DNA of 54,579 nucleotides from Butyrivibrio sp. (GTDB lineage: Bacteria; Bacillota; Clostridia; Lachnospirales; Lachnospiraceae): the NCBI RefSeq assembly GCF_017433805.1, contig NZ_JAFRGN010000062.1:1-54579 (forward strand). Reading direction: 5' to 3'. A model generated the notes under the pieces. That model did not search any database and was not told the origin of the DNA. It was given only the letters and a program-made list of their open reading frames with translations. A program made the position numbers and the translations under genes. Position 1 is the first letter of the stretch. Each line of letters begins with the position of its first letter. Shown here piece after piece: positions 1 to 54,579 of this stretch.

Positions 1-146
1 ACACATATGCATTGTACCTGAAATGACATAGTTTTCGCCCATTATTTATTGCTTATCATTGTTTGTAACTTATTAACCAATTGCACATAGGGCTTAAATA
101 CTGGTTCTTTTGTGCAAAATATATAAGAAAGTATAGAGAGAATCAT
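1..146. other. Upstream edge, no gene seen
   Basis: A+T-rich sequence before the first gene. I see no coding region, terminator or convincing promoter. A TTG in frame with the first gene at 81 would add 22 residues, but it has no ribosome binding site. Confidence 0.4.
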
Positions 147-1346
147 ATGCAATTAAATGGTAATAGAATTATTATCTGGGGAGCAAAGGATAGAGGGCGT
201 GTTGTTTTAAAAGTTTTAAGAGAAAGATTGAACATAGACGCCGAATGTTTTGTTGACAGAGATATAAATCTCATTGACCAGCAAATAGACGGCATTTATG
301 TTTTGTCAGATGTGAATTTTATTACTAAGTATAATGCAGATGATGTACTGATAATAATTGGTGGGTATAATCCACAGAATAAGGAACAGATTACGGAGTT
401 TCTAGAAAAAAATAATTTTACCGGGAAGTTGATGGATACTTATGAATTCCATCATATGTATGAAATACCGGTATTACTTCAACGTGAAGATAAAAAAGTA
501 ATAGATTATGAAAGCAAAATACAGCAATGGTTTAAATCTTTTTTAGCTGAAGCGCATTTTTGGAGAGATGAAGTTATTAATCCTGAAGGCTATTATCATA
601 ACCATTATTTAGCCAGAGTGGATTCATCAAAAGAGTTTGAATGTGATAGGGTGAAAGAATTCGTCAAACAGGATTCGGTAATATTAGATGTGGGATGCGG
701 TATTTGCAGTAATTACGGAAAGGGATGGAATGGAAAACAATTATCATTAATAGGTGTTGACCCATTGGCACATATTTATAATCGACTTAATCAGAGGGCT
801 TTTTCTATGGGATGTACAAATGGGAAAATGCCTGATGGAATAAAGTTTGGAATGTTTGAAATGCTTTCATATATGATTGAGAAAAATAGCGCAGATATTA
901 TACTGATTGATAATGCTTTGGATCATTGTATTGATCCTATTAGTGCAATATTAGAGTGTCTAAGAGTCGTAAAAAAATATGGTGTAGTATCTACATTCCA
1001 CCATATTAACGAGGCTTACAAAGCATTTTACGCAGATATGCATCAATGGAATATTTGCTCAAATGAAGAAGGACATCTTGTTGTATGGAACAATGAATCA
1101 TGCATTGATATTAACAAATTATTAGGTGAGTATGTTGAAATAACAACTTATGTTCACGAGAATCATGTGGCAGAAATACCATTTGGTGGATTGGTGTGCA
1201 ATATCGTAAAAAAGAAGGATATACCTGATGATTTTATGGATGAAACGAAGGAAAGGCTTGGGATGGTAATAAATCAAGTAATGCTTAGGATTTCTGACCC
1301 TGAATTTATGCTTGAATATCTTGAGTTTTATTTACATGAGCGATAA
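147..1346 (+). CDS. SAM-dependent methyltransferase with N-terminal Rossmann-like module
   Basis: Predicted cytoplasmic protein of 399 residues, probably methylating a sugar or lipid-linked glycan intermediate. The N-terminus (about residues 6-110) starts with IIIWGAKDRG, a glycine-rich nucleotide-binding-like loop. About 200 residues in, VILDVGCGICSNYG followed by GVDP looks like motif I and the acidic loop of a class I methyltransferase, and IILIDNALDH resembles the post-II region. I chose the ATG at 147, preceded by a GAGAG ribosome binding site, over the in-frame TTG at 81. It is the first gene of a same-strand run of glycan-modifying enzymes and is visibly A+T-rich in codon choice compared with genes after 10 kb, which would fit a horizontally acquired surface-glycan locus. 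The substrate cannot be told from sequence. Confidence 0.7.
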   Translation: MQLNGNRIIIWGAKDRGRVVLKVLRERLNIDAECFVDRDINLIDQQIDGIYVLSDVNFITKYNADDVLIIIGGYNPQNKEQITEFLEKNNFTGKLMDTYEFHHMYEIPVLLQREDKKVIDYESKIQQWFKSFLAEAHFWRDEVINPEGYYHNHYLARVDSSKEFECDRVKEFVKQDSVILDVGCGICSNYGKGWNGKQLSLIGVDPLAHIYNRLNQRAFSMGCTNGKMPDGIKFGMFEMLSYMIEKNSADIILIDNALDHCIDPISAILECLRVVKKYGVVSTFHHINEAYKAFYADMHQWNICSNEEGHLVVWNNESCIDINKLLGEYVEITTYVHENHVAEIPFGGLVCNIVKKKDIPDDFMDETKERLGMVINQVMLRISDPEFMLEYLEFYLHER

Positions 1347-1403
1347 AAAAGGTAGATGATACATAACTTATATTTTTACTGATATTATAACGGAGAATTT
1401 GAA

Positions 1404-2519
1404 ATGATAGACATATATCTTTGGGGAGCGGGACACATAGCTGATTTAGCATTACTAGGAGCAGAGGACAATAATATTTGCCTTAGTAGTAATATGACTT
1501 TTAATATAAAGGGCATTATTGATAATGATTTGTCCAAGAGAGGATGCTTGTTTCATGGCTTTAAGATAGTGTCACCTGGAGAAGCGATAGAGGGAGGATT
1601 TGATTATATAGCTATTTTGATGGAAAACGAGTGGGATGTGTCTATTCAAGCCAAATATGGATATAGGATACCAGAAGAAAAGGTAAAAGATAAATATTTC
1701 TTTCTAAAACTGTTACTAATTGAGAAATATAGTGGTACTAAGGATTATGAGATAAAGAAAACAATAGAGTATTTGAAAAAAAATGATTTGACTATGTTTA
1801 ATCAGTCACTTCCCAAGAGGGAACATAATCATCCAGTTATATGGGATAAGAAGAATAATCTTCCCTATATTGAGTTTGAAGATGTAACAAATCAGATTCA
1901 AAGGATGTATTTTCCTAGAAATTATCAATTTACTAATCGTGATGGAATGCAGTTTTGCGAAGATATGAATTGGGAACAAATGCCGTCATCGCCGCATCTA
2001 TATGTGACGTCTGATCATGGAGTATCCGAGGGAGGGGTTATTGTTGATGGAGGTGTCTGTGAAGGGAATTTCGCTTTAAAATATTTGTCTATAGCAGCTA
2101 AAATGTTTTTATTTGAGCCGGATTGGTGGTGGGATGAACCTAATTATTATACCTTTTTGCCTTTTAAAGACAAAATAGAATACTCTCATAAAGCATTATC
2201 AAATTATGATAGTCGATTAACGACTAGGCTAGATAGCATAGTTTCACAGAATGAAAAAGTTACTTTTATTAAGCTGGATATTGAGGGACATGAAGCAGAT
2301 GCAATAGAAGGCGCAGAGAATACTTTTAGAAATAACTGTGTTAAGGCATCAGTTTGTTGCTATCATAGAAATGACGATCTGGAATTATTGGAAAGGAGAT
2401 TTAAAGAGTACGGATATGAGACTAGGTGCTCTAACGGCAATGTTGTCTTTTTGTGGGATGAAGATGTGTGGCACAGTTTAAGTATAAGAAAGTGTGTTGT
2501 ATATGCTTCAAAAGGGTAA
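1404..2519 (+). CDS. FkbM family methyltransferase
   Basis: Protein of 371 residues. Residues 1-110 hold a GAG module (IYLWGAGHIADLALLGA). The C-terminal half matches FkbM methyltransferases: VIVDGGVCEGNFALKYL as the SAM-binding loop, FLFEPD as the acidic strand end, and VTFIKLDIEGHEADAIEGAE, the family signature. FkbM enzymes O-methylate sugars or related hydroxyls, so a role in decorating a surface polysaccharide is likely (inferred). The start follows ACGGAGAATTTGAA. The next gene begins only six bases after the stop, so the two are probably co-transcribed. It shares its module with four neighbours, including the FkbM protein at 4734. Confidence 0.82.
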   Translation: MIDIYLWGAGHIADLALLGAEDNNICLSSNMTFNIKGIIDNDLSKRGCLFHGFKIVSPGEAIEGGFDYIAILMENEWDVSIQAKYGYRIPEEKVKDKYFFLKLLLIEKYSGTKDYEIKKTIEYLKKNDLTMFNQSLPKREHNHPVIWDKKNNLPYIEFEDVTNQIQRMYFPRNYQFTNRDGMQFCEDMNWEQMPSSPHLYVTSDHGVSEGGVIVDGGVCEGNFALKYLSIAAKMFLFEPDWWWDEPNYYTFLPFKDKIEYSHKALSNYDSRLTTRLDSIVSQNEKVTFIKLDIEGHEADAIEGAENTFRNNCVKASVCCYHRNDDLELLERRFKEYGYETRCSNGNVVFLWDEDVWHSLSIRKCVVYASKG

Positions 2520-2525
2520 AAGTAT

Positions 2526-3575
2526 ATGTTGAGTATAGATGAGATCGTTGTAAAAAGTATACCAATCTTATCTTCATGTATAGAATTTAGGGAAAGAATA
2601 TTCTATGCGTACTGCTATGGAATTGGGATAGCTTCTTTTGATTTACTTTCGTATGAGAAATTATTTTATGATGAATCATATTTGGGGTGGGGAGGATATC
2701 ATTTTTCAATATGCTATCAAGGAAAAATCGTCTTTGCTCCAGCAACAATGAACAGCATTTTAGTTTTTGATCCCGTTGATAATACTGAGTTCACAGTAAG
2801 CGTTCCACAAAAGAAAGATAACGAAGTGCTAATACCATATTTATCTGGAAATGAACTTATCCTTTTTGGAGCAGAATCTCAGATTACATATTGTGTTGAT
2901 CCAGATTTTACGGTGAGAATACTGGACCGTAGATGTGAAGATAATACAATTTGGTTGACATATTTATCGCAAACAGAAAAATATATTTGTTTATGGAATA
3001 GTGAAGCGTCAAAAATTGGAATCATACAAAAAGAAGAAAAAGAATTAAAAACATATGAATATTATTACGGTAATATTTCGAGTGCAGCTGTTCATGACGA
3101 GAAATGTTACGTATTAACGACTGAAGGTGATGTTGATGTAATATCACTTCAAACTGGTACTTGTGAAGCAATTATTAGAACGGGAATAAAAGCAAATAAT
3201 AATAACGTGATGATATTTAATGATAAATGTTTATTTATAATGCCGTCATCTACTAATGAAATTATTAAAATGGATATTGAGGATGAATACAAGGTGACTG
3301 TAACAAAATTAAATATCAATGTTCATGATAAAAAATTGATGTGGTGCAAGTTAAAGGATGGAATAGCTATTTGTGAAATGCAACACAATGTTGAAGCATG
3401 GAAATACAAGACTGTGTTTTTTGAATATGATTTAAATAATGGAATCATCATTGAGTATCCGTTAGATATGATGTTAAGATCAAGTATATTTGATGATAAA
3501 AACGAAGGCATCAAGATAGATGAAGATAGAATACATTGTTTAAGAGATTTTATTGAGCTTGTGGAGCGAAGATGA
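2526..3575 (+). CDS. Hypothetical beta-rich, propeller-like protein
   Basis: I do not recognise this 349-residue protein. It has no signal peptide or membrane segment. It is made of short alternating hydrophobic strands with recurring Asp/Asn turns (for example ILVFDPVDN, LILFGAESQ, YVLTTEGDVDVISLQTG), spaced about 40-45 residues apart, which suggests a beta-propeller. The stop overlaps the start of the next glycosyltransferase by four bases (ATGA), so translation is probably coupled. The upstream ribosome binding site is weak. Placement inside a glycosyltransferase/methyltransferase run suggests a glycan-binding or scaffold role, but that is inference only. Codon use is A+T-rich like the first two genes. 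Confidence 0.5.
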   Translation: MLSIDEIVVKSIPILSSCIEFRERIFYAYCYGIGIASFDLLSYEKLFYDESYLGWGGYHFSICYQGKIVFAPATMNSILVFDPVDNTEFTVSVPQKKDNEVLIPYLSGNELILFGAESQITYCVDPDFTVRILDRRCEDNTIWLTYLSQTEKYICLWNSEASKIGIIQKEEKELKTYEYYYGNISSAAVHDEKCYVLTTEGDVDVISLQTGTCEAIIRTGIKANNNNVMIFNDKCLFIMPSSTNEIIKMDIEDEYKVTVTKLNINVHDKKLMWCKLKDGIAICEMQHNVEAWKYKTVFFEYDLNNGIIIEYPLDMMLRSSIFDDKNEGIKIDEDRIHCLRDFIELVERR

Positions 3576-4780
3576 TAAGCATTGTCGTTACCGTATATAA
3601 CTTGGGAAACTATATAGAATGTTGCTTGAAAAGCATTATAATGCAGACCTATATGGATATTGAGGTTATTGTGGTTGATGATGGATCTACCGATAATAGT
3701 GCTAGGATATGTGATGAATATGCTGCAAGGGATTCGCGAGTAAAAGTTATTCACCAGGAAAACTCCGGCATTGTCAGGGCAAGAAAAAACGGTTTGTTGG
3801 CATCAAGAGGAGAATATATAGGCTTTGTCGATGGAGATGATTGGATTGAGCCAGAAATGTATGAGAAGCTGTATAGAGCCTTGACGGATGAGAATGTGCA
3901 AGTATCCATGTGCGGTAGAATTGAAGAGATGGGTGACTTAAGCCGCCGAGTATGTCAGGGAATTGAGGCGGGGCGGTATGGAAGAAATGAATTACTGACA
4001 CAGGTATTTCCCCGGATGATTGTTAAAGAAGGTTTTTTTGAGTGGGGAATTTACCCTGGGTACTGGGATAAGCTGTTTAGTAGATGCACATTAGAACCGC
4101 ATCTTATGAATGAAGACGATAGAATTGTAATGGGTGAAGATGCAGCGGGTGTTTATCCATGCCTTTTATCAGCTGAGAGCATTTATATAATGCAGGATTG
4201 TCTTTACCATTACAGACAGAGCAGCAATTCCATGGTGAAGAAAAAGGTAGCAGATTACGAGTCTGAGAGACTTCGTTTCAAAGTCCTATATCAGTCAGTT
4301 AATGAGATTTTTTCCAAGGCAGCAGATAATTTATTGGCAGATCAATGGCTTTTGTACGTGCTTTTTCTCATGATTCCAAGGGCAGATGTTTTGTATGCCG
4401 GTATAGAAAAACTAGATTATCTTTTCCCATTTCCTGAAGTAAAAAGAGGTGAAAGGGTAATCATATATGGAGCGGGGTTATATGGAACAAGGCTCTATAG
4501 ATATTTAAAGGATACAGGATTTTGCGATGTAGTAGCAATTGCTGACAGAGATTATGCCCGTCTAAAAGACGACGATATGAATGTTATTTCTCCGGAAGAA
4601 ATTGATGATCATATTTATGATGCGGTAGTTGTTGCAAGTTCCTATCAGCATACGAGGGATGCGATTATCGCAGATCTGAATCAGAAGCTTAAGTGCAATA
4701 GAATATATGGCTTTGATATGGATGAGGTGTTAAGTGAAAGAACTCGAGTTGCATTTGGACTTAATCAAACAGGTAAATGA
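3572..4780 (+). CDS. GT2 family glycosyltransferase with C-terminal GAG module
   Basis: Protein of 402 residues. The N-terminal 220 residues are a GT-A fold family 2 glycosyltransferase: MISIVVTVYNLGNYIECCL, IEVIVVDDGSTDNS, the conserved region GEYIGFVDGDDWIEPEMYE with the DGDD metal/nucleotide motif, and the acidic GEDAAGVYP. From about residue 290 a second domain begins, RVIIYGAGLYGTRLYRYL, the same Rossmann-like module found at the N-terminus of neighbouring methyltransferases but here at the C-terminus. It would transfer an activated sugar to a growing glycan at the membrane face. It overlaps the preceding gene by four bases and the next by 47, a tightly coupled operon. The sugar donor is not predictable. 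Confidence 0.85.
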   Translation: MISIVVTVYNLGNYIECCLKSIIMQTYMDIEVIVVDDGSTDNSARICDEYAARDSRVKVIHQENSGIVRARKNGLLASRGEYIGFVDGDDWIEPEMYEKLYRALTDENVQVSMCGRIEEMGDLSRRVCQGIEAGRYGRNELLTQVFPRMIVKEGFFEWGIYPGYWDKLFSRCTLEPHLMNEDDRIVMGEDAAGVYPCLLSAESIYIMQDCLYHYRQSSNSMVKKKVADYESERLRFKVLYQSVNEIFSKAADNLLADQWLLYVLFLMIPRADVLYAGIEKLDYLFPFPEVKRGERVIIYGAGLYGTRLYRYLKDTGFCDVVAIADRDYARLKDDDMNVISPEEIDDHIYDAVVVASSYQHTRDAIIADLNQKLKCNRIYGFDMDEVLSERTRVAFGLNQTGK

Positions 4781-5825
4781 TAAGCTTGCAGATGAAGAGT
4801 CAAAGAGAATCTTCGCTATGAGAGTACTGTATTCATTAACGTTGGATGAGCAGTATTTGTATGGCCTTGGACATGAAGTCGAGAAAAAAGTCGAAACAGA
4901 TTCTTTATGGAAGGATTACATTTCTATATTAGAGAAGGCTCAGAGTGGAGATGGCCTTTTCCTATATGGTGCCGGAGCCTACGGTGAAAAAATGCTGAAG
5001 ATGACGCCCACTATATCATGGAGAGGTGTTATTGATAAGAATCCTAAAACTGACACACTAAGCGGTGTTGCTATAGTAAGTACATCAGAATTTCTGAGAA
5101 AACTAGGGAATAGTAAGATAGTAGTTTCTTCTAAACGTTATTATGAGGATATAGTAAGAAATTTAACAGAGAATGGAGTAGACGTAGATAGGATTGTCGA
5201 TGGAAGAGTGTTGTACGACCTCACTGAGGGAAAACAGTACTTTGACCTTGATGAGCTTCCACATATAGATGGCCAAGAAGTGTTCATTGATGCTGGGGCT
5301 TGTGATGGTATGTCTACTGTACAGTTCCTGAAATGGTGTGAAGGCAATGGATACAGCTTTTGTTTTGAACCAGATGGAAGAAACATTGATAATATAAAAG
5401 CCAACATGGAAGATAAAAAAGTAAATGCCGAAGCATACTGCATTGTACCTAAGGGAGCCTGGGATAAGCAGTGTAGATTATCCTTCGTAGCTACAGGAAA
5501 TGCCACTTCTCATATAGTAGAAGGGGAAATTGCTGATGCCATAGGAGATACTGAGTCTATAGAGACTAATTCGATAGACAATGAGGCTGGGGATATGGCT
5601 GTTTCTTTTATCAAGATGGATATAGAAGGGGCAGAACTACGGGCTCTACATGGCGCAGAAAATTCGATAAGAAATAATAAGCCTAAGCTGGCCATATGTG
5701 TGTATCATAATCCTGAGGATATTTTCGAGATACCGGAATATATATTGAGAATACGTCCAGATTATAAATTGTACCTAAGACATTATTCTTTTGACGGAAC
5801 AGAAACTGTTCTATATGCTTTTTGA
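4734..5825 (+). CDS. FkbM family methyltransferase, GTG start inside preceding gene
   Basis: Protein of 363 residues. The start is GTG at 4734, preceded by GAGG with six-base spacing and lying 47 bases inside the glycosyltransferase gene. About 60 N-terminal helical residues precede the shared module (LFLYGAGAYGEKMLKM). The methyltransferase domain follows: VFIDAGACDGMSTVQFL (SAM loop), CFEPDGRNIDNI, and VSFIKMDIEGAELRALHGAE, the FkbM hallmark, then LAICVYHNPED. It is the second FkbM enzyme of the cluster and is built like the one at 1404, so the two probably arose by duplication or recruitment and methylate different positions of one glycan (inferred). Confidence 0.82.
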   Translation: MKELELHLDLIKQVNDKLADEESKRIFAMRVLYSLTLDEQYLYGLGHEVEKKVETDSLWKDYISILEKAQSGDGLFLYGAGAYGEKMLKMTPTISWRGVIDKNPKTDTLSGVAIVSTSEFLRKLGNSKIVVSSKRYYEDIVRNLTENGVDVDRIVDGRVLYDLTEGKQYFDLDELPHIDGQEVFIDAGACDGMSTVQFLKWCEGNGYSFCFEPDGRNIDNIKANMEDKKVNAEAYCIVPKGAWDKQCRLSFVATGNATSHIVEGEIADAIGDTESIETNSIDNEAGDMAVSFIKMDIEGAELRALHGAENSIRNNKPKLAICVYHNPEDIFEIPEYILRIRPDYKLYLRHYSFDGTETVLYAF

Positions 5826-5854
5826 ACGCTACAGTAGTTAGATGAGGATCATAT

Positions 5855-6946
5855 ATGGAAATGGTTATCTATGGCGCTCAAGGAATTGCCCTGGGAGCCT
5901 TTGAAGCTATTACAACTATATATCCTGAGCATAATATCAAATGCTTTCTTGTCACTGAAAAGGGTATCAATGCAGATACTCTTGGAGGGCTTCCGGTCAG
6001 AGAAATAGCGTCTTTTGCCACGGGAATTTCTGAGAATGAAAAGAAAGAATTATTTGTCCTGATTGCTGTGCCTGAAAATGTTCAGAATCAAATAGTTAGT
6101 ACGTTAGAAAAATATGGATTTACAAATTATCAAGGGCTTAATCAAAGCTCTTTTTCTGATTGCATCGGCAATTATTTTGCCTTAAAGGGTGATTTCTTGC
6201 CGCTTTCACATTTCCCTGTCGGGAGAAATAAGCCGGAAATACATGTATATATGACCAAACACGAGAAGGATAAAAAGCTTACCGGGAAATACGATTTTCC
6301 AGAATATATGATTCCGATCCAGGTTGGCGCTGGTATGGCAAGTAGTAAAGTTGCGGATATGACAGATGATACTGGAGACAACATTTCTTTCAAAAATGGT
6401 AACTATTCTGAACTGACTGGATTGTACTGGATATGGAAGAATGTTCTGGAGTGCAGTAAGGATGAATTCAGTGGTAAGGGAGCATATTATGGTCTTGCTC
6501 ATTATAGGAGAGTATTGGAAATATCTGATGAAGATTTGCTGCGCTTATATGACAATGAAATAGACGTGGTACTCCCTTATCCAATGCCATATGAACCTGA
6601 TATTCACTCTCACCACAAGAGATATTTAAAGGATTCTGATTATACTGCCCTTAAGGAAGCTGTAGAAAAGGTTTGTCCTGAGTATGCCAAGGATTGGGAT
6701 AATATACTGGGGCAAAGATATATGTATAACTACAATATAATCTTGGCTAAGAAGAAAGTGCTTATTGATTATTGTCGTTGGTTATTTCCTATTCTAAAAA
6801 AGGTTGAAGAACTTTCTGTTCCTAGAGGAAAAGAGCGATCTGATCGATATATAGGATATATGTGTGAAACGCTGGAAACGGTATATTTTATGAGGAACCG
6901 AGATGATTTCAATATTGCTCATGCTAGGTGTAGGCTGTTTGTTTAA
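5855..6946 (+). CDS. DUF4422 glycosyltransferase with N-terminal GAG-like module
   Basis: Protein of 363 residues. Residues 1-110 are another Rossmann-like module beginning MVIYGAQGIALGAFEAI. From about residue 130 the sequence matches the DUF4422 glycosyltransferase family: HVYMTKHEKDK, IPIQVGAG, a LTGLYWIWKN helix, and the diagnostic YYGLAHYRRVL. The later YNYNIILAKKKVLIDYC region also fits. It ends the glycan gene set. Its TAA stop and that of the convergent HipA-like gene share the same TTAA at 6943-6946, leaving no intergenic space and no room for a conventional terminator. It starts after GATGAGGATCATAT. Confidence 0.78.
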   Translation: MEMVIYGAQGIALGAFEAITTIYPEHNIKCFLVTEKGINADTLGGLPVREIASFATGISENEKKELFVLIAVPENVQNQIVSTLEKYGFTNYQGLNQSSFSDCIGNYFALKGDFLPLSHFPVGRNKPEIHVYMTKHEKDKKLTGKYDFPEYMIPIQVGAGMASSKVADMTDDTGDNISFKNGNYSELTGLYWIWKNVLECSKDEFSGKGAYYGLAHYRRVLEISDEDLLRLYDNEIDVVLPYPMPYEPDIHSHHKRYLKDSDYTALKEAVEKVCPEYAKDWDNILGQRYMYNYNIILAKKKVLIDYCRWLFPILKKVEELSVPRGKERSDRYIGYMCETLETVYFMRNRDDFNIAHARCRLFV

Positions 6947-8244
6947 TTGTTTTGGTAATGCTTTAACGATATAATATTTTTAATAGCCTCATTCATCATC
7001 TGCGGTCTTTCCTCAAAAAATGCAGAATTTATTTGTTGATTTACAACAGGAACTTCCGAGATATAGTCATACATCTCAGTGTTATAGCTAATCGGAAGTC
7101 CAAGTTGATATTCCATAAATAGATCAAGCTTATTACTATAAGAGCGTGTAATGATGTTTACGCGCTCTTTATCTATGGCATGATTTAGATAGTATTCTTC
7201 CACCTGCGAAGGGGTAGGGAGAAGAGATGTATTTATGATGTTCCTGTCTTGCACCAGGTCAAGTCTTTTGACTTCCTGCTTGATAATACCATTATCCTCG
7301 AGATGCAGGAGTGAAGCTCTGTTAAGTGGTGAGTAAATGTTATAGAACATGGAGTTACCATTGTCGTAAATGGGCGCCATAGATACAAAACGCAGAGTCT
7401 CTGTATCACGCAAGATGCCAAAGTTATACCAGTGTCTGTCGGAGTTGGTTATTATAAAATCAGTCATCAACATATAATCCAGGAAATGTCTCACGTAATC
7501 AGCGTTTAATCCATTGTTTATACAACTGCGTATGAATTTCGCAAGCTCTTTTCCACCATCATAGTCATTACTCAGATCATAGCCTCCTGTAACTTCAAAG
7601 GCTGGGATGAGTTCTAAATCTTTGGTGGTAAAATATCTGCATCTACTAATACTATTCTTGGCGCCATCTGAGATGATCTCATAAGATGTATACTCTTTGA
7701 ATCCCTGCATGTTATGGAGCATCGAAACAAAGCCTTCATTAACATTCTGAAGGCCATCAGGGTATTTGCTGTCACTATATTTATCAAGATACCAGATATC
7801 ATCTTCCTTGATGGAATATTTGTCTAGATTTCCTCCTAATGAAGCATCCTTTTGATTGGAGTAGTGGACTCTGCCATCTGCACTATGAAAATGAATAGTC
7901 TTATTTCCGTTATCATAAAGATTGGCTTCTTCCCAAGTAAGATCCAGCTCTGCCGGAGAAATCCAGTAAGCATCTGATAAGCTCAATCCCAAATTTTTCA
8001 TGAGAAATTCACTTGGAGATTGACAATCGTATTGTTTTAGTAGTTCAACAAGACGAGCTCTACCTTCAGGAATCGCTCGATTCTTCCACCAAGTATGAAT
8101 GTTCCTTGCATCTGTTGATCCGACATATGGCATCCTTGCTGGATTTATGATCTGATAATTCTCTATGTCACCATCTGCACTCAATTGGAGAATGGCGACA
8201 TCATGATTTTTGTGTTTCAGTATGAACATTTTGTCTTCGTTCAT
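6943..8244 (-). CDS. HipA-like serine/threonine kinase
   Basis: Protein of 433 residues from the ATG at 8244, which has GAGG upstream; a longer reading from 8274 is less likely. It resembles HipA-type kinases. A glycine-rich ATP-loop-like segment (SLGGNLDKY, then WYLDKYSD) lies near residues 150-175. The catalytic loop TDFIITNSDRHWYNFGIL near 260-275 carries the Asp and Asn, and IYDNGNSMF near 295 is the DFG-like metal site. HipA kinases phosphorylate proteins such as glutamyl-tRNA synthetase and can arrest growth, but the target here is unknown. It overlaps the upstream partner gene by 44 bases, so synthesis is coupled. No HipB-like helix-turn-helix gene is adjacent, which is unusual. It could be a toxin, a regulator or a domesticated kinase. 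Confidence 0.72.
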   Translation of the reverse strand: MNEDKMFILKHKNHDVAILQLSADGDIENYQIINPARMPYVGSTDARNIHTWWKNRAIPEGRARLVELLKQYDCQSPSEFLMKNLGLSLSDAYWISPAELDLTWEEANLYDNGNKTIHFHSADGRVHYSNQKDASLGGNLDKYSIKEDDIWYLDKYSDSKYPDGLQNVNEGFVSMLHNMQGFKEYTSYEIISDGAKNSISRCRYFTTKDLELIPAFEVTGGYDLSNDYDGGKELAKFIRSCINNGLNADYVRHFLDYMLMTDFIITNSDRHWYNFGILRDTETLRFVSMAPIYDNGNSMFYNIYSPLNRASLLHLEDNGIIKQEVKRLDLVQDRNIINTSLLPTPSQVEEYYLNHAIDKERVNIITRSYSNKLDLFMEYQLGLPISYNTEMYDYISEVPVVNQQINSAFFEERPQMMNEAIKNIISLKHYQNN

Positions 8245-9067
8245 AATATTTATGTACCTCGTTTGCAAATGCATTCATTCTTATAAATTGCTCTATTTTA
8301 AATCCCATTCTGGCTAATTCTATTTTGTTGATATCTCCTGAATATTGGGCATAAGGAGTATAGTCGATACTGTATTTTTTCTTTTTATAAAAGAAACTAA
8401 GGGTATAGCCTGATTTGCTTGGCTGATATTTAAATGTTATTCCGCTCTTTGTATGGTACTGGCCCGTTGATGGGGGAGTTAATGCGGAAGATGTCGTGTT
8501 CTCTTTGGCCAGGTTATCTGCAGCTTCGTCTACAATACATGATGCTGAGATTATGTAATCGCCGATTCTGCTCTCTAGGTGTTCGTTGACGAAAATCATA
8601 GGAACATTATGGATTTCTTTTTTGGTGAAAAAGTGTATTTGGTAGTCTCCAGCTTCTTCTCCAGCAGTAAGGTAAAAGAGGTACTTATGTCTGGGGCTAA
8701 TTCCTACGGCGTTATCAAGTATTCTCTGGCTAGACTGGCTATCATCACTTGTAATATCTTGGTTTGAATCTATTTCCACAAGGCTTAAAAGACGAAGATC
8801 CTCATCGATTTCCTGCAGCTCTTTTTCCAGACTCGCCTTTTGAGAAAAAGCGCTTTGGCACAGAGCTAGCTTATCTTTGGAAAGGTGGACTGAAATTAGT
8901 TTGCTATATTCATCTCTGTACTGGAGATAATATGTCTCTTTACCCCGTATGTTTTTGAGCGAAATATATCCAGGCAGTGCATATTTGGTTAGCGCTGTCT
9001 GAGTCATTTTTCTCTTGCGGAGAAGATCGATTTTGGTAGCCTTAAGAGTAGAATAAAGTTCCGACAT
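8201..9067 (-). CDS. Unrecognised partner protein of HipA-like kinase
   Basis: Protein of 288 residues that I cannot assign. The N-terminus (about 1-110) is basic and then coiled: GYISLKNIRGKETYYLQYRD followed by a helical stretch with KASLEKELQEIDEDLRLL. That layout recalls DUF6788-like proteins, but I am not certain. A middle beta-rich part (HKYLFYLTAGEEAGDYQIHF) is followed by a Ser/Thr/Pro linker near 205 and a C-terminal part with SGYTLSFFYKKKKYSIDYTP and a helix. No classic helix-turn-helix is visible. It is first in the operon, starts after GAGGTTGTTTT, and lies directly downstream of a palindromic promoter, the place where an antitoxin or autorepressor usually sits. That role is inference. 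Confidence 0.5.
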   Translation of the reverse strand: MSELYSTLKATKIDLLRKRKMTQTALTKYALPGYISLKNIRGKETYYLQYRDEYSKLISVHLSKDKLALCQSAFSQKASLEKELQEIDEDLRLLSLVEIDSNQDITSDDSQSSQRILDNAVGISPRHKYLFYLTAGEEAGDYQIHFFTKKEIHNVPMIFVNEHLESRIGDYIISASCIVDEAADNLAKENTTSSALTPPSTGQYHTKSGITFKYQPSKSGYTLSFFYKKKKYSIDYTPYAQYSGDINKIELARMGFKIEQFIRMNAFANEVHKYYERRQNVHTETQKS

Positions 9068-9070
9068 AAA

Positions 9071-9127
9071 ACAACCTCATATTTATATCTATGTAGATAT
9101 TATAGGTTGTATTTGGGAGATATTCAA
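9071..9127 (-). promoter_or_regulatory. Promoter with nested palindromes for the HipA-like operon
   Basis: On the minus strand there is TTGAAT (9122-9127), 17 bases, then TATAAT (9099-9104). Two inverted repeats overlap the -10 box and start region: ATATCTA-tg-TAGATAT at 9085-9100 and, outside it, ACAACCT (9071-9077) with AGGTTGT (9104-9110). The 5' part of the outer repeat also overlaps the ribosome binding site. Such placement is typical of an autorepressor operator, as in toxin-antitoxin operons. Confidence 0.6.
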
Positions 9128-9251
9128 GATTAATAGGGGCGATTTACCGTTAGATGAGGCTGGAGATGTAAATGCAAATTGGAGAAACGTCAGATAAATT
9201 CTCGATTCAAAACACCTTTTATCACTATAGAGTCAAATTCTTGCGATTTTC

Positions 9252-9278
9252 TTAAGGCTTTCTTAAGATTTCTTTAAG
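9252..9278 (+). promoter_or_regulatory. Three direct TTAAG repeats at exact 11-bp spacing
   Basis: TTAAG occurs at 9252, 9263 and 9274, each preceded by a T-rich TTTC or TTCT, giving one repeat per helical turn. Direct repeats of this phasing are the usual binding pattern of OmpR/PhoB-type response regulators. A possible -10-like sequence lies just downstream near 9300-9312, so an activated plus-strand promoter is plausible. No OmpR-type regulator is encoded in the window. Confidence 0.4.
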
Positions 9279-9449
9279 ATTGCACCGAATCTATTTACAG
9301 CAGATTATTCTTTTGATAATCTGTCACAGGTGCGAACAACAACTACATCAGCTCCATTCGGAGCATTTGGTTATGCGGACAGCGTGTCTAATTCGCTGAG
9401 CTTCCTTGAACAGAATTCTTGCATGACCAAAATCTACCAAACACTTTGT

Positions 9450-9541
9450 CTATAGGGATTATCCTCAAGACTCCGTGCACATTTTTCTGTGCCTTCTTTA
9501 GTGCGCTCTTTTTTCGGGTGCATGTCTTTTGATCCCTATAG
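9450..9541. ncRNA. Candidate structured RNA or leader closed by a 10-bp inverted repeat
   Basis: CTATAGGGAT (9450-9459) is perfectly complementary to ATCCCTATAG (9532-9541), with wobble pairs able to extend the stem. Inside, GCACA (9477-9481) pairs with TGTGC (9488-9492) around a six-base loop; alternatively TGCAC (9476-9480) pairs with GTGCA (9518-9522). I do not recognise an RNA family. It could be an sRNA or a leader of the Rpn gene 78 bases downstream. Confidence 0.3.
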
Positions 9542-9618
9542 GCGGGTGGATTATCTATTTAAGCCCATATTATTAAGATTATTTATTAACTTGAAATGTT
9601 ATGAAGGAGGCATATTTT

Positions 9619-10695
9619 ATGCAGGAAAAAGAACAAACTACAGATGAAGCTGGCAATCAGCAGATTTCTAACAGCAAAGTGGAGGATAACGGTGCGAAGC
9701 TTATTTTTGAGAATCCTACACTTTGTGCACAGTTATTAAGAGACTATTCAAACATTGATCTTCTTAAGAATGTTCAGGCAGAAGATATCACTGATGTGAC
9801 AGAACGCTACATTCCAATGTTTACTGAGGAGAGAAATGCCGATGTAGTCAAGCAGGTGAGAGTAGGAGACAACGATGAGGTTTTTGTTACATTGATTGAA
9901 CACAAATCTCAGGTGGATTATAATGTAAGCATGCAGATACTCCGCTACATGGTCTACATTTGGGAAGACTATGAGAAGAGACAGGAGAAGAAGATTCCGG
10001 GAGTTAGCAAACTTGCAGGGTTCAAGTACCCACCGATTTTTCCTATTGTTTATTATAATGGTGAGGAGACTTGGACGGCTGATAACTTTTTAAAGAGTAG
10101 GATAGCCCTAAGCGATATCTTTTTACCCTATGTACCAGATTACAAGTACCACCTGGTGAATACAGCAGATCATGATAAGGATGAACTTATAGAGAAAAAC
10201 GATGGATTATCTTTACTGATGATACTGAATAAGGTACGGAATTCTGAGGAGTTTAACTCGCTTAATCTTCCTAGAGAATACGTTGACAATCTGTCAGCTA
10301 ATGCGCCTGAAGATGTATTAGATGTTCTGGCAAGGGTTATTGCAGTACTGCTCAGAAAACATCGTGTTTCTGAGGATGAGATTCAAGACTTTGTAAGTCA
10401 GATAAAGGAGCGTCGTATGAGTGATTTATTTGCTAACTTTAAGGCTAGCTTCAATGTTATGGAAGAGCGGAAAATCGGCCAGGATAAGGGTGAATTGCTG
10501 AACCAAATCAGGTTGATCTGTAAGAAACTGTCTAAAGGAAAAGATTTAGAGACCATATTAGATGAACTTGAAGCTGACGATGAGATAGCTGAGAAGGAAA
10601 TTTCCGAGATTGTAAATGTGGCTCAGAACTATGCTCCTGAATATGACGAAGAAAAAATATATGACGAACTAGAGAAAACTAAAAAGGCCGATTAG
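9619..10695 (+). CDS. Rpn-family PD-(D/E)XK nuclease / putative transposase
   Basis: Protein of 358 residues. The N-terminal half matches the Rpn (recombination-promoting nuclease, also called PD-(D/E)XK transposase) family: a helical NPTLCAQLLRDYSN segment, then RNADVVKQVRV and EVFVTLIEHKSQVDYNVSMQ, where Asp and Glu-x-Lys fit the nuclease core, then YPPIFPIVYYNGEETWTADN, the very typical family motif. The C-terminus is charged and helical. These proteins nick DNA and promote RecA-independent recombination in E. coli; most relatives are uncharacterised. I placed the start at 9619 because AAGGAGG (9604-9610) sits nine bases upstream; the ATG at 9601 overlaps that site. There are no terminal repeats, so it does not look like an intact transposon. 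Confidence 0.8.
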   Translation: MQEKEQTTDEAGNQQISNSKVEDNGAKLIFENPTLCAQLLRDYSNIDLLKNVQAEDITDVTERYIPMFTEERNADVVKQVRVGDNDEVFVTLIEHKSQVDYNVSMQILRYMVYIWEDYEKRQEKKIPGVSKLAGFKYPPIFPIVYYNGEETWTADNFLKSRIALSDIFLPYVPDYKYHLVNTADHDKDELIEKNDGLSLLMILNKVRNSEEFNSLNLPREYVDNLSANAPEDVLDVLARVIAVLLRKHRVSEDEIQDFVSQIKERRMSDLFANFKASFNVMEERKIGQDKGELLNQIRLICKKLSKGKDLETILDELEADDEIAEKEISEIVNVAQNYAPEYDEEKIYDELEKTKKAD

Positions 10696-10699
10696 TCTC

Positions 10700-10728
10700 T
10701 TGACATCTTCCCCACGCAAGTGTTTAAT
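10700..10728 (+). promoter_or_regulatory. Promoter of the TPP riboswitch-thiT unit
   Basis: TTGACA at 10700-10705, a 17-base spacer, and TTTAAT at 10723-10728 preceded directly by TG, a near-consensus vegetative promoter. Transcription would start about 10735, just before the riboswitch. Confidence 0.7.
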
Positions 10729-10743
10729 GAAATAGAATTAAAT

Positions 10744-10840
10744 AATGCCGCTAGGGGAGCAATGCTGAGAGTGTACGCCATGTGCGTCTAACCCTTATTA
10801 CCTGACTCGGATAATGCCGACGTAGGGAAGCTAGTAGCCA
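10744..10840 (+). ncRNA. TPP (THI-box) riboswitch aptamer
   Basis: Conserved THI-box elements appear in order: GGGGAGC near the P1 base, CTGAGA (10765-10770), a variable P3 hairpin, ACCCTTATTACCTGA, GGATAATGCC and GTAGGGAAGCTAG. The CTAG at both ends closes P1. TPP aptamers bind thiamine pyrophosphate and lower expression of thiamine synthesis or uptake genes. Here the element lies directly before thiT, as is common in Firmicutes. Confidence 0.93.
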
Positions 10841-10918
10841 AGCTATAAATGCATCAGGAGCAGTGAATCAGAAGCGATGATTGGTGCAGGAAGCTTGTAA
10901 TTATATGAGGAACTTAGG

Positions 10919-10959
10919 ATCCTCCCTGGATGCGGATAGACATCAAGGGAGGATTTTTT
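10919..10959 (+). promoter_or_regulatory. Riboswitch expression platform: hairpin sequestering the thiT ribosome binding site
   Basis: ATCCTCCCT (10919-10927) pairs with AGGGAGGAT (10946-10954), extended by GATG/CATC across one mismatch with an eight-base loop. The 3' arm contains the ribosome binding site GGGAGGA seven bases before the thiT ATG, and a run of six T residues follows it. The hairpin could therefore block translation, terminate transcription, or both, when TPP is bound. Confidence 0.75.
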
Positions 10960-10960
10960 A

Positions 10961-11677
10961 ATGAGTCTTTTTCTGGAAAAAGTAGTAGAAGACGGGTATG
11001 TTACTTACAACATAACAAAAGGGGGATATGCGCTTGTTATAGTGCTTGCGCTGATTGCATTTGCAATGATCAGCTTTTTTAAGAATGCTGATGGCAAGGG
11101 AAAAATGAGTGTTAAACAGATCACAGTTTCTGCTCTGTGCCTGGCACTTGCTTTTGTCCTTTCCAACATCAAGCTGTTCAAGCTTCCATTTGGCGGATCC
11201 CTTACAATTTTCAGCATGTTCTTTGTTACATATATTGGATATTTATATGGACCAAGAGTTAGTATTTCTGCGGCTTTTGCTTATGGACTTCTTCAGATGA
11301 TCGTTGATCCATATATTATTAGCATTCCACAGCTTCTGTGTGACTACATCCTTGCATTCACAGCTCTTGGACTTTCAGGATTTTTCCATAACAGCAAATG
11401 GGGGCTGTTCAAGGGATATTTAGTAGGTGTGATTGGAAGATACTTCTTCTCAGTATTGTCTGGTGTGGTTTTCTTCGCCGATTATGCACCTGAAAACATG
11501 TCACCACTTGCATATTCAGCATCCTACAATGCCAGCTACATTTTTACAGAAGCAGCAATCACAGTAGCTATACTGTTTGTTCCAGCAATCCGCGTTGCTC
11601 TTAACAGAGTTAAGGCAGAGGTAATAGAAAAAGGCGTTACCAAAAAAGAGCGTGAGTTCTTAGAGAAGACAATCTGA
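10961..11677 (+). CDS. thiT: Energy-coupling factor thiamine transporter S component ThiT
   Basis: Integral membrane protein of 238 residues with about six hydrophobic segments. The core has the ThiT layout, with MSVKQITVSALCLALAFVL and then KLPFGGSLTIFSMFFVTYIG, the substrate-proximal family motif, followed by GPRVSISAAFAYGLLQMI and further membrane helices. ThiT captures thiamine and works with the shared EcfA/EcfA'/EcfT module, which is not in this window. About 35 residues precede the usual core, including an extra N-terminal hydrophobic segment (GGYALVIVLALIAFAMISFF), so the protein is longer than typical ThiT of about 180-200 residues. Control by the upstream TPP riboswitch supports the assignment. 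The gene is monocistronic, ended by a strong terminator. Confidence 0.9.
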   Translation: MSLFLEKVVEDGYVTYNITKGGYALVIVLALIAFAMISFFKNADGKGKMSVKQITVSALCLALAFVLSNIKLFKLPFGGSLTIFSMFFVTYIGYLYGPRVSISAAFAYGLLQMIVDPYIISIPQLLCDYILAFTALGLSGFFHNSKWGLFKGYLVGVIGRYFFSVLSGVVFFADYAPENMSPLAYSASYNASYIFTEAAITVAILFVPAIRVALNRVKAEVIEKGVTKKEREFLEKTI

Positions 11678-11700
11678 TAGATTTGCAGACAAGGCATAAT

Positions 11701-11736
11701 AAAACGAGCATACTCAGCTGGGTATGCTCGTTTTTT
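11701..11736 (+). terminator. Rho-independent terminator of thiT
   Basis: AAAACGAGCATAC pairs perfectly with GTATGCTCGTTTT around an eight-base loop and is followed by more T. The A-run on the other side makes it potentially bidirectional, also serving the minus-strand gene ending at 11763. Confidence 0.9.
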
Positions 11737-11762
11737 GCTTTTCTATAGAATTATATACAATC

Positions 11763-12191
11763 TTACTTACTCTGAAGCTTCAGTGCTTCATCCTCAGTCA
11801 GGAGCTTGCATTTAAATACTACACCATCATCTGTCTCAAGATAAGGAGTTCCATCTTTTTCATAATAGTTAAGCTTAAATCCTTCGGCAATCGCTATTCT
11901 GTAAACAACGCCATAATCCTTGGTATTTACAGTCTCTTTTGTGTAAGTAGAGTAGCCTTCAGAAAAGCCATCACTGAAATATATCAGATTAGAATCTTTT
12001 TTCTCATACAGGGCGATTGTAATGTCGCTTTCGTCCTTGGCAGGTCCCTGCATAGCTTCGATGAATTTGGCATCCTTGAGATAAGTGGTGGCCCTGTCAG
12101 CGGCCTTGGCTGTTACGCCCCAAAAACTACCGCTTAGAGCAATTACAACAGCTGCAATAGCGCTTAGTACAGATACAATACGTTTTTTCAT
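11763..12191 (-). CDS. Small secreted protein of unknown function
   Basis: Protein of 142 residues. The N-terminus MKKRIVSVLSAIAAVVIALS is a classic signal peptide, with a likely signal peptidase I site near AKAAD around residue 31; there is no lipobox. The mature part is about 110 residues, with short beta-strand-like stretches (VVYRIAIAEGFKLNYYEKDG, VVFKCKLLTEDEAL) and two repeated aromatic Tyr-Glu-Lys patterns. I recognise no family. The ribosome binding site AAGGAGGAAG is strong. It stands alone between convergent thiT and a divergent histidine kinase, so it may be an exported protein sensed or controlled by that kinase; this rests only on proximity. Confidence 0.55.
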   Translation of the reverse strand: MKKRIVSVLSAIAAVVIALSGSFWGVTAKAADRATTYLKDAKFIEAMQGPAKDESDITIALYEKKDSNLIYFSDGFSEGYSTYTKETVNTKDYGVVYRIAIAEGFKLNYYEKDGTPYLETDDGVVFKCKLLTEDEALKLQSK

Positions 12192-12247
12192 AACAACTTC
12201 CTCCTTTGGGTCTGAATCAATCTACAGTTATTTATACGAGGAACTAT

Positions 12248-12297
12248 CAGATAATGGCATAATTTCGAATGATCATTATCTGTGTACCATCATTATA
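12248..12297 (-). promoter_or_regulatory. Minus-strand promoter with 9-bp palindrome at the start region
   Basis: A minus-strand TATAAT lies at 12292-12297. Just downstream in the direction of transcription, CAGATAATG (12248-12256) and CATTATCTG (12274-12282) form a perfect inverted repeat, positioned as an operator or leader hairpin for the secreted protein gene. The -35 box is weak. Confidence 0.35.
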
Positions 12298-12374
12298 ATA
12301 TGATAAATGCTATAAACGCAAAGAATTAATCTAAATATTATAATTTGTACATAAATAATCAGGGTATCAATTGA

Positions 12375-12407
12375 TATAATAAAGTGTAATTGTATGCGCT
12401 TTATTAT
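12375..12407 (+). promoter_or_regulatory. TATAAT box with inverted repeat before the hybrid kinase
   Basis: TATAAT at 12375-12380 overlaps an inverted repeat ATAATAAAG (12376-12384) / CTTTATTAT (12399-12407). The position, 24 bases before the kinase start, fits a promoter with an overlapping operator. No good -35 box was seen. Confidence 0.35.
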
Positions 12408-12430
12408 ACTTGTTATAAATGAGGTTTTCT

Positions 12431-15373
12431 ATGCTAGGGCTGGAAAAGTATAAAAAATCTATAGTTATAAGGAATTCTCTAATAGGAGTTATTGTGCTGA
12501 TTCTCTTGGGGATAGGCTGCTGTAACGTGTCTACTTATAGTGAGAATATGTCAATTACTATGGGCGGAGAAGTTATCTTTTCTTTTTTCCTCCTCCCATA
12601 TCTGCTTGTCGGAGGGCTCTACGGCTATCTTATATCTTCATTAGTTTTTGTTATTGGCTTCATTTATACCCTTATCTATAACATGGATTATGCCTATATT
12701 ATGTCGGTTTACCTTGTGGCGACACTCTGCTTTTCTTTTATAGGGCAATATATGTGGTTTAAGACCATAAAGTGGACTATTTTGGGAGCTACTATAACAC
12801 TGATTCTTGACGCCTCTTTTGAAACGCTATGCTTTTCTGTGATTCCCTCAAATGGATATGCACTTGATCAGATGAAAAACTTTTTAAAGAGCTTATCCCA
12901 GGAAGCGATTGTAATATATGTGATAGCCTTGCTTTTTCATCTGTATTATTCTAAAGCACCGGATAGCTGGAAGTATCAATTTCCTATATCAGCTGCTTAT
13001 ACAGGCTATTATCTGGAAGAAGATGTTAAAAGAAAGCTTCGAAAAACCAAAGTAAGCTATAAGATTACATTCATTATCATTGCTGTTGAGTTTTTGCTTG
13101 CCTTTTTCGTGGCAGTTTTTATGGTGGCTCTTTTCCCTGATCTCAAGGATATGTTCGCTGCCGGTATTCATGTTGGGAAGGTGAATTCAGACCTGGAAGC
13201 TATTGAGATAGCAAAACGCATCGAGAACATGAAATATACGCTGAATGCAACTGCTATCAGCTATGATATCAAGATGATGCTGCTTATGTTGTGCGTGGGC
13301 GTTCCCATGGCCAGTGTCGCTAATTTCTATACCAAGACAGCCATCGGTGCGCCTCTTGGAAATATGTCAGATTTCATGAAGAGGTATGCTGAGGCTGACG
13401 ATGAGAAAAAACTTGAGGTAGGTCGCGAGGTTGATGAGATAGCCGTAAGATCACATGATGAGATCCGCATAGTTTATGATTCCATTAAGGAAACGGTTCA
13501 TGCCATAGAAGATTACATAGGCAGGATCAAAACTGAACATGAATTGGAAAAAGAGCTTGAGGTTGCCAAAGAAGCATCTGAGGCTAAATCAGTTTTTTTA
13601 TCCAATATGTCTCATGAAATAAGAACTCCTATAAATGCAGTTCTGGGACTCAACGAAATGATCCTTCGCGAGAGTGGCGAAACCCAGACCCTTGAGTATG
13701 CAAACAGTGTCAAGAGTGCGGGCAATACTCTTCTTGGAATTGTCAATGATATTTTGGATTTTTCTAAGATTGAAGCTGGTAAGATGGATATTATCCCAGT
13801 GGAGTACCACCTCAGTTCAACTATAAATGACCTTGTAAATCTAATAGCTGTCAAGGCAGAAGATAAGCACCTTGAGCTCAAGTTCAATATCGACAAGACA
13901 CTTCCGGTCAGGTTGATCGGTGATGAGATCAGGATTAAGCAGTGCGTTACAAATATCCTCACCAATGCTGTTAAATATACGGAAAAAGGAAGTGTAACCT
14001 TAAATGTATCCTATAGAAAAGCTGATGATGACAGCATTTACCTGCGTTTCCAGGTTATTGACACTGGAATAGGAATAAGGGAAGAGGATATTGAAAGGCT
14101 CTATTCGCCATTTGAACGAATTGACGAGATCAGAAATCGTTCTATTGAGGGTACCGGACTTGGCATGAGTATTGTCAAAAAGCTGTTAGCCCTCATGGAT
14201 ACAAGGCTTGAAGTTAAGAGTACTTATGGAAAGGGCTCAGATTTTTCTTTTGAAGTTAAACAGAAAGTGGCTTCATGGGAAGAACTTGGAGATTTCAGGG
14301 AAAGATACAGAGAGTATCTAGGCAAGCAGCAGAAATATCAGGAGAGCTTTATTGCTCCTGGTGCGACTATCCTTGTTGTGGATGATACACCTATAAACCT
14401 CACCGTAGTGAAAGGCCTTTTGAAAGCCACTCAGATAAGAGTAGACACTGCAGAGAGCGGAATGGAGACCATAGAGCTGGTCAAGAAAAAGAAATATGAT
14501 TGTCTTTTTATTGACCACAGAATGCCGGAGATGGACGGCATTGAGACCCTTGATGCTCTCAAGAAGATGTGCGGTAACCTGTCCAAGGATACCCCATGTA
14601 TTGCTCTTACAGCTAACGCCGGAGCAGGAGCCAGGGAAGAATATATTGCTGCAGGTTTTAATGATTATCTGTCTAAACCTGTAAGTGGTGAGAGTCTTGA
14701 GGAAATGCTTAAACAGTATCTTCCTAAGGACAAGGTTATCCTGACAGCGAAGGATGCTGGAAGTGACAGCTCTTTTGAAGGTGCTGAAGATGATGAATTT
14801 GCAGTTCTCAATAAGCTTCAGGGGATAGACTTATCCGAGGCAGAGAAGAACTGTGGAAGCCAGAAGCTTCTGGTAGATGTGGTAAAAGAATTCCTGACTA
14901 CGATAAATACCAAGGCAGACAGTATAGAGAAATTTGCAGCGGACAGAGATTATCGCAACTACACAGTAAATGTCCATGCGCTGAAAAGCTCAGCAAGCCT
15001 GATCGGTGCAATGGAGTTGTCTCAGCTGGCAGCTCATCTTGAGGACTGCGGCAATAGCGACGATGAAGCTGAGATCATGAATAAGACACCGGAGCTTTTG
15101 GAACTTTTTAGAAGCTATAATGAGAAGCTGTCAGCAATAAACGGCGATGTGGATGAGAGTGAGCTTCCGGAAATAGGGGAGGATGAGCTAAAGAATGCCT
15201 TTGGCGATATCAGAGAGCTGGTTGAAGCTTATGACTATGATACAGCAGACGGAATCATGAATATGCTGTCTGAATACAGGATTCCTAAGGATTATAAGGA
15301 CAAGTACGAAAGGGTAAGACAGCTGATTTCAGCAGTTGATAGAGATGCGCTGATCAGTTTACTGGAGGATTAA
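12431..15373 (+). CDS. Membrane hybrid sensor histidine kinase (HisKA-HATPase-REC-HPt)
   Basis: Protein of 980 residues from ATG 12431 (GAGG six bases upstream). The first 180 residues are multi-spanning membrane helices; another membrane helix near 210-235, a roughly 50-residue external loop and a further helix near 280-300 follow. Then comes a HAMP-like/coiled linker, the HisKA box FLSNMSHEIRTPINAVLG with phospho-His near residue 395, the HATPase (IKQCVTNILTNAVKYTEKGS, DTGIGIREEDIERL, GTGLGMSIVKKLL), a receiver with LVVDDTPINL and phospho-Asp in DHRMPEMDG near 694, and a C-terminal HPt domain with VHALKSSASLIGA (His near 847). It can thus pass phosphate His-Asp-His to the response regulator encoded two bases downstream. 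The signal is unknown. A close paralogue lies at 49599. Confidence 0.9.
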   Translation: MLGLEKYKKSIVIRNSLIGVIVLILLGIGCCNVSTYSENMSITMGGEVIFSFFLLPYLLVGGLYGYLISSLVFVIGFIYTLIYNMDYAYIMSVYLVATLCFSFIGQYMWFKTIKWTILGATITLILDASFETLCFSVIPSNGYALDQMKNFLKSLSQEAIVIYVIALLFHLYYSKAPDSWKYQFPISAAYTGYYLEEDVKRKLRKTKVSYKITFIIIAVEFLLAFFVAVFMVALFPDLKDMFAAGIHVGKVNSDLEAIEIAKRIENMKYTLNATAISYDIKMMLLMLCVGVPMASVANFYTKTAIGAPLGNMSDFMKRYAEADDEKKLEVGREVDEIAVRSHDEIRIVYDSIKETVHAIEDYIGRIKTEHELEKELEVAKEASEAKSVFLSNMSHEIRTPINAVLGLNEMILRESGETQTLEYANSVKSAGNTLLGIVNDILDFSKIEAGKMDIIPVEYHLSSTINDLVNLIAVKAEDKHLELKFNIDKTLPVRLIGDEIRIKQCVTNILTNAVKYTEKGSVTLNVSYRKADDDSIYLRFQVIDTGIGIREEDIERLYSPFERIDEIRNRSIEGTGLGMSIVKKLLALMDTRLEVKSTYGKGSDFSFEVKQKVASWEELGDFRERYREYLGKQQKYQESFIAPGATILVVDDTPINLTVVKGLLKATQIRVDTAESGMETIELVKKKKYDCLFIDHRMPEMDGIETLDALKKMCGNLSKDTPCIALTANAGAGAREEYIAAGFNDYLSKPVSGESLEEMLKQYLPKDKVILTAKDAGSDSSFEGAEDDEFAVLNKLQGIDLSEAEKNCGSQKLLVDVVKEFLTTINTKADSIEKFAADRDYRNYTVNVHALKSSASLIGAMELSQLAAHLEDCGNSDDEAEIMNKTPELLELFRSYNEKLSAINGDVDESELPEIGEDELKNAFGDIRELVEAYDYDTADGIMNMLSEYRIPKDYKDKYERVRQLISAVDRDALISLLED

Positions 15374-15374
15374 G

Positions 15375-16142
15375 ATGGAGAAGAGAGTACTACTGATAGG
15401 TAGTGGCAAGAGCTTTATGGTGACCTCTATAGCCAAGGAGCTTAAGGAAGAGGGCTTTGATGTAGTTCAAGCCCTGCCTAATGTCACTGAAATTGAACAT
15501 CTCGAGAACAAGCCAAGTGTTTATCTCATTTATGTGGATGATCTTGACGAGATGATGGAATTCCTGGTGTATCTGCGGGATAAGGGAGTTGACAGTGACC
15601 TATCCATCAGCGCCATAGGATCACCTGATGAGATTGAAAAGATATATGGTATCATCTCCAAAGAAAAGATTGCTTCAGTATTCGAGAGACCTGTGAACGT
15701 CAAGGAACTGGCTCGTAAAATGAACGAGGTCGTTGAATGCGAAGAAATAAGGAATCAGAAAAAGAAAATCCTTGTGGTGGATGATGATGGTACAATGCTC
15801 AGAACTATTAAGAGCTGGTTATCAGAAAAGTATCAGGTTTTCATGGTTAATTCTGGAATGTCTGCGATCACCTTCCTTGCTAAGAATCAGGTGGACCTTA
15901 TCCTTCTTGACTACGAGATGCCGGTAACCCCAGGTCCTAAGGTACTTGAGATGCTAAGGAGCGAGTCTTTTACCTGTGATATACCTGTAATGTTCCTCAC
16001 AAACAAAGGCGATAAGGACAGTGTCATGCAGGTTGTATCGCTCAAACCGGAGAAATATCTTCTTAAGACAATGCCCCCCACGGAGCTTATCGCAAACATA
16101 GATGAATTCTTTGAAAAACAAAAGATGAAGCCATATATGTAA
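15375..16142 (+). CDS. Two-receiver response regulator without output domain
   Basis: Protein of 255 residues. Residues 1-120 resemble a receiver fold (RVLLIGSGKSFMVTSIAKEL, VYLIYVDD) but lack the usual acidic pair and clear phospho-acceptor, so this half is probably a pseudo-receiver. Residues 130-250 are a regular receiver: KKILVVDDDGTMLRTI, VDLILLDYEMPVTPGPKVLE with the phospho-Asp, and PEKYLLKTMPP. There is no DNA-binding, enzymatic or other output domain. It starts just after the kinase stop and is the probable acceptor for that kinase's HPt domain. Its partner might be a separate effector protein bound through the pseudo-receiver. Same architecture as the protein at 52695. Confidence 0.8.
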   Translation: MEKRVLLIGSGKSFMVTSIAKELKEEGFDVVQALPNVTEIEHLENKPSVYLIYVDDLDEMMEFLVYLRDKGVDSDLSISAIGSPDEIEKIYGIISKEKIASVFERPVNVKELARKMNEVVECEEIRNQKKKILVVDDDGTMLRTIKSWLSEKYQVFMVNSGMSAITFLAKNQVDLILLDYEMPVTPGPKVLEMLRSESFTCDIPVMFLTNKGDKDSVMQVVSLKPEKYLLKTMPPTELIANIDEFFEKQKMKPYM

Positions 16143-16202
16143 ATGACTTCATCCGGATTGTAAGACTATATGAATGTAAATTATATATTACCCGCGGCCT
16201 GG

Positions 16203-16604
16203 TTAATTGTTGATCAGGTCACTTAATTTTTTGCCATAAAAGAAGTTCTTTTCCAGTTCATAGAACTCTGTCCACATGGGGAGAGTCTTGCACTCTGCGG
16301 ATTTCTCACATTCAGAGCAGTCATTTTCCAGACATGCAACTGGTGCAAAGGATCCTTCCATTAGTTCTATTATCTCACCAACAGAATAATCTGCTGGCTC
16401 TTTACAGAGCTTGTAGCCGCCGTGTTTACCGCTGGCGCCGGTTATAAGACCGCCCTTCACCATTTCTTTTGCTATGATCTCCAGATACTTCTTGGAGATG
16501 TCCTGTCTCTCGGCTATATCCTTGAGCGGGATGAATTCGTCGCTTTCCTGCTGAGCCAGATCTATCATTACTCTAAGGGCGTAGCGTCCTTTTGTAGAAA
16601 ACAT
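16203..16604 (-). CDS. Rrf2 family transcriptional regulator
   Basis: Protein of 133 residues from the ATG at 16604, preceded by AAGGAGCATTT; longer in-frame readings have no site. The Rrf2 winged helix-turn-helix is clear: MFSTKGRYALRVMIDLA, IPLKDIAERQDISKKYLEII, GLITGASGKHGGYKL. A cysteine group, VACLENDCSECEKSAEC, sits where IscR-type members bind an Fe-S cluster, so the protein may sense Fe-S status, redox or cysteine supply. It is divergent from an O-acetylhomoserine sulfhydrylase and a probable cystine importer, the arrangement of CymR-like sulfur regulators. An inverted repeat over the sulfhydrylase promoter is a likely binding site. Confidence 0.85.
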   Translation of the reverse strand: MFSTKGRYALRVMIDLAQQESDEFIPLKDIAERQDISKKYLEIIAKEMVKGGLITGASGKHGGYKLCKEPADYSVGEIIELMEGSFAPVACLENDCSECEKSAECKTLPMWTEFYELEKNFFYGKKLSDLINN

Positions 16605-16765
16605 AAATGCTCCTTCCATCAAAAAAGAGTACTGTACATTATAGATATAATCATCTCTATAAGACAATATCTAATATGCATGTTCCTCATATATATTATA
16701 ACACTACGTGACATCTGCGAATTAAGCAGTATTTATCGGGGGTGATAATAATTACTTATCGCAAA

Positions 16766-16800
16766 ACCTATTGACATAGTAGGTAAATACATTTTATTAT
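16766..16800 (+). promoter_or_regulatory. Promoter of the sulfur operon with candidate Rrf2 operator
   Basis: TTGACA at 16771-16776 and TATTAT at 16795-16800 are 18 bases apart. The -35 box is embedded in an inverted repeat, ACCTA (16766-16770) with TAGGT (16780-16784). A repressor bound there would block RNA polymerase; the divergent Rrf2 protein is the obvious candidate. About 70 bases of leader separate it from the coding start. Confidence 0.55.
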
Positions 16801-16869
16801 CAATTCAACACAAACGCAACGGAAATACAGCAAAAACAAAAATATAAATGTCGAAGAGGAGAAAAAGGT

Positions 16870-18153
16870 ATGAGCAATTACAGATTTGAAACACTTCAGT
16901 TACACGTAGGACAGGAACAGCCAGATCCAGCAACAGATTCAAGAGCAGTTCCTATTTACCAGACAACATCTTATGTATTCAGAAATTCACAGCACGCAGC
17001 AGACAGATTCGGACTTGCTGATGCGGGTAACATCTACGGAAGACTTACAAATTCCACACAGGATGTATTTGAAAAGAGAATTGCAGCACTTGAAGGCGGA
17101 AGCGCAGCACTTGCAGTAGCATCCGGAGCAGCAGCTATCACATATACAATCCAGGCTCTTGCAGCAAACGGTGGACACATCGTAGCTCAGAAGACAATCT
17201 ACGGCGGAAGCTACAACCTTCTGGCACACACACTTCCACAGTACGGAATCACAACTACATTCGTAGATGCTCATAACCTTGCAGAGGTTGAGGGTGCGAT
17301 CAAAGAGAACACAAGAGCAATCTACCTTGAGACTCTTGGAAATCCTAACAGTGATATTCCAGATATCGATGCAGTAGCAGAAATTGCTCACAAGCACGGT
17401 CTTCCACTTGTAATCGATAACACCTTCGGAACACCATATCTCATCAGACCAATTGAGCACGGCGCTGACATCGTAGTTCATTCAGCAACCAAGTTCATCG
17501 GTGGCCACGGAACAACACTTGGCGGAATCATCGTAGAGTCAGGTAAGTTCAACTGGAAGGAAAGCGGCAACTATCCACAGATCGCAGCTCCTAACCCAAG
17601 CTACCACGGTGTATCTTTCTATGATGCAGTAGGACCAGCTGCTTTTGTTACATACATCAGAGCAATCCTTCTCAGGGATACAGGAGCAACAATTTCTCCA
17701 TTTAATGCATTCCTTCTTCTTCAGGGTGTTGAGACACTGTCACTTCGTCTTGACAGACATGCGGAGAATACCAAGAAGGTTGTTGAGTTCCTCTCCAAGC
17801 ACCCACAGGTTGAGAAGGTTAACCATCCATCCCTTCCTGATCACCCAGATCACGCTCTTTATGAGAAGTACTTCCCTAACGGCGGAGCTTCTATCTTCAC
17901 ATTTGAGATCAAGGGCGGCAAAGAGGCAGCTTGGAAGTTTATTGATAACCTTGAGATCTTTTCACTTCTTGCTAACGTAGCAGATGTTAAGAGCCTTGTT
18001 ATCCATCCAGCAACAACAACTCACTCACAGCTTAACGACGAGGAGCTTGCTGATCAGGGTATCACACAGAGCACAATCAGACTTTCAATTGGTACAGAGC
18101 ACGTTGACGATATTATTGCAGACCTTGAAAAAGGCTTTGCTGCAGCAAAATAA
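16870..18153 (+). CDS. metY: O-acetylhomoserine aminocarboxypropyltransferase/sulfhydrylase
   Basis: PLP enzyme of 427 residues, the usual length of the MetY type. It converts O-acetylhomoserine and sulfide (or methanethiol) to homocysteine (or methionine); some relatives also act as cysteine synthase. Key signatures are YGRLTNSTQDVFEKRIAALE, the PLP-lysine motif HSATKFIGGHGT near residue 208, VIDNTFGTPYLIRPIEHGAD, and the C-terminal STIRLSIGTEHVDDIIADL. Codon use is strongly biased to C/T-ending favoured codons, suggesting high expression. The downstream importer starts 26 bases after its stop, so they probably form one sulfur operon controlled by the divergent Rrf2 regulator. Strict substrate choice (acetyl versus phospho-homoserine) is not settled by sequence. 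Confidence 0.92.
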   Translation: MSNYRFETLQLHVGQEQPDPATDSRAVPIYQTTSYVFRNSQHAADRFGLADAGNIYGRLTNSTQDVFEKRIAALEGGSAALAVASGAAAITYTIQALAANGGHIVAQKTIYGGSYNLLAHTLPQYGITTTFVDAHNLAEVEGAIKENTRAIYLETLGNPNSDIPDIDAVAEIAHKHGLPLVIDNTFGTPYLIRPIEHGADIVVHSATKFIGGHGTTLGGIIVESGKFNWKESGNYPQIAAPNPSYHGVSFYDAVGPAAFVTYIRAILLRDTGATISPFNAFLLLQGVETLSLRLDRHAENTKKVVEFLSKHPQVEKVNHPSLPDHPDHALYEKYFPNGGASIFTFEIKGGKEAAWKFIDNLEIFSLLANVADVKSLVIHPATTTHSQLNDEELADQGITQSTIRLSIGTEHVDDIIADLEKGFAAAK

Positions 18154-18179
18154 ATAATTTTAATCGGAGGAGAATAATT

Positions 18180-19079
18180 ATGAAAAAGAATCTTTTAACA
18201 AAAGTAGTCACAGTATTATCAGCAGCTACACTTGGCGCTGTAGCTCTCACTGGATGCGGAAGTTCAAATGCAACAGCTATCGCTGATGGCCAGACAGCCA
18301 AGGCAGCCAGCCCTGACTCATCTGTAGTATACAGAACAGTAGATGAGATCAAGGATAGCGGAACTATCAACATCGGTGTTTTCTCAGATAAGAGCCCATT
18401 TGGCTATGTGGATGAGAACGGTAACTATGCTGGTTACGATGTATATTTTGCAGAGAGAATCGGACAGGACCTGGGAGTTAAGATCAACTATGTTTCCACT
18501 GAGGCTGCTAACAGAATCGAGTATCTGCAGACAGGTAAGGTTGATATCATTCTTGCAAACTTCACCGTAACTGAGGAGAGAGCTCAGGAAGTTGACTTTG
18601 CTCTTCCATACATGAACGTAGCTCTTGGCGTAGTATCACCTTCAGATGCAGTTCTTTCAAGCCTTGATGATGTTAAGGCTGAGGATGAGATCATTGTAAT
18701 CTCTGGAACAACTGCTGAGACATATCTTGAGAAAAACTACCCTGATATTAAGCTTCAGAAGTACGATGCTTATGCAGAGGCCAAGACAGCTTTTGAAAAC
18801 GGAAATGCTATTGCATGGGCTAATGACAACACAGAGGTTATCGCTTTTGCTATTGAGAACGAGGGCTTTACAGTAGGTATCCCATCACTTGGCGATGCTG
18901 ACACAATTGCTCCTGCAGTTACTAAGGGCAATGAATCACTTCTTACATGGCTCAATGAAGAGATCGAGGCAATTGGAGCTGAGAACTTCTTCCATGCAGA
19001 CTATGAAGCAACACTTCTTGATACTTATGGCGCAGACTATGAGAACACACTTGTAGTTGAGGGTGGCAAGGTTCAGTAA
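18180..19079 (+). CDS. Amino-acid (probably cystine) ABC transporter substrate-binding lipoprotein
   Basis: Protein of 299 residues. The signal peptide ends in a lipobox, ALTGC, at about residues 22-26, so it is a lipid-anchored extracytoplasmic receptor. The family 3 binding-protein fold shows as GTINIGVFSDKSPFGYVDENG followed by GYDVYFAERIGQDLG, then KVDIILANFTVTEERAQEVDF and IVISGTTAETYLEKNYPD. These bind polar amino acids. Its position between a sulfhydrylase and two permeases and an ATPase suggests cystine or a related sulfur amino acid. The ribosome binding site is CGGAGGAG. Codon bias is as strong as in the sulfhydrylase, fitting a highly made binding protein. Confidence 0.85.
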   Translation: MKKNLLTKVVTVLSAATLGAVALTGCGSSNATAIADGQTAKAASPDSSVVYRTVDEIKDSGTINIGVFSDKSPFGYVDENGNYAGYDVYFAERIGQDLGVKINYVSTEAANRIEYLQTGKVDIILANFTVTEERAQEVDFALPYMNVALGVVSPSDAVLSSLDDVKAEDEIIVISGTTAETYLEKNYPDIKLQKYDAYAEAKTAFENGNAIAWANDNTEVIAFAIENEGFTVGIPSLGDADTIAPAVTKGNESLLTWLNEEIEAIGAENFFHADYEATLLDTYGADYENTLVVEGGKVQ

Positions 19080-19089
19080 AGGACTTGAA

Positions 19090-19749
19090 ATGGATATTGA
19101 AGTAATAAGATCATATATCCCACTTTATAACGAAGCACTCCTTTTGACATTTAAAATAGGCATGCTGGGAATCCTGACAGCTTTTATCATAGGGCTGTCA
19201 GGGGCAGCAGCCCTATATTTCAAGGTGCCCGTTATAGGTAAAATACTTACAGCTTACATTGAGCTGTTTAGAAATACTCCGCTGCTTGTGCAGCTTTTCT
19301 TTATTTATTTTGCACTTCCCAAGCTCGGAATCAGAATATCAGCACAGACCTGTGGAATAATGGGGCTTGGACTTATAGGCGGAGCTTATATGATAGAGAC
19401 CATGCGAAGTGGCCTTGAATCAATTGACATTATTCAAAGCGAGAGTGCTCTTTCACTTGGAATGAGTAAGGGACAGGTTTTCTGGAATATCATCCTGCCA
19501 CAGGCAATTTCCATCAGCATTCCCGGTATTATGGCTAATGTCATTTTTCTTTTAAAAGAGACATCAGTCTTTTCCACTATCAGCTTGATGGACCTGATGT
19601 TTACAGCCAAGGATCTGATAGGCATGTATGCCAAGACCATAGAGTGCCTGTTCCTGCTGGTTGTGTACTATCTGATAATGCTGCTTCCTGTATCAATTCT
19701 GGGATCAGTAGTTGAGAGGAGAGTTAGATATGCAGGGTTTGGGGATTGA
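19090..19749 (+). CDS. Amino-acid ABC transporter permease (first)
   Basis: Membrane protein of 219 residues. I chose the ATG at 19090, which follows AAAGGACTTGAA; a reading from 19057 would overlap the binding-protein gene and lacks a site. It has about five membrane helices and the HisM/GlnP-type features: LLTFKIGMLGILTAFIIG, IELFRNTPLLVQLFFIYFAL, and the EAA-like loop ESALSLGMSKGQVFWNIILP that contacts the ATPase. It forms a heterodimeric channel with the next gene's product, which it overlaps by 20 bases. Confidence 0.87.
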   Translation: MDIEVIRSYIPLYNEALLLTFKIGMLGILTAFIIGLSGAAALYFKVPVIGKILTAYIELFRNTPLLVQLFFIYFALPKLGIRISAQTCGIMGLGLIGGAYMIETMRSGLESIDIIQSESALSLGMSKGQVFWNIILPQAISISIPGIMANVIFLLKETSVFSTISLMDLMFTAKDLIGMYAKTIECLFLLVVYYLIMLLPVSILGSVVERRVRYAGFGD

Positions 19750-20404
19750 TGTTCTGTTCAAAGGAACCAATATGCTAAGACTCCTTAAGGGACTATGGGT
19801 ATCTGTTGAGATAAGCCTTATATCAGTTGTCATCAGCATTGTTCTGGGACTTATAGTTGGAGTTTTGATGACCTCCAAAAATGGGGCTTTGAGATTACTT
19901 TTTAGAAGCTATCTGGAAGTTGTCAGGATAATGCCTCAGATGGTTCTTTTGTTCATAGTTTATTTTGGAACTACCAGAGTATTTGGAATCAACATTTCAG
20001 CAGAGCTTTCAGCAATCATAGTATTTGTGTTCTGGGGGACAGCTGAGATGGGAGATCTGGTCAGAGGTTCAATAAAGAGTATTCCAAGGATTCAGTATGA
20101 TTCGGCTTATGCACTCGGGATGAACAAGTTTCAGGTGCATTTTTATATTGTCTTTCCACAGACAATAAGAAGGCTTCTTCCTCTTTCCATAAATCTTGTT
20201 ACGAGAATGATCAAGACAACATCTCTTGTAATGATGATCGGAATTGTAGAAGTACTCAAGGTTGCCCAGCAGATAATAGAGGCTAACAGAAAAGCATCGC
20301 CCAATGCGGCATTTGGAGTATTCGCTGTAGTTTTCCTCTTGTATTTTATCGTATGCTGGCCAATCAGCAGATTTGCAGTTAAGTTAGAAAAAAGGTGGGT
20401 TTGA
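19730..20404 (+). CDS. Amino-acid ABC transporter permease (second)
   Basis: Membrane protein of 224 residues from ATG 19730, with GAGAGGAG upstream and inside the end of the first permease gene; the TTG at 19712 is less likely. It has HisQ/GlnP-type features: LLKGLWVSVEISLISVVISI, YLEVVRIMPQMVLLFIVYFG and the cytoplasmic loop DSAYALGMNKFQVHFYIVFP. It pairs with the first permease; overlapping reading frames keep them at equal stoichiometry. The ATPase gene starts right after it. Confidence 0.87.
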   Translation: MQGLGIDVLFKGTNMLRLLKGLWVSVEISLISVVISIVLGLIVGVLMTSKNGALRLLFRSYLEVVRIMPQMVLLFIVYFGTTRVFGINISAELSAIIVFVFWGTAEMGDLVRGSIKSIPRIQYDSAYALGMNKFQVHFYIVFPQTIRRLLPLSINLVTRMIKTTSLVMMIGIVEVLKVAQQIIEANRKASPNAAFGVFAVVFLLYFIVCWPISRFAVKLEKRWV

Positions 20405-20405
20405 T

Positions 20406-21146
20406 ATGGGTGAGCTTGTTAAGGTTAAGCACCTGCATAAAGAATACGGCAGAAATGTCGTACTTAAGGATATAGATCTTTCTGTTAAGAAGGGAGAGGT
20501 TGTAGTTATTATCGGCCCTTCAGGCTGCGGAAAGAGTACCTTCCTTAGGTGCCTTAATGGACTTGAAGAAATCCAGGGGGGAGTCATCACAGTTGATGGT
20601 CTTCCTGTTGAACCTGATAAAAAGGATATAACCAAGATCAGACAGAAGATTGGAATGGTTTTCCAGTCCTATGATCTTTTTCCACATAAGACCGTTCTTG
20701 AAAATGTAGTCCTTGCTCCTGTCAAGGTACAGAAAAGGTACAAGGATGATGCTATAAGAGAAGCGCTGGTGCTGCTTGATAAGGTTGGTCTTGCTGATAA
20801 AAAAGACTATTATCCTCGCCAGCTCTCTGGCGGACAGAAGCAGCGAGTTGCTATCGTAAGAGCACTTCTCATGCATCCAGAGGTCATTCTCTTTGACGAA
20901 GTTACAGCAGCCCTCGATCCTGAGATGGTGCACGAGGTTCTCCAGACCATGCTGGACCTCGCAAGGAGCGGATCAACAATGATAATCGTAACCCACGAGA
21001 TGGCCTTTGCCAAAGCAGTGGCAGATCGAATTGTCTTTTTCGACCAGGGCGAGATTGTCGAGGAAACAACAGATGTTAAGGGCTTCTTTGAGAATCCATC
21101 TACAGACAGGGCAAAGAGATTCCTTAAGACTTTTGCGTATGAATGA
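20406..21146 (+). CDS. Amino-acid ABC transporter ATP-binding protein
   Basis: Cytoplasmic ATPase of 246 residues, usual size for polar amino-acid importers. Walker A is GPSGCGKST near residue 40, the Q-loop is VFQSYDLFPH, the signature is LSGGQKQRVAIVRAL, Walker B with the catalytic Glu is VILFDEVTAALDPEMV, and the H-loop is IIVTHEMAFAKAVADRI. The D-loop region reads DEVTAALDPE in place of the commoner DEPTSALDPE, a variant seen in this family. All residues for ATP hydrolysis are present. It is the last gene of the sulfur amino-acid import operon, followed by a terminator. Confidence 0.92.
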   Translation: MGELVKVKHLHKEYGRNVVLKDIDLSVKKGEVVVIIGPSGCGKSTFLRCLNGLEEIQGGVITVDGLPVEPDKKDITKIRQKIGMVFQSYDLFPHKTVLENVVLAPVKVQKRYKDDAIREALVLLDKVGLADKKDYYPRQLSGGQKQRVAIVRALLMHPEVILFDEVTAALDPEMVHEVLQTMLDLARSGSTMIIVTHEMAFAKAVADRIVFFDQGEIVEETTDVKGFFENPSTDRAKRFLKTFAYE

Positions 21147-21151
21147 TTTTT

Positions 21152-21186
21152 GTGGTTCACAGCTATAGTTGTGGACCACTTTTTTG
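21152..21186 (+). terminator. Terminator of the sulfur/ABC operon
   Basis: GTGGTTCACA pairs with TGTGGACCAC (one G-U pair) around an eight-base loop and is followed by six T residues. Confidence 0.88.
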
Positions 21187-21226
21187 ATTGGTATAATGGA
21201 GAATAATGATAATAAAGGGAATTGTT

Positions 21227-21829
21227 ATGGGAGAGAAGAGATTACTTGTGATGTTCCCTGGGGTGGGATATCACTGCGACAAACCGTTACTGTATTATGG
21301 CAGGAAAATAGCGCGAGAAGCTGGATACGAGGAATGTGTTCAGGTTAGCTACAGCGCGCCTGTGGATAAGATACGCGGCGATGAAGAGAAGATGAATAAG
21401 ACCTTTGAGTCTATGTATCAGCAGACCGAGGAGCAGCTACAGGATATCAAATGGGATGAATATGATGATGTACTCTTCATGTCCAAGAGCATTGGCACTA
21501 TAATAGCTGCAGCTTATGCAAAAGAGCACGAACTCAGAAATGTCAGGCAAGTTCTGTATACGCCGCTTGCTGATACCATGAAGGTGCTTGAGGTAAAAGA
21601 GATACCACAGGGAGCAGAAAATGCGATTGCATTCATTGGAACTAACGACCCCTGGAGCAACATCGCTGAGATCATAGACTTGGCTTCCGAGATTGGTATA
21701 ACTCTTCACATTTACGAGGATGCTGATCATTCGCTTGAAACGGGAGACATAATATCAGATCTCGATACCATCAAGGATGTGATGGAGAAGACCAAGACTT
21801 TCATCATGGGAAAAGACATAGAGAAATAA
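21227..21829 (+). CDS. Alpha/beta-hydrolase-like protein
   Basis: Protein of 200 residues from ATG 21227, with AAAGGGA upstream. The pattern is that of a small alpha/beta hydrolase: LLVMFPGVGYHCDKPLLYYG (strand and oxyanion region), VLFMSKSIGTIIAAAYAKEH as the nucleophile elbow near residue 90, and IYEDADHSLETGD with a C-terminal His. The elbow reads SKSIG instead of GxSxG, so the first Gly is replaced. FIGTNDPW may hold the acidic residue. It is cytoplasmic, with no signal peptide, and the substrate is unknown. It stands 80 bases after a terminator and 39 bases before the next small gene. Confidence 0.55.
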   Translation: MGEKRLLVMFPGVGYHCDKPLLYYGRKIAREAGYEECVQVSYSAPVDKIRGDEEKMNKTFESMYQQTEEQLQDIKWDEYDDVLFMSKSIGTIIAAAYAKEHELRNVRQVLYTPLADTMKVLEVKEIPQGAENAIAFIGTNDPWSNIAEIIDLASEIGITLHIYEDADHSLETGDIISDLDTIKDVMEKTKTFIMGKDIEK

Positions 21830-21868
21830 TATACTACAGAGCCTAAATAGATTCTGTGGGAGGATACA

Positions 21869-22114
21869 ATGAATAAGACAACAGATAAAAAACAAAAAAT
21901 ACTATTTGGCACCAGAGTTTGCCTGTGGATCATAGCGCTTGCATCAACAATCTATTGGATGTACTTTTCTGCCAAGCTCCATGCAGAAGGAATATTTGAT
22001 TATGAGGGGTATGCCACAACACTCAGACCAGTTCTTTATACATGCCTTGCAATTGCAATAGCTGCGATCTGCATCAGCTTTGCGCTTAGAGCACTTGGCA
22101 AGAAACTGGTTTAG
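21869..22114 (+). CDS. Small two-helix membrane protein
   Basis: Protein of 81 residues with a charged N-terminus and two hydrophobic helices, about residues 15-35 (VCLWIIALASTIYWMYFSA) and 52-73 (VLYTCLAIAIAAICISFALR). No family recognised. The ribosome binding site GGGAGGAT is good. It precedes a lipoprotein gene by 21 bases, so the two are probably co-expressed and may interact in the membrane. Confidence 0.55.
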   Translation: MNKTTDKKQKILFGTRVCLWIIALASTIYWMYFSAKLHAEGIFDYEGYATTLRPVLYTCLAIAIAAICISFALRALGKKLV

Positions 22115-22135
22115 CACCAAACACGAGGGGATATT

Positions 22136-22909
22136 ATGAAAAAGAAAAATCTTAGGGCGGTAGCCATAGCTCTTACCATGGCTACGGCAGTATTTAGCTG
22201 CATTGGATGCAGCTTCAATCTTTCTGACTACGTTGACGAAGAGACTGCCAGTGAAATAGCATCTTTTGGAAAATCAGTGATTGTAGAAAAAGGCAGTGAA
22301 GTAGTATCGGAGATGGTATCAGATGTTGCTGATGCTTCATCCAGCCTGATGTCACAACTGATTGAAGAGGGCAAAAAAGTAACAAGCACATATGGCGAAA
22401 GTAATGAAGATACATCAAGCTCTGACGTAGGCAATGAATCAGGAAAGGAATCAGGCTCAGACTCAAGCAATTCAGGCAGCACAACAAAGAGTGGCATCCT
22501 TAATTCCACTGCTGACATCGGCCTTAGAGATATGGATGGCAAGGGCAGTAACTACGAATTTACCTACGACAATAAGGTATATACTGCAATCCGCTGGGAA
22601 GACCACTGGAAGATCATGGATTCCTACCTGATAGAGAATTCAAATGATATGATCATAATCTGTCAGGCTCTTATTGATGTGTACCCGATTCATGGGGCTG
22701 ATATGGAGAGCTACAGAACAGCTGATGACATGGCTTATGAGTGGCTTCAGCACAACATCGCTTATGCGTTTCTTCCTGAAGACAATGTCTGGAGGCAGAA
22801 GTCCAAGGATGTAGATTTTAACCCTGATGATCAGGGTAAGTCATTTATTGAGATATATGAGCAGAGAACCGGTAAAGAATTCAAATGGTCAGAAATTACA
22901 GGGGGGTAA
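22136..22909 (+). CDS. Lipoprotein of unknown function with low-complexity linker
   Basis: Protein of 257 residues. The signal peptide ends in a lipobox-like CIGC near residue 25, so it is probably lipid-anchored outside the membrane. Residues 30-90 are rich in Ser, Glu and Val and helical; residues 90-125 are a Ser/Gly/Asn/Glu linker. The C-terminal 130 residues form a compact domain (DNKVYTAIRWEDHWKIMDSY, ALIDVYPIHGADMESYRTAD, MAYEWLQHNIAY). I recognise no family. The linker suggests the C-terminal domain is displayed away from the membrane. It ends in a G-rich stretch that serves as the ribosome binding site of the next gene. Confidence 0.5.
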   Translation: MKKKNLRAVAIALTMATAVFSCIGCSFNLSDYVDEETASEIASFGKSVIVEKGSEVVSEMVSDVADASSSLMSQLIEEGKKVTSTYGESNEDTSSSDVGNESGKESGSDSSNSGSTTKSGILNSTADIGLRDMDGKGSNYEFTYDNKVYTAIRWEDHWKIMDSYLIENSNDMIIICQALIDVYPIHGADMESYRTADDMAYEWLQHNIAYAFLPEDNVWRQKSKDVDFNPDDQGKSFIEIYEQRTGKEFKWSEITGG

Positions 22910-22912
22910 TAA

Positions 22913-23572
22913 ATGGCTAAGCTGATATATGAGAATCCACTTAATTCTGAGAGCTGCCTGCAGGACTTCGAGCTTGAAGGCAGGGCCAACAGCTCATTTT
23001 CCAAGGGAGTTATGAGACTTGAGAGTGAGCTTGGGCCGGATGAGGGACAGAGGGCCAACTTCGTGTTGTGGTGCAAGGTGGCTTTTCCTTCTGACGTGGC
23101 AATTGAGTGGGAATTTCGGCCAATCAAGGAGCCGGGGCTTGCCATGATGTTCTTTGCTGCCAAGGGTAGAAACGGGGCTTCTATATTTGATGAGTCACTT
23201 CAGCCCAGAACAGGCGAATATCAACAGTATCACAGTGGAGACATCAATGCCTTCCACGTCTCATATTTCAGACGCAAAGAGGAAAGTGAAAGAGCCTTCC
23301 ATACCTGTAACCTCAGAAAGAGCTATGGCTTTAACCTGGTTGCTCAGGGGGCAGATCCCATTCCTGATGCAAGCGTAGATGCGCCCTGGTATTCCATGAC
23401 GATTGTCAAGCAATCAGGAAAGATAAGGTTCAATATCAATCATCTCCAGATTTTTGAATTCGATGACGACGGCATATCCTACGGGGATATCCTGACAGGT
23501 GGCTGTATAGGCTTCAGGCAGCTGTCACCTATGGTAGCAGAGTATAGGAACCTTCGTGTTACCTGGATCTGA
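22913..23572 (+). CDS. DUF1961 family protein (concanavalin-like fold)
   Basis: Protein of 219 residues without a signal peptide. The sequence matches my memory of DUF1961 proteins, which are lectin-like beta-sandwiches often linked to carbohydrate metabolism: IYENPLNSESCLQDFELEG at the start, AIEWEFRPIKEPGLAMMFFA, GEYQQYHSGDINAFHVSYFR, then WYSMTIVKQSGKIRFNINH and CIGFRQLSPMVAEYRNLRV near the end. It starts after the AGGGGGGT of the preceding gene and is probably translationally coupled. Function is unproven; binding or cleaving a glycan is the most likely role. Confidence 0.65.
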   Translation: MAKLIYENPLNSESCLQDFELEGRANSSFSKGVMRLESELGPDEGQRANFVLWCKVAFPSDVAIEWEFRPIKEPGLAMMFFAAKGRNGASIFDESLQPRTGEYQQYHSGDINAFHVSYFRRKEESERAFHTCNLRKSYGFNLVAQGADPIPDASVDAPWYSMTIVKQSGKIRFNINHLQIFEFDDDGISYGDILTGGCIGFRQLSPMVAEYRNLRVTWI

Positions 23573-23648
23573 GACAACCAAATAAAATAGGAATTCACAT
23601 CAAGAATGATTATCAGATAATACAGAAAAACATAAAACGAGGACTAAT

Positions 23649-24086
23649 ATGAGAATTCTAGTAATCAATGGACCAAACTTAAATTTCCTGGGTATTCGTG
23701 AAAAGGCAGTATATGGCAATCAGGACTACAACTATCTCTGCCAGATGATAAGAGATAAGGCAGCAGCCGATGGGGATGAGGTAGAACTCTACCAGTCCAA
23801 TCATGAGGGAGCTATCATCGACAGAATCCAGGCTGCTTACAGCGATGGAACAGATGGAATCGTAATAAATCCAGGAGCTTACACCCATTATAGCTATGCA
23901 ATCCACGATGCCCTCAAGAGTATCGAGAACATAACCAAGGTTGAGATTCACATTTCAGATATCCAGTCCAGAGAGGAATTCCGCAAGGTATCTGTAACAG
24001 CCCCCGCGTGCGATACACAGATCTACGGACATGGCCTTAACGGCTATCTTGAAGCCATGGACTACATAAGAGAAGCATCCAAGTAA
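23649..24086 (+). CDS. aroQ: Type II 3-dehydroquinate dehydratase
   Basis: Enzyme of 145 residues, normal length, forming dodecamers in known cases. It dehydrates 3-dehydroquinate to 3-dehydroshikimate in the shikimate pathway. NGPNLNFLGIREKAVYG holds the conserved Asn, Arg and catalytic Tyr region; DGIVINPGAYTHYSYAIHDA holds the substrate-binding Asn; VEIHISDIQSREEFRKVS holds the His and Arg; and YGHGLNGYLEAMDY ends the fold. No other aromatic-pathway gene is nearby. It starts after CGAGGACTAAT. Confidence 0.93.
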   Translation: MRILVINGPNLNFLGIREKAVYGNQDYNYLCQMIRDKAAADGDEVELYQSNHEGAIIDRIQAAYSDGTDGIVINPGAYTHYSYAIHDALKSIENITKVEIHISDIQSREEFRKVSVTAPACDTQIYGHGLNGYLEAMDYIREASK

Positions 24087-24177
24087 GATATTTATCTGAT
24101 TTAGAATGGAACAGCAACCCATAGCAAGGACGCTAATTATTAAGAGTATCTAAACAGCATATATAGTTATCAAAGTA

Positions 24178-24186
24178 TGGTATAAT
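24178..24186 (+). promoter_or_regulatory. Extended -10 promoter for the GGDEF gene
   Basis: TGGTATAAT gives an extended -10 (TG at 24178-24179, TATAAT at 24181-24186), about 50 bases before the coding start. The -35 region is poor, as is usual for extended -10 promoters. Confidence 0.5.
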
Positions 24187-24237
24187 TACTGTATATGGCG
24201 TATAAATGTTCTCAAAAGCGATTCTTGTGAGGGTAAG

Positions 24238-25608
24238 ATGACTAAGCAAAAAAGTATCTCTTTAGGTCTTATTACATTCGTAATTACTCTTGTTATCACA
24301 ATGGCTCTGGCTGGCCTTTATGTCAACCGCACTTCCAGCTCCCGTAAAGAGAGGGCTAGCTTTATTGCGGATTCTATTGGCGACAGGATTGAAGCGGAGA
24401 TTGATAACAGAGAGTATATCGCAAGAGTTTTTGAGATTCAGCTTCGCAGCAGCAATGGAGAACTTACCCAGGAGAGCTTTAATGCTATTTCAGATGCTCT
24501 TTTCAATGATTATCTTGATGTCATAGACATCTCACTTGCGCCGGATGGTATTGTGGAGTACGTCTATCCTTCAACATCATCTCTTCGTACAGGCTCAAAT
24601 TTCTTTGAAGATTCCCGTTATGGTGTGTATGCGGATTATAGCAAGATGTCCAAGGTGTCAGTCATTATTGCACCTGCGACTTTGAATGACGATACACCAG
24701 GAATAATAATAACCAAGCCTATTTTCCTTGAGGATGAGAGCTTTTGGGGTTTTGCTACTGTTACAGTAGATCAGACTATTTTCATGGCTGATGCTGATAT
24801 TCCAAGACTTTATGATCAGGGCTATGAGTATGAGCTAGTTGGCAACAATTCCATTAGCGGCGAGAACAGGGTAATTGTTAACAGCTCGGATAAAGAGCTA
24901 AAGACGCCTGTAGAATCCATGATCAGTACGGTAGGTGGTGCGTTCTGGACTCTTTATATCGCACCTGCCAAAGACTGGATCAGATGGCCGGAGGTTCTCA
25001 GTGCAACGGCAATTGCCTTTGTTATTAGTGCACTGGCAGCGCTCTTTATGTATGCATATATGAACATGCAGGCCAATGCCAAGGAGCTGGAGGTGCTCTC
25101 TTACAGAGATGCCCTTACCAATCTATACAATCCCAGAAGTTATCACGAACATATGGATGAGCTCACCAGAAAGAAGCTTCCGTATGGCGTAATTTATATG
25201 GACCTGAACGACTTTAAGATGGTCAATGATACTTATGGCCACGATACCGGCGATGCACTTCTTAACATCGTAGCCAAGAGACTTCAGAACAGTATCAGAG
25301 AAAAAGACAGAGCGTTCAGAATCGGCGGTGATGAATTCGTGGTAGTTATCCACGGAACTCATGATAAAAAGTTCTATGAAGGCGTTATTTCCAGAATGAG
25401 AGACAACGTTGCCAGAGATGTTGTGATCGGAGAGATCAATCTCAAGGTTTCAATAAGCGCTGGTTATGCGAGATGTCCTGAGGATGGCAGCAAGCTTGAG
25501 GATGTAATCAAGAAGGCTGATGACGCCATGTACTACAACAAGAGGCTTTTAAAAGCAAGACGTGCCCAGGAAAATGGAGAGGGGGCAGCGTCAAAAAGCT
25601 CTAGATAA
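24238..25608 (+). CDS. Membrane diguanylate cyclase (CHASE-like sensor plus GGDEF)
   Basis: Protein of 456 residues. A first membrane helix (about 8-28) and a second (about 262-282) enclose an extracytoplasmic sensor of about 230 residues resembling CHASE domains (LDVIDISLAPDGIVEYVYPS, TPGIIITKPIF, WGFATVTVD). The cytoplasmic part has LSYRDALTNLYNPRSYHEHM, YMDLNDFKMVNDTYGHDTGD and the intact catalytic loop RIGGDEFVVVIHG, so it should make cyclic di-GMP from GTP. I see no RxxD product-inhibition site at the usual place. The next gene encodes a related but degenerate protein 44 bases downstream, a likely regulator or receptor partner. Confidence 0.9.
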   Translation: MTKQKSISLGLITFVITLVITMALAGLYVNRTSSSRKERASFIADSIGDRIEAEIDNREYIARVFEIQLRSSNGELTQESFNAISDALFNDYLDVIDISLAPDGIVEYVYPSTSSLRTGSNFFEDSRYGVYADYSKMSKVSVIIAPATLNDDTPGIIITKPIFLEDESFWGFATVTVDQTIFMADADIPRLYDQGYEYELVGNNSISGENRVIVNSSDKELKTPVESMISTVGGAFWTLYIAPAKDWIRWPEVLSATAIAFVISALAALFMYAYMNMQANAKELEVLSYRDALTNLYNPRSYHEHMDELTRKKLPYGVIYMDLNDFKMVNDTYGHDTGDALLNIVAKRLQNSIREKDRAFRIGGDEFVVVIHGTHDKKFYEGVISRMRDNVARDVVIGEINLKVSISAGYARCPEDGSKLEDVIKKADDAMYYNKRLLKARRAQENGEGAASKSSR

Positions 25609-25652
25609 CATGCTGTTTGGGGGAATAGCATTTTTGCTTAGCGAGGAGAAAA

Positions 25653-27311
25653 ATGGCTCAAGGGACTTACGACACAATTAATAGGATATTTGATACCTTC
25701 GCAGTTACATCCAGAAGCCGTTATGTGTATGTTTATGACATGGAAAAGAATATTTCCAGATGGTCACTAAACGCAGTAGATTACTTCGGACTTACTGGGG
25801 AGTATATCTATAACGCGTCATCAGTTTGGGAGAACAGAATCCATCCTGATGACAGAGACAACTATAACGAATACATACAGGCTAGTTTTGCCGGTAAAAA
25901 AGTTAATCCCAACATCGAATACAGAGCCAAGAATAAAAATGGAGAATACGTTGTCTGCTCCTGCAGAGGCGTCGTTATCAAGGATTACGCTGGTAAGCCT
26001 GTGTTTTACGCTTGTTCCATCATCAACAAGGGAATTGTTGATAATAATGACCCGATAACTCTTTTGCCTAATCACTATGAGATGCTCAACCACATGAGAC
26101 AGCTCAAGCTCAAGAAAAAAGAGTATGCCATACTGATGATCAATTTCATGGACTTTGGTGACATCAACAGAAGGTATGGCTATGGAATTGGTAACAATAT
26201 CCTGAGGGCAACAGCCAAGAAGCTGATCAGTGAGGCAGCAGATGTGGGCAAGGTATACAGAGGAGAAGGAACGACACTTGCCCTTATTTCAGAGACCATG
26301 TCCATAGACGACATCAAGAAATTCTATGGTCGCATGAGGAGCTTCACCAGAGAAGCCCTTGCAATAAATGGTAAAAAAGTTGGTGCCGAGATTGGCGGTG
26401 GAGTAATCCTTGCTGCTGACTTTGAGGTAGATGAGCATTCAATATACACAAGCGCCAAGTATGCGCTGAATTTCTCCAAGCATCAGAGACACGGTAATCT
26501 TATCATCTTCCATAACGATGAGCTTGATAACAAAAAGAGCAATATCGATATGGTAGATGCAGTCAGAAACAGCGTTATTAACGGAATGGATGGCTTTTAC
26601 CTTGAATATCAGCCTATCGTTTCTTCTGTTGATGGCAGATTAGTGGGAATGGAAGTTTTTGTCAGATGGCAAAAAGAGCCATTTGGAAGCGTTTCTCCTG
26701 CTGAATTCGTACCGTGGCTTGAACAGGATCAGGTCTTTTACAATCTGGGCAACTGGATTTTGGAAAATGCCCTTAAGGATGCAACAGAGATCAGGAGAAA
26801 CATAAGAGATTTCTATCTCAGTGTTAACCTTGCATTTATGCAGCTTGAGAGGTCAGAGTTCAGAACCACACTGATAGATATCCTTCGCAAGACCGGCTAT
26901 CCTTCAACGGGACTGTGCCTTGAGCTTACATCGGGCAGCAGACAGCTCTCTATCGAGCATCTGGAGAGTCAGGTTGAGTTCCTTAAGGCCTGCGGAGTCA
27001 GAATAGGACTTGATGTTACAGATTTTGCTTCCCTTGACTACGCAAGACAGCTGCCAATTGACCTGGTTAACATCGTTCCTGCCCTTACTGAGAACATCAG
27101 CAAGAACATGACCAACAAGTATGTGATTGAGAGCATAACATCTTTTACCCACAGACTTCACATCAGAACCTGCTTTACAGGAATAGAAGATGAGGAGACA
27201 GCTCAGATCGCCAGACAGTACCCAGTATCTGATCTTATGGGCTACTACTATGGCAGACCATGCAGAATAGAAGCTTTCAAACAGCTTGAGCTATACAAAA
27301 ACGCTTTATAA
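25653..27311 (+). CDS. PAS-GGDEF-EAL protein with both catalytic motifs degenerate
   Basis: Protein of 552 residues, no membrane helix. Residues 1-125 are a PAS domain (ISRWSLNAVDYFGLTGEY, RIHPDDRDNYNEYIQ, NIEYRAKNKNGEYVVCSCRG). Residues 135-290 are a GGDEF fold whose active loop reads YRGEGTTLALI instead of GGDEF. Residues 305-545 are an EAL fold in which EAL is replaced by EVF (GMEVFVRWQ), with no DDFG motif (DVTDFASL). It should neither make nor break cyclic di-GMP. It may act as a c-di-GMP or GTP sensor, or as a protein-binding partner of the adjacent cyclase, as reported for other degenerate members. Start follows GCGAGGAG. Confidence 0.82.
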   Translation: MAQGTYDTINRIFDTFAVTSRSRYVYVYDMEKNISRWSLNAVDYFGLTGEYIYNASSVWENRIHPDDRDNYNEYIQASFAGKKVNPNIEYRAKNKNGEYVVCSCRGVVIKDYAGKPVFYACSIINKGIVDNNDPITLLPNHYEMLNHMRQLKLKKKEYAILMINFMDFGDINRRYGYGIGNNILRATAKKLISEAADVGKVYRGEGTTLALISETMSIDDIKKFYGRMRSFTREALAINGKKVGAEIGGGVILAADFEVDEHSIYTSAKYALNFSKHQRHGNLIIFHNDELDNKKSNIDMVDAVRNSVINGMDGFYLEYQPIVSSVDGRLVGMEVFVRWQKEPFGSVSPAEFVPWLEQDQVFYNLGNWILENALKDATEIRRNIRDFYLSVNLAFMQLERSEFRTTLIDILRKTGYPSTGLCLELTSGSRQLSIEHLESQVEFLKACGVRIGLDVTDFASLDYARQLPIDLVNIVPALTENISKNMTNKYVIESITSFTHRLHIRTCFTGIEDEETAQIARQYPVSDLMGYYYGRPCRIEAFKQLELYKNAL

Positions 27312-27324
27312 AGGACACTATTAG

Positions 27325-28062
27325 ATGAGTAGAACCTTCAGGTACATTCAAAATGATGACGTTCTTAAGTCTTTTAAAGAGTTCAGGGATACCCTGCTCT
27401 CTGAGAGGCCTGTTATCATTGCGCGCCATGGGGACTATTCTCTTTATTTGGAAAAGAAATCCGATACCGAGTTAGGTCTTCGAATAATGAACGAAGAAAA
27501 AAAGACACTCGTATTAGAGAGAAGCTATGATATCAATAAAAACTCCAATGCGCTCATATCCAGAGGAGTACGACATGCGTGTCAGAAAATGTCAGAGCTT
27601 AGTGACGTAGACGTCAATGCCAAGAGACTTCAGATTTGGAAGTGGTTCCTTATGGAGTGGCAAACTGCTCACAAGGAATCTGCCGATGATCTCATCAATA
27701 AAGAAATTGAATGGGACGAAGAGACAGTAAACAGGGAAAAAGACCTGATGGATATGGAGGTTTTTTTACATGGTGAGTACTTAAATCTTGGTAATACACT
27801 GGCACTTATCGACAAATACCTGTCTGATGAGCACCATAAAGAGAGCTTCAGGAAGTTTGCCATAGCAGACATCATGGAAATGACCAGTGAAGACACCAAG
27901 GACAGGTCTATAGCAGAAGCAGAGAAACGTAGCCAGGAAGAGGGACACAAGCTTCATACTTATCAGTTTATAGTAAGTGTCGAAGCTACAGACAAAGAAA
28001 AAGCCCGCATGGCGCTTATGAACTATCTTGCAGGAGATGAGAGAATCTCAGTGCAGAAGTAA
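27325..28062 (+). CDS. Hypothetical protein
   Basis: Protein of 245 residues that I do not recognise. It is cytoplasmic and charged. Residues 1-75 look beta-rich (VIIARHGDYSLYLEKKSDTE, LGLRIMNEEKKTLVLERSYD); residues 80-215 are mainly helical with many Glu and Lys; the last 25 residues (TYQFIVSVEATDKEKARMAL) look like a beta-alpha end. It starts 13 bases after the degenerate GGDEF/EAL gene with AAGGACA as ribosome binding site, so it belongs to the same transcript and could be a partner of that protein (inferred). A bidirectional terminator follows. Confidence 0.5.
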   Translation: MSRTFRYIQNDDVLKSFKEFRDTLLSERPVIIARHGDYSLYLEKKSDTELGLRIMNEEKKTLVLERSYDINKNSNALISRGVRHACQKMSELSDVDVNAKRLQIWKWFLMEWQTAHKESADDLINKEIEWDEETVNREKDLMDMEVFLHGEYLNLGNTLALIDKYLSDEHHKESFRKFAIADIMEMTSEDTKDRSIAEAEKRSQEEGHKLHTYQFIVSVEATDKEKARMALMNYLAGDERISVQK

Positions 28063-28082
28063 CAATAGAAAATCAAAAAATA

Positions 28083-28117
28083 AGGTCTGACAACAATTAA
28101 GTTGCCAGACCTCTTTT
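28083..28117. terminator. Bidirectional terminator
   Basis: AGGTCTG pairs with CAGACCT, and CAAC with GTTG inside, around a short loop. T-runs flank both sides (CTTTT on plus; TTATTTTTT on minus), so it can end both the plus-strand hypothetical gene and the minus-strand solute-binding protein gene. Confidence 0.85.
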
Positions 28118-28128
28118 AATGGAGAATA

Positions 28129-29766
28129 TTATTTATTGAAACGGTCAAGAGCAGACTGCTTGAGCTCTACAACTCTTTCGAGGTTCATGCTCTTTACAGT
28201 TTCGATGAACTCATCATATTCATCGAGGCTCTTTGAACCAGTAACAAATGAGAGAAGGTTCTCTTGAATGTAAGTGCTAAGATCTGAGAAGATGTCAGAG
28301 TACTCAGCTGTCTCTTCAAGTGTAAGTGATGCGTATGAAGGATAGTAAGTAGCTGTGTGATCGAAATCATCCCATGTGTAGCACATCTTGAAGTCGTCCT
28401 CAGATACGAACTGAAGCTCTCTCTCCCAATCGTAGTAGATACCAGGCCATGAAGGCTCGTATGTGTAGATACGCATTGCTTCGTCGTATGAAAGGCCATC
28501 AGCATTGTTAGAGATAACATCTGTGAATACAGGCTTGCCATCTACCATGTTGAAGGTCTCGCCCTCTTTACCATAGTTTCCGAAAAGAGCTCCCTCTTCT
28601 GTGTACATGTAGTCGATCCACTTAAGTACAAGCTCAGGATTCTTACAGTCAGCAGAGATAACCCATGAAGCGTTTGTATCAGGAACTACGTAACCAGCCT
28701 TAAGTGTGTCACCAGCGTTCTTTACAGGGCTCTTAAGAGCTGTGAAAGAAGCGTTCTCATTGTTCATTGAAGGAAGGAACAATGCTGAAGGAATTGTGTA
28801 CATTGTGCATGTAACACCTGTGTTGTTGTTAGCGATAAGAACTGAGTTGCCCCAGAAGTTTGTCTCAGAAGCGAAGTCTGGATCAAGAAGTCCCTCGTTG
28901 TACCATCTGTTGAGGAGTGTAAGGAACTCACGAACCTTCTCAGGCTCATCAAGAAGTGCCTGCTTAACCTTGCCATCTTCCTGATAGAAATCATTTATGT
29001 TGTATACGCCCATACCATAGCCAAGGTTCCAAAGGAATGTAGGAACTGTGCTAAGTGGAGCAGAAGCGCCATACTTCTCTTTAAATGTCTTGAGCATGTT
29101 CTCCCAGTCATCATATGTCTCTGGTGTGCTAAGTCCGCACTCATCAAGCCAGTCCTGACGAACTACATAACCAAAGAATGAAGGCTGTGAAGTCTGAAGA
29201 ATTGAGTAGATCTGAACATATCTGCCGCCATCTGTTACAGCTGCCTTCTGAACGTTCTCGCTGGACTTTGAAAGTGCCTCGAGATAGTGAGGAGCATATT
29301 TAGGAAGAAGATCTGTAAGATCAAGGAAATATCCATCTTCTACTGCAGCATCAAGACCATCCTTGTATGCTACGTTCTGTGTTGCACTGTAGTACATAAC
29401 ATCTGGAAGATTTCCTGATGTAAATAATAAGTTGAACTGCTCTGACTCTGTCTGAGCTGCTGGAACCTGCCATTCAACATGTACGTTTGTACGAGCTTCA
29501 AGTTCCTGATAATATGGATTGTTGTTGTAGTCACCACCATTTTTTGCCATTGCTGTGGTGTCGTTTGTCATCCATACTGTGATGGTTTCTTTTTCATCTG
29601 TAAGAGGAAGTGTTAATTCCCCTGCTTCTGCTACTGCCTCCCCAGCAGCTGCAGCGGCAGTTGTTTCAGATGATTTTGCTGCTGGCTCTGAAGATGATCC
29701 GCATCCTGCGATAACAGATGATGTCATGATCAGAGAGAGCAAAAGAGCTATACCCTTTTTTTTCAT
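28129..29766 (-). CDS. Extracellular solute-binding lipoprotein (LplA-type, oligosaccharide)
   Basis: Protein of 545 residues. Signal peptide with lipobox VIAGC near residues 17-21, followed by a Ser/Ala/Glu linker of about 30 residues. The mature domain fits the large family 1 LplA-like binding proteins: ETITVWMTNDTTA, LLFTSGNLPDVMYYSATQN, FGYVVRQDWLDECGLSTPET, YGMGVYNINDFYQEDGKVK. These proteins deliver oligosaccharides to LplB/YtcP permeases such as those at 32546 and 33496. The gene is on the opposite strand from those permeases, with the AraC regulator between them. Strong AGGAGGG ribosome binding site and favoured codons suggest high expression. The ligand is unknown, but a beta-glucoside oligomer is plausible from the GH3 neighbours. 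Confidence 0.88.
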   Translation of the reverse strand: MKKKGIALLLSLIMTSSVIAGCGSSSEPAAKSSETTAAAAAGEAVAEAGELTLPLTDEKETITVWMTNDTTAMAKNGGDYNNNPYYQELEARTNVHVEWQVPAAQTESEQFNLLFTSGNLPDVMYYSATQNVAYKDGLDAAVEDGYFLDLTDLLPKYAPHYLEALSKSSENVQKAAVTDGGRYVQIYSILQTSQPSFFGYVVRQDWLDECGLSTPETYDDWENMLKTFKEKYGASAPLSTVPTFLWNLGYGMGVYNINDFYQEDGKVKQALLDEPEKVREFLTLLNRWYNEGLLDPDFASETNFWGNSVLIANNNTGVTCTMYTIPSALFLPSMNNENASFTALKSPVKNAGDTLKAGYVVPDTNASWVISADCKNPELVLKWIDYMYTEEGALFGNYGKEGETFNMVDGKPVFTDVISNNADGLSYDEAMRIYTYEPSWPGIYYDWERELQFVSEDDFKMCYTWDDFDHTATYYPSYASLTLEETAEYSDIFSDLSTYIQENLLSFVTGSKSLDEYDEFIETVKSMNLERVVELKQSALDRFNK

Positions 29767-29858
29767 TTGTGTTACCCTCCTAAGTGTTTCATTTTCGCAT
29801 TTATTATTTGGTTGGTTAAATGCGATGGTTTTGCACCGGTGATTTGTTTGTGAGCTCA

Positions 29859-29886
29859 GTATAATTTTGGAGGCAATATTCTCACA
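29859..29886 (-). promoter_or_regulatory. Promoter of the solute-binding protein gene
   Basis: On the minus strand, TTGTGA (29881-29886), 16 bases, TATACT (29859-29864). This leaves a leader of about 90 bases. Confidence 0.45.
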
Positions 29887-29939
29887 AGAGCTAGTTTTTT
29901 TATCGGGTATTATTTTTGATAAAATGGTGCACCCAAAAA

Positions 29940-29970
29940 TTGATTTTATGTTCTATTTATTGATTTTATG
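29940..29970. promoter_or_regulatory. Direct repeat TTGATTTTATG, candidate AraC-type operator
   Basis: TTGATTTTATG occurs at 29940-29950 and 29960-29970, 20 bases (two helical turns) apart, in the divergent gap between the solute-binding protein gene and the AraC regulator gene. A similar inverted copy (TTTTGATAAAATG) lies near 29913. Paired direct repeats on one DNA face are typical AraC-family sites. The position upstream of the minus-strand promoter suits an activator. Confidence 0.4.
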
Positions 29971-30117
29971 CGGTTTTCACAAGGTGTTTTCGAAATTTTT
30001 TCTTTTTCTTTTGACCTATTATGATACAATATTTTAGCGCAAAAGACAGTTTGAAAATTTATCCTATGACAAAATTGATACGACTTTTGCAATTATTTAT
30101 TATCGGAGATATGGATA

Positions 30118-32376
30118 ATGAAAACCAATAAAAAAATTGGTGGTAACATTTTTAAATCAATAATGAGTTCCTACATTGTAATATGTCTGATTGTATTAGC
30201 TGGAACAATGGCTGGATATATTTACAATTATAAGGTGATCGATAACAATATAGCATCCCTTGCCCAACAGAGAGCGGTGATCACGGCTGCTAATCTTGAT
30301 AAAGAGTTTGAACAGTATCGTTCTTCTCTTAGTAGCACTGCTACAGATACCAGATTTATCAAGACATTGGATATGACCTCTGCTGAAATTGGCAGGGAAG
30401 TGGCTGTTCTAACAGGGCTCAAGGACGTACTTGTGGACAATATGGACCGTGGTACTATCAAGGATGCTCATATTTATTACTTTGATAAAGATTCGATGAT
30501 GTCGCTCTACTCAAGGTACTGGGATTCCAGTGTAGTGGACTCTTATATAAACAGTATTGGAATGTCCAAGGAAGAATTTTTGGATTGTGTGGATTTTACT
30601 GGAATTGTCCAGGGGACAATTTTTGAGGATGGCAAAATCTGGATCATGCAGAATGTTTATGATAACCATTATGAAAAAAAGGCGGTTATCGTTGTTGAAG
30701 GCATGATGAGCGATATTGATGTTGGAGAAGCCAAAGAGAGTGTTACAGTACTAACTGACGCAGCGGAAATGGTGTATATCTCAGATTCATCCAGGCACAA
30801 TCTCTCTGAGGATGTGCTTTCTACAGAAAATGCCCGCATAGATAAGGACGGTTACTACTATGTGAGAGCAGATCTATCAACAATGCCCTGGTATTGCTAT
30901 GTCGGGGCACCCAAGACCAGCCTGTACAGGGAAGTAAGGATATTCTGGATAATCATTGTAATTGAGCTTGTCGGAGCTCTTATACTAATTATTTTCCTGT
31001 CCTTCAAATCCACTTCCAGACTGTGGAAACCGATGCAGGAGCTGCTGGATGTCATTCAGGAGCAGGAAAATGCAGGCTTCATGGAGACCTTTAAGGGAGT
31101 CAACGACAAGGTTTCCCAAATTGTGTCTGAGAACTCTCTGATGCAGAAAAATGTGACCAAGCTTGAGCCATATATGTATGAGAGCAGGATCAGAAGAGTT
31201 CTGGATGGCGATATCAGTAACGAAGAGTCTGTAGTTAAGACCTTTAGTGATTTTACTGGCGTTTCAGAGGGACATCCATGGTCAGTTATTCTTGTCAGAC
31301 CTCAGAGTGTTAAGCAGGGAGAGCTTATTAATAAGAAAGGGGCTATCGGAGTAGACAGCACAGATAAAGACATTATGTCTTTTACCCTTAAAAATATTAT
31401 TGATGAGCTTACAGAAACTGACAGCAGCAGAGTTTACAAGTACGGTAATGATTACCTTATATTCAGTGCTATTAATAACCCTGATAAAAGAGAACTCTTA
31501 GAGCAAAAACTCAACGAAATGAGGGATTTCTATGAGTCAGCGCTCCGAGAGCCAATCTACATCCTGCTTGGCGATGTGTATACTTCCTTTAGTGGCGTAA
31601 GAGAAATATATCTGGCTCTTCAGAGCGAGCTGGAGTACAGGATTTTCTGGAATGACAAAGTTGTTCCTGAGTCTGTATGGGTTATGAGAGGCGAGCAGTC
31701 AGAGGAGCAGATGGTTGAGTTCGACCAGTACACAGATACAGTTAAGATGATGCTCAACTGTCTTGAAACAGGTAACTTCAAGGAAGCCTATCAGATGCTT
31801 GATACCTATCTTGATAAGGCCTTTCCTCATAATAAGAGGTACCTTCGCCAGAATAATTACCGTATGTATGGTCTTGCATCGATCCTGACCATGACGATCT
31901 CACATCGTATGGAGAATGAGGATAAAGAATTTCTTGAAAAGCTAGGTTACGAAGAGAGACTCATGGATGTCAGCAACATGGAAGAGCTTCGTGAATCCTG
32001 TAAGGACATCTTCTCAGCCATTATTGACTACATGGAGTCCAAGGAAAAAGATGGTATTCCAGCCTGGATGGACGATGTACAGGTTTATATCCACGAACAT
32101 TACACAGAACAGGGCTTTTCCGTATCCGGAATCGCTGATGAGTACGGCTTTACAGTATCTCATCTGTCTCGTACCTTTAAGAGCGTAGTCGGAACCGGAC
32201 TTCTTGAGTATATCCAGAAGCTCCGTGTCGAGAAAGCCAAGGAACTCCTTGAAGGAGGCGCTTCGGTTAATGATGCGGCTGTTGGATCAGGTTATCTTGA
32301 TGCCAAAGCCCTCACAAGAGCCTTCAAGAAATACGAGGGAATCACGCCTGGTTCCTATCGTGACAGCAAAAAATAA
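30118..32376 (+). CDS. Membrane-anchored AraC family regulator
   Basis: Protein of 752 residues. A membrane helix near residues 16-34 (IVICLIVLAGTMAGYIY) and another near 275-300 (FWIIIVIELVGALILIIFL) enclose an extracellular Cache-like sensor of about 240 residues. A long cytoplasmic middle region (about 300-640) leads to a C-terminal AraC DNA-binding domain: two helix-turn-helix units, GFSVSGIADEYGFTVSHLSR and AVGSGYLDAKALTRAFKKYE, ending ITPGSYR. Such one-component regulators sense an extracellular or importer-bound sugar and activate adjacent binding-protein and permease genes. It is divergent from the solute-binding protein and precedes the permeases, from which a hairpin at 32397 separates it. 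Confidence 0.88.
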   Translation: MKTNKKIGGNIFKSIMSSYIVICLIVLAGTMAGYIYNYKVIDNNIASLAQQRAVITAANLDKEFEQYRSSLSSTATDTRFIKTLDMTSAEIGREVAVLTGLKDVLVDNMDRGTIKDAHIYYFDKDSMMSLYSRYWDSSVVDSYINSIGMSKEEFLDCVDFTGIVQGTIFEDGKIWIMQNVYDNHYEKKAVIVVEGMMSDIDVGEAKESVTVLTDAAEMVYISDSSRHNLSEDVLSTENARIDKDGYYYVRADLSTMPWYCYVGAPKTSLYREVRIFWIIIVIELVGALILIIFLSFKSTSRLWKPMQELLDVIQEQENAGFMETFKGVNDKVSQIVSENSLMQKNVTKLEPYMYESRIRRVLDGDISNEESVVKTFSDFTGVSEGHPWSVILVRPQSVKQGELINKKGAIGVDSTDKDIMSFTLKNIIDELTETDSSRVYKYGNDYLIFSAINNPDKRELLEQKLNEMRDFYESALREPIYILLGDVYTSFSGVREIYLALQSELEYRIFWNDKVVPESVWVMRGEQSEEQMVEFDQYTDTVKMMLNCLETGNFKEAYQMLDTYLDKAFPHNKRYLRQNNYRMYGLASILTMTISHRMENEDKEFLEKLGYEERLMDVSNMEELRESCKDIFSAIIDYMESKEKDGIPAWMDDVQVYIHEHYTEQGFSVSGIADEYGFTVSHLSRTFKSVVGTGLLEYIQKLRVEKAKELLEGGASVNDAAVGSGYLDAKALTRAFKKYEGITPGSYRDSKK

Positions 32377-32396
32377 ACATTGAAGTCAAAAATTGT

Positions 32397-32465
32397 CCCC
32401 CTCGGGAAAGCACAAATTGATAGCTTTAAATCAAAAGCTGGTGCTTTTTCGAGGGGGTATTTTTC
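32397..32465 (+). terminator. Terminator or attenuator between regulator and permease genes
   Basis: CCCCCTCG (32397-32404) pairs with CGAGGGGG (32450-32457), with AAAGCAC/GTGCTTT just inside and an inner AGCTTT/AAAGCT hairpin. It is followed by TATTTTT. It would lower read-through from the regulator into the permeases. No promoter is obvious between it and 32546, so partial read-through is possible. Confidence 0.78.
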
Positions 32466-32545
32466 GCTATGGTATTGGTATGCAAAAAACGAACCCGTTT
32501 TCCTAAAAGGGGAGGAGCTCGGGAATGTTATCAGGAGGGTTACAA

Positions 32546-33481
32546 ATGTCTAAGGAAAAGAAATTTACGAAGGCGGCCATCGCCAAGGATATGAGGAGAA
32601 ACTGGAAAAGATATCTTTTGGTATTGCCTCTTATTATGTTCTACATTGTGTTTGCATATCTGCCAATGTCAGGTATTCTGATGGCTTTTTCAGACTACAA
32701 GCCTAAGCTTGGAATCTTCGGAAGCTTGGTAAAAAGATTTGTAGGCTTTAAGAACTTTACAGAGTTCTTCGGATCTTTTTATTTCTGGAGACTTATGAAA
32801 AACACAATACTTCTTAATGGATGGAGCCTTATCATAGGATTTCCACTTACCATTATCCTGGCACTTCTTATTAATGATGTTGCCAACAAGCACTTCAGAA
32901 AAACAGTTCAGACAATCAGTTATCTGCCATACTTCATTTCTATGGTAGTTGTATGTGGTATCGTTGTTGATTTCTGTAAGACATCAGGTGTTCTTGGAAC
33001 AATGATGACAGCACTCACAGGTAAGACTCAGAACCTTCTGGGCGTAGCTTCTTACTGGAGACCAATCTACATTATCTCAGATCTGTGGCAGGGACTTGGT
33101 TTTGGAACAATCCTTTATATAGCAGCTCTTTCAGGCGTTGATAAGCAGCTCTACGAAGCAGCCAAGATTGACGGAGCAGGACATTTCAAGCAGCTCATCC
33201 ACGTTACACTTCCTGGAATCAGCCAGACAATCATCATCATGCTGATCCTCAGAGTCGGAATGCTGATGGCATCAAGCTATGAAAAGACAATCCTTATGTA
33301 CAATTCACAGATTTATGACACTGCAGACATCATCGCTTCTTATGTATACAGAAAAGGTCTTATGGACGGCGATTACAGCTATTCAACTGCAGTAGGTCTT
33401 TTCAACTCACTTATTAACCTTGTGCTGATCGTTACAACTAACAAGCTCAGCCGTAAATATACAGAGACATCACTGTTCTAA
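32546..33481 (+). CDS. Sugar ABC transporter permease (LplB-type)
   Basis: Protein of 311 residues from ATG 32546, with AGGAGGG six bases upstream; the ATG at 32525 is too close to that site. It has six membrane helices, beginning YLLVLPLIMFYIVFAYLPMS. The ATPase-contacting EAA loop is EAAKIDGAGHFKQLIHVTLPG. Features such as SDYKPKLGIFGS and GFKNFTEFFGSFYFWRLMKN are typical of LplB/YtcP partners. It forms the import channel with the next permease for the LplA-type binding protein at 28129. No dedicated ATPase gene is near, so a shared MsmX-like ATPase elsewhere is likely. Confidence 0.9.
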   Translation: MSKEKKFTKAAIAKDMRRNWKRYLLVLPLIMFYIVFAYLPMSGILMAFSDYKPKLGIFGSLVKRFVGFKNFTEFFGSFYFWRLMKNTILLNGWSLIIGFPLTIILALLINDVANKHFRKTVQTISYLPYFISMVVVCGIVVDFCKTSGVLGTMMTALTGKTQNLLGVASYWRPIYIISDLWQGLGFGTILYIAALSGVDKQLYEAAKIDGAGHFKQLIHVTLPGISQTIIIMLILRVGMLMASSYEKTILMYNSQIYDTADIIASYVYRKGLMDGDYSYSTAVGLFNSLINLVLIVTTNKLSRKYTETSLF

Positions 33482-33495
33482 TAGGGAGGTTTAAC

Positions 33496-34458
33496 ATGGA
33501 TTCATTATCATTGTCTTTTAAGGGTGATAAAGCAAAAGAAAAAACAGTTTTCTATACACCTAAGGAAAATAAAATAAAGAGCAGCATTCCAAGAAAGATT
33601 TTCGTTGCTTTCAACTATACACTTCTCACAGCACTTGCTATTGCATTTATACTGCCAGTTATGCATGTTTTCTTTTCATCAATAAGTGACCCATACTGGC
33701 TCAACACTAAGAGTGGCCTTGTTCTTGCACCTCACGGCATCAACTTTACAGGTTATCAGCTTGTGTTCAATAACAAAGACCTGGTAAGAGGCTTTGGAAA
33801 TACAATTATCTACGTTACAGTAGCAACAGTACTCGGCATGCTGATCACAATTATTGGAGCTTATGTACTTTCCAGAAGAGACCTTCTTTTTGCAGATGTG
33901 CTCATGATGCTCATTTCTTTCACAATGATCTTTGGAGGCGGTATTGTTCCTTCATATATCATCATGCAGAAGCTTCACCTTCTTAATACAAGATGGGCCG
34001 TAATTCTGCCAGCGTGTGTATCTACTTATAACCTGATCATTATGAGAACTGCTTTCTCAACAGTTCCACCAGCACTTGAGGAATCAGCAAGACTTGACGG
34101 CGCAGGAGACCTTACAGTTATTTTCCAGGTACTTCTTCCACTTGTTAAGGCAAGCGTAGCAACAATCGCACTTTACTACATCATTGCTCACTGGAATTCA
34201 TGGTTCCAGGCATCAATGTACCTTCAGAACAGAGAGCTGTTCCCACTTCAGCTGGTACTCAGAGAGATCCTTATCGTCAATGATGCCAACACCGCTGCGA
34301 GTATGTCCACACTGGATGCAGTTTCTGATGCTAATGCATACAAGCAGCTGGTTAAGTACGCCGTAATCATCGTGTCCAGTGCACCTATGATCGCTGTATA
34401 TCCTTTCGTTATGAAGTACTTCGAGTCAGGAGTAATGATCGGTGCGGTGAAGGGCTGA
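33496..34458 (+). CDS. Carbohydrate ABC transporter permease (YtcP/LplC-type)
   Basis: Protein of 320 residues with a 35-residue cytoplasmic N-terminus and six membrane helices. It shows the family features FILPVMHVFFSSISDPYWLN, GAYVLSRRDLLFAD, FTMIFGGGIVPSYIIMQKLH, the EAA loop EESARLDGAGDLTVIFQVLL, and the C-terminal PFVMKYFESGVMIGAVKG. It is the second subunit of the oligosaccharide import channel. It starts 15 bases after the first permease with AGGGAGG upstream. Two hairpins follow its stop. Confidence 0.9.
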   Translation: MDSLSLSFKGDKAKEKTVFYTPKENKIKSSIPRKIFVAFNYTLLTALAIAFILPVMHVFFSSISDPYWLNTKSGLVLAPHGINFTGYQLVFNNKDLVRGFGNTIIYVTVATVLGMLITIIGAYVLSRRDLLFADVLMMLISFTMIFGGGIVPSYIIMQKLHLLNTRWAVILPACVSTYNLIIMRTAFSTVPPALEESARLDGAGDLTVIFQVLLPLVKASVATIALYYIIAHWNSWFQASMYLQNRELFPLQLVLREILIVNDANTAASMSTLDAVSDANAYKQLVKYAVIIVSSAPMIAVYPFVMKYFESGVMIGAVKG

Positions 34459-34460
34459 GA

Positions 34461-34525
34461 GAACTTGGCGAGGTATTGTCGAGCCTAGTTCGAACGTCTA
34501 CCGGCTCACGAAGTGAGAGCGGTAG
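34461..34525 (+). terminator. Two tandem hairpins after the permease genes
   Basis: The first hairpin pairs GAACT (34461-34465) and GGC with GCC and AGTTC (34487-34491). The second pairs CTACCG (34498-34503) and CTCAC with GTGAG and CGGTAG (34520-34525) around a GAA loop. The T-run after the second is poor (GTTCCTTATT). They may be a weak terminator or an RNA stability element that uncouples the permeases from the downstream hydrolases. Confidence 0.55.
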
Positions 34526-34632
34526 GTTCCTTATTATCAAAAAAAGACACACGAATGTAAAAAATATGCACTTTGAAACCGGCTTGTAATGGGGTAATTT
34601 ATTCTACAGGAGTTCACAAGGAGGGTATAAAC

Positions 34633-36183
34633 ATGGGAGTTTTTATACACGACGAAAGTACTATTGTTAGTACAAAGGCAGGTAAACTGCAGGGTTATTT
34701 TTACAATGGAGTTTATGTATTCAAGGGAGTACATTATGCAGAAGCTGAGAGATTCATGCAGCCCACAGAGGTTGAGCCTTGGGAGGGCGTAAAAGAGGCT
34801 ACCAGCTACGGAATGGTTTGTAACCTGATGCACCAGGACAATCCACAGGGCGAGCTTATGGTTCCTCATGCTTACTGGCCACAGTCAGAGCACTGCCAGA
34901 ACCTCAACATCTGGACAACAGAACTTAATGAGAACAGCAAGAAGCCTGTAATGGTATGGCTTCACGGCGGCGGATTCTTTGCTGGTTCTGCTATAGAGCA
35001 GGTAGCTTACGAAGGCGATTCTATGGCTACAAAGGGCGACGTTGTTGTTGTAACAGTTAACCACAGACTTAACATCCTTGGCTACCTTGATCTTGAGCCA
35101 TTTGGTGATAAGTACAAGAACTCAGCTAACTGCGGAAATGCAGATCTTGTGGCAGCTCTTAAGTGGGTGCACGAGAACATTGCAGCATTTGGTGGAGATC
35201 CTGAGAACGTAACAATCTTTGGTCAGTCAGGCGGCGGAATGAAGGTTACAAGCCTTATGCAGACACCTGCAGCTGATGGTCTTTTCCACAAGGCTATTGT
35301 AATGAGTGGTGTTCTTGATCCTAGCTTCATGGGTAACGGCAAGACAGGCGGTCAGCAAATCGTATCTGGAATGTTACAGGAGCTTGGTCTTACAGATAAA
35401 GATGTAGAGAAGCTTGAGACACTTCCTTATCCACAGCTTGTAGAAGCTTACGAGAAGGCAGCAGCTAAGATCACAGATCCATCAGTATATAAGGGATGTT
35501 CACCAATGGTAAATGATTTCTACCTTGGCGAGCCTCACATCACAGGCTTTACAGAGCATGCCAAGACTATTCCAATGATGGTTGGTTCAGTTATCGGTGA
35601 GTTTGCTTTCATGCCACTTTTCTTTAATAAGTATGAGATGACAGAAGAGGAGCAGAGAGCAGTTGTAGAAGAGAAATACCACGAGTACACAGATCAGCTT
35701 ATTGACCTGTTCAAGAAGGCATATCCAGGCAAGAAGATCACAGACCTTGTTTCACTTGACTGCATCTTCAGAGTACCAACAATGAAGCTTATTGCTGAGG
35801 CTTCAAAGAGAACAGAAGCAGAAGTTTATTCATATCTTTTTGCTTATGAGTTCCCAATTCAGCACGGTAAGATTGCATGGCACTGCTCAGACATTCCATT
35901 CTTCTTCCACAATGTAGACAGAGTTCCATCTGCCAATGTAGAAGGCGAATCAGATAAGCTTGAGGAGCAGGTATTTGCAAGCGTTATGTCTTTTGCCAGA
36001 ACAGGAAATCCTAATAACGACAAGATGCCTCATTGGGATGCATCAAAAGAGGGTGACGAAGCAACATTTGTCTTTGACAAAGAATGTGAATGCAGACATA
36101 ATTATGACCATGAATTAATTAAGGTTTGCGGAGAGGCATTTTTCAAATATGCTCAGATGGGATTTGGAAATGTCCAGCACTGA
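34633..36183 (+). CDS. Type-B carboxylesterase/lipase family protein
   Basis: Protein of 516 residues from ATG 34633 (AAGGAGGG upstream); longer readings lack a site. The alpha/beta-hydrolase fold of carboxylesterase type B is clear: TKAGKLQGYFYNGVYVFKGV at the start, PVMVWLHGGGFFAGSAIEQV as the oxyanion loop, TIFGQSGGGMKVTSLMQTPA with the nucleophile Ser near residue 200, and a C-terminal IAWHCSDIPFFF with the likely catalytic His. No signal peptide, so cytoplasmic. In a sugar import locus it probably removes acetyl or aromatic esters from imported oligosaccharides before the GH3 enzymes act (inferred). The GH3 gene starts 20 bases later. Confidence 0.87.
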   Translation: MGVFIHDESTIVSTKAGKLQGYFYNGVYVFKGVHYAEAERFMQPTEVEPWEGVKEATSYGMVCNLMHQDNPQGELMVPHAYWPQSEHCQNLNIWTTELNENSKKPVMVWLHGGGFFAGSAIEQVAYEGDSMATKGDVVVVTVNHRLNILGYLDLEPFGDKYKNSANCGNADLVAALKWVHENIAAFGGDPENVTIFGQSGGGMKVTSLMQTPAADGLFHKAIVMSGVLDPSFMGNGKTGGQQIVSGMLQELGLTDKDVEKLETLPYPQLVEAYEKAAAKITDPSVYKGCSPMVNDFYLGEPHITGFTEHAKTIPMMVGSVIGEFAFMPLFFNKYEMTEEEQRAVVEEKYHEYTDQLIDLFKKAYPGKKITDLVSLDCIFRVPTMKLIAEASKRTEAEVYSYLFAYEFPIQHGKIAWHCSDIPFFFHNVDRVPSANVEGESDKLEEQVFASVMSFARTGNPNNDKMPHWDASKEGDEATFVFDKECECRHNYDHELIKVCGEAFFKYAQMGFGNVQH

Positions 36184-36203
36184 TGTATTAGCAGGAGAAT
36201 ATT

Positions 36204-39020
36204 ATGGGAAAAACATGGGATATTGAGAAGTTCAAGGCTACTGCCAGAGCAGCAGCTGCGGAGGGTATTGTCCTTGTCAAGAATGATGACAAGGCACTTC
36301 CTCTTAACAAGAACGAGAAGGTAGCCGTTTTCGGACGTAGCCAGATGAATTACTACAAGTCTGGTACAGGTTCAGGCGGTATGGTTAATGTTGACTATAT
36401 AGTTGGAATCTACGAAGCAATCGCAGATTCTGGTCTCTACAAGGTTAACAAGACAGTAAGAGAAGCCTACGAGAAGTTCGTTGAAGAGAATCCATTTGAT
36501 TATGGCGCAGGCTGGGCTTCAGAGCCATGGTTCCAGAAGGAAATGCCTCTTACAGATGCTTTCGTTAAGAGCGCTGCCAAGGAGTCTGATACAGCTCTTT
36601 TCATCATCGGCAGAACAGCTGGTGAGGATCAGGATAACAAGGATGAGCAGGGAAGCTTCCTTCTGACAGACGAAGAGACTAAGGCACTTAAGGCTGTTAC
36701 CAAGGCTTTCAAGAAGACAGTAGTTCTTTTGAATGTCGGCAATATCATTGACATGAAGTGGGTTAAAGAGATTGACCCATCAGCAGTTCTTTATGTATGG
36801 CAGGGCGGACAGGAAGGCGGAAACGCTGTTCTTGACGTATTAAGCGGAGCAGTTAATCCATCTGGTAAGCTCGCTGATACAATTGCTGAGAACATCGCTG
36901 ATTATGCTTCCTCTGAGAATTTTGGCTCAGATGTCAAGAACTATCAGAAAGAGGATATCTACGTTGGATATCGTTATTTCGAGACCTTTGATAAGGAGAA
37001 GGTTCTTTTCCCATTTGGATTCGGACTTTCATATACAACATTTGATATAGCAGCAGGTGAGTTTGCTTATGACAAAAAAGATGGCATTTCACTTGAAGTT
37101 CACGTAGCCAATACTGGCGACGTGGCTGGTAAAGAGGTTGTTCAGGTTTACGTTGAGGCTCCTCAGGGAGAGCTCGGTAAGCCAGCAAGAGCACTTGTAG
37201 CATTTAATAAGACAGACGTTCTTAAAAATGGACAGGCTCAGAATATCAGATTTGAGATTCCTAAGTACTGGTTCGCTTCTTATGATGACAGCGGCGTAAC
37301 TGGCAATAAGTCAGCTTATGTTCTGGAAAAGGGCGAGTACACAGTATACGTTGGAAGCGACGTTAGAAGCGCTGAGGCGGTAGGAACATTTACTATAGAT
37401 AAGACTGAAGTTGTTAAGCAGTGCGAGGAAGCTTACGCACCAGTTGACAGCTTTGAGAGACTTAAGCCACAAGTTAAGGGTGGCAAGCTCGTTAAGGGAT
37501 CAGAGAAGGTTACTACAAGAACTCTTGATCCTAATGTTAAGAGAAAAGACAGACTTCCTGATGCTTCTCTTTACAAGTACACAGGAGATAAGGGCTACAA
37601 GCTTAAGGATGTGGCTGATGGCAAGGTTTCCATGGAGAAGTTCATTGCTCAGCTCTCAGACGAGGATCTTTGTGCAATGATGAGAGGTGAGGGAATGTGC
37701 TCACCTAAGGTTACACCTGGTGTAGCCGGAGCTTACGGCGGAGTTACTGATTCACTTCTTGGCTTTGGTATTCCAATCGCAAGCTGCGCTGATGGTCCTA
37801 GCGGAATCCGTATGGACTGCGGAACACATGCGTTCTCACTGCCAAACGGAACATGTCTTGCATGTACCTTTAACGAAGAGATTAACGAAGAGCTCTTTAG
37901 ATGGGAAGGACTTGACCTTAGAAGACACAGAATTGATGCTCTTTTAGGACCTGGTATGAATATCCACAGAAGTCCTCTTAACGGACGTAACTTTGAGTAT
38001 TTCTCAGAGGATCCATTCCTTACAGGTAAGCTTGTTGCTGCTCAGCTCAAGGGACTTCACAAATACAGTGTTACAGGCGTTATCAAGCACTTTGCCGGTA
38101 ACACACAGGAGTTCAAGAGACATACTGTTAACAACGTTGTATCAGAAAGGGCACTTCGTGAGATTTACCTTAAGGGCTTTGAGCTTGCAGTAAGAGAAGG
38201 AAATGCAAGAGCTGTAATGACTACTTACGGACCTCTTAACGGTATCTGGACAGCCAGCAGCTATGATCTTCTCACAACTCTTTTACGACAGGAGTGGGGC
38301 TTTGACGGCGTTGCAATGACTGACTGGTGGGCAATGGGTAACGATGAAGCTAATGCTCCAGGAAGCTACCAGAACGTAGCAGCTCAGGTTCGTGCTCAGA
38401 ACGACCTCAACATGGTTAACACATGTGCGGGCGAGAATACTAACCACGATAACCTTGAAGAAGCGCTCAAGGATGGCAAGCTTGAGAGAAGCGAACTTGC
38501 AAGATGCGCAGGTAATATCCTCAGATTCCTTCTCAAGACTCCTTCATTCCAGCACATGCTTGGCAATGAATCAGCGCTTGATAAAGAGCTTGCTAATGCA
38601 GTATCTGCTGAGGATCAGGCTCTTCAGGAAATGATCGATGTTGTAGTTGATCAGGATGTTACTGAACTTGACGTTAACGATATCAAGGTAGGCAAGAAGT
38701 CAACAACAGTATTTGTTATGACAACACCTAGAAGATGTACAATGGATCTTGAGCTTGTTCTCAGAGCTGACAATCAGCCTGATGTAGCTCAGCTTCCACT
38801 TTCAATCTTCCAGGATAAGATGCTTCTTAAGACAGTAACACTTACTGGAATGGACAAAGAGTGGCAGACAGTAACAGCTTCTCTGTATCCAGCATTTATC
38901 GGTAACTTCTACCTGAAGCTCTATTTCGCTAACGGAGGACTTGAGATCAAGTCAGCAAGACTTGTTAAGACCAAGGACTTAGAGGAAGAGTTCAAGAGAG
39001 GTCTTACAGAACTTAAGTAA
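36204..39020 (+). CDS. GH3 beta-glucosidase with permuted domain order and C-terminal extension
   Basis: Protein of 938 residues, no signal peptide, so cytoplasmic. The domain order is reversed relative to most GH3 enzymes. The (alpha/beta)6 domain comes first (about 5-265: GIVLVKNDDKALPL, GEDQDNKDEQGSFLLTDEE, KEDIYVGYRYFETFDKEKVL), then an Fn3-like domain (about 268-400: PFGFGLSYTTFDI, VQVYVEAPQGELGKPAR). The TIM-like barrel follows (about 480-840: ADGPSGIR, NIHRSPLNGRNFEYFSEDP, GVIKHFAGNTQEFKRH), with the nucleophile Asp in VAMTDWWAMGND near 705. This order is known from Butyrivibrio beta-glucosidase. The last 95 residues look like an extra beta-sandwich, absent from the neighbouring GH3. 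It probably hydrolyses imported beta-gluco- or xylo-oligosaccharides; linkage is undetermined. Confidence 0.9.
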   Translation: MGKTWDIEKFKATARAAAAEGIVLVKNDDKALPLNKNEKVAVFGRSQMNYYKSGTGSGGMVNVDYIVGIYEAIADSGLYKVNKTVREAYEKFVEENPFDYGAGWASEPWFQKEMPLTDAFVKSAAKESDTALFIIGRTAGEDQDNKDEQGSFLLTDEETKALKAVTKAFKKTVVLLNVGNIIDMKWVKEIDPSAVLYVWQGGQEGGNAVLDVLSGAVNPSGKLADTIAENIADYASSENFGSDVKNYQKEDIYVGYRYFETFDKEKVLFPFGFGLSYTTFDIAAGEFAYDKKDGISLEVHVANTGDVAGKEVVQVYVEAPQGELGKPARALVAFNKTDVLKNGQAQNIRFEIPKYWFASYDDSGVTGNKSAYVLEKGEYTVYVGSDVRSAEAVGTFTIDKTEVVKQCEEAYAPVDSFERLKPQVKGGKLVKGSEKVTTRTLDPNVKRKDRLPDASLYKYTGDKGYKLKDVADGKVSMEKFIAQLSDEDLCAMMRGEGMCSPKVTPGVAGAYGGVTDSLLGFGIPIASCADGPSGIRMDCGTHAFSLPNGTCLACTFNEEINEELFRWEGLDLRRHRIDALLGPGMNIHRSPLNGRNFEYFSEDPFLTGKLVAAQLKGLHKYSVTGVIKHFAGNTQEFKRHTVNNVVSERALREIYLKGFELAVREGNARAVMTTYGPLNGIWTASSYDLLTTLLRQEWGFDGVAMTDWWAMGNDEANAPGSYQNVAAQVRAQNDLNMVNTCAGENTNHDNLEEALKDGKLERSELARCAGNILRFLLKTPSFQHMLGNESALDKELANAVSAEDQALQEMIDVVVDQDVTELDVNDIKVGKKSTTVFVMTTPRRCTMDLELVLRADNQPDVAQLPLSIFQDKMLLKTVTLTGMDKEWQTVTASLYPAFIGNFYLKLYFANGGLEIKSARLVKTKDLEEEFKRGLTELK

Positions 39021-39053
39021 TTAAATAGGGTTCTTTTAATACAATTATTAGGA

Positions 39054-39167
39054 GGCTGCACCTGCGGGGACAGGCTGCAGCCCTTCTTTTACGCAAAGCC
39101 ACTGAAATGAATATGTCAGCATTCGCTGACCAGTGGCTTGCGCGCGAGTAGGACAAGGCCTACTCGA
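39054..39167 (+). terminator. Three tandem hairpins between the two GH3 genes
   Basis: Hairpin 1 pairs GGCTGCA-CCTG (39054-39064) with CAGG-c-TGCAGCC (39071-39082), followed by CTTCTTTT, a plausible terminator. Hairpin 2 pairs AGCCACTG (39097-39104) with CAGTGGCT (39131-39138), with a nested GTCAGC-attc-GCTGAC. Hairpin 3 pairs CGAGTAGG (39145-39152) with CCTACTCG (39159-39166). Hairpins 2 and 3 lack T-runs and may protect or process the mRNA. Confidence 0.6.
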
Positions 39168-39215
39168 TTATTAAAAAATAGGGGTAAAGCAAAGAAAAAG
39201 AGAGGAAGGGTTACG

Positions 39216-41642
39216 ATGGAAAAATACGAACAGGAACACTTGGAACTTGTTAGGGGAAGCGCAGCAGAGTGTACATTATTCTTGCAGAAGGATGACAAGT
39301 TCCCACTTGAAGCACCTTGCAAAATTGCAGCATTTGGAAATGGCGTACGCCACACAATCAAGGGTGGTACAGGATCAGGTGAGGTTAATTCAAGATTTTC
39401 TGTTAATGTTGAGCAGGGACTTAAGGATGCGGGCTTTGAGATCACAAGCAAGAACTGGCTTGATGGCTATGATGATATCTTAAGCGAGAATCACAAGACC
39501 TTTGTTAAGAAGATTAAAGATGAAGCTAAGGCACTTGGCGTAAATGCAATGATGTACAGCATGGGTAAGATCGAGCCTGAACCAGAGCACGAGCTTTCAC
39601 TTAATGCTGAGGACGACGTTGCAATCTATGTACTTTCCAGAAACTCAGGAGAGGGTGCTGACCGTAAGGTTGAAAAGGGCGATGTTTTCCTTACAGATTC
39701 TGAGGTAAGAGACATTCTTCTTCTCAACGAGAAGTTCGAGAAGTTCATGCTTGTACTTAATGTTGGCGGACCTGTAGATCTTTCACCAGTTCTTGAGGTT
39801 AAGAATATCTTTCTCTTATCACAGCTTGGTGTTGTAACAGGAACAGTTCTTGCTGATATCCTTCTTGGCAAGATGAACCCATCAGGTAAGCTTGCGACTA
39901 CCTGGACAAAGTGGGAAGACTACAGCACTGTTGGCGACTTTGGCGGACATGACGACGTCAACTACAAAGAGGGAATCTATGTTGGCTACAGATACTTTGA
40001 CAGCGTAGGTGTTAAGCCTCTTTTCCCATTCGGATTCGGATTTTCATATACTGAGTTTGCAATCGAGCCTGTGGCAGTATCTGACGATAAGGACGAGATC
40101 ACAGTAGAAGCTAAGATCACAAACGTTGGAAATATGGCAGGTAAAGAGGTACTTCAGGTTTATGTTTCCTGTCCTGATGGTAAGCTCGACAAGCCTTCCA
40201 AGGATCTTGTTGCCTACGTTAAGAGTAGTGAACTTGCACCTGGACAGAGCGAAGTGGTCAAGGCTAGCTTCAAGCTGTCTGATATAGTTTCCTATGATGA
40301 GGAAACTGCTTCATATATTCTTGATGAGGGTGACTATCTTGTATGTGCAGGAAATAGCAGCAGCCAGGTTCTTCTCTATGCTATTGTTACTCTTTCAGAG
40401 ACTGTTACAACAATCAAGACCAGAAACTGCCTTGGAACACCAGGATTTGAAGATTTTGTTCCAGAGGAAAAGACTGTAGAAATAAATGCAGCCTGCGACA
40501 ATATTCCATGCATCACTCTTTCTGCCGCTGACTTTGAGACAGTAACTGTAGAGCATGACGTAGAATATCCTGTAGATGATGTGATCGCTGGCCTTACAGA
40601 TGAAGAGCTTGCGTTCATGAATATCGGAGCCTTCAATCCTGAGGCTACAGGCTTTAGCATTATCGGTAACGCAGCTTTTGCAGTAGCAGGGGCAGCAGGC
40701 GAGACAACAACAAGATATAAGGATAAAGGCATTAAGAGCATGGTTATGGCTGACGGTCCTGCAGGTCTTCGTCTTTCACCTGAGTATTTCGAGGATGAAA
40801 ACGGTGTACATGGCATGGGACTTACAGTTGGCAGCTGGGTAGACTTCATGGAAGATGAGATGCTTGCAGCTATCGAAGAAGCCAAGAAGACCATGGGACC
40901 TAAGGAAGGAACTGTAGTTAAGGATCAGTATGCAACAGCTATTCCTATCGGCACAGCTATTGCACAGACCTTCAACTACGAGCTTGCTCTTGCTTACGGA
41001 GATATGGTTGGAAAAGAGATGGAGAGATTCGGCGTACAGCTGTGGCTTGCTCCAGCCCTTAACATCCACCGTAGCATCCTGTGCGGACGTAACTTCGAGT
41101 ACTATTCAGAGGATCCACTTGTATCAGGACTTTGCGCAGCAGCTATTACACAGGGCGTTCAGAAACACAAGGGCTGTGGTACAACAATCAAGCATTATGC
41201 AGCTAATAACGCTGAGACTAACAGATATAACTCAAACAGCCACGTTTCAGAGCGTGCTATGAGAGAAATCTATTTAAGGGGCTTTGGAATCTGCGTAAGA
41301 AAATCTCAGCCAGCAGCAGTTATGACATCCTACAACCTCTTAAATGGTCAGCATACATCTGAGCACAGAGGACTTATCGAGGATATCCTTCGCTGCGAGT
41401 ATGGTTTTGAGGGCATTGTAATGACTGACTGGGTAGTTGATGCACTTTCATCATCTCCTGAGAATAAGTACAGAGGAGCCCTCGCACCAGAGGTAATCAA
41501 GGCAGGTGGAGATCTCTTTATGCCAGGCTGCAAGAACGACTATGACAGAGTTATTGCAGCACTTGCTGATGGATCAATTGACAGACATCAGATTCAGCAA
41601 AATGTGACCAGAGTCTACAGAATGGCAGAGAAAATGAACTAA
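39216..41642 (+). CDS. GH3 glycoside hydrolase, permuted domain order (second copy)
   Basis: Protein of 808 residues from ATG 39216, with GGAAGGG upstream. Same reversed order as the preceding GH3 enzyme: an (alpha/beta)6 domain (GSAAECTLFLQKDDKFPLEA, GEGADRKVEKGDVFLTDSE, KEGIYVGYRYFDSVGVKPLF), an Fn3-like domain (GFGFSYTEFAI, VLQVYVSCPDGKLDKPSKDL) and the barrel (ADGPAGLR, NIHRSILCGRNFEYYSEDP, TTIKHYAANNAETNRYNSN), with the nucleophile Asp in IVMTDWVVDAL near residue 734. It lacks the C-terminal extension of its neighbour. The different barrel loops suggest a different linkage or chain-length preference, so the pair may cleave complementary parts of one substrate. Confidence 0.9.
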   Translation: MEKYEQEHLELVRGSAAECTLFLQKDDKFPLEAPCKIAAFGNGVRHTIKGGTGSGEVNSRFSVNVEQGLKDAGFEITSKNWLDGYDDILSENHKTFVKKIKDEAKALGVNAMMYSMGKIEPEPEHELSLNAEDDVAIYVLSRNSGEGADRKVEKGDVFLTDSEVRDILLLNEKFEKFMLVLNVGGPVDLSPVLEVKNIFLLSQLGVVTGTVLADILLGKMNPSGKLATTWTKWEDYSTVGDFGGHDDVNYKEGIYVGYRYFDSVGVKPLFPFGFGFSYTEFAIEPVAVSDDKDEITVEAKITNVGNMAGKEVLQVYVSCPDGKLDKPSKDLVAYVKSSELAPGQSEVVKASFKLSDIVSYDEETASYILDEGDYLVCAGNSSSQVLLYAIVTLSETVTTIKTRNCLGTPGFEDFVPEEKTVEINAACDNIPCITLSAADFETVTVEHDVEYPVDDVIAGLTDEELAFMNIGAFNPEATGFSIIGNAAFAVAGAAGETTTRYKDKGIKSMVMADGPAGLRLSPEYFEDENGVHGMGLTVGSWVDFMEDEMLAAIEEAKKTMGPKEGTVVKDQYATAIPIGTAIAQTFNYELALAYGDMVGKEMERFGVQLWLAPALNIHRSILCGRNFEYYSEDPLVSGLCAAAITQGVQKHKGCGTTIKHYAANNAETNRYNSNSHVSERAMREIYLRGFGICVRKSQPAAVMTSYNLLNGQHTSEHRGLIEDILRCEYGFEGIVMTDWVVDALSSSPENKYRGALAPEVIKAGGDLFMPGCKNDYDRVIAALADGSIDRHQIQQNVTRVYRMAEKMN

Positions 41643-41683
41643 GTACAAATAAGATAGTAGTGAATTAGTAAATACTTGATTAG

Positions 41684-41730
41684 ATAGCCACATATTCACG
41701 ATATAGCGAACGTGAAATGTGGCTATTTAC
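41684..41730 (+). terminator. Hairpin after the second GH3 gene, probable terminator
   Basis: ATAGCCACAT-a-TTCACG pairs with CGTGAAATGTGGCTAT through one bulged A, a long stem. The following TTTACGTATATTT is a weak T-run. Confidence 0.6.
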
Positions 41731-41847
41731 GTATATTTGCAAAGCGGTGCATGCTGCCAAACCAGCATTTATGCTATCGAAATAATATTTCATAAAAATT
41801 TAATGATTTAATGGGCTAAAGCAGTGGCTTTTCAGTTTCGATTAGTA

Positions 41848-41929
41848 TATAATGTTCCCATTGAATGAAATTTTGTTGTAAAGGTTATCGGTTGAGGGGC
41901 CATGAGGCCTTTACAAGCCAGTCATTCAA
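41848..41929 (+). promoter_or_regulatory. Promoter and structured leader of the 81-residue protein gene
   Basis: TATAAT lies at 41848-41853, so RNA should start near 41860. The leader opens immediately with TTGAATGA (41861-41868), which pairs with TCATTCAA (41922-41929). Nested inside, TTGTAAAGG (41876-41884) pairs with CCTTTACAA (41908-41916). The two perfect stems and the 23-base loop form one extended structure ending about 20 bases before the ribosome binding site. I do not recognise a riboswitch class. Confidence 0.5.
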
Positions 41930-41959
41930 CAATTTCTTATGAGACGGAGGAATTAAATA

Positions 41960-42205
41960 ATGAGAAGTTCCGCTAAGGCAAAAAGAGGCATGAGTCAGAG
42001 CTGCATCGAAATCATGTCAGACGCAATCAAGGCAATGGAGCAGAACCTATCATACGGCAAATTTAAGGCTCTTGATATGTTAGGAGCCGGCAGTATGCAG
42101 GACGAGTATTACGAATCAGAGTACCAGGTGTACACGGACAACATCGTTCGCAAGACTGAGCACACTGAGACCAAGAAAGCAGTAGCTTTTGTAAAAGTTA
42201 GATAA
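41960..42205 (+). CDS. Small protein of unknown function (81 residues)
   Basis: No recognised family, no signal peptide or membrane helix. The N-terminus is basic (MRSSAKAKRGMSQS), the middle looks helical (IEIMSDAIKAMEQNLSYGKF), then an acidic, Tyr-rich stretch (MQDEYYESEYQVYTDN) and a basic end. Strong ribosome binding site GACGGAGGAA, a promoter with a structured leader, and a perfect terminator indicate a real, independently transcribed gene. Favoured codons (for example GCA, CTT, AAG) suggest good expression. It could be an RNA-binding or regulatory small protein, but nothing in the sequence settles that. Confidence 0.6.
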   Translation: MRSSAKAKRGMSQSCIEIMSDAIKAMEQNLSYGKFKALDMLGAGSMQDEYYESEYQVYTDNIVRKTEHTETKKAVAFVKVR

Positions 42206-42240
42206 ATCTTTTTCTGACAACTGAATATGGTGAAATGTTG

Positions 42241-42275
42241 GGGCCACTACGAGGCTATCGTAGTGGTCCTTTTAT
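42241..42275 (+). terminator. Terminator of the 81-residue protein gene
   Basis: GGGCCACTACGA pairs with TCGTAGTGGTCC (one G-U pair) around a five-base loop, then TTTTAT. Confidence 0.88.
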
Positions 42276-42726
42276 ATTGGGGGATGGATTTTTGGGGGCA
42301 CTTGCATCTACTTTTCTGATTTTGTTCATAATCGATGCTCATTTCCTAGTGTGATTGTTATCAAATGCATCGGAATAATTGATTATTAGTATTATTGATG
42401 TAATTTCTATTACCCAATGCTATGGTAATGGCATCGATAATCTATATTTTCGCGTTTTATGATGCACTTACTGCTTGTATTGCCTATAATTGTGCATCTA
42501 TTTTGGTTATCTTATTGATATTTGATGCAAAGCAAGTTGCTATGGGGGATGGCGTAGGATTATTTTCTGGAAAAAGATAGTAATCAAAAATTTGATGTTT
42601 AAATCAAAAAGTGGACCATGGCAAATGCAGTAAAATAGCGGCTTAAGTCAAAAAACGGCTCTTTTATATGACTATCTTTTTGTGTAAAGTTGTGGTATCA
42701 AAAATGCAAAAAGGGAGGTTATACTA
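42276..42726. other. Intergenic region of about 450 bases, rich in GCATC/GATGC motifs
   Basis: No gene was found here. GCATC or its complement occurs seven times between 42304 and 42538, including TGCATCTA twice. Nearer the esterase gene, TTTGAT-n6-ATCAAA (42591-42608) is an inverted repeat, and several TCAAAAA copies follow. These may be regulatory sites of the esterase gene. No clear -35/-10 pair was found. Confidence 0.35.
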
Positions 42727-44190
42727 ATGAAAAGGAAAGTTTTGGTAATTTTACTTTGCAGTGCTCTGTCACTTGGGGGAGTGGCGTGCGGGGCTGTAGA
42801 AGTCGGAGAGGTTGCTGGACAACAACGCAGTATCGAGGATACGCCTGCGGTTTCGGAAAGTACAGAGGGTAATGAGGGGACTGAGCAAACAACGGATAAA
42901 GAGGAGAATACAGTGAGCAAGGAATTAACAGCAAGTCAGAGAGCAGTAATTGTAGGTCAGGATTGGGGTCCTGCAGTAACTAAGACAATTTTAAAATTTG
43001 ATGAGAAGGTAAAGGAGACTTCTGTATCAGCTGAGGACTTCAAGGTAATGGAAACCAAGGAGATGTTCAACTGGTCAGCTCTTGCTGAAGGGTCAACAGC
43101 TGATCCAACCCAGCACATCGAATTCGAATCAGAGAGAAAAGTAGTTGATGCTTATACTTGTGACGAGAATGGTGAAAAGACATCCGACTCTGAGTATGTG
43201 GCTGTAGAGCTGTACTATAGTCCTGATGAGGGATCACCATTTTGCTATGATCTCTTCAAGGGAAACAATACAATCTGCAACCCATATAACCTGGCAGTAA
43301 CTCTTGCTGATGGACAGACTCTTACAGCAGAGGCTGGAGATGAGGTTGTATCAGTAACTGTTAATGACAAGATTGATTTTGATAATGCATTTTATCCACA
43401 GCTTCTTAAGACAGATATTTCACTTGAGTTTACAGGAGCTGAAGGACATACAATTCATTATGCTTCCTATGAACCAGAAGCTGATGGTGCTAAGCACCCT
43501 CTTGTAATCTGGCTTCACGGAGCTGGAGAGGGCGGAAATGACCCAAGACTTAACACACTTGGCAACGAGGTTACAGCTCTTTACAGTGATGAGTTCCAGA
43601 AGGTAATGGGAGGCGCTTATGTACTTGCTCCTCAGTGCCCAACATTCTGGATGCAGTATGATGAATCAGGCAACTGGATGGATAACAAGGGCGTAGATTC
43701 AATTTACCTTCATGATCTCAAGGAGCTTATTGATGCTTATGTAGCTGATCATGAGAACGTTGATGCAGACAGAATCATCATCGGCGGATGCTCAAATGGT
43801 GGTTACATGACAATGGATATGATCCTGAACTATCCTGATTACTTTGCAGCAGCTTATCCTATCTGCGAAGCTTACAATAACTCTGGTATCACTGATGAGC
43901 AGCTTGCATCAATCAAGGACCTTCCTACATGGTTTATATATGCTAAGAACGACACAACAGTTGATCCTACTGTAATTGAAGAACCAACACTTGCGCGTCT
44001 TAATGCAATTGGAGCAAATGTTCATACAAGCGTATTTGATGATGTACACGACACATCTGATACCTACAAGGGTCAGGATGGCAATGCTTATCAGTACATG
44101 GGACATTGGTCATGGATTTATTTCTTCAACAATGAGTGCGAAGATAATGGCGTGAACATGTGGCAGTGGATGAGCGAGCAGCATAAATAA
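42727..44190 (+). CDS. Secreted alpha/beta-hydrolase esterase lipoprotein
   Basis: Protein of 487 residues. The signal peptide ends in GGVACG near residue 18, a lipobox-like site, followed by an acidic linker to about residue 60. A beta-rich N-terminal domain (about 65-235) precedes the hydrolase domain: HPLVIWLHGAGEGGNDPRLN (oxyanion loop), ADRIIIGGCSNGGYMTMDMI with nucleophile Ser in GCSNGG, LPTWFIYAKNDTTVDPTVIE, and a late His in DDVHDTSD. This is the layout of secreted carbohydrate or feruloyl-type esterases and related predicted peptidases. Anchored outside the cell, it may strip ester groups from plant polysaccharide before uptake by the nearby importer. It starts after AAAGGGAGG. Confidence 0.75.
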   Translation: MKRKVLVILLCSALSLGGVACGAVEVGEVAGQQRSIEDTPAVSESTEGNEGTEQTTDKEENTVSKELTASQRAVIVGQDWGPAVTKTILKFDEKVKETSVSAEDFKVMETKEMFNWSALAEGSTADPTQHIEFESERKVVDAYTCDENGEKTSDSEYVAVELYYSPDEGSPFCYDLFKGNNTICNPYNLAVTLADGQTLTAEAGDEVVSVTVNDKIDFDNAFYPQLLKTDISLEFTGAEGHTIHYASYEPEADGAKHPLVIWLHGAGEGGNDPRLNTLGNEVTALYSDEFQKVMGGAYVLAPQCPTFWMQYDESGNWMDNKGVDSIYLHDLKELIDAYVADHENVDADRIIIGGCSNGGYMTMDMILNYPDYFAAAYPICEAYNNSGITDEQLASIKDLPTWFIYAKNDTTVDPTVIEEPTLARLNAIGANVHTSVFDDVHDTSDTYKGQDGNAYQYMGHWSWIYFFNNECEDNGVNMWQWMSEQHK

Positions 44191-44304
44191 TTAAAACTTT
44201 TTTGCCACAGGATTTTTTGTTTCGTATATATATACAGAAAGTGAAATTTAATAACAAAAACAAATAGCAAAGATGAATGTTGGGCAAAAAAGGAGGCCAT
44301 AGAA

Positions 44305-44460
44305 ATGGACAGAATGTATAATGCAGTAAACAACACAAAGATGGGTAACAATAAGAAGTCTTCAATCGGTGATTGCAGAGGCAGATTAAGTGATAGAGAG
44401 ATGAAGGTCATCGAGATCGCACTTATCAGATATGCTGACAGATTCGCAATGGCACACTGA
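44305..44460 (+). CDS. Very small protein of unknown function (51 residues)
   Basis: ATG at 44305 with a perfect AGGAGG nine bases upstream, 51 codons and TGA at 44458. Basic, with MDRMYNAVNNTKMGNNKKSS and then GRLSDREMKVIEIALIRYAD, a likely amphipathic helix. No family recognised. It lies 114 bases after the esterase gene and just before a strong terminator, so it may be the last gene of that transcript. Codon choice is like that of real neighbours. Its helical part could form a protein or RNA contact. Confidence 0.5.
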   Translation: MDRMYNAVNNTKMGNNKKSSIGDCRGRLSDREMKVIEIALIRYADRFAMAH

Positions 44461-44523
44461 GAATAGTAGATGTTCGTGACCATTGTGATAGTTGGATAAA
44501 GGAACAGATAAATTTTTATTATA

Positions 44524-44559
44524 AGAGGCACGCTACAGTACTGCAGCGTGCCTCTTTTT
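44524..44559 (+). terminator. Terminator after the 51-residue protein gene
   Basis: AGAGGCACGCT pairs with AGCGTGCCTCT, with CAG/CTG inside, followed by five T residues. Confidence 0.92.
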
Positions 44560-44631
44560 GCAATTTATATTGATCAATTATGACTTTGGGCCTTGTAATT
44601 CCACCTCCTAAGACAGCGCTTCACGAGATAT

Positions 44632-44989
44632 ACTGTTGTAATCTTGAATTCTGCGATATCCAACAGTAGTAAAACGAGGTGTATAACTGTTGGAATCTGG
44701 AATTTTGCGATATCCAACAGTAGTAAAACGAGGTGTATAACTGTTGGAATTCGGATTTTTGCAAAAACCAACAGTAATAATTTGAACTGTTGTACTGTTG
44801 AAATATGAAAAATGTCGAAATTCAACAGTAAAAACAAAGTATAGTTACTGTTGAAATCTTAGAATATGAAAAAACAACAGTATCTGGATGACTAAAATCA
44901 CTGTTGAAATTCTCGAATATGAAAAAACCAACAGTAACATGATCACAAAAGTTACTGTTGGAATTATCAATTCTATCAAAAACAACAGT
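44632..44989. repeat. Array of seven palindromic repeat units at 53-54-bp period
   Basis: Seven units each begin with ACTGTTG and end with its reverse complement CAACAGT. Units span 44632-44667, 44686-44721, 44740-44775, 44794-44829, 44847-44881, 44900-44935 and 44954-44989. Each is 35-36 bases, separated by 17-18 bases. Within units the ends are invariant, the centres diverge, and stems often extend to 8-9 bp by compensating changes (for example GGA with TCC in unit 2, GAA with TTC in unit 4). The first two inter-unit stretches are identical. The array lies between a terminator and the 3' end of a minus-strand membrane protein gene. Each unit can form a hairpin in RNA or a cruciform; the spacings between units can also form hairpins. 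Confidence 0.85.
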
Positions 44990-45008
44990 TAAAGGCTGTA
45001 ACACGAAC

Positions 45009-45073
45009 CCTAATAGTCTCTGTTTAACCACCTAATAGACTCTGTTTAACCCCTAACAATTCCTGTTGAAATA
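45009..45073. repeat. Degenerate 22-bp direct repeats beside the palindrome array
   Basis: CCTAATAG followed by t/a and CTCTGTTTAACC occurs at 45009 and 45031, 22 bases apart, with a weaker third copy (CTAACAATTCCTGTTGAAA) from about 45052. The CTGTTTAA or CTGTTGAA cores resemble the half-sites of the adjacent palindrome array. Confidence 0.5.
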
Positions 45074-45098
45074 GCATGTTTAGTAAAAGCCAAGCGTC

Positions 45099-45764
45099 TT
45101 ATGCCATACGGAATACGTGCTTACCAAGGAACTTGCCGACAACGGTGATGATAGGTCCCAGGAAAAGAGCCATGAGGACGATTCCGATGTTAGGTGTTCC
45201 GCCAAAGAGAACTCCGATGAGAATTACAAGGAAGTCGTAAGCAATACGGATCACGGCGAAAGGAATCTTCTTGAGCACGCGCTCAGAAAGTATCTGAGGC
45301 ATTGCATCGTAAGGAGATACGCCCATGTTCGCATTTATATAGAAGGATACTGATATGATGAAAAGAAAAAGAGCAAGAGCGAAGATCACAGCCCTTGAAG
45401 GCATATCAGTAAAATAGTGTTCTGGAATTGTCTTTTCCCAAAGCCAGCAGAAGAAATCTGCGATGTATCCGATGAAAACCATATTGGCAATTGTTCCAAA
45501 GCCAATAAATTTGCGACCAAAAAGAATTACCAGTATGAATAATACTGAATTAAGCAGAAGCTGCCAGTTACCAAAGCTGATCCCAAAGAACTTTGATAAA
45601 GTCAGGTTCATGAAGGTGCATGGATCTGTACCAAGATCAACCTTGATAAGGAAAGATAAGAAGAATCCCATGAAAAATACGCCGATGTTCATGAGCACCA
45701 AACGCTTGGTGAAATCCTTCTGTGAAAAATAATCTGTTAACCATTTCTTAAGTGAAGCTATCAT
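45099..45764 (-). CDS. YczE/YyaS/YitT family membrane protein
   Basis: Integral membrane protein of 221 residues with five to six hydrophobic helices. It matches YczE/YitT-like proteins: NIGVFFMGFFLSFLIKVDLG then TDPCTFMNLTLSKFFGISFG, the typical glycine-Thr-Asp-Pro loop after the first helix, ISVSFYINANMGVSPYDAMP as the internal repeat of that motif, and GTPNIGIVLMALFLGPIITV near the end. The internal repeat suggests two homologous halves. Transport substrate is unknown. AGGAG six bases before the ATG. The palindrome array begins about 110 bases past its stop. Confidence 0.78.
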   Translation of the reverse strand: MIASLKKWLTDYFSQKDFTKRLVLMNIGVFFMGFFLSFLIKVDLGTDPCTFMNLTLSKFFGISFGNWQLLLNSVLFILVILFGRKFIGFGTIANMVFIGYIADFFCWLWEKTIPEHYFTDMPSRAVIFALALFLFIISVSFYINANMGVSPYDAMPQILSERVLKKIPFAVIRIAYDFLVILIGVLFGGTPNIGIVLMALFLGPIITVVGKFLGKHVFRMA

Positions 45765-45818
45765 AATAATCTCCTAAAAAACTATATATTGCTGCCAGCC
45801 ATAATTCTGGCATAGGGC

Positions 45819-46016
45819 TTACTCAACGATGTGAAGAGCCCAGTACTGATTCTTGTAGTTGATGATAACTGGGGCGTTTACAAAAGCCTCATCGCCAACG
45901 TAGCAGCGGTCAGCTTCTTTATCGAAGGTATACTTGCGGCCTTCTGAGTCATTTTTGTTGATAAATTCCAGAGCCTGATCCAAAGTTTCATCACCTTTAC
46001 ATAAATGAATATTCAT
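45819..46016 (-). CDS. Small hypothetical protein (65 residues)
   Basis: MNIHLCKGDETLDQALEFIN begins the protein; the rest alternates charged turns and short strands (RCYVGDEAFVNAPVIINYKN, YWALHIVE). Cytoplasmic, no family recognised. The ribosome binding site AAGGAGATC sits at good distance. It lies 54 bases upstream of the membrane protein gene on the same strand, so the two are probably co-transcribed. Confidence 0.5.
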   Translation of the reverse strand: MNIHLCKGDETLDQALEFINKNDSEGRKYTFDKEADRCYVGDEAFVNAPVIINYKNQYWALHIVE

Positions 46017-46167
46017 ACACCGATCTCCTTACTGATACATGCACTTTGGAAAAAATCAAATCGTGACTTCACTTCCAAACGCATATTTACGAAATTACAC
46101 ATACTATATTTTTAATAACGTTTATACAATTTTCAGATATATATTCTAAAGGAATTGTATGAAACTA

Positions 46168-46176
46168 TGTTACAAT
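46168..46176 (+). promoter_or_regulatory. Extended -10 promoter of larB
   Basis: TGTTACAAT: TG at 46168-46169 and TACAAT at 46171-46176, with no clear -35 box. The leader of about 120 bases contains no structure I recognise. Confidence 0.45.
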
Positions 46177-46304
46177 GTTAGTAAGTATGAGTATGCTAAA
46201 ATGCTTATTCTGTCGAAGAAAATAAGTTTAGACCAATAAACATTATACACATTTTTTCCGTCTAGGATAGACCAAAAAATTACAGCAGACAGGCAGAGGA
46301 TTTC

Positions 46305-47072
46305 ATGGAAGAAAAAGACATACAGAGATTACTGGAATCAGTTAAAAATGGTGAAACGGACATCCAGGATGCTATGCTGCAGCTTAAGCAGGCACCCTTT
46401 GAGGACATGGGCTTTGCGCGCCCTGATACACACAGAGGACTCAGACAGGGAGCGGCTGAAGTCATCTTTGGACAGGGCAAGACTCCTGAGCAGAATCTGA
46501 TGATTGCCGAGAAGCTCCTTGAGAATGGGCAAAAGAGCGTTCTCATCACCAGAATGTCTCAGGAAGCAGCGGACTATTTTACCAAGAACAAGAAAAAAGC
46601 TACAGATTTTACCTACGATGCCTACAGCAAGGTTGGTATCGCAGGAGAGCAGATAGATCCTGATAAGGGCGTTGGCAAGATCGTCATCGCAACAGGCGGA
46701 ACAAGCGATATTCCCGTTGCGGAAGAGGCTGGTAAGACTGCCGAGATCATGGGCAATAAGGTTGTAAGACTCTACGATGTTGGAGTTGCCGGAATCCACA
46801 GGCTTCTTGAGAAAAGAGCTATGGACGAGATTATGAGCGCCAACGTTATCATAGCAATTGCAGGAATGGAGGGAGCTCTCGCCAGCGTGGTTGGCGGACT
46901 TGCCAACTGTCCGGTTATAGCAGTTCCCACAAGTGTGGGCTATGGAGCATCCTTTGGCGGATTGTCAGCTCTTTTGTCAATGCTCAATTCCTGTGCAAGC
47001 GGAGTCAGCGTTGTAAACATTGACAACGGCTTCGGAGCCGGATATCTGGCCAGCATGATCAACAAAAAGTAA
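46305..47072 (+). CDS. larB: Nickel pincer cofactor biosynthesis protein LarB
   Basis: Protein of 255 residues, usual LarB length. LarB carboxylates and hydrolyses nicotinic acid adenine dinucleotide to start synthesis of the nickel-pincer nucleotide used by lactate racemase. The helical N-terminus leads to FEDMGFARPDTHRGLRQGAA then EVIFGQGKTPEQNLMIAEKL. The PurE-like C-terminal half carries IVIATGGTSDIPVAEEAG, VYDVGVAG-like VRLYDVGVAGIHRL, IAGMEGALASVVGGLANCPV and SVGYGASFGGLSALLSMLNS. larA, larC and larE are not in this window, so the cofactor steps and target enzyme must be elsewhere or different. A 38-residue open frame follows after 17 bases. Confidence 0.92.
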   Translation: MEEKDIQRLLESVKNGETDIQDAMLQLKQAPFEDMGFARPDTHRGLRQGAAEVIFGQGKTPEQNLMIAEKLLENGQKSVLITRMSQEAADYFTKNKKKATDFTYDAYSKVGIAGEQIDPDKGVGKIVIATGGTSDIPVAEEAGKTAEIMGNKVVRLYDVGVAGIHRLLEKRAMDEIMSANVIIAIAGMEGALASVVGGLANCPVIAVPTSVGYGASFGGLSALLSMLNSCASGVSVVNIDNGFGAGYLASMINKK

Positions 47073-47089
47073 AAAGGAAAAATGGGGAA

Positions 47090-47206
47090 ATGAAGGAATT
47101 ACTAGAACTGGCTAAGGTTTACCGTATGCCAACAGACAGCATCATCAAATATATCTACATTCCAGCGATGCTAGACAAGATCAGAAACGCATTCAAAAAG
47201 AAATAA
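47090..47206 (+). CDS. Very small open frame after larB (38 residues)
   Basis: ATG at 47090 with GGGGAA upstream, encoding a basic, mostly helical 38-residue peptide (MKELLELAKVYRMPTDSIIK at the start, KIRNAFKKK at the end). It fills most of the gap between larB and the ABC ATPase gene, in the same direction. No family recognised. It may be a real small protein or chance. Confidence 0.35.
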   Translation: MKELLELAKVYRMPTDSIIKYIYIPAMLDKIRNAFKKK

Positions 47207-47242
47207 ATAGCAATTACAAAAAGTTAGTTAGGGGATAAGACA

Positions 47243-47824
47243 TTGATAATCGAGATAAAAGACGTTTCCAAGTCCTTTGGGGAGAAAAGGGTACTTGAGA
47301 ACTTTAATTTGAACATAGAGGATGAACATTCCTATGTAATAACCGGGGAGCCAGGCTGTGGCAAGACCACACTGATGCGCCTGATCCTCAAGCTTGATAC
47401 ACCAGATGAAGGTAAGGTTGGCCTCCTTGGAGACTACAAATATCCATTTATTAACGCCGGAGTTGTATTCCAGGATGACAGACTCGTAGAGAGCCTTAAC
47501 GCCATCACCAACGTTACAATGGTCAGCAAAAAGATATTCCGCGAAACTGTAACTGAGGAACTCCTTAAGTTCCTTCCTGCAGAGGCCCTCACCGTACCAG
47601 TGAGAAACCTTACAAAGAGCCAGCGCCGAGTAGTACAGATAGTAAGAGCCTGTGCAATACCAAGCGACGTCCTCATCATGGATGAACCCTTCGACGGAAT
47701 CGAGCCAGAGCTCAAAGCCAAGCTTATACCATACATAAGAAATGCTCAAGGCAAGGGCTCACTAACAATTTTTACCAGAGACACCACTGACCTGGACTTC
47801 GCACGCATCATAGAACTTAAGTAA
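47243..47824 (+). CDS. ABC-type ATPase lacking canonical signature and H-loop
   Basis: Protein of 193 residues, short for an importer ATPase, starting at TTG 47243 after AGGGGA. Walker A is GEPGCGKTT, the Q-loop is VVFQDDRLVESLNAI, and Walker B is VLIMDEPFDGIEPELKAKL with the Glu present. The signature region reads NLTKSQRRVVQIVRAC instead of LSGGQ, and the H-loop position reads LTIFTRDTTDLDF with Arg for His. Closest by eye to SsuB/TauB-type importer ATPases. No permease or binding protein is adjacent. It may hydrolyse ATP poorly, work with a partner subunit, or have another role. Follows larB and a 38-residue frame. Confidence 0.7.
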   Translation: MIIEIKDVSKSFGEKRVLENFNLNIEDEHSYVITGEPGCGKTTLMRLILKLDTPDEGKVGLLGDYKYPFINAGVVFQDDRLVESLNAITNVTMVSKKIFRETVTEELLKFLPAEALTVPVRNLTKSQRRVVQIVRACAIPSDVLIMDEPFDGIEPELKAKLIPYIRNAQGKGSLTIFTRDTTDLDFARIIELK

Positions 47825-47920
47825 GTAGCAAAAAACTATAGCTTACATTGCAGAGAGCTTTATCGACAACTTAATATTTTTCTTATTCCATTTGCCGTAG
47901 ACAGCTAAAATCATTTGGAA

Positions 47921-48019
47921 GTAATGCAAAATCTTAATCGATTTTAGTGCTGCGGATATGAGACTGCCATTGCAGGCTCATAGGAGTGTCCAGCACTACG
48001 AGAGTAAGATTTGCATCAC
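47921..48019 (+). ncRNA. Candidate structured RNA element before the hydrogenase
   Basis: Three nested stems are visible. The outer one pairs GTAATGCAAAATCTTA (47921-47936) with TAAGATTTGCATCAC (48005-48019), with one bulge and one mismatch. The middle pairs TAGTGCTG (47945-47952) with CAGCACTA (47991-47998). The inner pairs ATGAG (47958-47962) with CTCAT (47977-47981), with TGC/GCA inside. It ends 55 bases before the hydrogenase ATG and has no T-run. I do not recognise the family; it could be a leader regulator, an sRNA, or the remnant of a small mobile element. Confidence 0.45.
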
Positions 48020-48074
48020 GACAAAAGATTTAGCGTCCAGTTAATCGTAATGAGAAAAAACAAGGGGAGATTTT

Positions 48075-49547
48075 ATGGTAACGAACGACGAAAGCATGAA
48101 CCGCTTCAAACACAAAATAATGGAGGAAGTTTGCCGCCTTGAGTGGGAGGGCAACAACGACCAGGAACATATAGAACAACTCGTTCTCAAAACTATCCCA
48201 GGCCCCAAACCTGAGTATAGATGTTGCATCTACAAAGAGCGAGAAATCGTAAGGCAGCGAATTAACCTCGCTATGGCCAAGAATCCAACCTACAATCCGG
48301 ATTCACGCAACATCGTTCAGGTCATTGATCCAGCCTGTGACGAGTGCCCGATTTCAGCTTATTCAGTAACTGATAACTGCAGATTCTGCATGGGTAAGGC
48401 CTGCCTTAACTCCTGTGAGTTCGGCGCCATATCACCTGGTGATACCCACATGCATATAGATCCTGCCAAGTGTAAGGAATGCGGCAAATGCGCTGCTGCC
48501 TGCCCTTACTCCGCAATCGTTCATCTCGAAAGACCTTGTAAGAAGGCTTGTCCTGTAGGAGCCATCACCTATGATGAGTATGGCTACTGCAAGATTGACG
48601 AAGATAAATGTATCCAGTGTGGTCACTGCATTCACAGTTGTCCATTTGCAGCTATAGGTAGTAAGACCTTCCTGGTTGATATCATCAAAGAGATCAAGGC
48701 AGGAAAAGAAGTTATCGCAATGTGCGCACCTGCTACAGAAGGTCAGTTCGGAGAAGATATCTCCATGGCATCCATAAGAGAAGGCCTCAAGAAGATAGGT
48801 TTTTCAGACATGATCGAAGTTGGACTTGGCGGTGATATGACAGCGGCCTACGAGTCTGAGGAGTGGGCAGAGGCCTATAAAGAAGGCAAGAAGATGACCA
48901 CCTCCTGCTGCCCGGCATTCATCAATATGCTCAAGAAGCACTTCCCTGAGCAGTATGAGAACAACATGTCATCAACAATATCGCCGATGTGCGCTATTTC
49001 CAGATACATGAAGGCAACACATCCAGGCTGCGTTACAGTGTTCATCGGACCTTGTATCGCCAAGAAGTCCGAAGCTGCTGATAAGTCGGTAAAAGACAAT
49101 GCGGATTACGTAGTAACCTACGGAGAACTGAGAGCTCTCATGAGATCCAAGGGTGTTAAGTTTGAGCCTGTAGCTGATGAGTATCAGGAATCTTCAATCT
49201 GGGGCAAACGCTTTGCAGGAAGCGGCGGAGTTGCCAAGGCGGTTATAGAGTGTATGCAGGAGCGAGGTATAGAAACTGGGGACATCAAGCTTCTTGCAGC
49301 ACATGGCGGACTTGAATGTAAAAAAGCTCTTATTCTTCTCAAGATGGGCAAGCTTCCTGAGGACTTCATCGAAGGAATGGTTTGTCCAGGGGGCTGCGTG
49401 GGAGGCCCTTCAAGACACAGAGGAATTGGAGAGATCAACAAGGCGAGGGAACATCTGCTGTCCAAGGCGGATGATAGAAAAGTTTTGGAAAACATTAAGA
49501 ACTATCCGATGGATAAATTCTCAATGCATAGGGACGGACACATGTAA
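48075..49547 (+). CDS. Monomeric [FeFe] hydrogenase, group-B-like
   Basis: Protein of 490 residues, cytoplasmic. Cys-rich ferredoxin-like modules fill residues 90-195: CDECPISAYSVTDNCRFC, CKECGKCAAACPYSAI, CKKACPVGAI, CIQCGHCIHSCPFAAI. The H-cluster domain carries TSCCPAF near 275, FIGPCIAKKSEA near 322 and EGMVCPGGCVGGP near 433, which supply the cluster cysteines. TSCCPAF and GPC differ from the TSCCPGW/MPC of group A enzymes, so I call it group-B-like; exact grouping needs a tree. It would evolve or oxidise H2 with ferredoxin. Maturase genes are not in the window. It starts after AAGGGGAG, and a hybrid kinase gene follows 51 bases after the stop. Confidence 0.85.
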   Translation: MVTNDESMNRFKHKIMEEVCRLEWEGNNDQEHIEQLVLKTIPGPKPEYRCCIYKEREIVRQRINLAMAKNPTYNPDSRNIVQVIDPACDECPISAYSVTDNCRFCMGKACLNSCEFGAISPGDTHMHIDPAKCKECGKCAAACPYSAIVHLERPCKKACPVGAITYDEYGYCKIDEDKCIQCGHCIHSCPFAAIGSKTFLVDIIKEIKAGKEVIAMCAPATEGQFGEDISMASIREGLKKIGFSDMIEVGLGGDMTAAYESEEWAEAYKEGKKMTTSCCPAFINMLKKHFPEQYENNMSSTISPMCAISRYMKATHPGCVTVFIGPCIAKKSEAADKSVKDNADYVVTYGELRALMRSKGVKFEPVADEYQESSIWGKRFAGSGGVAKAVIECMQERGIETGDIKLLAAHGGLECKKALILLKMGKLPEDFIEGMVCPGGCVGGPSRHRGIGEINKAREHLLSKADDRKVLENIKNYPMDKFSMHRDGHM

Positions 49548-49598
49548 CTATCGATTGCACTTACGGATTCATTTGTCTTTTTATGAGGGACAGGATTC

Positions 49599-52500
49599 AT
49601 GAAGAGAAAAAACAGTCTGGTTTTCCAAGCTATATTCGGTTCTGCGGATGATCCAAGGATGGTGGGCATTAATGCCTTAATAGTATTTGCTACGGCCTTT
49701 TTGTCAATTCTTTATGGCCAGCAGATCGTAAGGGTTGCGCCGCAGAACAATATTGTTTCAGGACTTGTTTACGTACTCAAATACATACCATTTATCCTGG
49801 CATCTGCCTTTGGTGGGTCAGTGCCAGGACTTATGGCTGTTCTTATTGTCTTTTTCCATAAAACCTTTGCATATAGCAGTTTTTCTTATCTTACATTCAT
49901 ATATCTTATGGTAGTAATAGTCGTAGAAGCCATGGCTAAAAAGAGATTCTTTAAGCGCTGGTATACGACCCTTCTTGCCGGCTTTTTCCTTCAGTTTATG
50001 ACAGGCGTATCCTGGGGCGTTGTGCTATGGCTCCTTGCGGGAAAAAGCTTATCTACTCTTGATCTCAGGGTATTCATATATTGTTTCTTAAATGAGCTTC
50101 CAGGAAGCTATACAGCCTGCTTTATCGTCTACTTTATATATAAGTATATTCCAGTTGAAAGAAAGAGACTTATCAATAATGGTAAGTATTATATTGATGA
50201 GGAATTTCTGACCGATGATGAAAAATATGAAATTTACAGCAAGTCCAAGATAGGGCAGGTTATCCTTCGAATTGTAGTATTCGAAGCTATTGTCCTTGGA
50301 GTTTCGGCTGAGATAGCATCTAATACTCTTGTTCCTACCATGAAGTATGTCACTACTCCCAACAGGCAGGAAATAGTCGTAGAAGAGGATTATAGCCATG
50401 TTACGAATGCTGGAATATTAGAGAGCAGGGTCAGCTTCAAGCTCCAGAGAGAGGCAGAAAAATCTGCTGAAACTGAGAGAAAATACTCTGTAGACATAGG
50501 CTTTAGAAACTCCCAGTTCAGCGTTAAGCTTGCCATGCTCATATCTATTATCGTCATTCCTCTTGCGGTATTCGTTAACAGATATGCCCAAAGAAGAATT
50601 GCAAGGCCAATAAGAGACCTGTCCAAAGCAGTTTCAGATATTTATAGCTCTGATGAACTACAGCTAAATGCGAAGGTTACTGATGTTCATAACCTTGCTA
50701 TCGATACAAAGGATGAGATTGAAGAACTCTATCACGCTGTAGATCTAACTTTCTACAGACTTATGGAGTATATCGAACTCGTTAAGACAAGGCAGAACAT
50801 TGAGGACCAGCTGGAAATCGAGAAGTCTGCCAATGAAGCTAAATCGAGATTCCTTTCCAATATCTCTCATGAGATCAGAACCCCTATCAATGCAGTTCTT
50901 GGTTTTGATGAGATGATCCTTCGCGAGAGTAGCGACGAGTCCATCATCGGCTATGCCAAGGACATTCAGAGCTCTGGTAAAACTCTTTTAACACTGATAA
51001 ATGATATCCTTGATTTCTCCAAGATCGAAGCGGGAAAGATGGAGATCATTCCTGTAGAATACGAGTTGGGCTCTGTTATCAATGATCTGGTCAACATGGC
51101 CAAGATGAGAGCCAAAGACAAACAGCTTGAGTTCACGGTTGATGTAAATGAGAACATTCCGCACATGCTTTATGGCGATGAGGTCAGAATCAAGCAGTGT
51201 ATACTCAACATCCTCACCAACGCTGTCAAGTATACTGAGGAAGGCAGTGTCAATCTGAACATCGATTACGAGTATGTTGACGCAGAGAAACTAGCCAACA
51301 TGGAGGATGATGTTATCATCGATGACTATATTCTTCTTAAGGTCAAGGTCAAGGATACCGGAATTGGTATCAAGGAAGAGGATATAGATAAGCTCTCGGC
51401 AGCATTTGAGAGAATCGATGAAAAGAGAAACAGAACCATCGAAGGAACAGGTCTTGGAATCAATATCGTCAACAGCCTGCTTGCTATGATGAAATCCAAG
51501 CTTGTTGTTAAGAGTGAATATGGTAAGGGCTCCGAATTTTCTTTTGACCTCTTGCAGAGAGTTGTTGATAAAGAGCCTATGGGCGATTTCGCCAGTGCCT
51601 ACAAGAACTATCAGCAGGAAACAGAAAACTACGAAGAGAGCTTCCATGCGCCTGAGGGCAAGATCCTCGTGGTTGATGATACCAAGACAAACCTTACGGT
51701 TATCGTGGGACTTCTTAAGAAGACTCAGATACAGATTGATACGGCAATTAGTGGCTTTGAGGCTCTTGATCTTGTCAGAAAGAAAAAGTATGACATCATC
51801 TTCCTTGATCACAGAATGCCTGAGATGGACGGTATTCAGACCTTCCATGCCATGAAGGAAATGGATGATAATGCTTCGATCTTTACGCCTGTTGTGGCCC
51901 TTACTGCCAACGCTATCTCTGGATCAAGAGAGATGTACTGTAAGGAAGGCTTTGATAACTACATGTCCAAGCCTGTAGATCCCGGCAAGCTGGAAGAGAT
52001 GATCCTTACTTATCTGCCTGCGGACAAGGTAATAAGACCTGGAGATGAAGGCTTTGTATCCAATGCAGCGGAAGTTGATGAAGCTGAGAAAAAAGCTATG
52101 CAGGATCTGTTGCGTGTTCCCGGTGTTGATATCGAAGTGGCAATCGAAAGATGTGGCTCTGCAGATGCGGCCAGAGATGTTATGAAGGACTTCAGAATGG
52201 CCATTACAGAGAGAGCAGAGCTTATTGAGAAGTACGAAAGAGAAGGCGATATCAAGAATTATACTATCTATGTACATGGCCTTAAGAGTTCAGCCCGCGC
52301 AATTGGCGCAGTTGACCTTGGCGATCAGGCTGAATACCTTGAGAAATGCGGTAATGACAACTGGGTAGAAGAAATTCATGATATGACACCAGAGCTTTTG
52401 GCACTGTACAGGAGCTACCTTGGTAAGCTCGAGATACTGACACTGGAAGACGATGAGGGCAAAGAGGAGATTCCACCGGACGACCTTGAAAATGCCTATG

Positions 52501-52664
52501 CTTCCATCAAGGAATTTGTCTCTGCATCACTTTTTGACAGTGCGGACGACATCATGAAGATGCTGGAGGATTACAAGATTCCGGCTCAGTATAAAGACAA
52601 GCATGAAGAAGTAAAAAGACTCATGGCTGCGGTTGACAGAGATGGTCTTTTAAATATACTTTAA
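49599..52664 (+). CDS. Membrane hybrid sensor histidine kinase (paralogue of the 12431 gene)
   Basis: Protein of 1021 residues. The N-terminal 190 residues form multiple membrane helices (LIVFATAFLSILYGQQIV, ILASAFGGSVPGLMAVLIVF), followed by an extracytoplasmic part between helices near 225 and 310, a HAMP-like linker, HisKA with FLSNISHEIRTPINAVLGFD (His near 424), HATPase (NILTNAVKYTEEGSV, DTGIGIKEEDIDKL, GTGLGINIVNSLL), a receiver with DHRMPEMDG (Asp near 736) and an HPt domain with VHGLKSSARAIGA (His near 891). The C-terminal two thirds closely track the kinase at 12431 while the sensor part differs. It lies directly after the hydrogenase and before its response regulator, suggesting a redox or H2-related signal (inferred). 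Confidence 0.9.
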   Translation: MKRKNSLVFQAIFGSADDPRMVGINALIVFATAFLSILYGQQIVRVAPQNNIVSGLVYVLKYIPFILASAFGGSVPGLMAVLIVFFHKTFAYSSFSYLTFIYLMVVIVVEAMAKKRFFKRWYTTLLAGFFLQFMTGVSWGVVLWLLAGKSLSTLDLRVFIYCFLNELPGSYTACFIVYFIYKYIPVERKRLINNGKYYIDEEFLTDDEKYEIYSKSKIGQVILRIVVFEAIVLGVSAEIASNTLVPTMKYVTTPNRQEIVVEEDYSHVTNAGILESRVSFKLQREAEKSAETERKYSVDIGFRNSQFSVKLAMLISIIVIPLAVFVNRYAQRRIARPIRDLSKAVSDIYSSDELQLNAKVTDVHNLAIDTKDEIEELYHAVDLTFYRLMEYIELVKTRQNIEDQLEIEKSANEAKSRFLSNISHEIRTPINAVLGFDEMILRESSDESIIGYAKDIQSSGKTLLTLINDILDFSKIEAGKMEIIPVEYELGSVINDLVNMAKMRAKDKQLEFTVDVNENIPHMLYGDEVRIKQCILNILTNAVKYTEEGSVNLNIDYEYVDAEKLANMEDDVIIDDYILLKVKVKDTGIGIKEEDIDKLSAAFERIDEKRNRTIEGTGLGINIVNSLLAMMKSKLVVKSEYGKGSEFSFDLLQRVVDKEPMGDFASAYKNYQQETENYEESFHAPEGKILVVDDTKTNLTVIVGLLKKTQIQIDTAISGFEALDLVRKKKYDIIFLDHRMPEMDGIQTFHAMKEMDDNASIFTPVVALTANAISGSREMYCKEGFDNYMSKPVDPGKLEEMILTYLPADKVIRPGDEGFVSNAAEVDEAEKKAMQDLLRVPGVDIEVAIERCGSADAARDVMKDFRMAITERAELIEKYEREGDIKNYTIYVHGLKSSARAIGAVDLGDQAEYLEKCGNDNWVEEIHDMTPELLALYRSYLGKLEILTLEDDEGKEEIPPDDLENAYASIKEFVSASLFDSADDIMKMLEDYKIPAQYKDKHEEVKRLMAAVDRDGLLNIL

Positions 52665-52694
52665 TAATAGCGTTTCAATATGAGAGGGCTAAAT

Positions 52695-53468
52695 ATGGAT
52701 AAGCGCGTATTACTTATTGGTAATCAGAAGAGCTTTATGGTTAACGCAATAGCAAAGGGCCTTGAGAAGGAAGGGTACGAGGTTGTGCCTGCAGGTCTTT
52801 TGTCACTTGAGATAAAAAACATTGAGAATAAGCCAGGTATCTATATTTTGTATCTTGGTGATATTACGCTCGATGATTCTGAAGTTCTCAGGTATATCAA
52901 CGAAGCTATCGATACAGAGAGATTTCTTTTGTATATGATCGGTAATCAGGAAGAGCTTTCACTTGGTCTTACCCTTATTGGTAAGGAGAAGATTCAGGAG
53001 ACTTACATCAGACCTCTCGATGTCAAGATGCTTGCTGAGACCCTGGATACCGTGGTGGATTACAGCGCTGTTGATGAGAATCTCAAGAAGAAAATCCTTA
53101 TAATTGATGACGACGGAGCTATGCTCAGAATGATGAAGACATGGCTTTCTGTTAAATATAGAGTTTATATGGCTAGTTCAGGTAAGATTGCTATATCTTT
53201 CCTCATGCAGAATCCGGTTGATTTAATCCTTTTGGATTATGAGATGCCGGTCATGAATGGACCTGAGGTGTTAAAAGAAATCAGGAACACTCAGGCGCTA
53301 AGAGATATGCCGGTTATTTTCCTGACAGCCAAGGATGATAAGGAAAGTATTCTGAAGGTAGTTTCACTTAAGCCTGAGAAGTACCTCCTTAAGTCCATGC
53401 CAAAAGAGAAGCTTATAGGCGCTATTGATGAATTTTTCGATAGAAGAGCCAAAAAGGCAAATACATAA
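52695..53468 (+). CDS. Two-receiver response regulator without output domain (paralogue)
   Basis: Protein of 257 residues from ATG 52695, with GAGAGGG six bases upstream; the ATG at 52680 lacks a site. The N-terminal pseudo-receiver (RVLLIGNQKSFMVNAIAKGL, GIYILYLGDITLDDSE) lacks the acidic pocket. The C-terminal receiver is regular: KKILIIDDDGAMLRMMK, VDLILLDYEMPVMNGPEVLK with the phospho-Asp, VIFLTAKDDKES, PEKYLLKSMPKE. No output domain. It is the obvious acceptor for the kinase encoded just upstream and has the same design as the protein at 15375. Signal output probably goes through protein-protein contact. Confidence 0.82.
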   Translation: MDKRVLLIGNQKSFMVNAIAKGLEKEGYEVVPAGLLSLEIKNIENKPGIYILYLGDITLDDSEVLRYINEAIDTERFLLYMIGNQEELSLGLTLIGKEKIQETYIRPLDVKMLAETLDTVVDYSAVDENLKKKILIIDDDGAMLRMMKTWLSVKYRVYMASSGKIAISFLMQNPVDLILLDYEMPVMNGPEVLKEIRNTQALRDMPVIFLTAKDDKESILKVVSLKPEKYLLKSMPKEKLIGAIDEFFDRRAKKANT

Positions 53469-53491
53469 TACACCAAGGGAAGGTAATCTAA

Positions 53492-54412
53492 ATGATATCC
53501 AAGTTAGTAGACAGAATTGTAGACACAGGTGCACCTATTGTTGTGGGACTTGATCCTAAGCTCTCTTTTATCCCTGACAGGATAAAGGACAAGGCTTTTT
53601 CTGAAAAAGGAGTTAATCTTGAAGGCGCTGCCGAAGCTTTCTGGCAGTACAACAAAGAGATTATTGACAGTATTTACGATATTGTTCCAGCAGTTAAGCC
53701 ACAGATCGCTATGTATGAGGAGCTTGGTATTCCGGGACTTATCACCTTCAAGAAAACAGTTGAGTACTGTAAGGAGAAGGGACTTATCGTAATCGGCGAT
53801 ATCAAAAGAGGTGACATCGGCTCTACTTCTGAATCCTATGCAGTTGGCCATCTTGGAAGCGTCAAGATCGGTGATGAGACTTTCAGAGGCTTTGATGAGG
53901 ATTTTGCTACAGTTAACCCATATCTTGGATCTGACGGCGTTAAGCCTTTCATTTCAGTTTGTAATAAAGAAGACAAGGGAATCTTCGTACTGGTTAAGAC
54001 TTCTAACCCATCAAGCGGAGAGTTCCAGGATCGTCTCATAGACGGCAGACCACTTTATGAGCATGTTGGAGAACAGGTTGAGAAGTGGGGACTTGAGTCA
54101 ATGGATGGTTCCTACAGTAACGTTGGCGCAGTAGTTGGCGCTACATACCCAGAGATGGGTAAGATCCTTCGTGACATTATGCCACATGCCTACATCCTTG
54201 TTCCTGGCTATGGTGCTCAAGGTGGTAAGGGCAAAGACCTGGTTCATTTCTTTAACAAGGATGGCCTTGGAGCAATCGTTAATTCTTCCCGTGGAATTAT
54301 CGCTGCATGGCAGAATGAGAACTACAAGCAGTTCGCAGATGGCAAGGTTGGAGATGCAGCAAGGGCAGCAGTATTCGATATGAAAAAAGATATTGCAGAT
54401 GCGCTTAAATAA
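53492..54412 (+). CDS. pyrF: Orotidine 5'-phosphate decarboxylase
   Basis: Enzyme of 306 residues of the longer PyrF type. It decarboxylates OMP to UMP in pyrimidine synthesis. GAPIVVGLDPKLSFIPDRIK near the start, VKPQIAMYEELGIPGLITFK, the catalytic DIKRGDIGSTSESYA (Asp-x-Lys-x2-Asp), NPYLGSDGVKPFISV, TSNPSSGEFQDR and the phosphate-gripping PGYGAQGGKGKD are all present. No other pyr gene is visible here. It starts 24 bases after the response regulator with AAGGGAAGG upstream and so may share its transcript; a terminator follows. Confidence 0.95.
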   Translation: MISKLVDRIVDTGAPIVVGLDPKLSFIPDRIKDKAFSEKGVNLEGAAEAFWQYNKEIIDSIYDIVPAVKPQIAMYEELGIPGLITFKKTVEYCKEKGLIVIGDIKRGDIGSTSESYAVGHLGSVKIGDETFRGFDEDFATVNPYLGSDGVKPFISVCNKEDKGIFVLVKTSNPSSGEFQDRLIDGRPLYEHVGEQVEKWGLESMDGSYSNVGAVVGATYPEMGKILRDIMPHAYILVPGYGAQGGKGKDLVHFFNKDGLGAIVNSSRGIIAAWQNENYKQFADGKVGDAARAAVFDMKKDIADALK

Positions 54413-54421
54413 TGAATTTCG

Positions 54422-54449
54422 AAAGAGTCACAGTTTTGTGGCTCTTTTT
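54422..54449 (+). terminator. Terminator of pyrF
   Basis: AAAGAGTCACA pairs with TGTGGCTCTTT (one G-U pair) around a short T/G loop, ending in a T-run. Confidence 0.85.
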
Positions 54450-54579
54450 AGTACCATAAAAGTGTAGTTGTTAGAGAGTAATTACCTCTGACATCTGCAC
54501 TTATTTTTTATAATAAGGGGAGTAATTGGTATGGCGAGGCTCTTTTTGGATTATCACATCCGGCAATAAAAACTGTCAG
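54450..54579 (+). other. Downstream edge, no supported gene
   Basis: A 12-codon frame (ATG at 54531) with GGGGAG upstream ends at TAA inside the window and is too short to call. A leader peptide or a leader of the next operon is possible. Confidence 0.3.

Follow-up and report, generated by a model that had tools for sequence, protein, structure and literature searches.

An orphan palindrome array in a Butyrivibrio genome is probably the DNA half of a two-part Lachnospiraceae system

The palindrome array and its surroundings

Seven palindromes stand in a row at positions 44632–44989 of a Butyrivibrio sequence, upstream of neither neighbouring gene, and they raise the question of what such an array does and which protein it might belong to. 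Throughout, the window means the whole stretch of DNA analysed, 54,579 bases in length. Every unit carries exact ACTGTTG and CAACAGT ends. The first occupies 44632–44667, and a pattern search placed the other six at 44686–44721, 44740–44775, 44794–44829, 44847–44881, 44900–44935 and 44954–44989. The units are 35–36 bp long (the fifth is 35 bp), are separated by gaps of 17–18 bp and start 54, 54, 54, 53, 53 and 54 bp apart, so that all coordinates and spacings of the initial annotation, which had described a seven-unit array with constant ends and a 53–54-bp period, were reproduced. An additional ACTGTTG half-site lies within the third spacer (44786–44792). Adjacent units are often almost copies of each other, and so are adjacent spacers; the first two spacers are identical, and the unit centres diverge. 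An in-register palindrome scan of the window returned this as its sole array, and across the whole host genome the real unit pattern gave 9 matches versus 0 for a reversed control pattern; the array is confirmed as more than chance.

The genes on either side lie outside the system. To the left are a 487-aa gene (42727–44190, + strand), presumably encoding an esterase-like lipoprotein, and a possible 51-aa ORF with AGGAGG upstream (44305–44460, + strand), which was read from the sequence and falls below the 60-aa limit of the ORF list. A hairpin with 17-nt arms and no loop, followed by a T-run (44523–44556), looks terminator-like by eye; a terminator scan that required a loop of 3–8 did not list it. 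The right-hand neighbour is a 221-aa membrane protein gene (45099–45764, − strand) with its 3′ end toward the array, whose product we take to be YczE/YitT-like. The orientation scan scored the site as codirectional owing to a 137-aa ORF, which we read as probably spurious, and the site as convergent. A sigma-70 scan found 3 sites versus 3.8 expected, and an Rfam search of 44000–45800 gave three matches, all far under the gathering score. Folding is better than in shuffles for both strands of the array (z = −7.3 and −9.1), as it must be for any palindrome array. To the right of the array, a 21-nt repeat, CCTAATAG.CTCTGTTTAACC, occurs at 45009–45051 in two copies that are 95% alike and 22 bp apart; these are possibly decayed half-sites.

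The initial annotation had held that an absence of such repeats from every other genome would count against it, and a search of other genomes for the pattern did find them. The host carries a second array, on its contig C2, and another genome of the genus (G021) has 40 exact units on at least six contigs. A covariance model, R1, built from 33 two-unit stretches of the window array and close relatives, matched 24 of 79 Butyrivibrio genomes at E 0.001, the host included; three of these (the host, G021 and LB2008, our G073) match by construction, the model having been built partly from them, and in seven there are no more than two matches. The ends vary by genome (ACTGTTG, CCTGTTG, CTGCTG, CCTATTG, CTGTCT and others), with the inverted complement mostly kept. 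The stem co-variation that had also been claimed did not appear in the alignment of the 33 two-unit stretches, which scored 0.063 versus 0.067 in shuffles, with 80.1% of cells paired versus 80.7%. Compensated differences occur between loci and species and none within arrays; given the lack of covariation among close members, compensated change is thus a matter between loci.

Several matches were rejected. In 61 genomes, single exact units (one match each in six genomes besides the host and G021) were not accepted as members; the reversed control matched in eight. Half of the 16 triple-pattern stretches (L028, L029, L033, L035, L036, L037, L039 and L040) proved to be coding or unrelated repeats. 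In Lachnospiraceae Tb.RUG.215 (L038; JAEELL010000102.1, about 750–1120), an array with a 54-bp period and no CTGTTG ends lies beside a single ACTGTTG unit.

A PD-(D/E)XK-like protein family and the arrays beside its genes

In G021, a 267-aa gene has arrays on both sides, and further arrays adjoin its relatives. The proteins of this family, about 267 aa long, have a C-terminal half that is PD-(D/E)XK-like and an N-terminal half that is unclassified. The C-terminal half of the G021 protein matches the nuclease regions of PADLOC PDC-S68 (2.1e-24), and the R-S-K-x-E, E, P-D and E-H-x-G positions, which we take to be the PD-(D/E)XK catalytic site, are invariant in 43/43 aligned members. Pfam returned no family for three members (the first one scanned gave only a sub-threshold Peptidase_S39 match), and NCBIfam none for four. 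At E 0.5, the 43 aligned members gave no consistent Pfam match, the listed families each coming from one member only, and Y1_Tnp (PF01797) is not among the 25 of 42 matched families listed. Neither Pfam nor NCBIfam gave a ToxN/AbiQ-type endoribonuclease match in the family, Pfam and solved structures identified no DNA-binding fold for the N-terminal half, and the solved-structure search yielded no convincing relative of the protein.

At E 1e-5 the family is matched in 69 of the 79 genomes of the genus, and its profile at E 1e-20 matches 97 of 299 Lachnospiraceae genomes, about a third of the sample. The phage and plasmid collections gave three records each, none spanning 80% of the protein; IMG/VR gave eight loci with the C-terminal part only, and PHROGs one weak match. 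Two family genes (L112 and L134) are broken by stops, so decayed copies exist. On contig C14 of G069, three family genes (at 34619, 53488 and 60004; L253 and L254) lie in a 26-kb stretch of variable genes downstream of rlmD, which suggests a hotspot. The host's own RAYT was considered as the partner and rejected, as it sits beside a different palindrome: its 259-aa Y1_Tnp (RAYT-like) gene (L044, G000:C34:58819-62154, positions 1468–2247, + strand) has a palindrome around GGACGGGGTTAGTGG on both sides, and the GGACGGGGTTAGTGG palindrome recurs next to the host's C2 array (L021) as well as in several further genomes.

We searched 98 family loci of the genus, 800 bp on each side, for the best set of 6-nt inverted arms, with spacing not assumed and a threshold score of 6. 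Arrays were found upstream in 60/98 loci, downstream in 7/98 and in Markov shuffles of the upstream sequence in 0/98. Among 29 separate loci, 28 of them from other genera, the counts were 16 upstream, 1 downstream and 0 in shuffles; this set omits L186, which repeats a host locus, and scores as misses L202, with 1 bp upstream, and L196, L199 and L209, with less than 250 bp. When both sets are joined, arrays lie within 800 bp upstream in 76/127 loci and downstream in 8/127, with none in shuffled upstream sequence, and clustering of the 127 proteins at 60% identity leaves an upstream array in 29 of 49 clusters and a downstream one in 7. A second script, which sought three or more units in a 51–56-bp register, found 38/98 upstream, 3/98 downstream and 0/294 in dinucleotide shuffles. 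Some arrays end 22–60 bp from the start side of the gene. The 51/127 loci under the array threshold include some short of upstream sequence and some palindromic by eye, and some may be without any array.

The upstream neighbour in 47/127 loci is the 3′ end of an rlmD/rumA-like (21), rpsI (11), guaA (10) or rho (5) gene, four families chosen after clustering and named from their sequences; all 47 are on the same strand as the family gene. The gene order ahead of the site is conserved and the site tracks the protein clade, so shared descent may explain it. Of 21 orphan sequences, 2 likewise follow rlmD-like genes. Direct repeats of at least 15 bp across the gene were found in 6/127 loci. An 83-bp direct repeat with the ATAGGAT palindrome flanks the family gene on both sides in L162 (G019:C2:479190-482906), and direct repeats of 60 and 32 bp occur in L157 and L150.

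Spacing classes, half-sites and palindrome specificity

Once spacings of 100 bp or more, where units are missing, were set aside, all 244 spacings of the genus set fell at 51–55, 62–64, 74–76, 83–84 or 94–95 bp and all 81 of the separate set at 51–54, 63–64 or 74–75 bp, so that 325/325 lie in five classes of approximately 5–9 helical turns. With one value per array (76 arrays), the classes hold 47, 16, 7, 4 and 2 arrays with means of 53.5, 63.6, 74.7, 84.1 and 94.5 bp (one 8-turn value, from L067, comes from a poor array); the classes rise with a slope of 10.25 bp, and a period of 10.35 bp fits best (R = 0.925). The 29 protein clusters are spread 9/8/7/3/2 over the five classes, and the quantisation is therefore not one clade counted often. 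Classes also mix within single arrays, as in L091 (54.5 and 64 bp), L119 (75 and 54 bp) and L152 (53, 64 and 76.5 bp). The window array, at 53–54 bp, belongs to the 5-turn class. Quantised spacing is what one-face binding of double-stranded DNA predicts, and the spacing points to DNA bound in this way, not to RNA hairpins. Among the roles that the initial annotation had offered, a protein-binding array, spaced in whole helical turns, is the best reading, and its view that the palindromic form is under selection was borne out.

The anatomy of the units was examined in 428 units from 76 arrays. Beyond the six detected arm positions, complementarity continues toward the unit centre for approximately three more (59, 52 and 38% versus 27–30% between arrays) and is near background deeper in; on the outer side of the arms, the second position exceeds background (47 versus 27%), and the first does not clearly do so. 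A unit therefore consists of two inverted half-sites of about 8–9 bp and an unpaired centre. Complementarity did not exceed that of within-array shuffles. Arm mismatches, read in the gene sense, comprise 38 G-U and 49 A-C. At several positions deeper inside the arms G-U exceeds A-C, and it does so equally at background positions; we take this surplus to be base composition.

Both the palindrome and the spacing class follow the protein tree (from which L112 was left out). Where two proteins differ by less than 20% in the N-terminal half, their palindromes are almost the same (mean distance 0.00–0.04) and so is the class; above 50% N-terminal difference the palindrome distance is flat at 0.47–0.48. 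In a Mantel test without L089 and L112, palindrome distance correlated with N-terminal distance given C-terminal distance (r = 0.27, 0/2000 permutations), while the value for C-terminal given N-terminal distance was −0.09; spacing class correlated similarly with both halves (0.63 and 0.70). This partial correlation suggests that the N-terminal half of the family protein reads the palindrome DNA.

The window copy, competing explanations and known systems

Eight query proteins gave no match to a family gene at E 1e-5 in the whole window. The window array has company in this respect: a family gene lies in the fetched stretch (mostly 1.5 kb per side) at 10 of 31 distinct array places and is absent from the other 21, for which simple autoregulation does not account. 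Orthologues of the right-hand gene were found in the loci of 11 relatives, six of which (L212, L215, L216, L218, L221 and L222) are without the array. There, the gene corresponding to window 41768–42234 adjoins the right-hand gene (about 60 bp apart in L212), so the host carries some 2.9 kb extra, in which the array is accompanied by the esterase gene. In G001 and G031 (L214 and L217), TTACCT orphan arrays with 75-bp spacing and no family gene lie next to the right-hand membrane gene. No clean empty site emerged from the flanks of the second host array.

A close family member is present in 19 of 24 genomes with window-type arrays versus 14 of 55 without (Fisher p = 1.3e-5), at a cut-off (best E 1e-85) chosen after the data were seen. 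The nearest family gene of the host, on contig C17, is 59% identical over residues 41–267, and its protein is weakly (89/73) sister to the CTGTTG-rich group in the tree. The array upstream of it appears by eye to be mainly CTGCC-type, its farthest part having CTGTTG-like ends, and scores below threshold, which leaves the cognate protein of the window array uncertain; it may be the C17 protein, or the cognate may have been lost.

The array, the family, the link to a nuclease-like gene, the clade-specific palindromes and the helical spacing are computed. On this sequence evidence we give a probability of roughly 0.7 to the view that the window array belongs to a two-part Lachnospiraceae system, of which it would be the DNA half in an orphan copy. 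Each unit would be bound in double-stranded form, at both of its inverted half-sites, by the N-terminal half of the family protein, which is probably a dimer, and neighbouring complexes would meet on one face of the helix and assemble cooperatively. Such an assembly might regulate its own gene and hold the nuclease, and orphan arrays would be binding platforms copied to, or left at, gene-free places. We infer binding and cooperative assembly, and can only guess at autoregulation or a wider role. The window array is then most likely a stranded binding platform, a stray copy in a gut bacterium. The partner family, the spacing classes and the solitary state of this copy go beyond the initial annotation. 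A broader proposal, to which we give slightly less than even odds, is that these loci form an undescribed chromosomal two-part class in Lachnospiraceae. A genome would then encode several PD-(D/E)XK proteins with a separate palindrome for each; on helically phased sites they would cooperatively build nucleoprotein arrays along one face of the helix, and would seed or strand such arrays at other places in the genome, possibly as a DNA-scaffolded nuclease switch for defence or for guarding integration hotspots.

Arrays might instead be spread by the nuclease itself, nicking or cutting the palindromes and copying or moving the arrays in a REP/RAYT-like manner, with the window array as a non-autonomous copy. 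The 21 gene-free array places agree with such traffic, as do the same-end arrays of G021, where the one close family gene lies next to one of these, the six relatives whose neighbours adjoin without an array, and the different arrays that G001 and G031 have at a comparable place. However, the flanking direct repeats are too few to favour it, and the orphan arrays L060 and L063 share their flanks across two species, as vertical inheritance predicts; we consider this account unlikely, though worth keeping in view. Insertion of gene and array together at the 3′ ends of conserved genes, as by an ICE or a homing endonuclease, draws on the 47 loci described above, and one report names rumA, rpsI and guaA as ICE targets in streptococci (PMC4701971). 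Descent can account for a site that tracks the clade with its upstream gene order conserved, the direct repeats are again rare, and the four gene families were picked only after clustering, so that a site-specific element seems to us rather improbable.

Two further readings dispense with DNA binding. In the first, the array is transcribed into a multi-hairpin leader by which the protein is controlled or inhibited, in the manner of type III toxin-antitoxin loci. This would suit arrays placed upstream in the gene direction, some ending close to the gene, and strands that fold better than shuffles. Such an RNA had also been among the roles first suggested, but whole-turn spacing has no RNA rationale, the arms hold no excess of G-U over A-C mismatches, the deeper surplus is matched at background positions and no Rfam match rose above the gathering score; we regard it as very improbable. 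Plain tandem repeats, maintained by duplication with no binding protein, would explain why neighbouring units and spacers resemble each other so closely. Duplication, however, keeps a period without jumping, whereas these spacings jump by whole turns even inside single arrays, the half-sites stay complementary while the centres drift, and the arrays show an upstream bias and clade-specific palindromes. We give this last reading hardly any credence.

The two-part system that we favour would connect an enigmatic repeat with a multi-copy protein family that carries no annotation. Its spacing classes reveal helical phasing from genome sequence alone, so the protein-binding mechanism is directly testable, and its many clades with their own palindromes offer a natural library of protein-DNA specificities. 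The open-licence literature searched yielded no description of such a system.

Its nearest likeness is to REP/BIME elements and RAYTs. A RAYT study (PMC2817692) describes palindromes beside a DNA-processing gene, co-evolving with its protein and with extra copies in the genome, and here too palindromes lie beside the gene, track its clade and occur in further genomic copies. Unlike a RAYT, the family protein is PD-(D/E)XK-like and not a Y1_Tnp, and each of its units has an unpaired centre of about 18 bp between two short half-sites. Where a RAYT has two inverted REPs, the arrays here lie mainly on one side of the gene, and they have helical-turn spacing classes and, among the motifs listed, no GTAG head. 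Phased operator and iteron arrays are repeated sites upstream of autoregulated DNA-binding protein genes. They share the helical register and the position upstream of a likely binder gene, but the partner here is nuclease-like and orphans are common, the window one lying between what appear to be convergent genes. The PADLOC candidate defence models PDC-S68 and HEAT_CxxC_PDDEXK have a related C-terminal nuclease region; the PDC-S68 profiles, however, run to approximately 1,200–1,270 positions, only the end of which matches, and neither the N-terminal half of the family nor the array is part of these models. Type III toxin-antitoxin loci likewise place a repeat array ahead of a nuclease-like gene, whereas the palindromes here are in helical register and carry no RNA pairing signature. 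The window array is not a CRISPR, as the initial annotation had recognised, since near-identical repeats with unlike spacers are absent and it is the centres that diverge and the first two spacers that are identical. The two-part system fails defining features of both REP/RAYT and CRISPR that were tested, while sharing with the former its further palindrome copies in the genome and its palindromes beside a gene whose clade they track.
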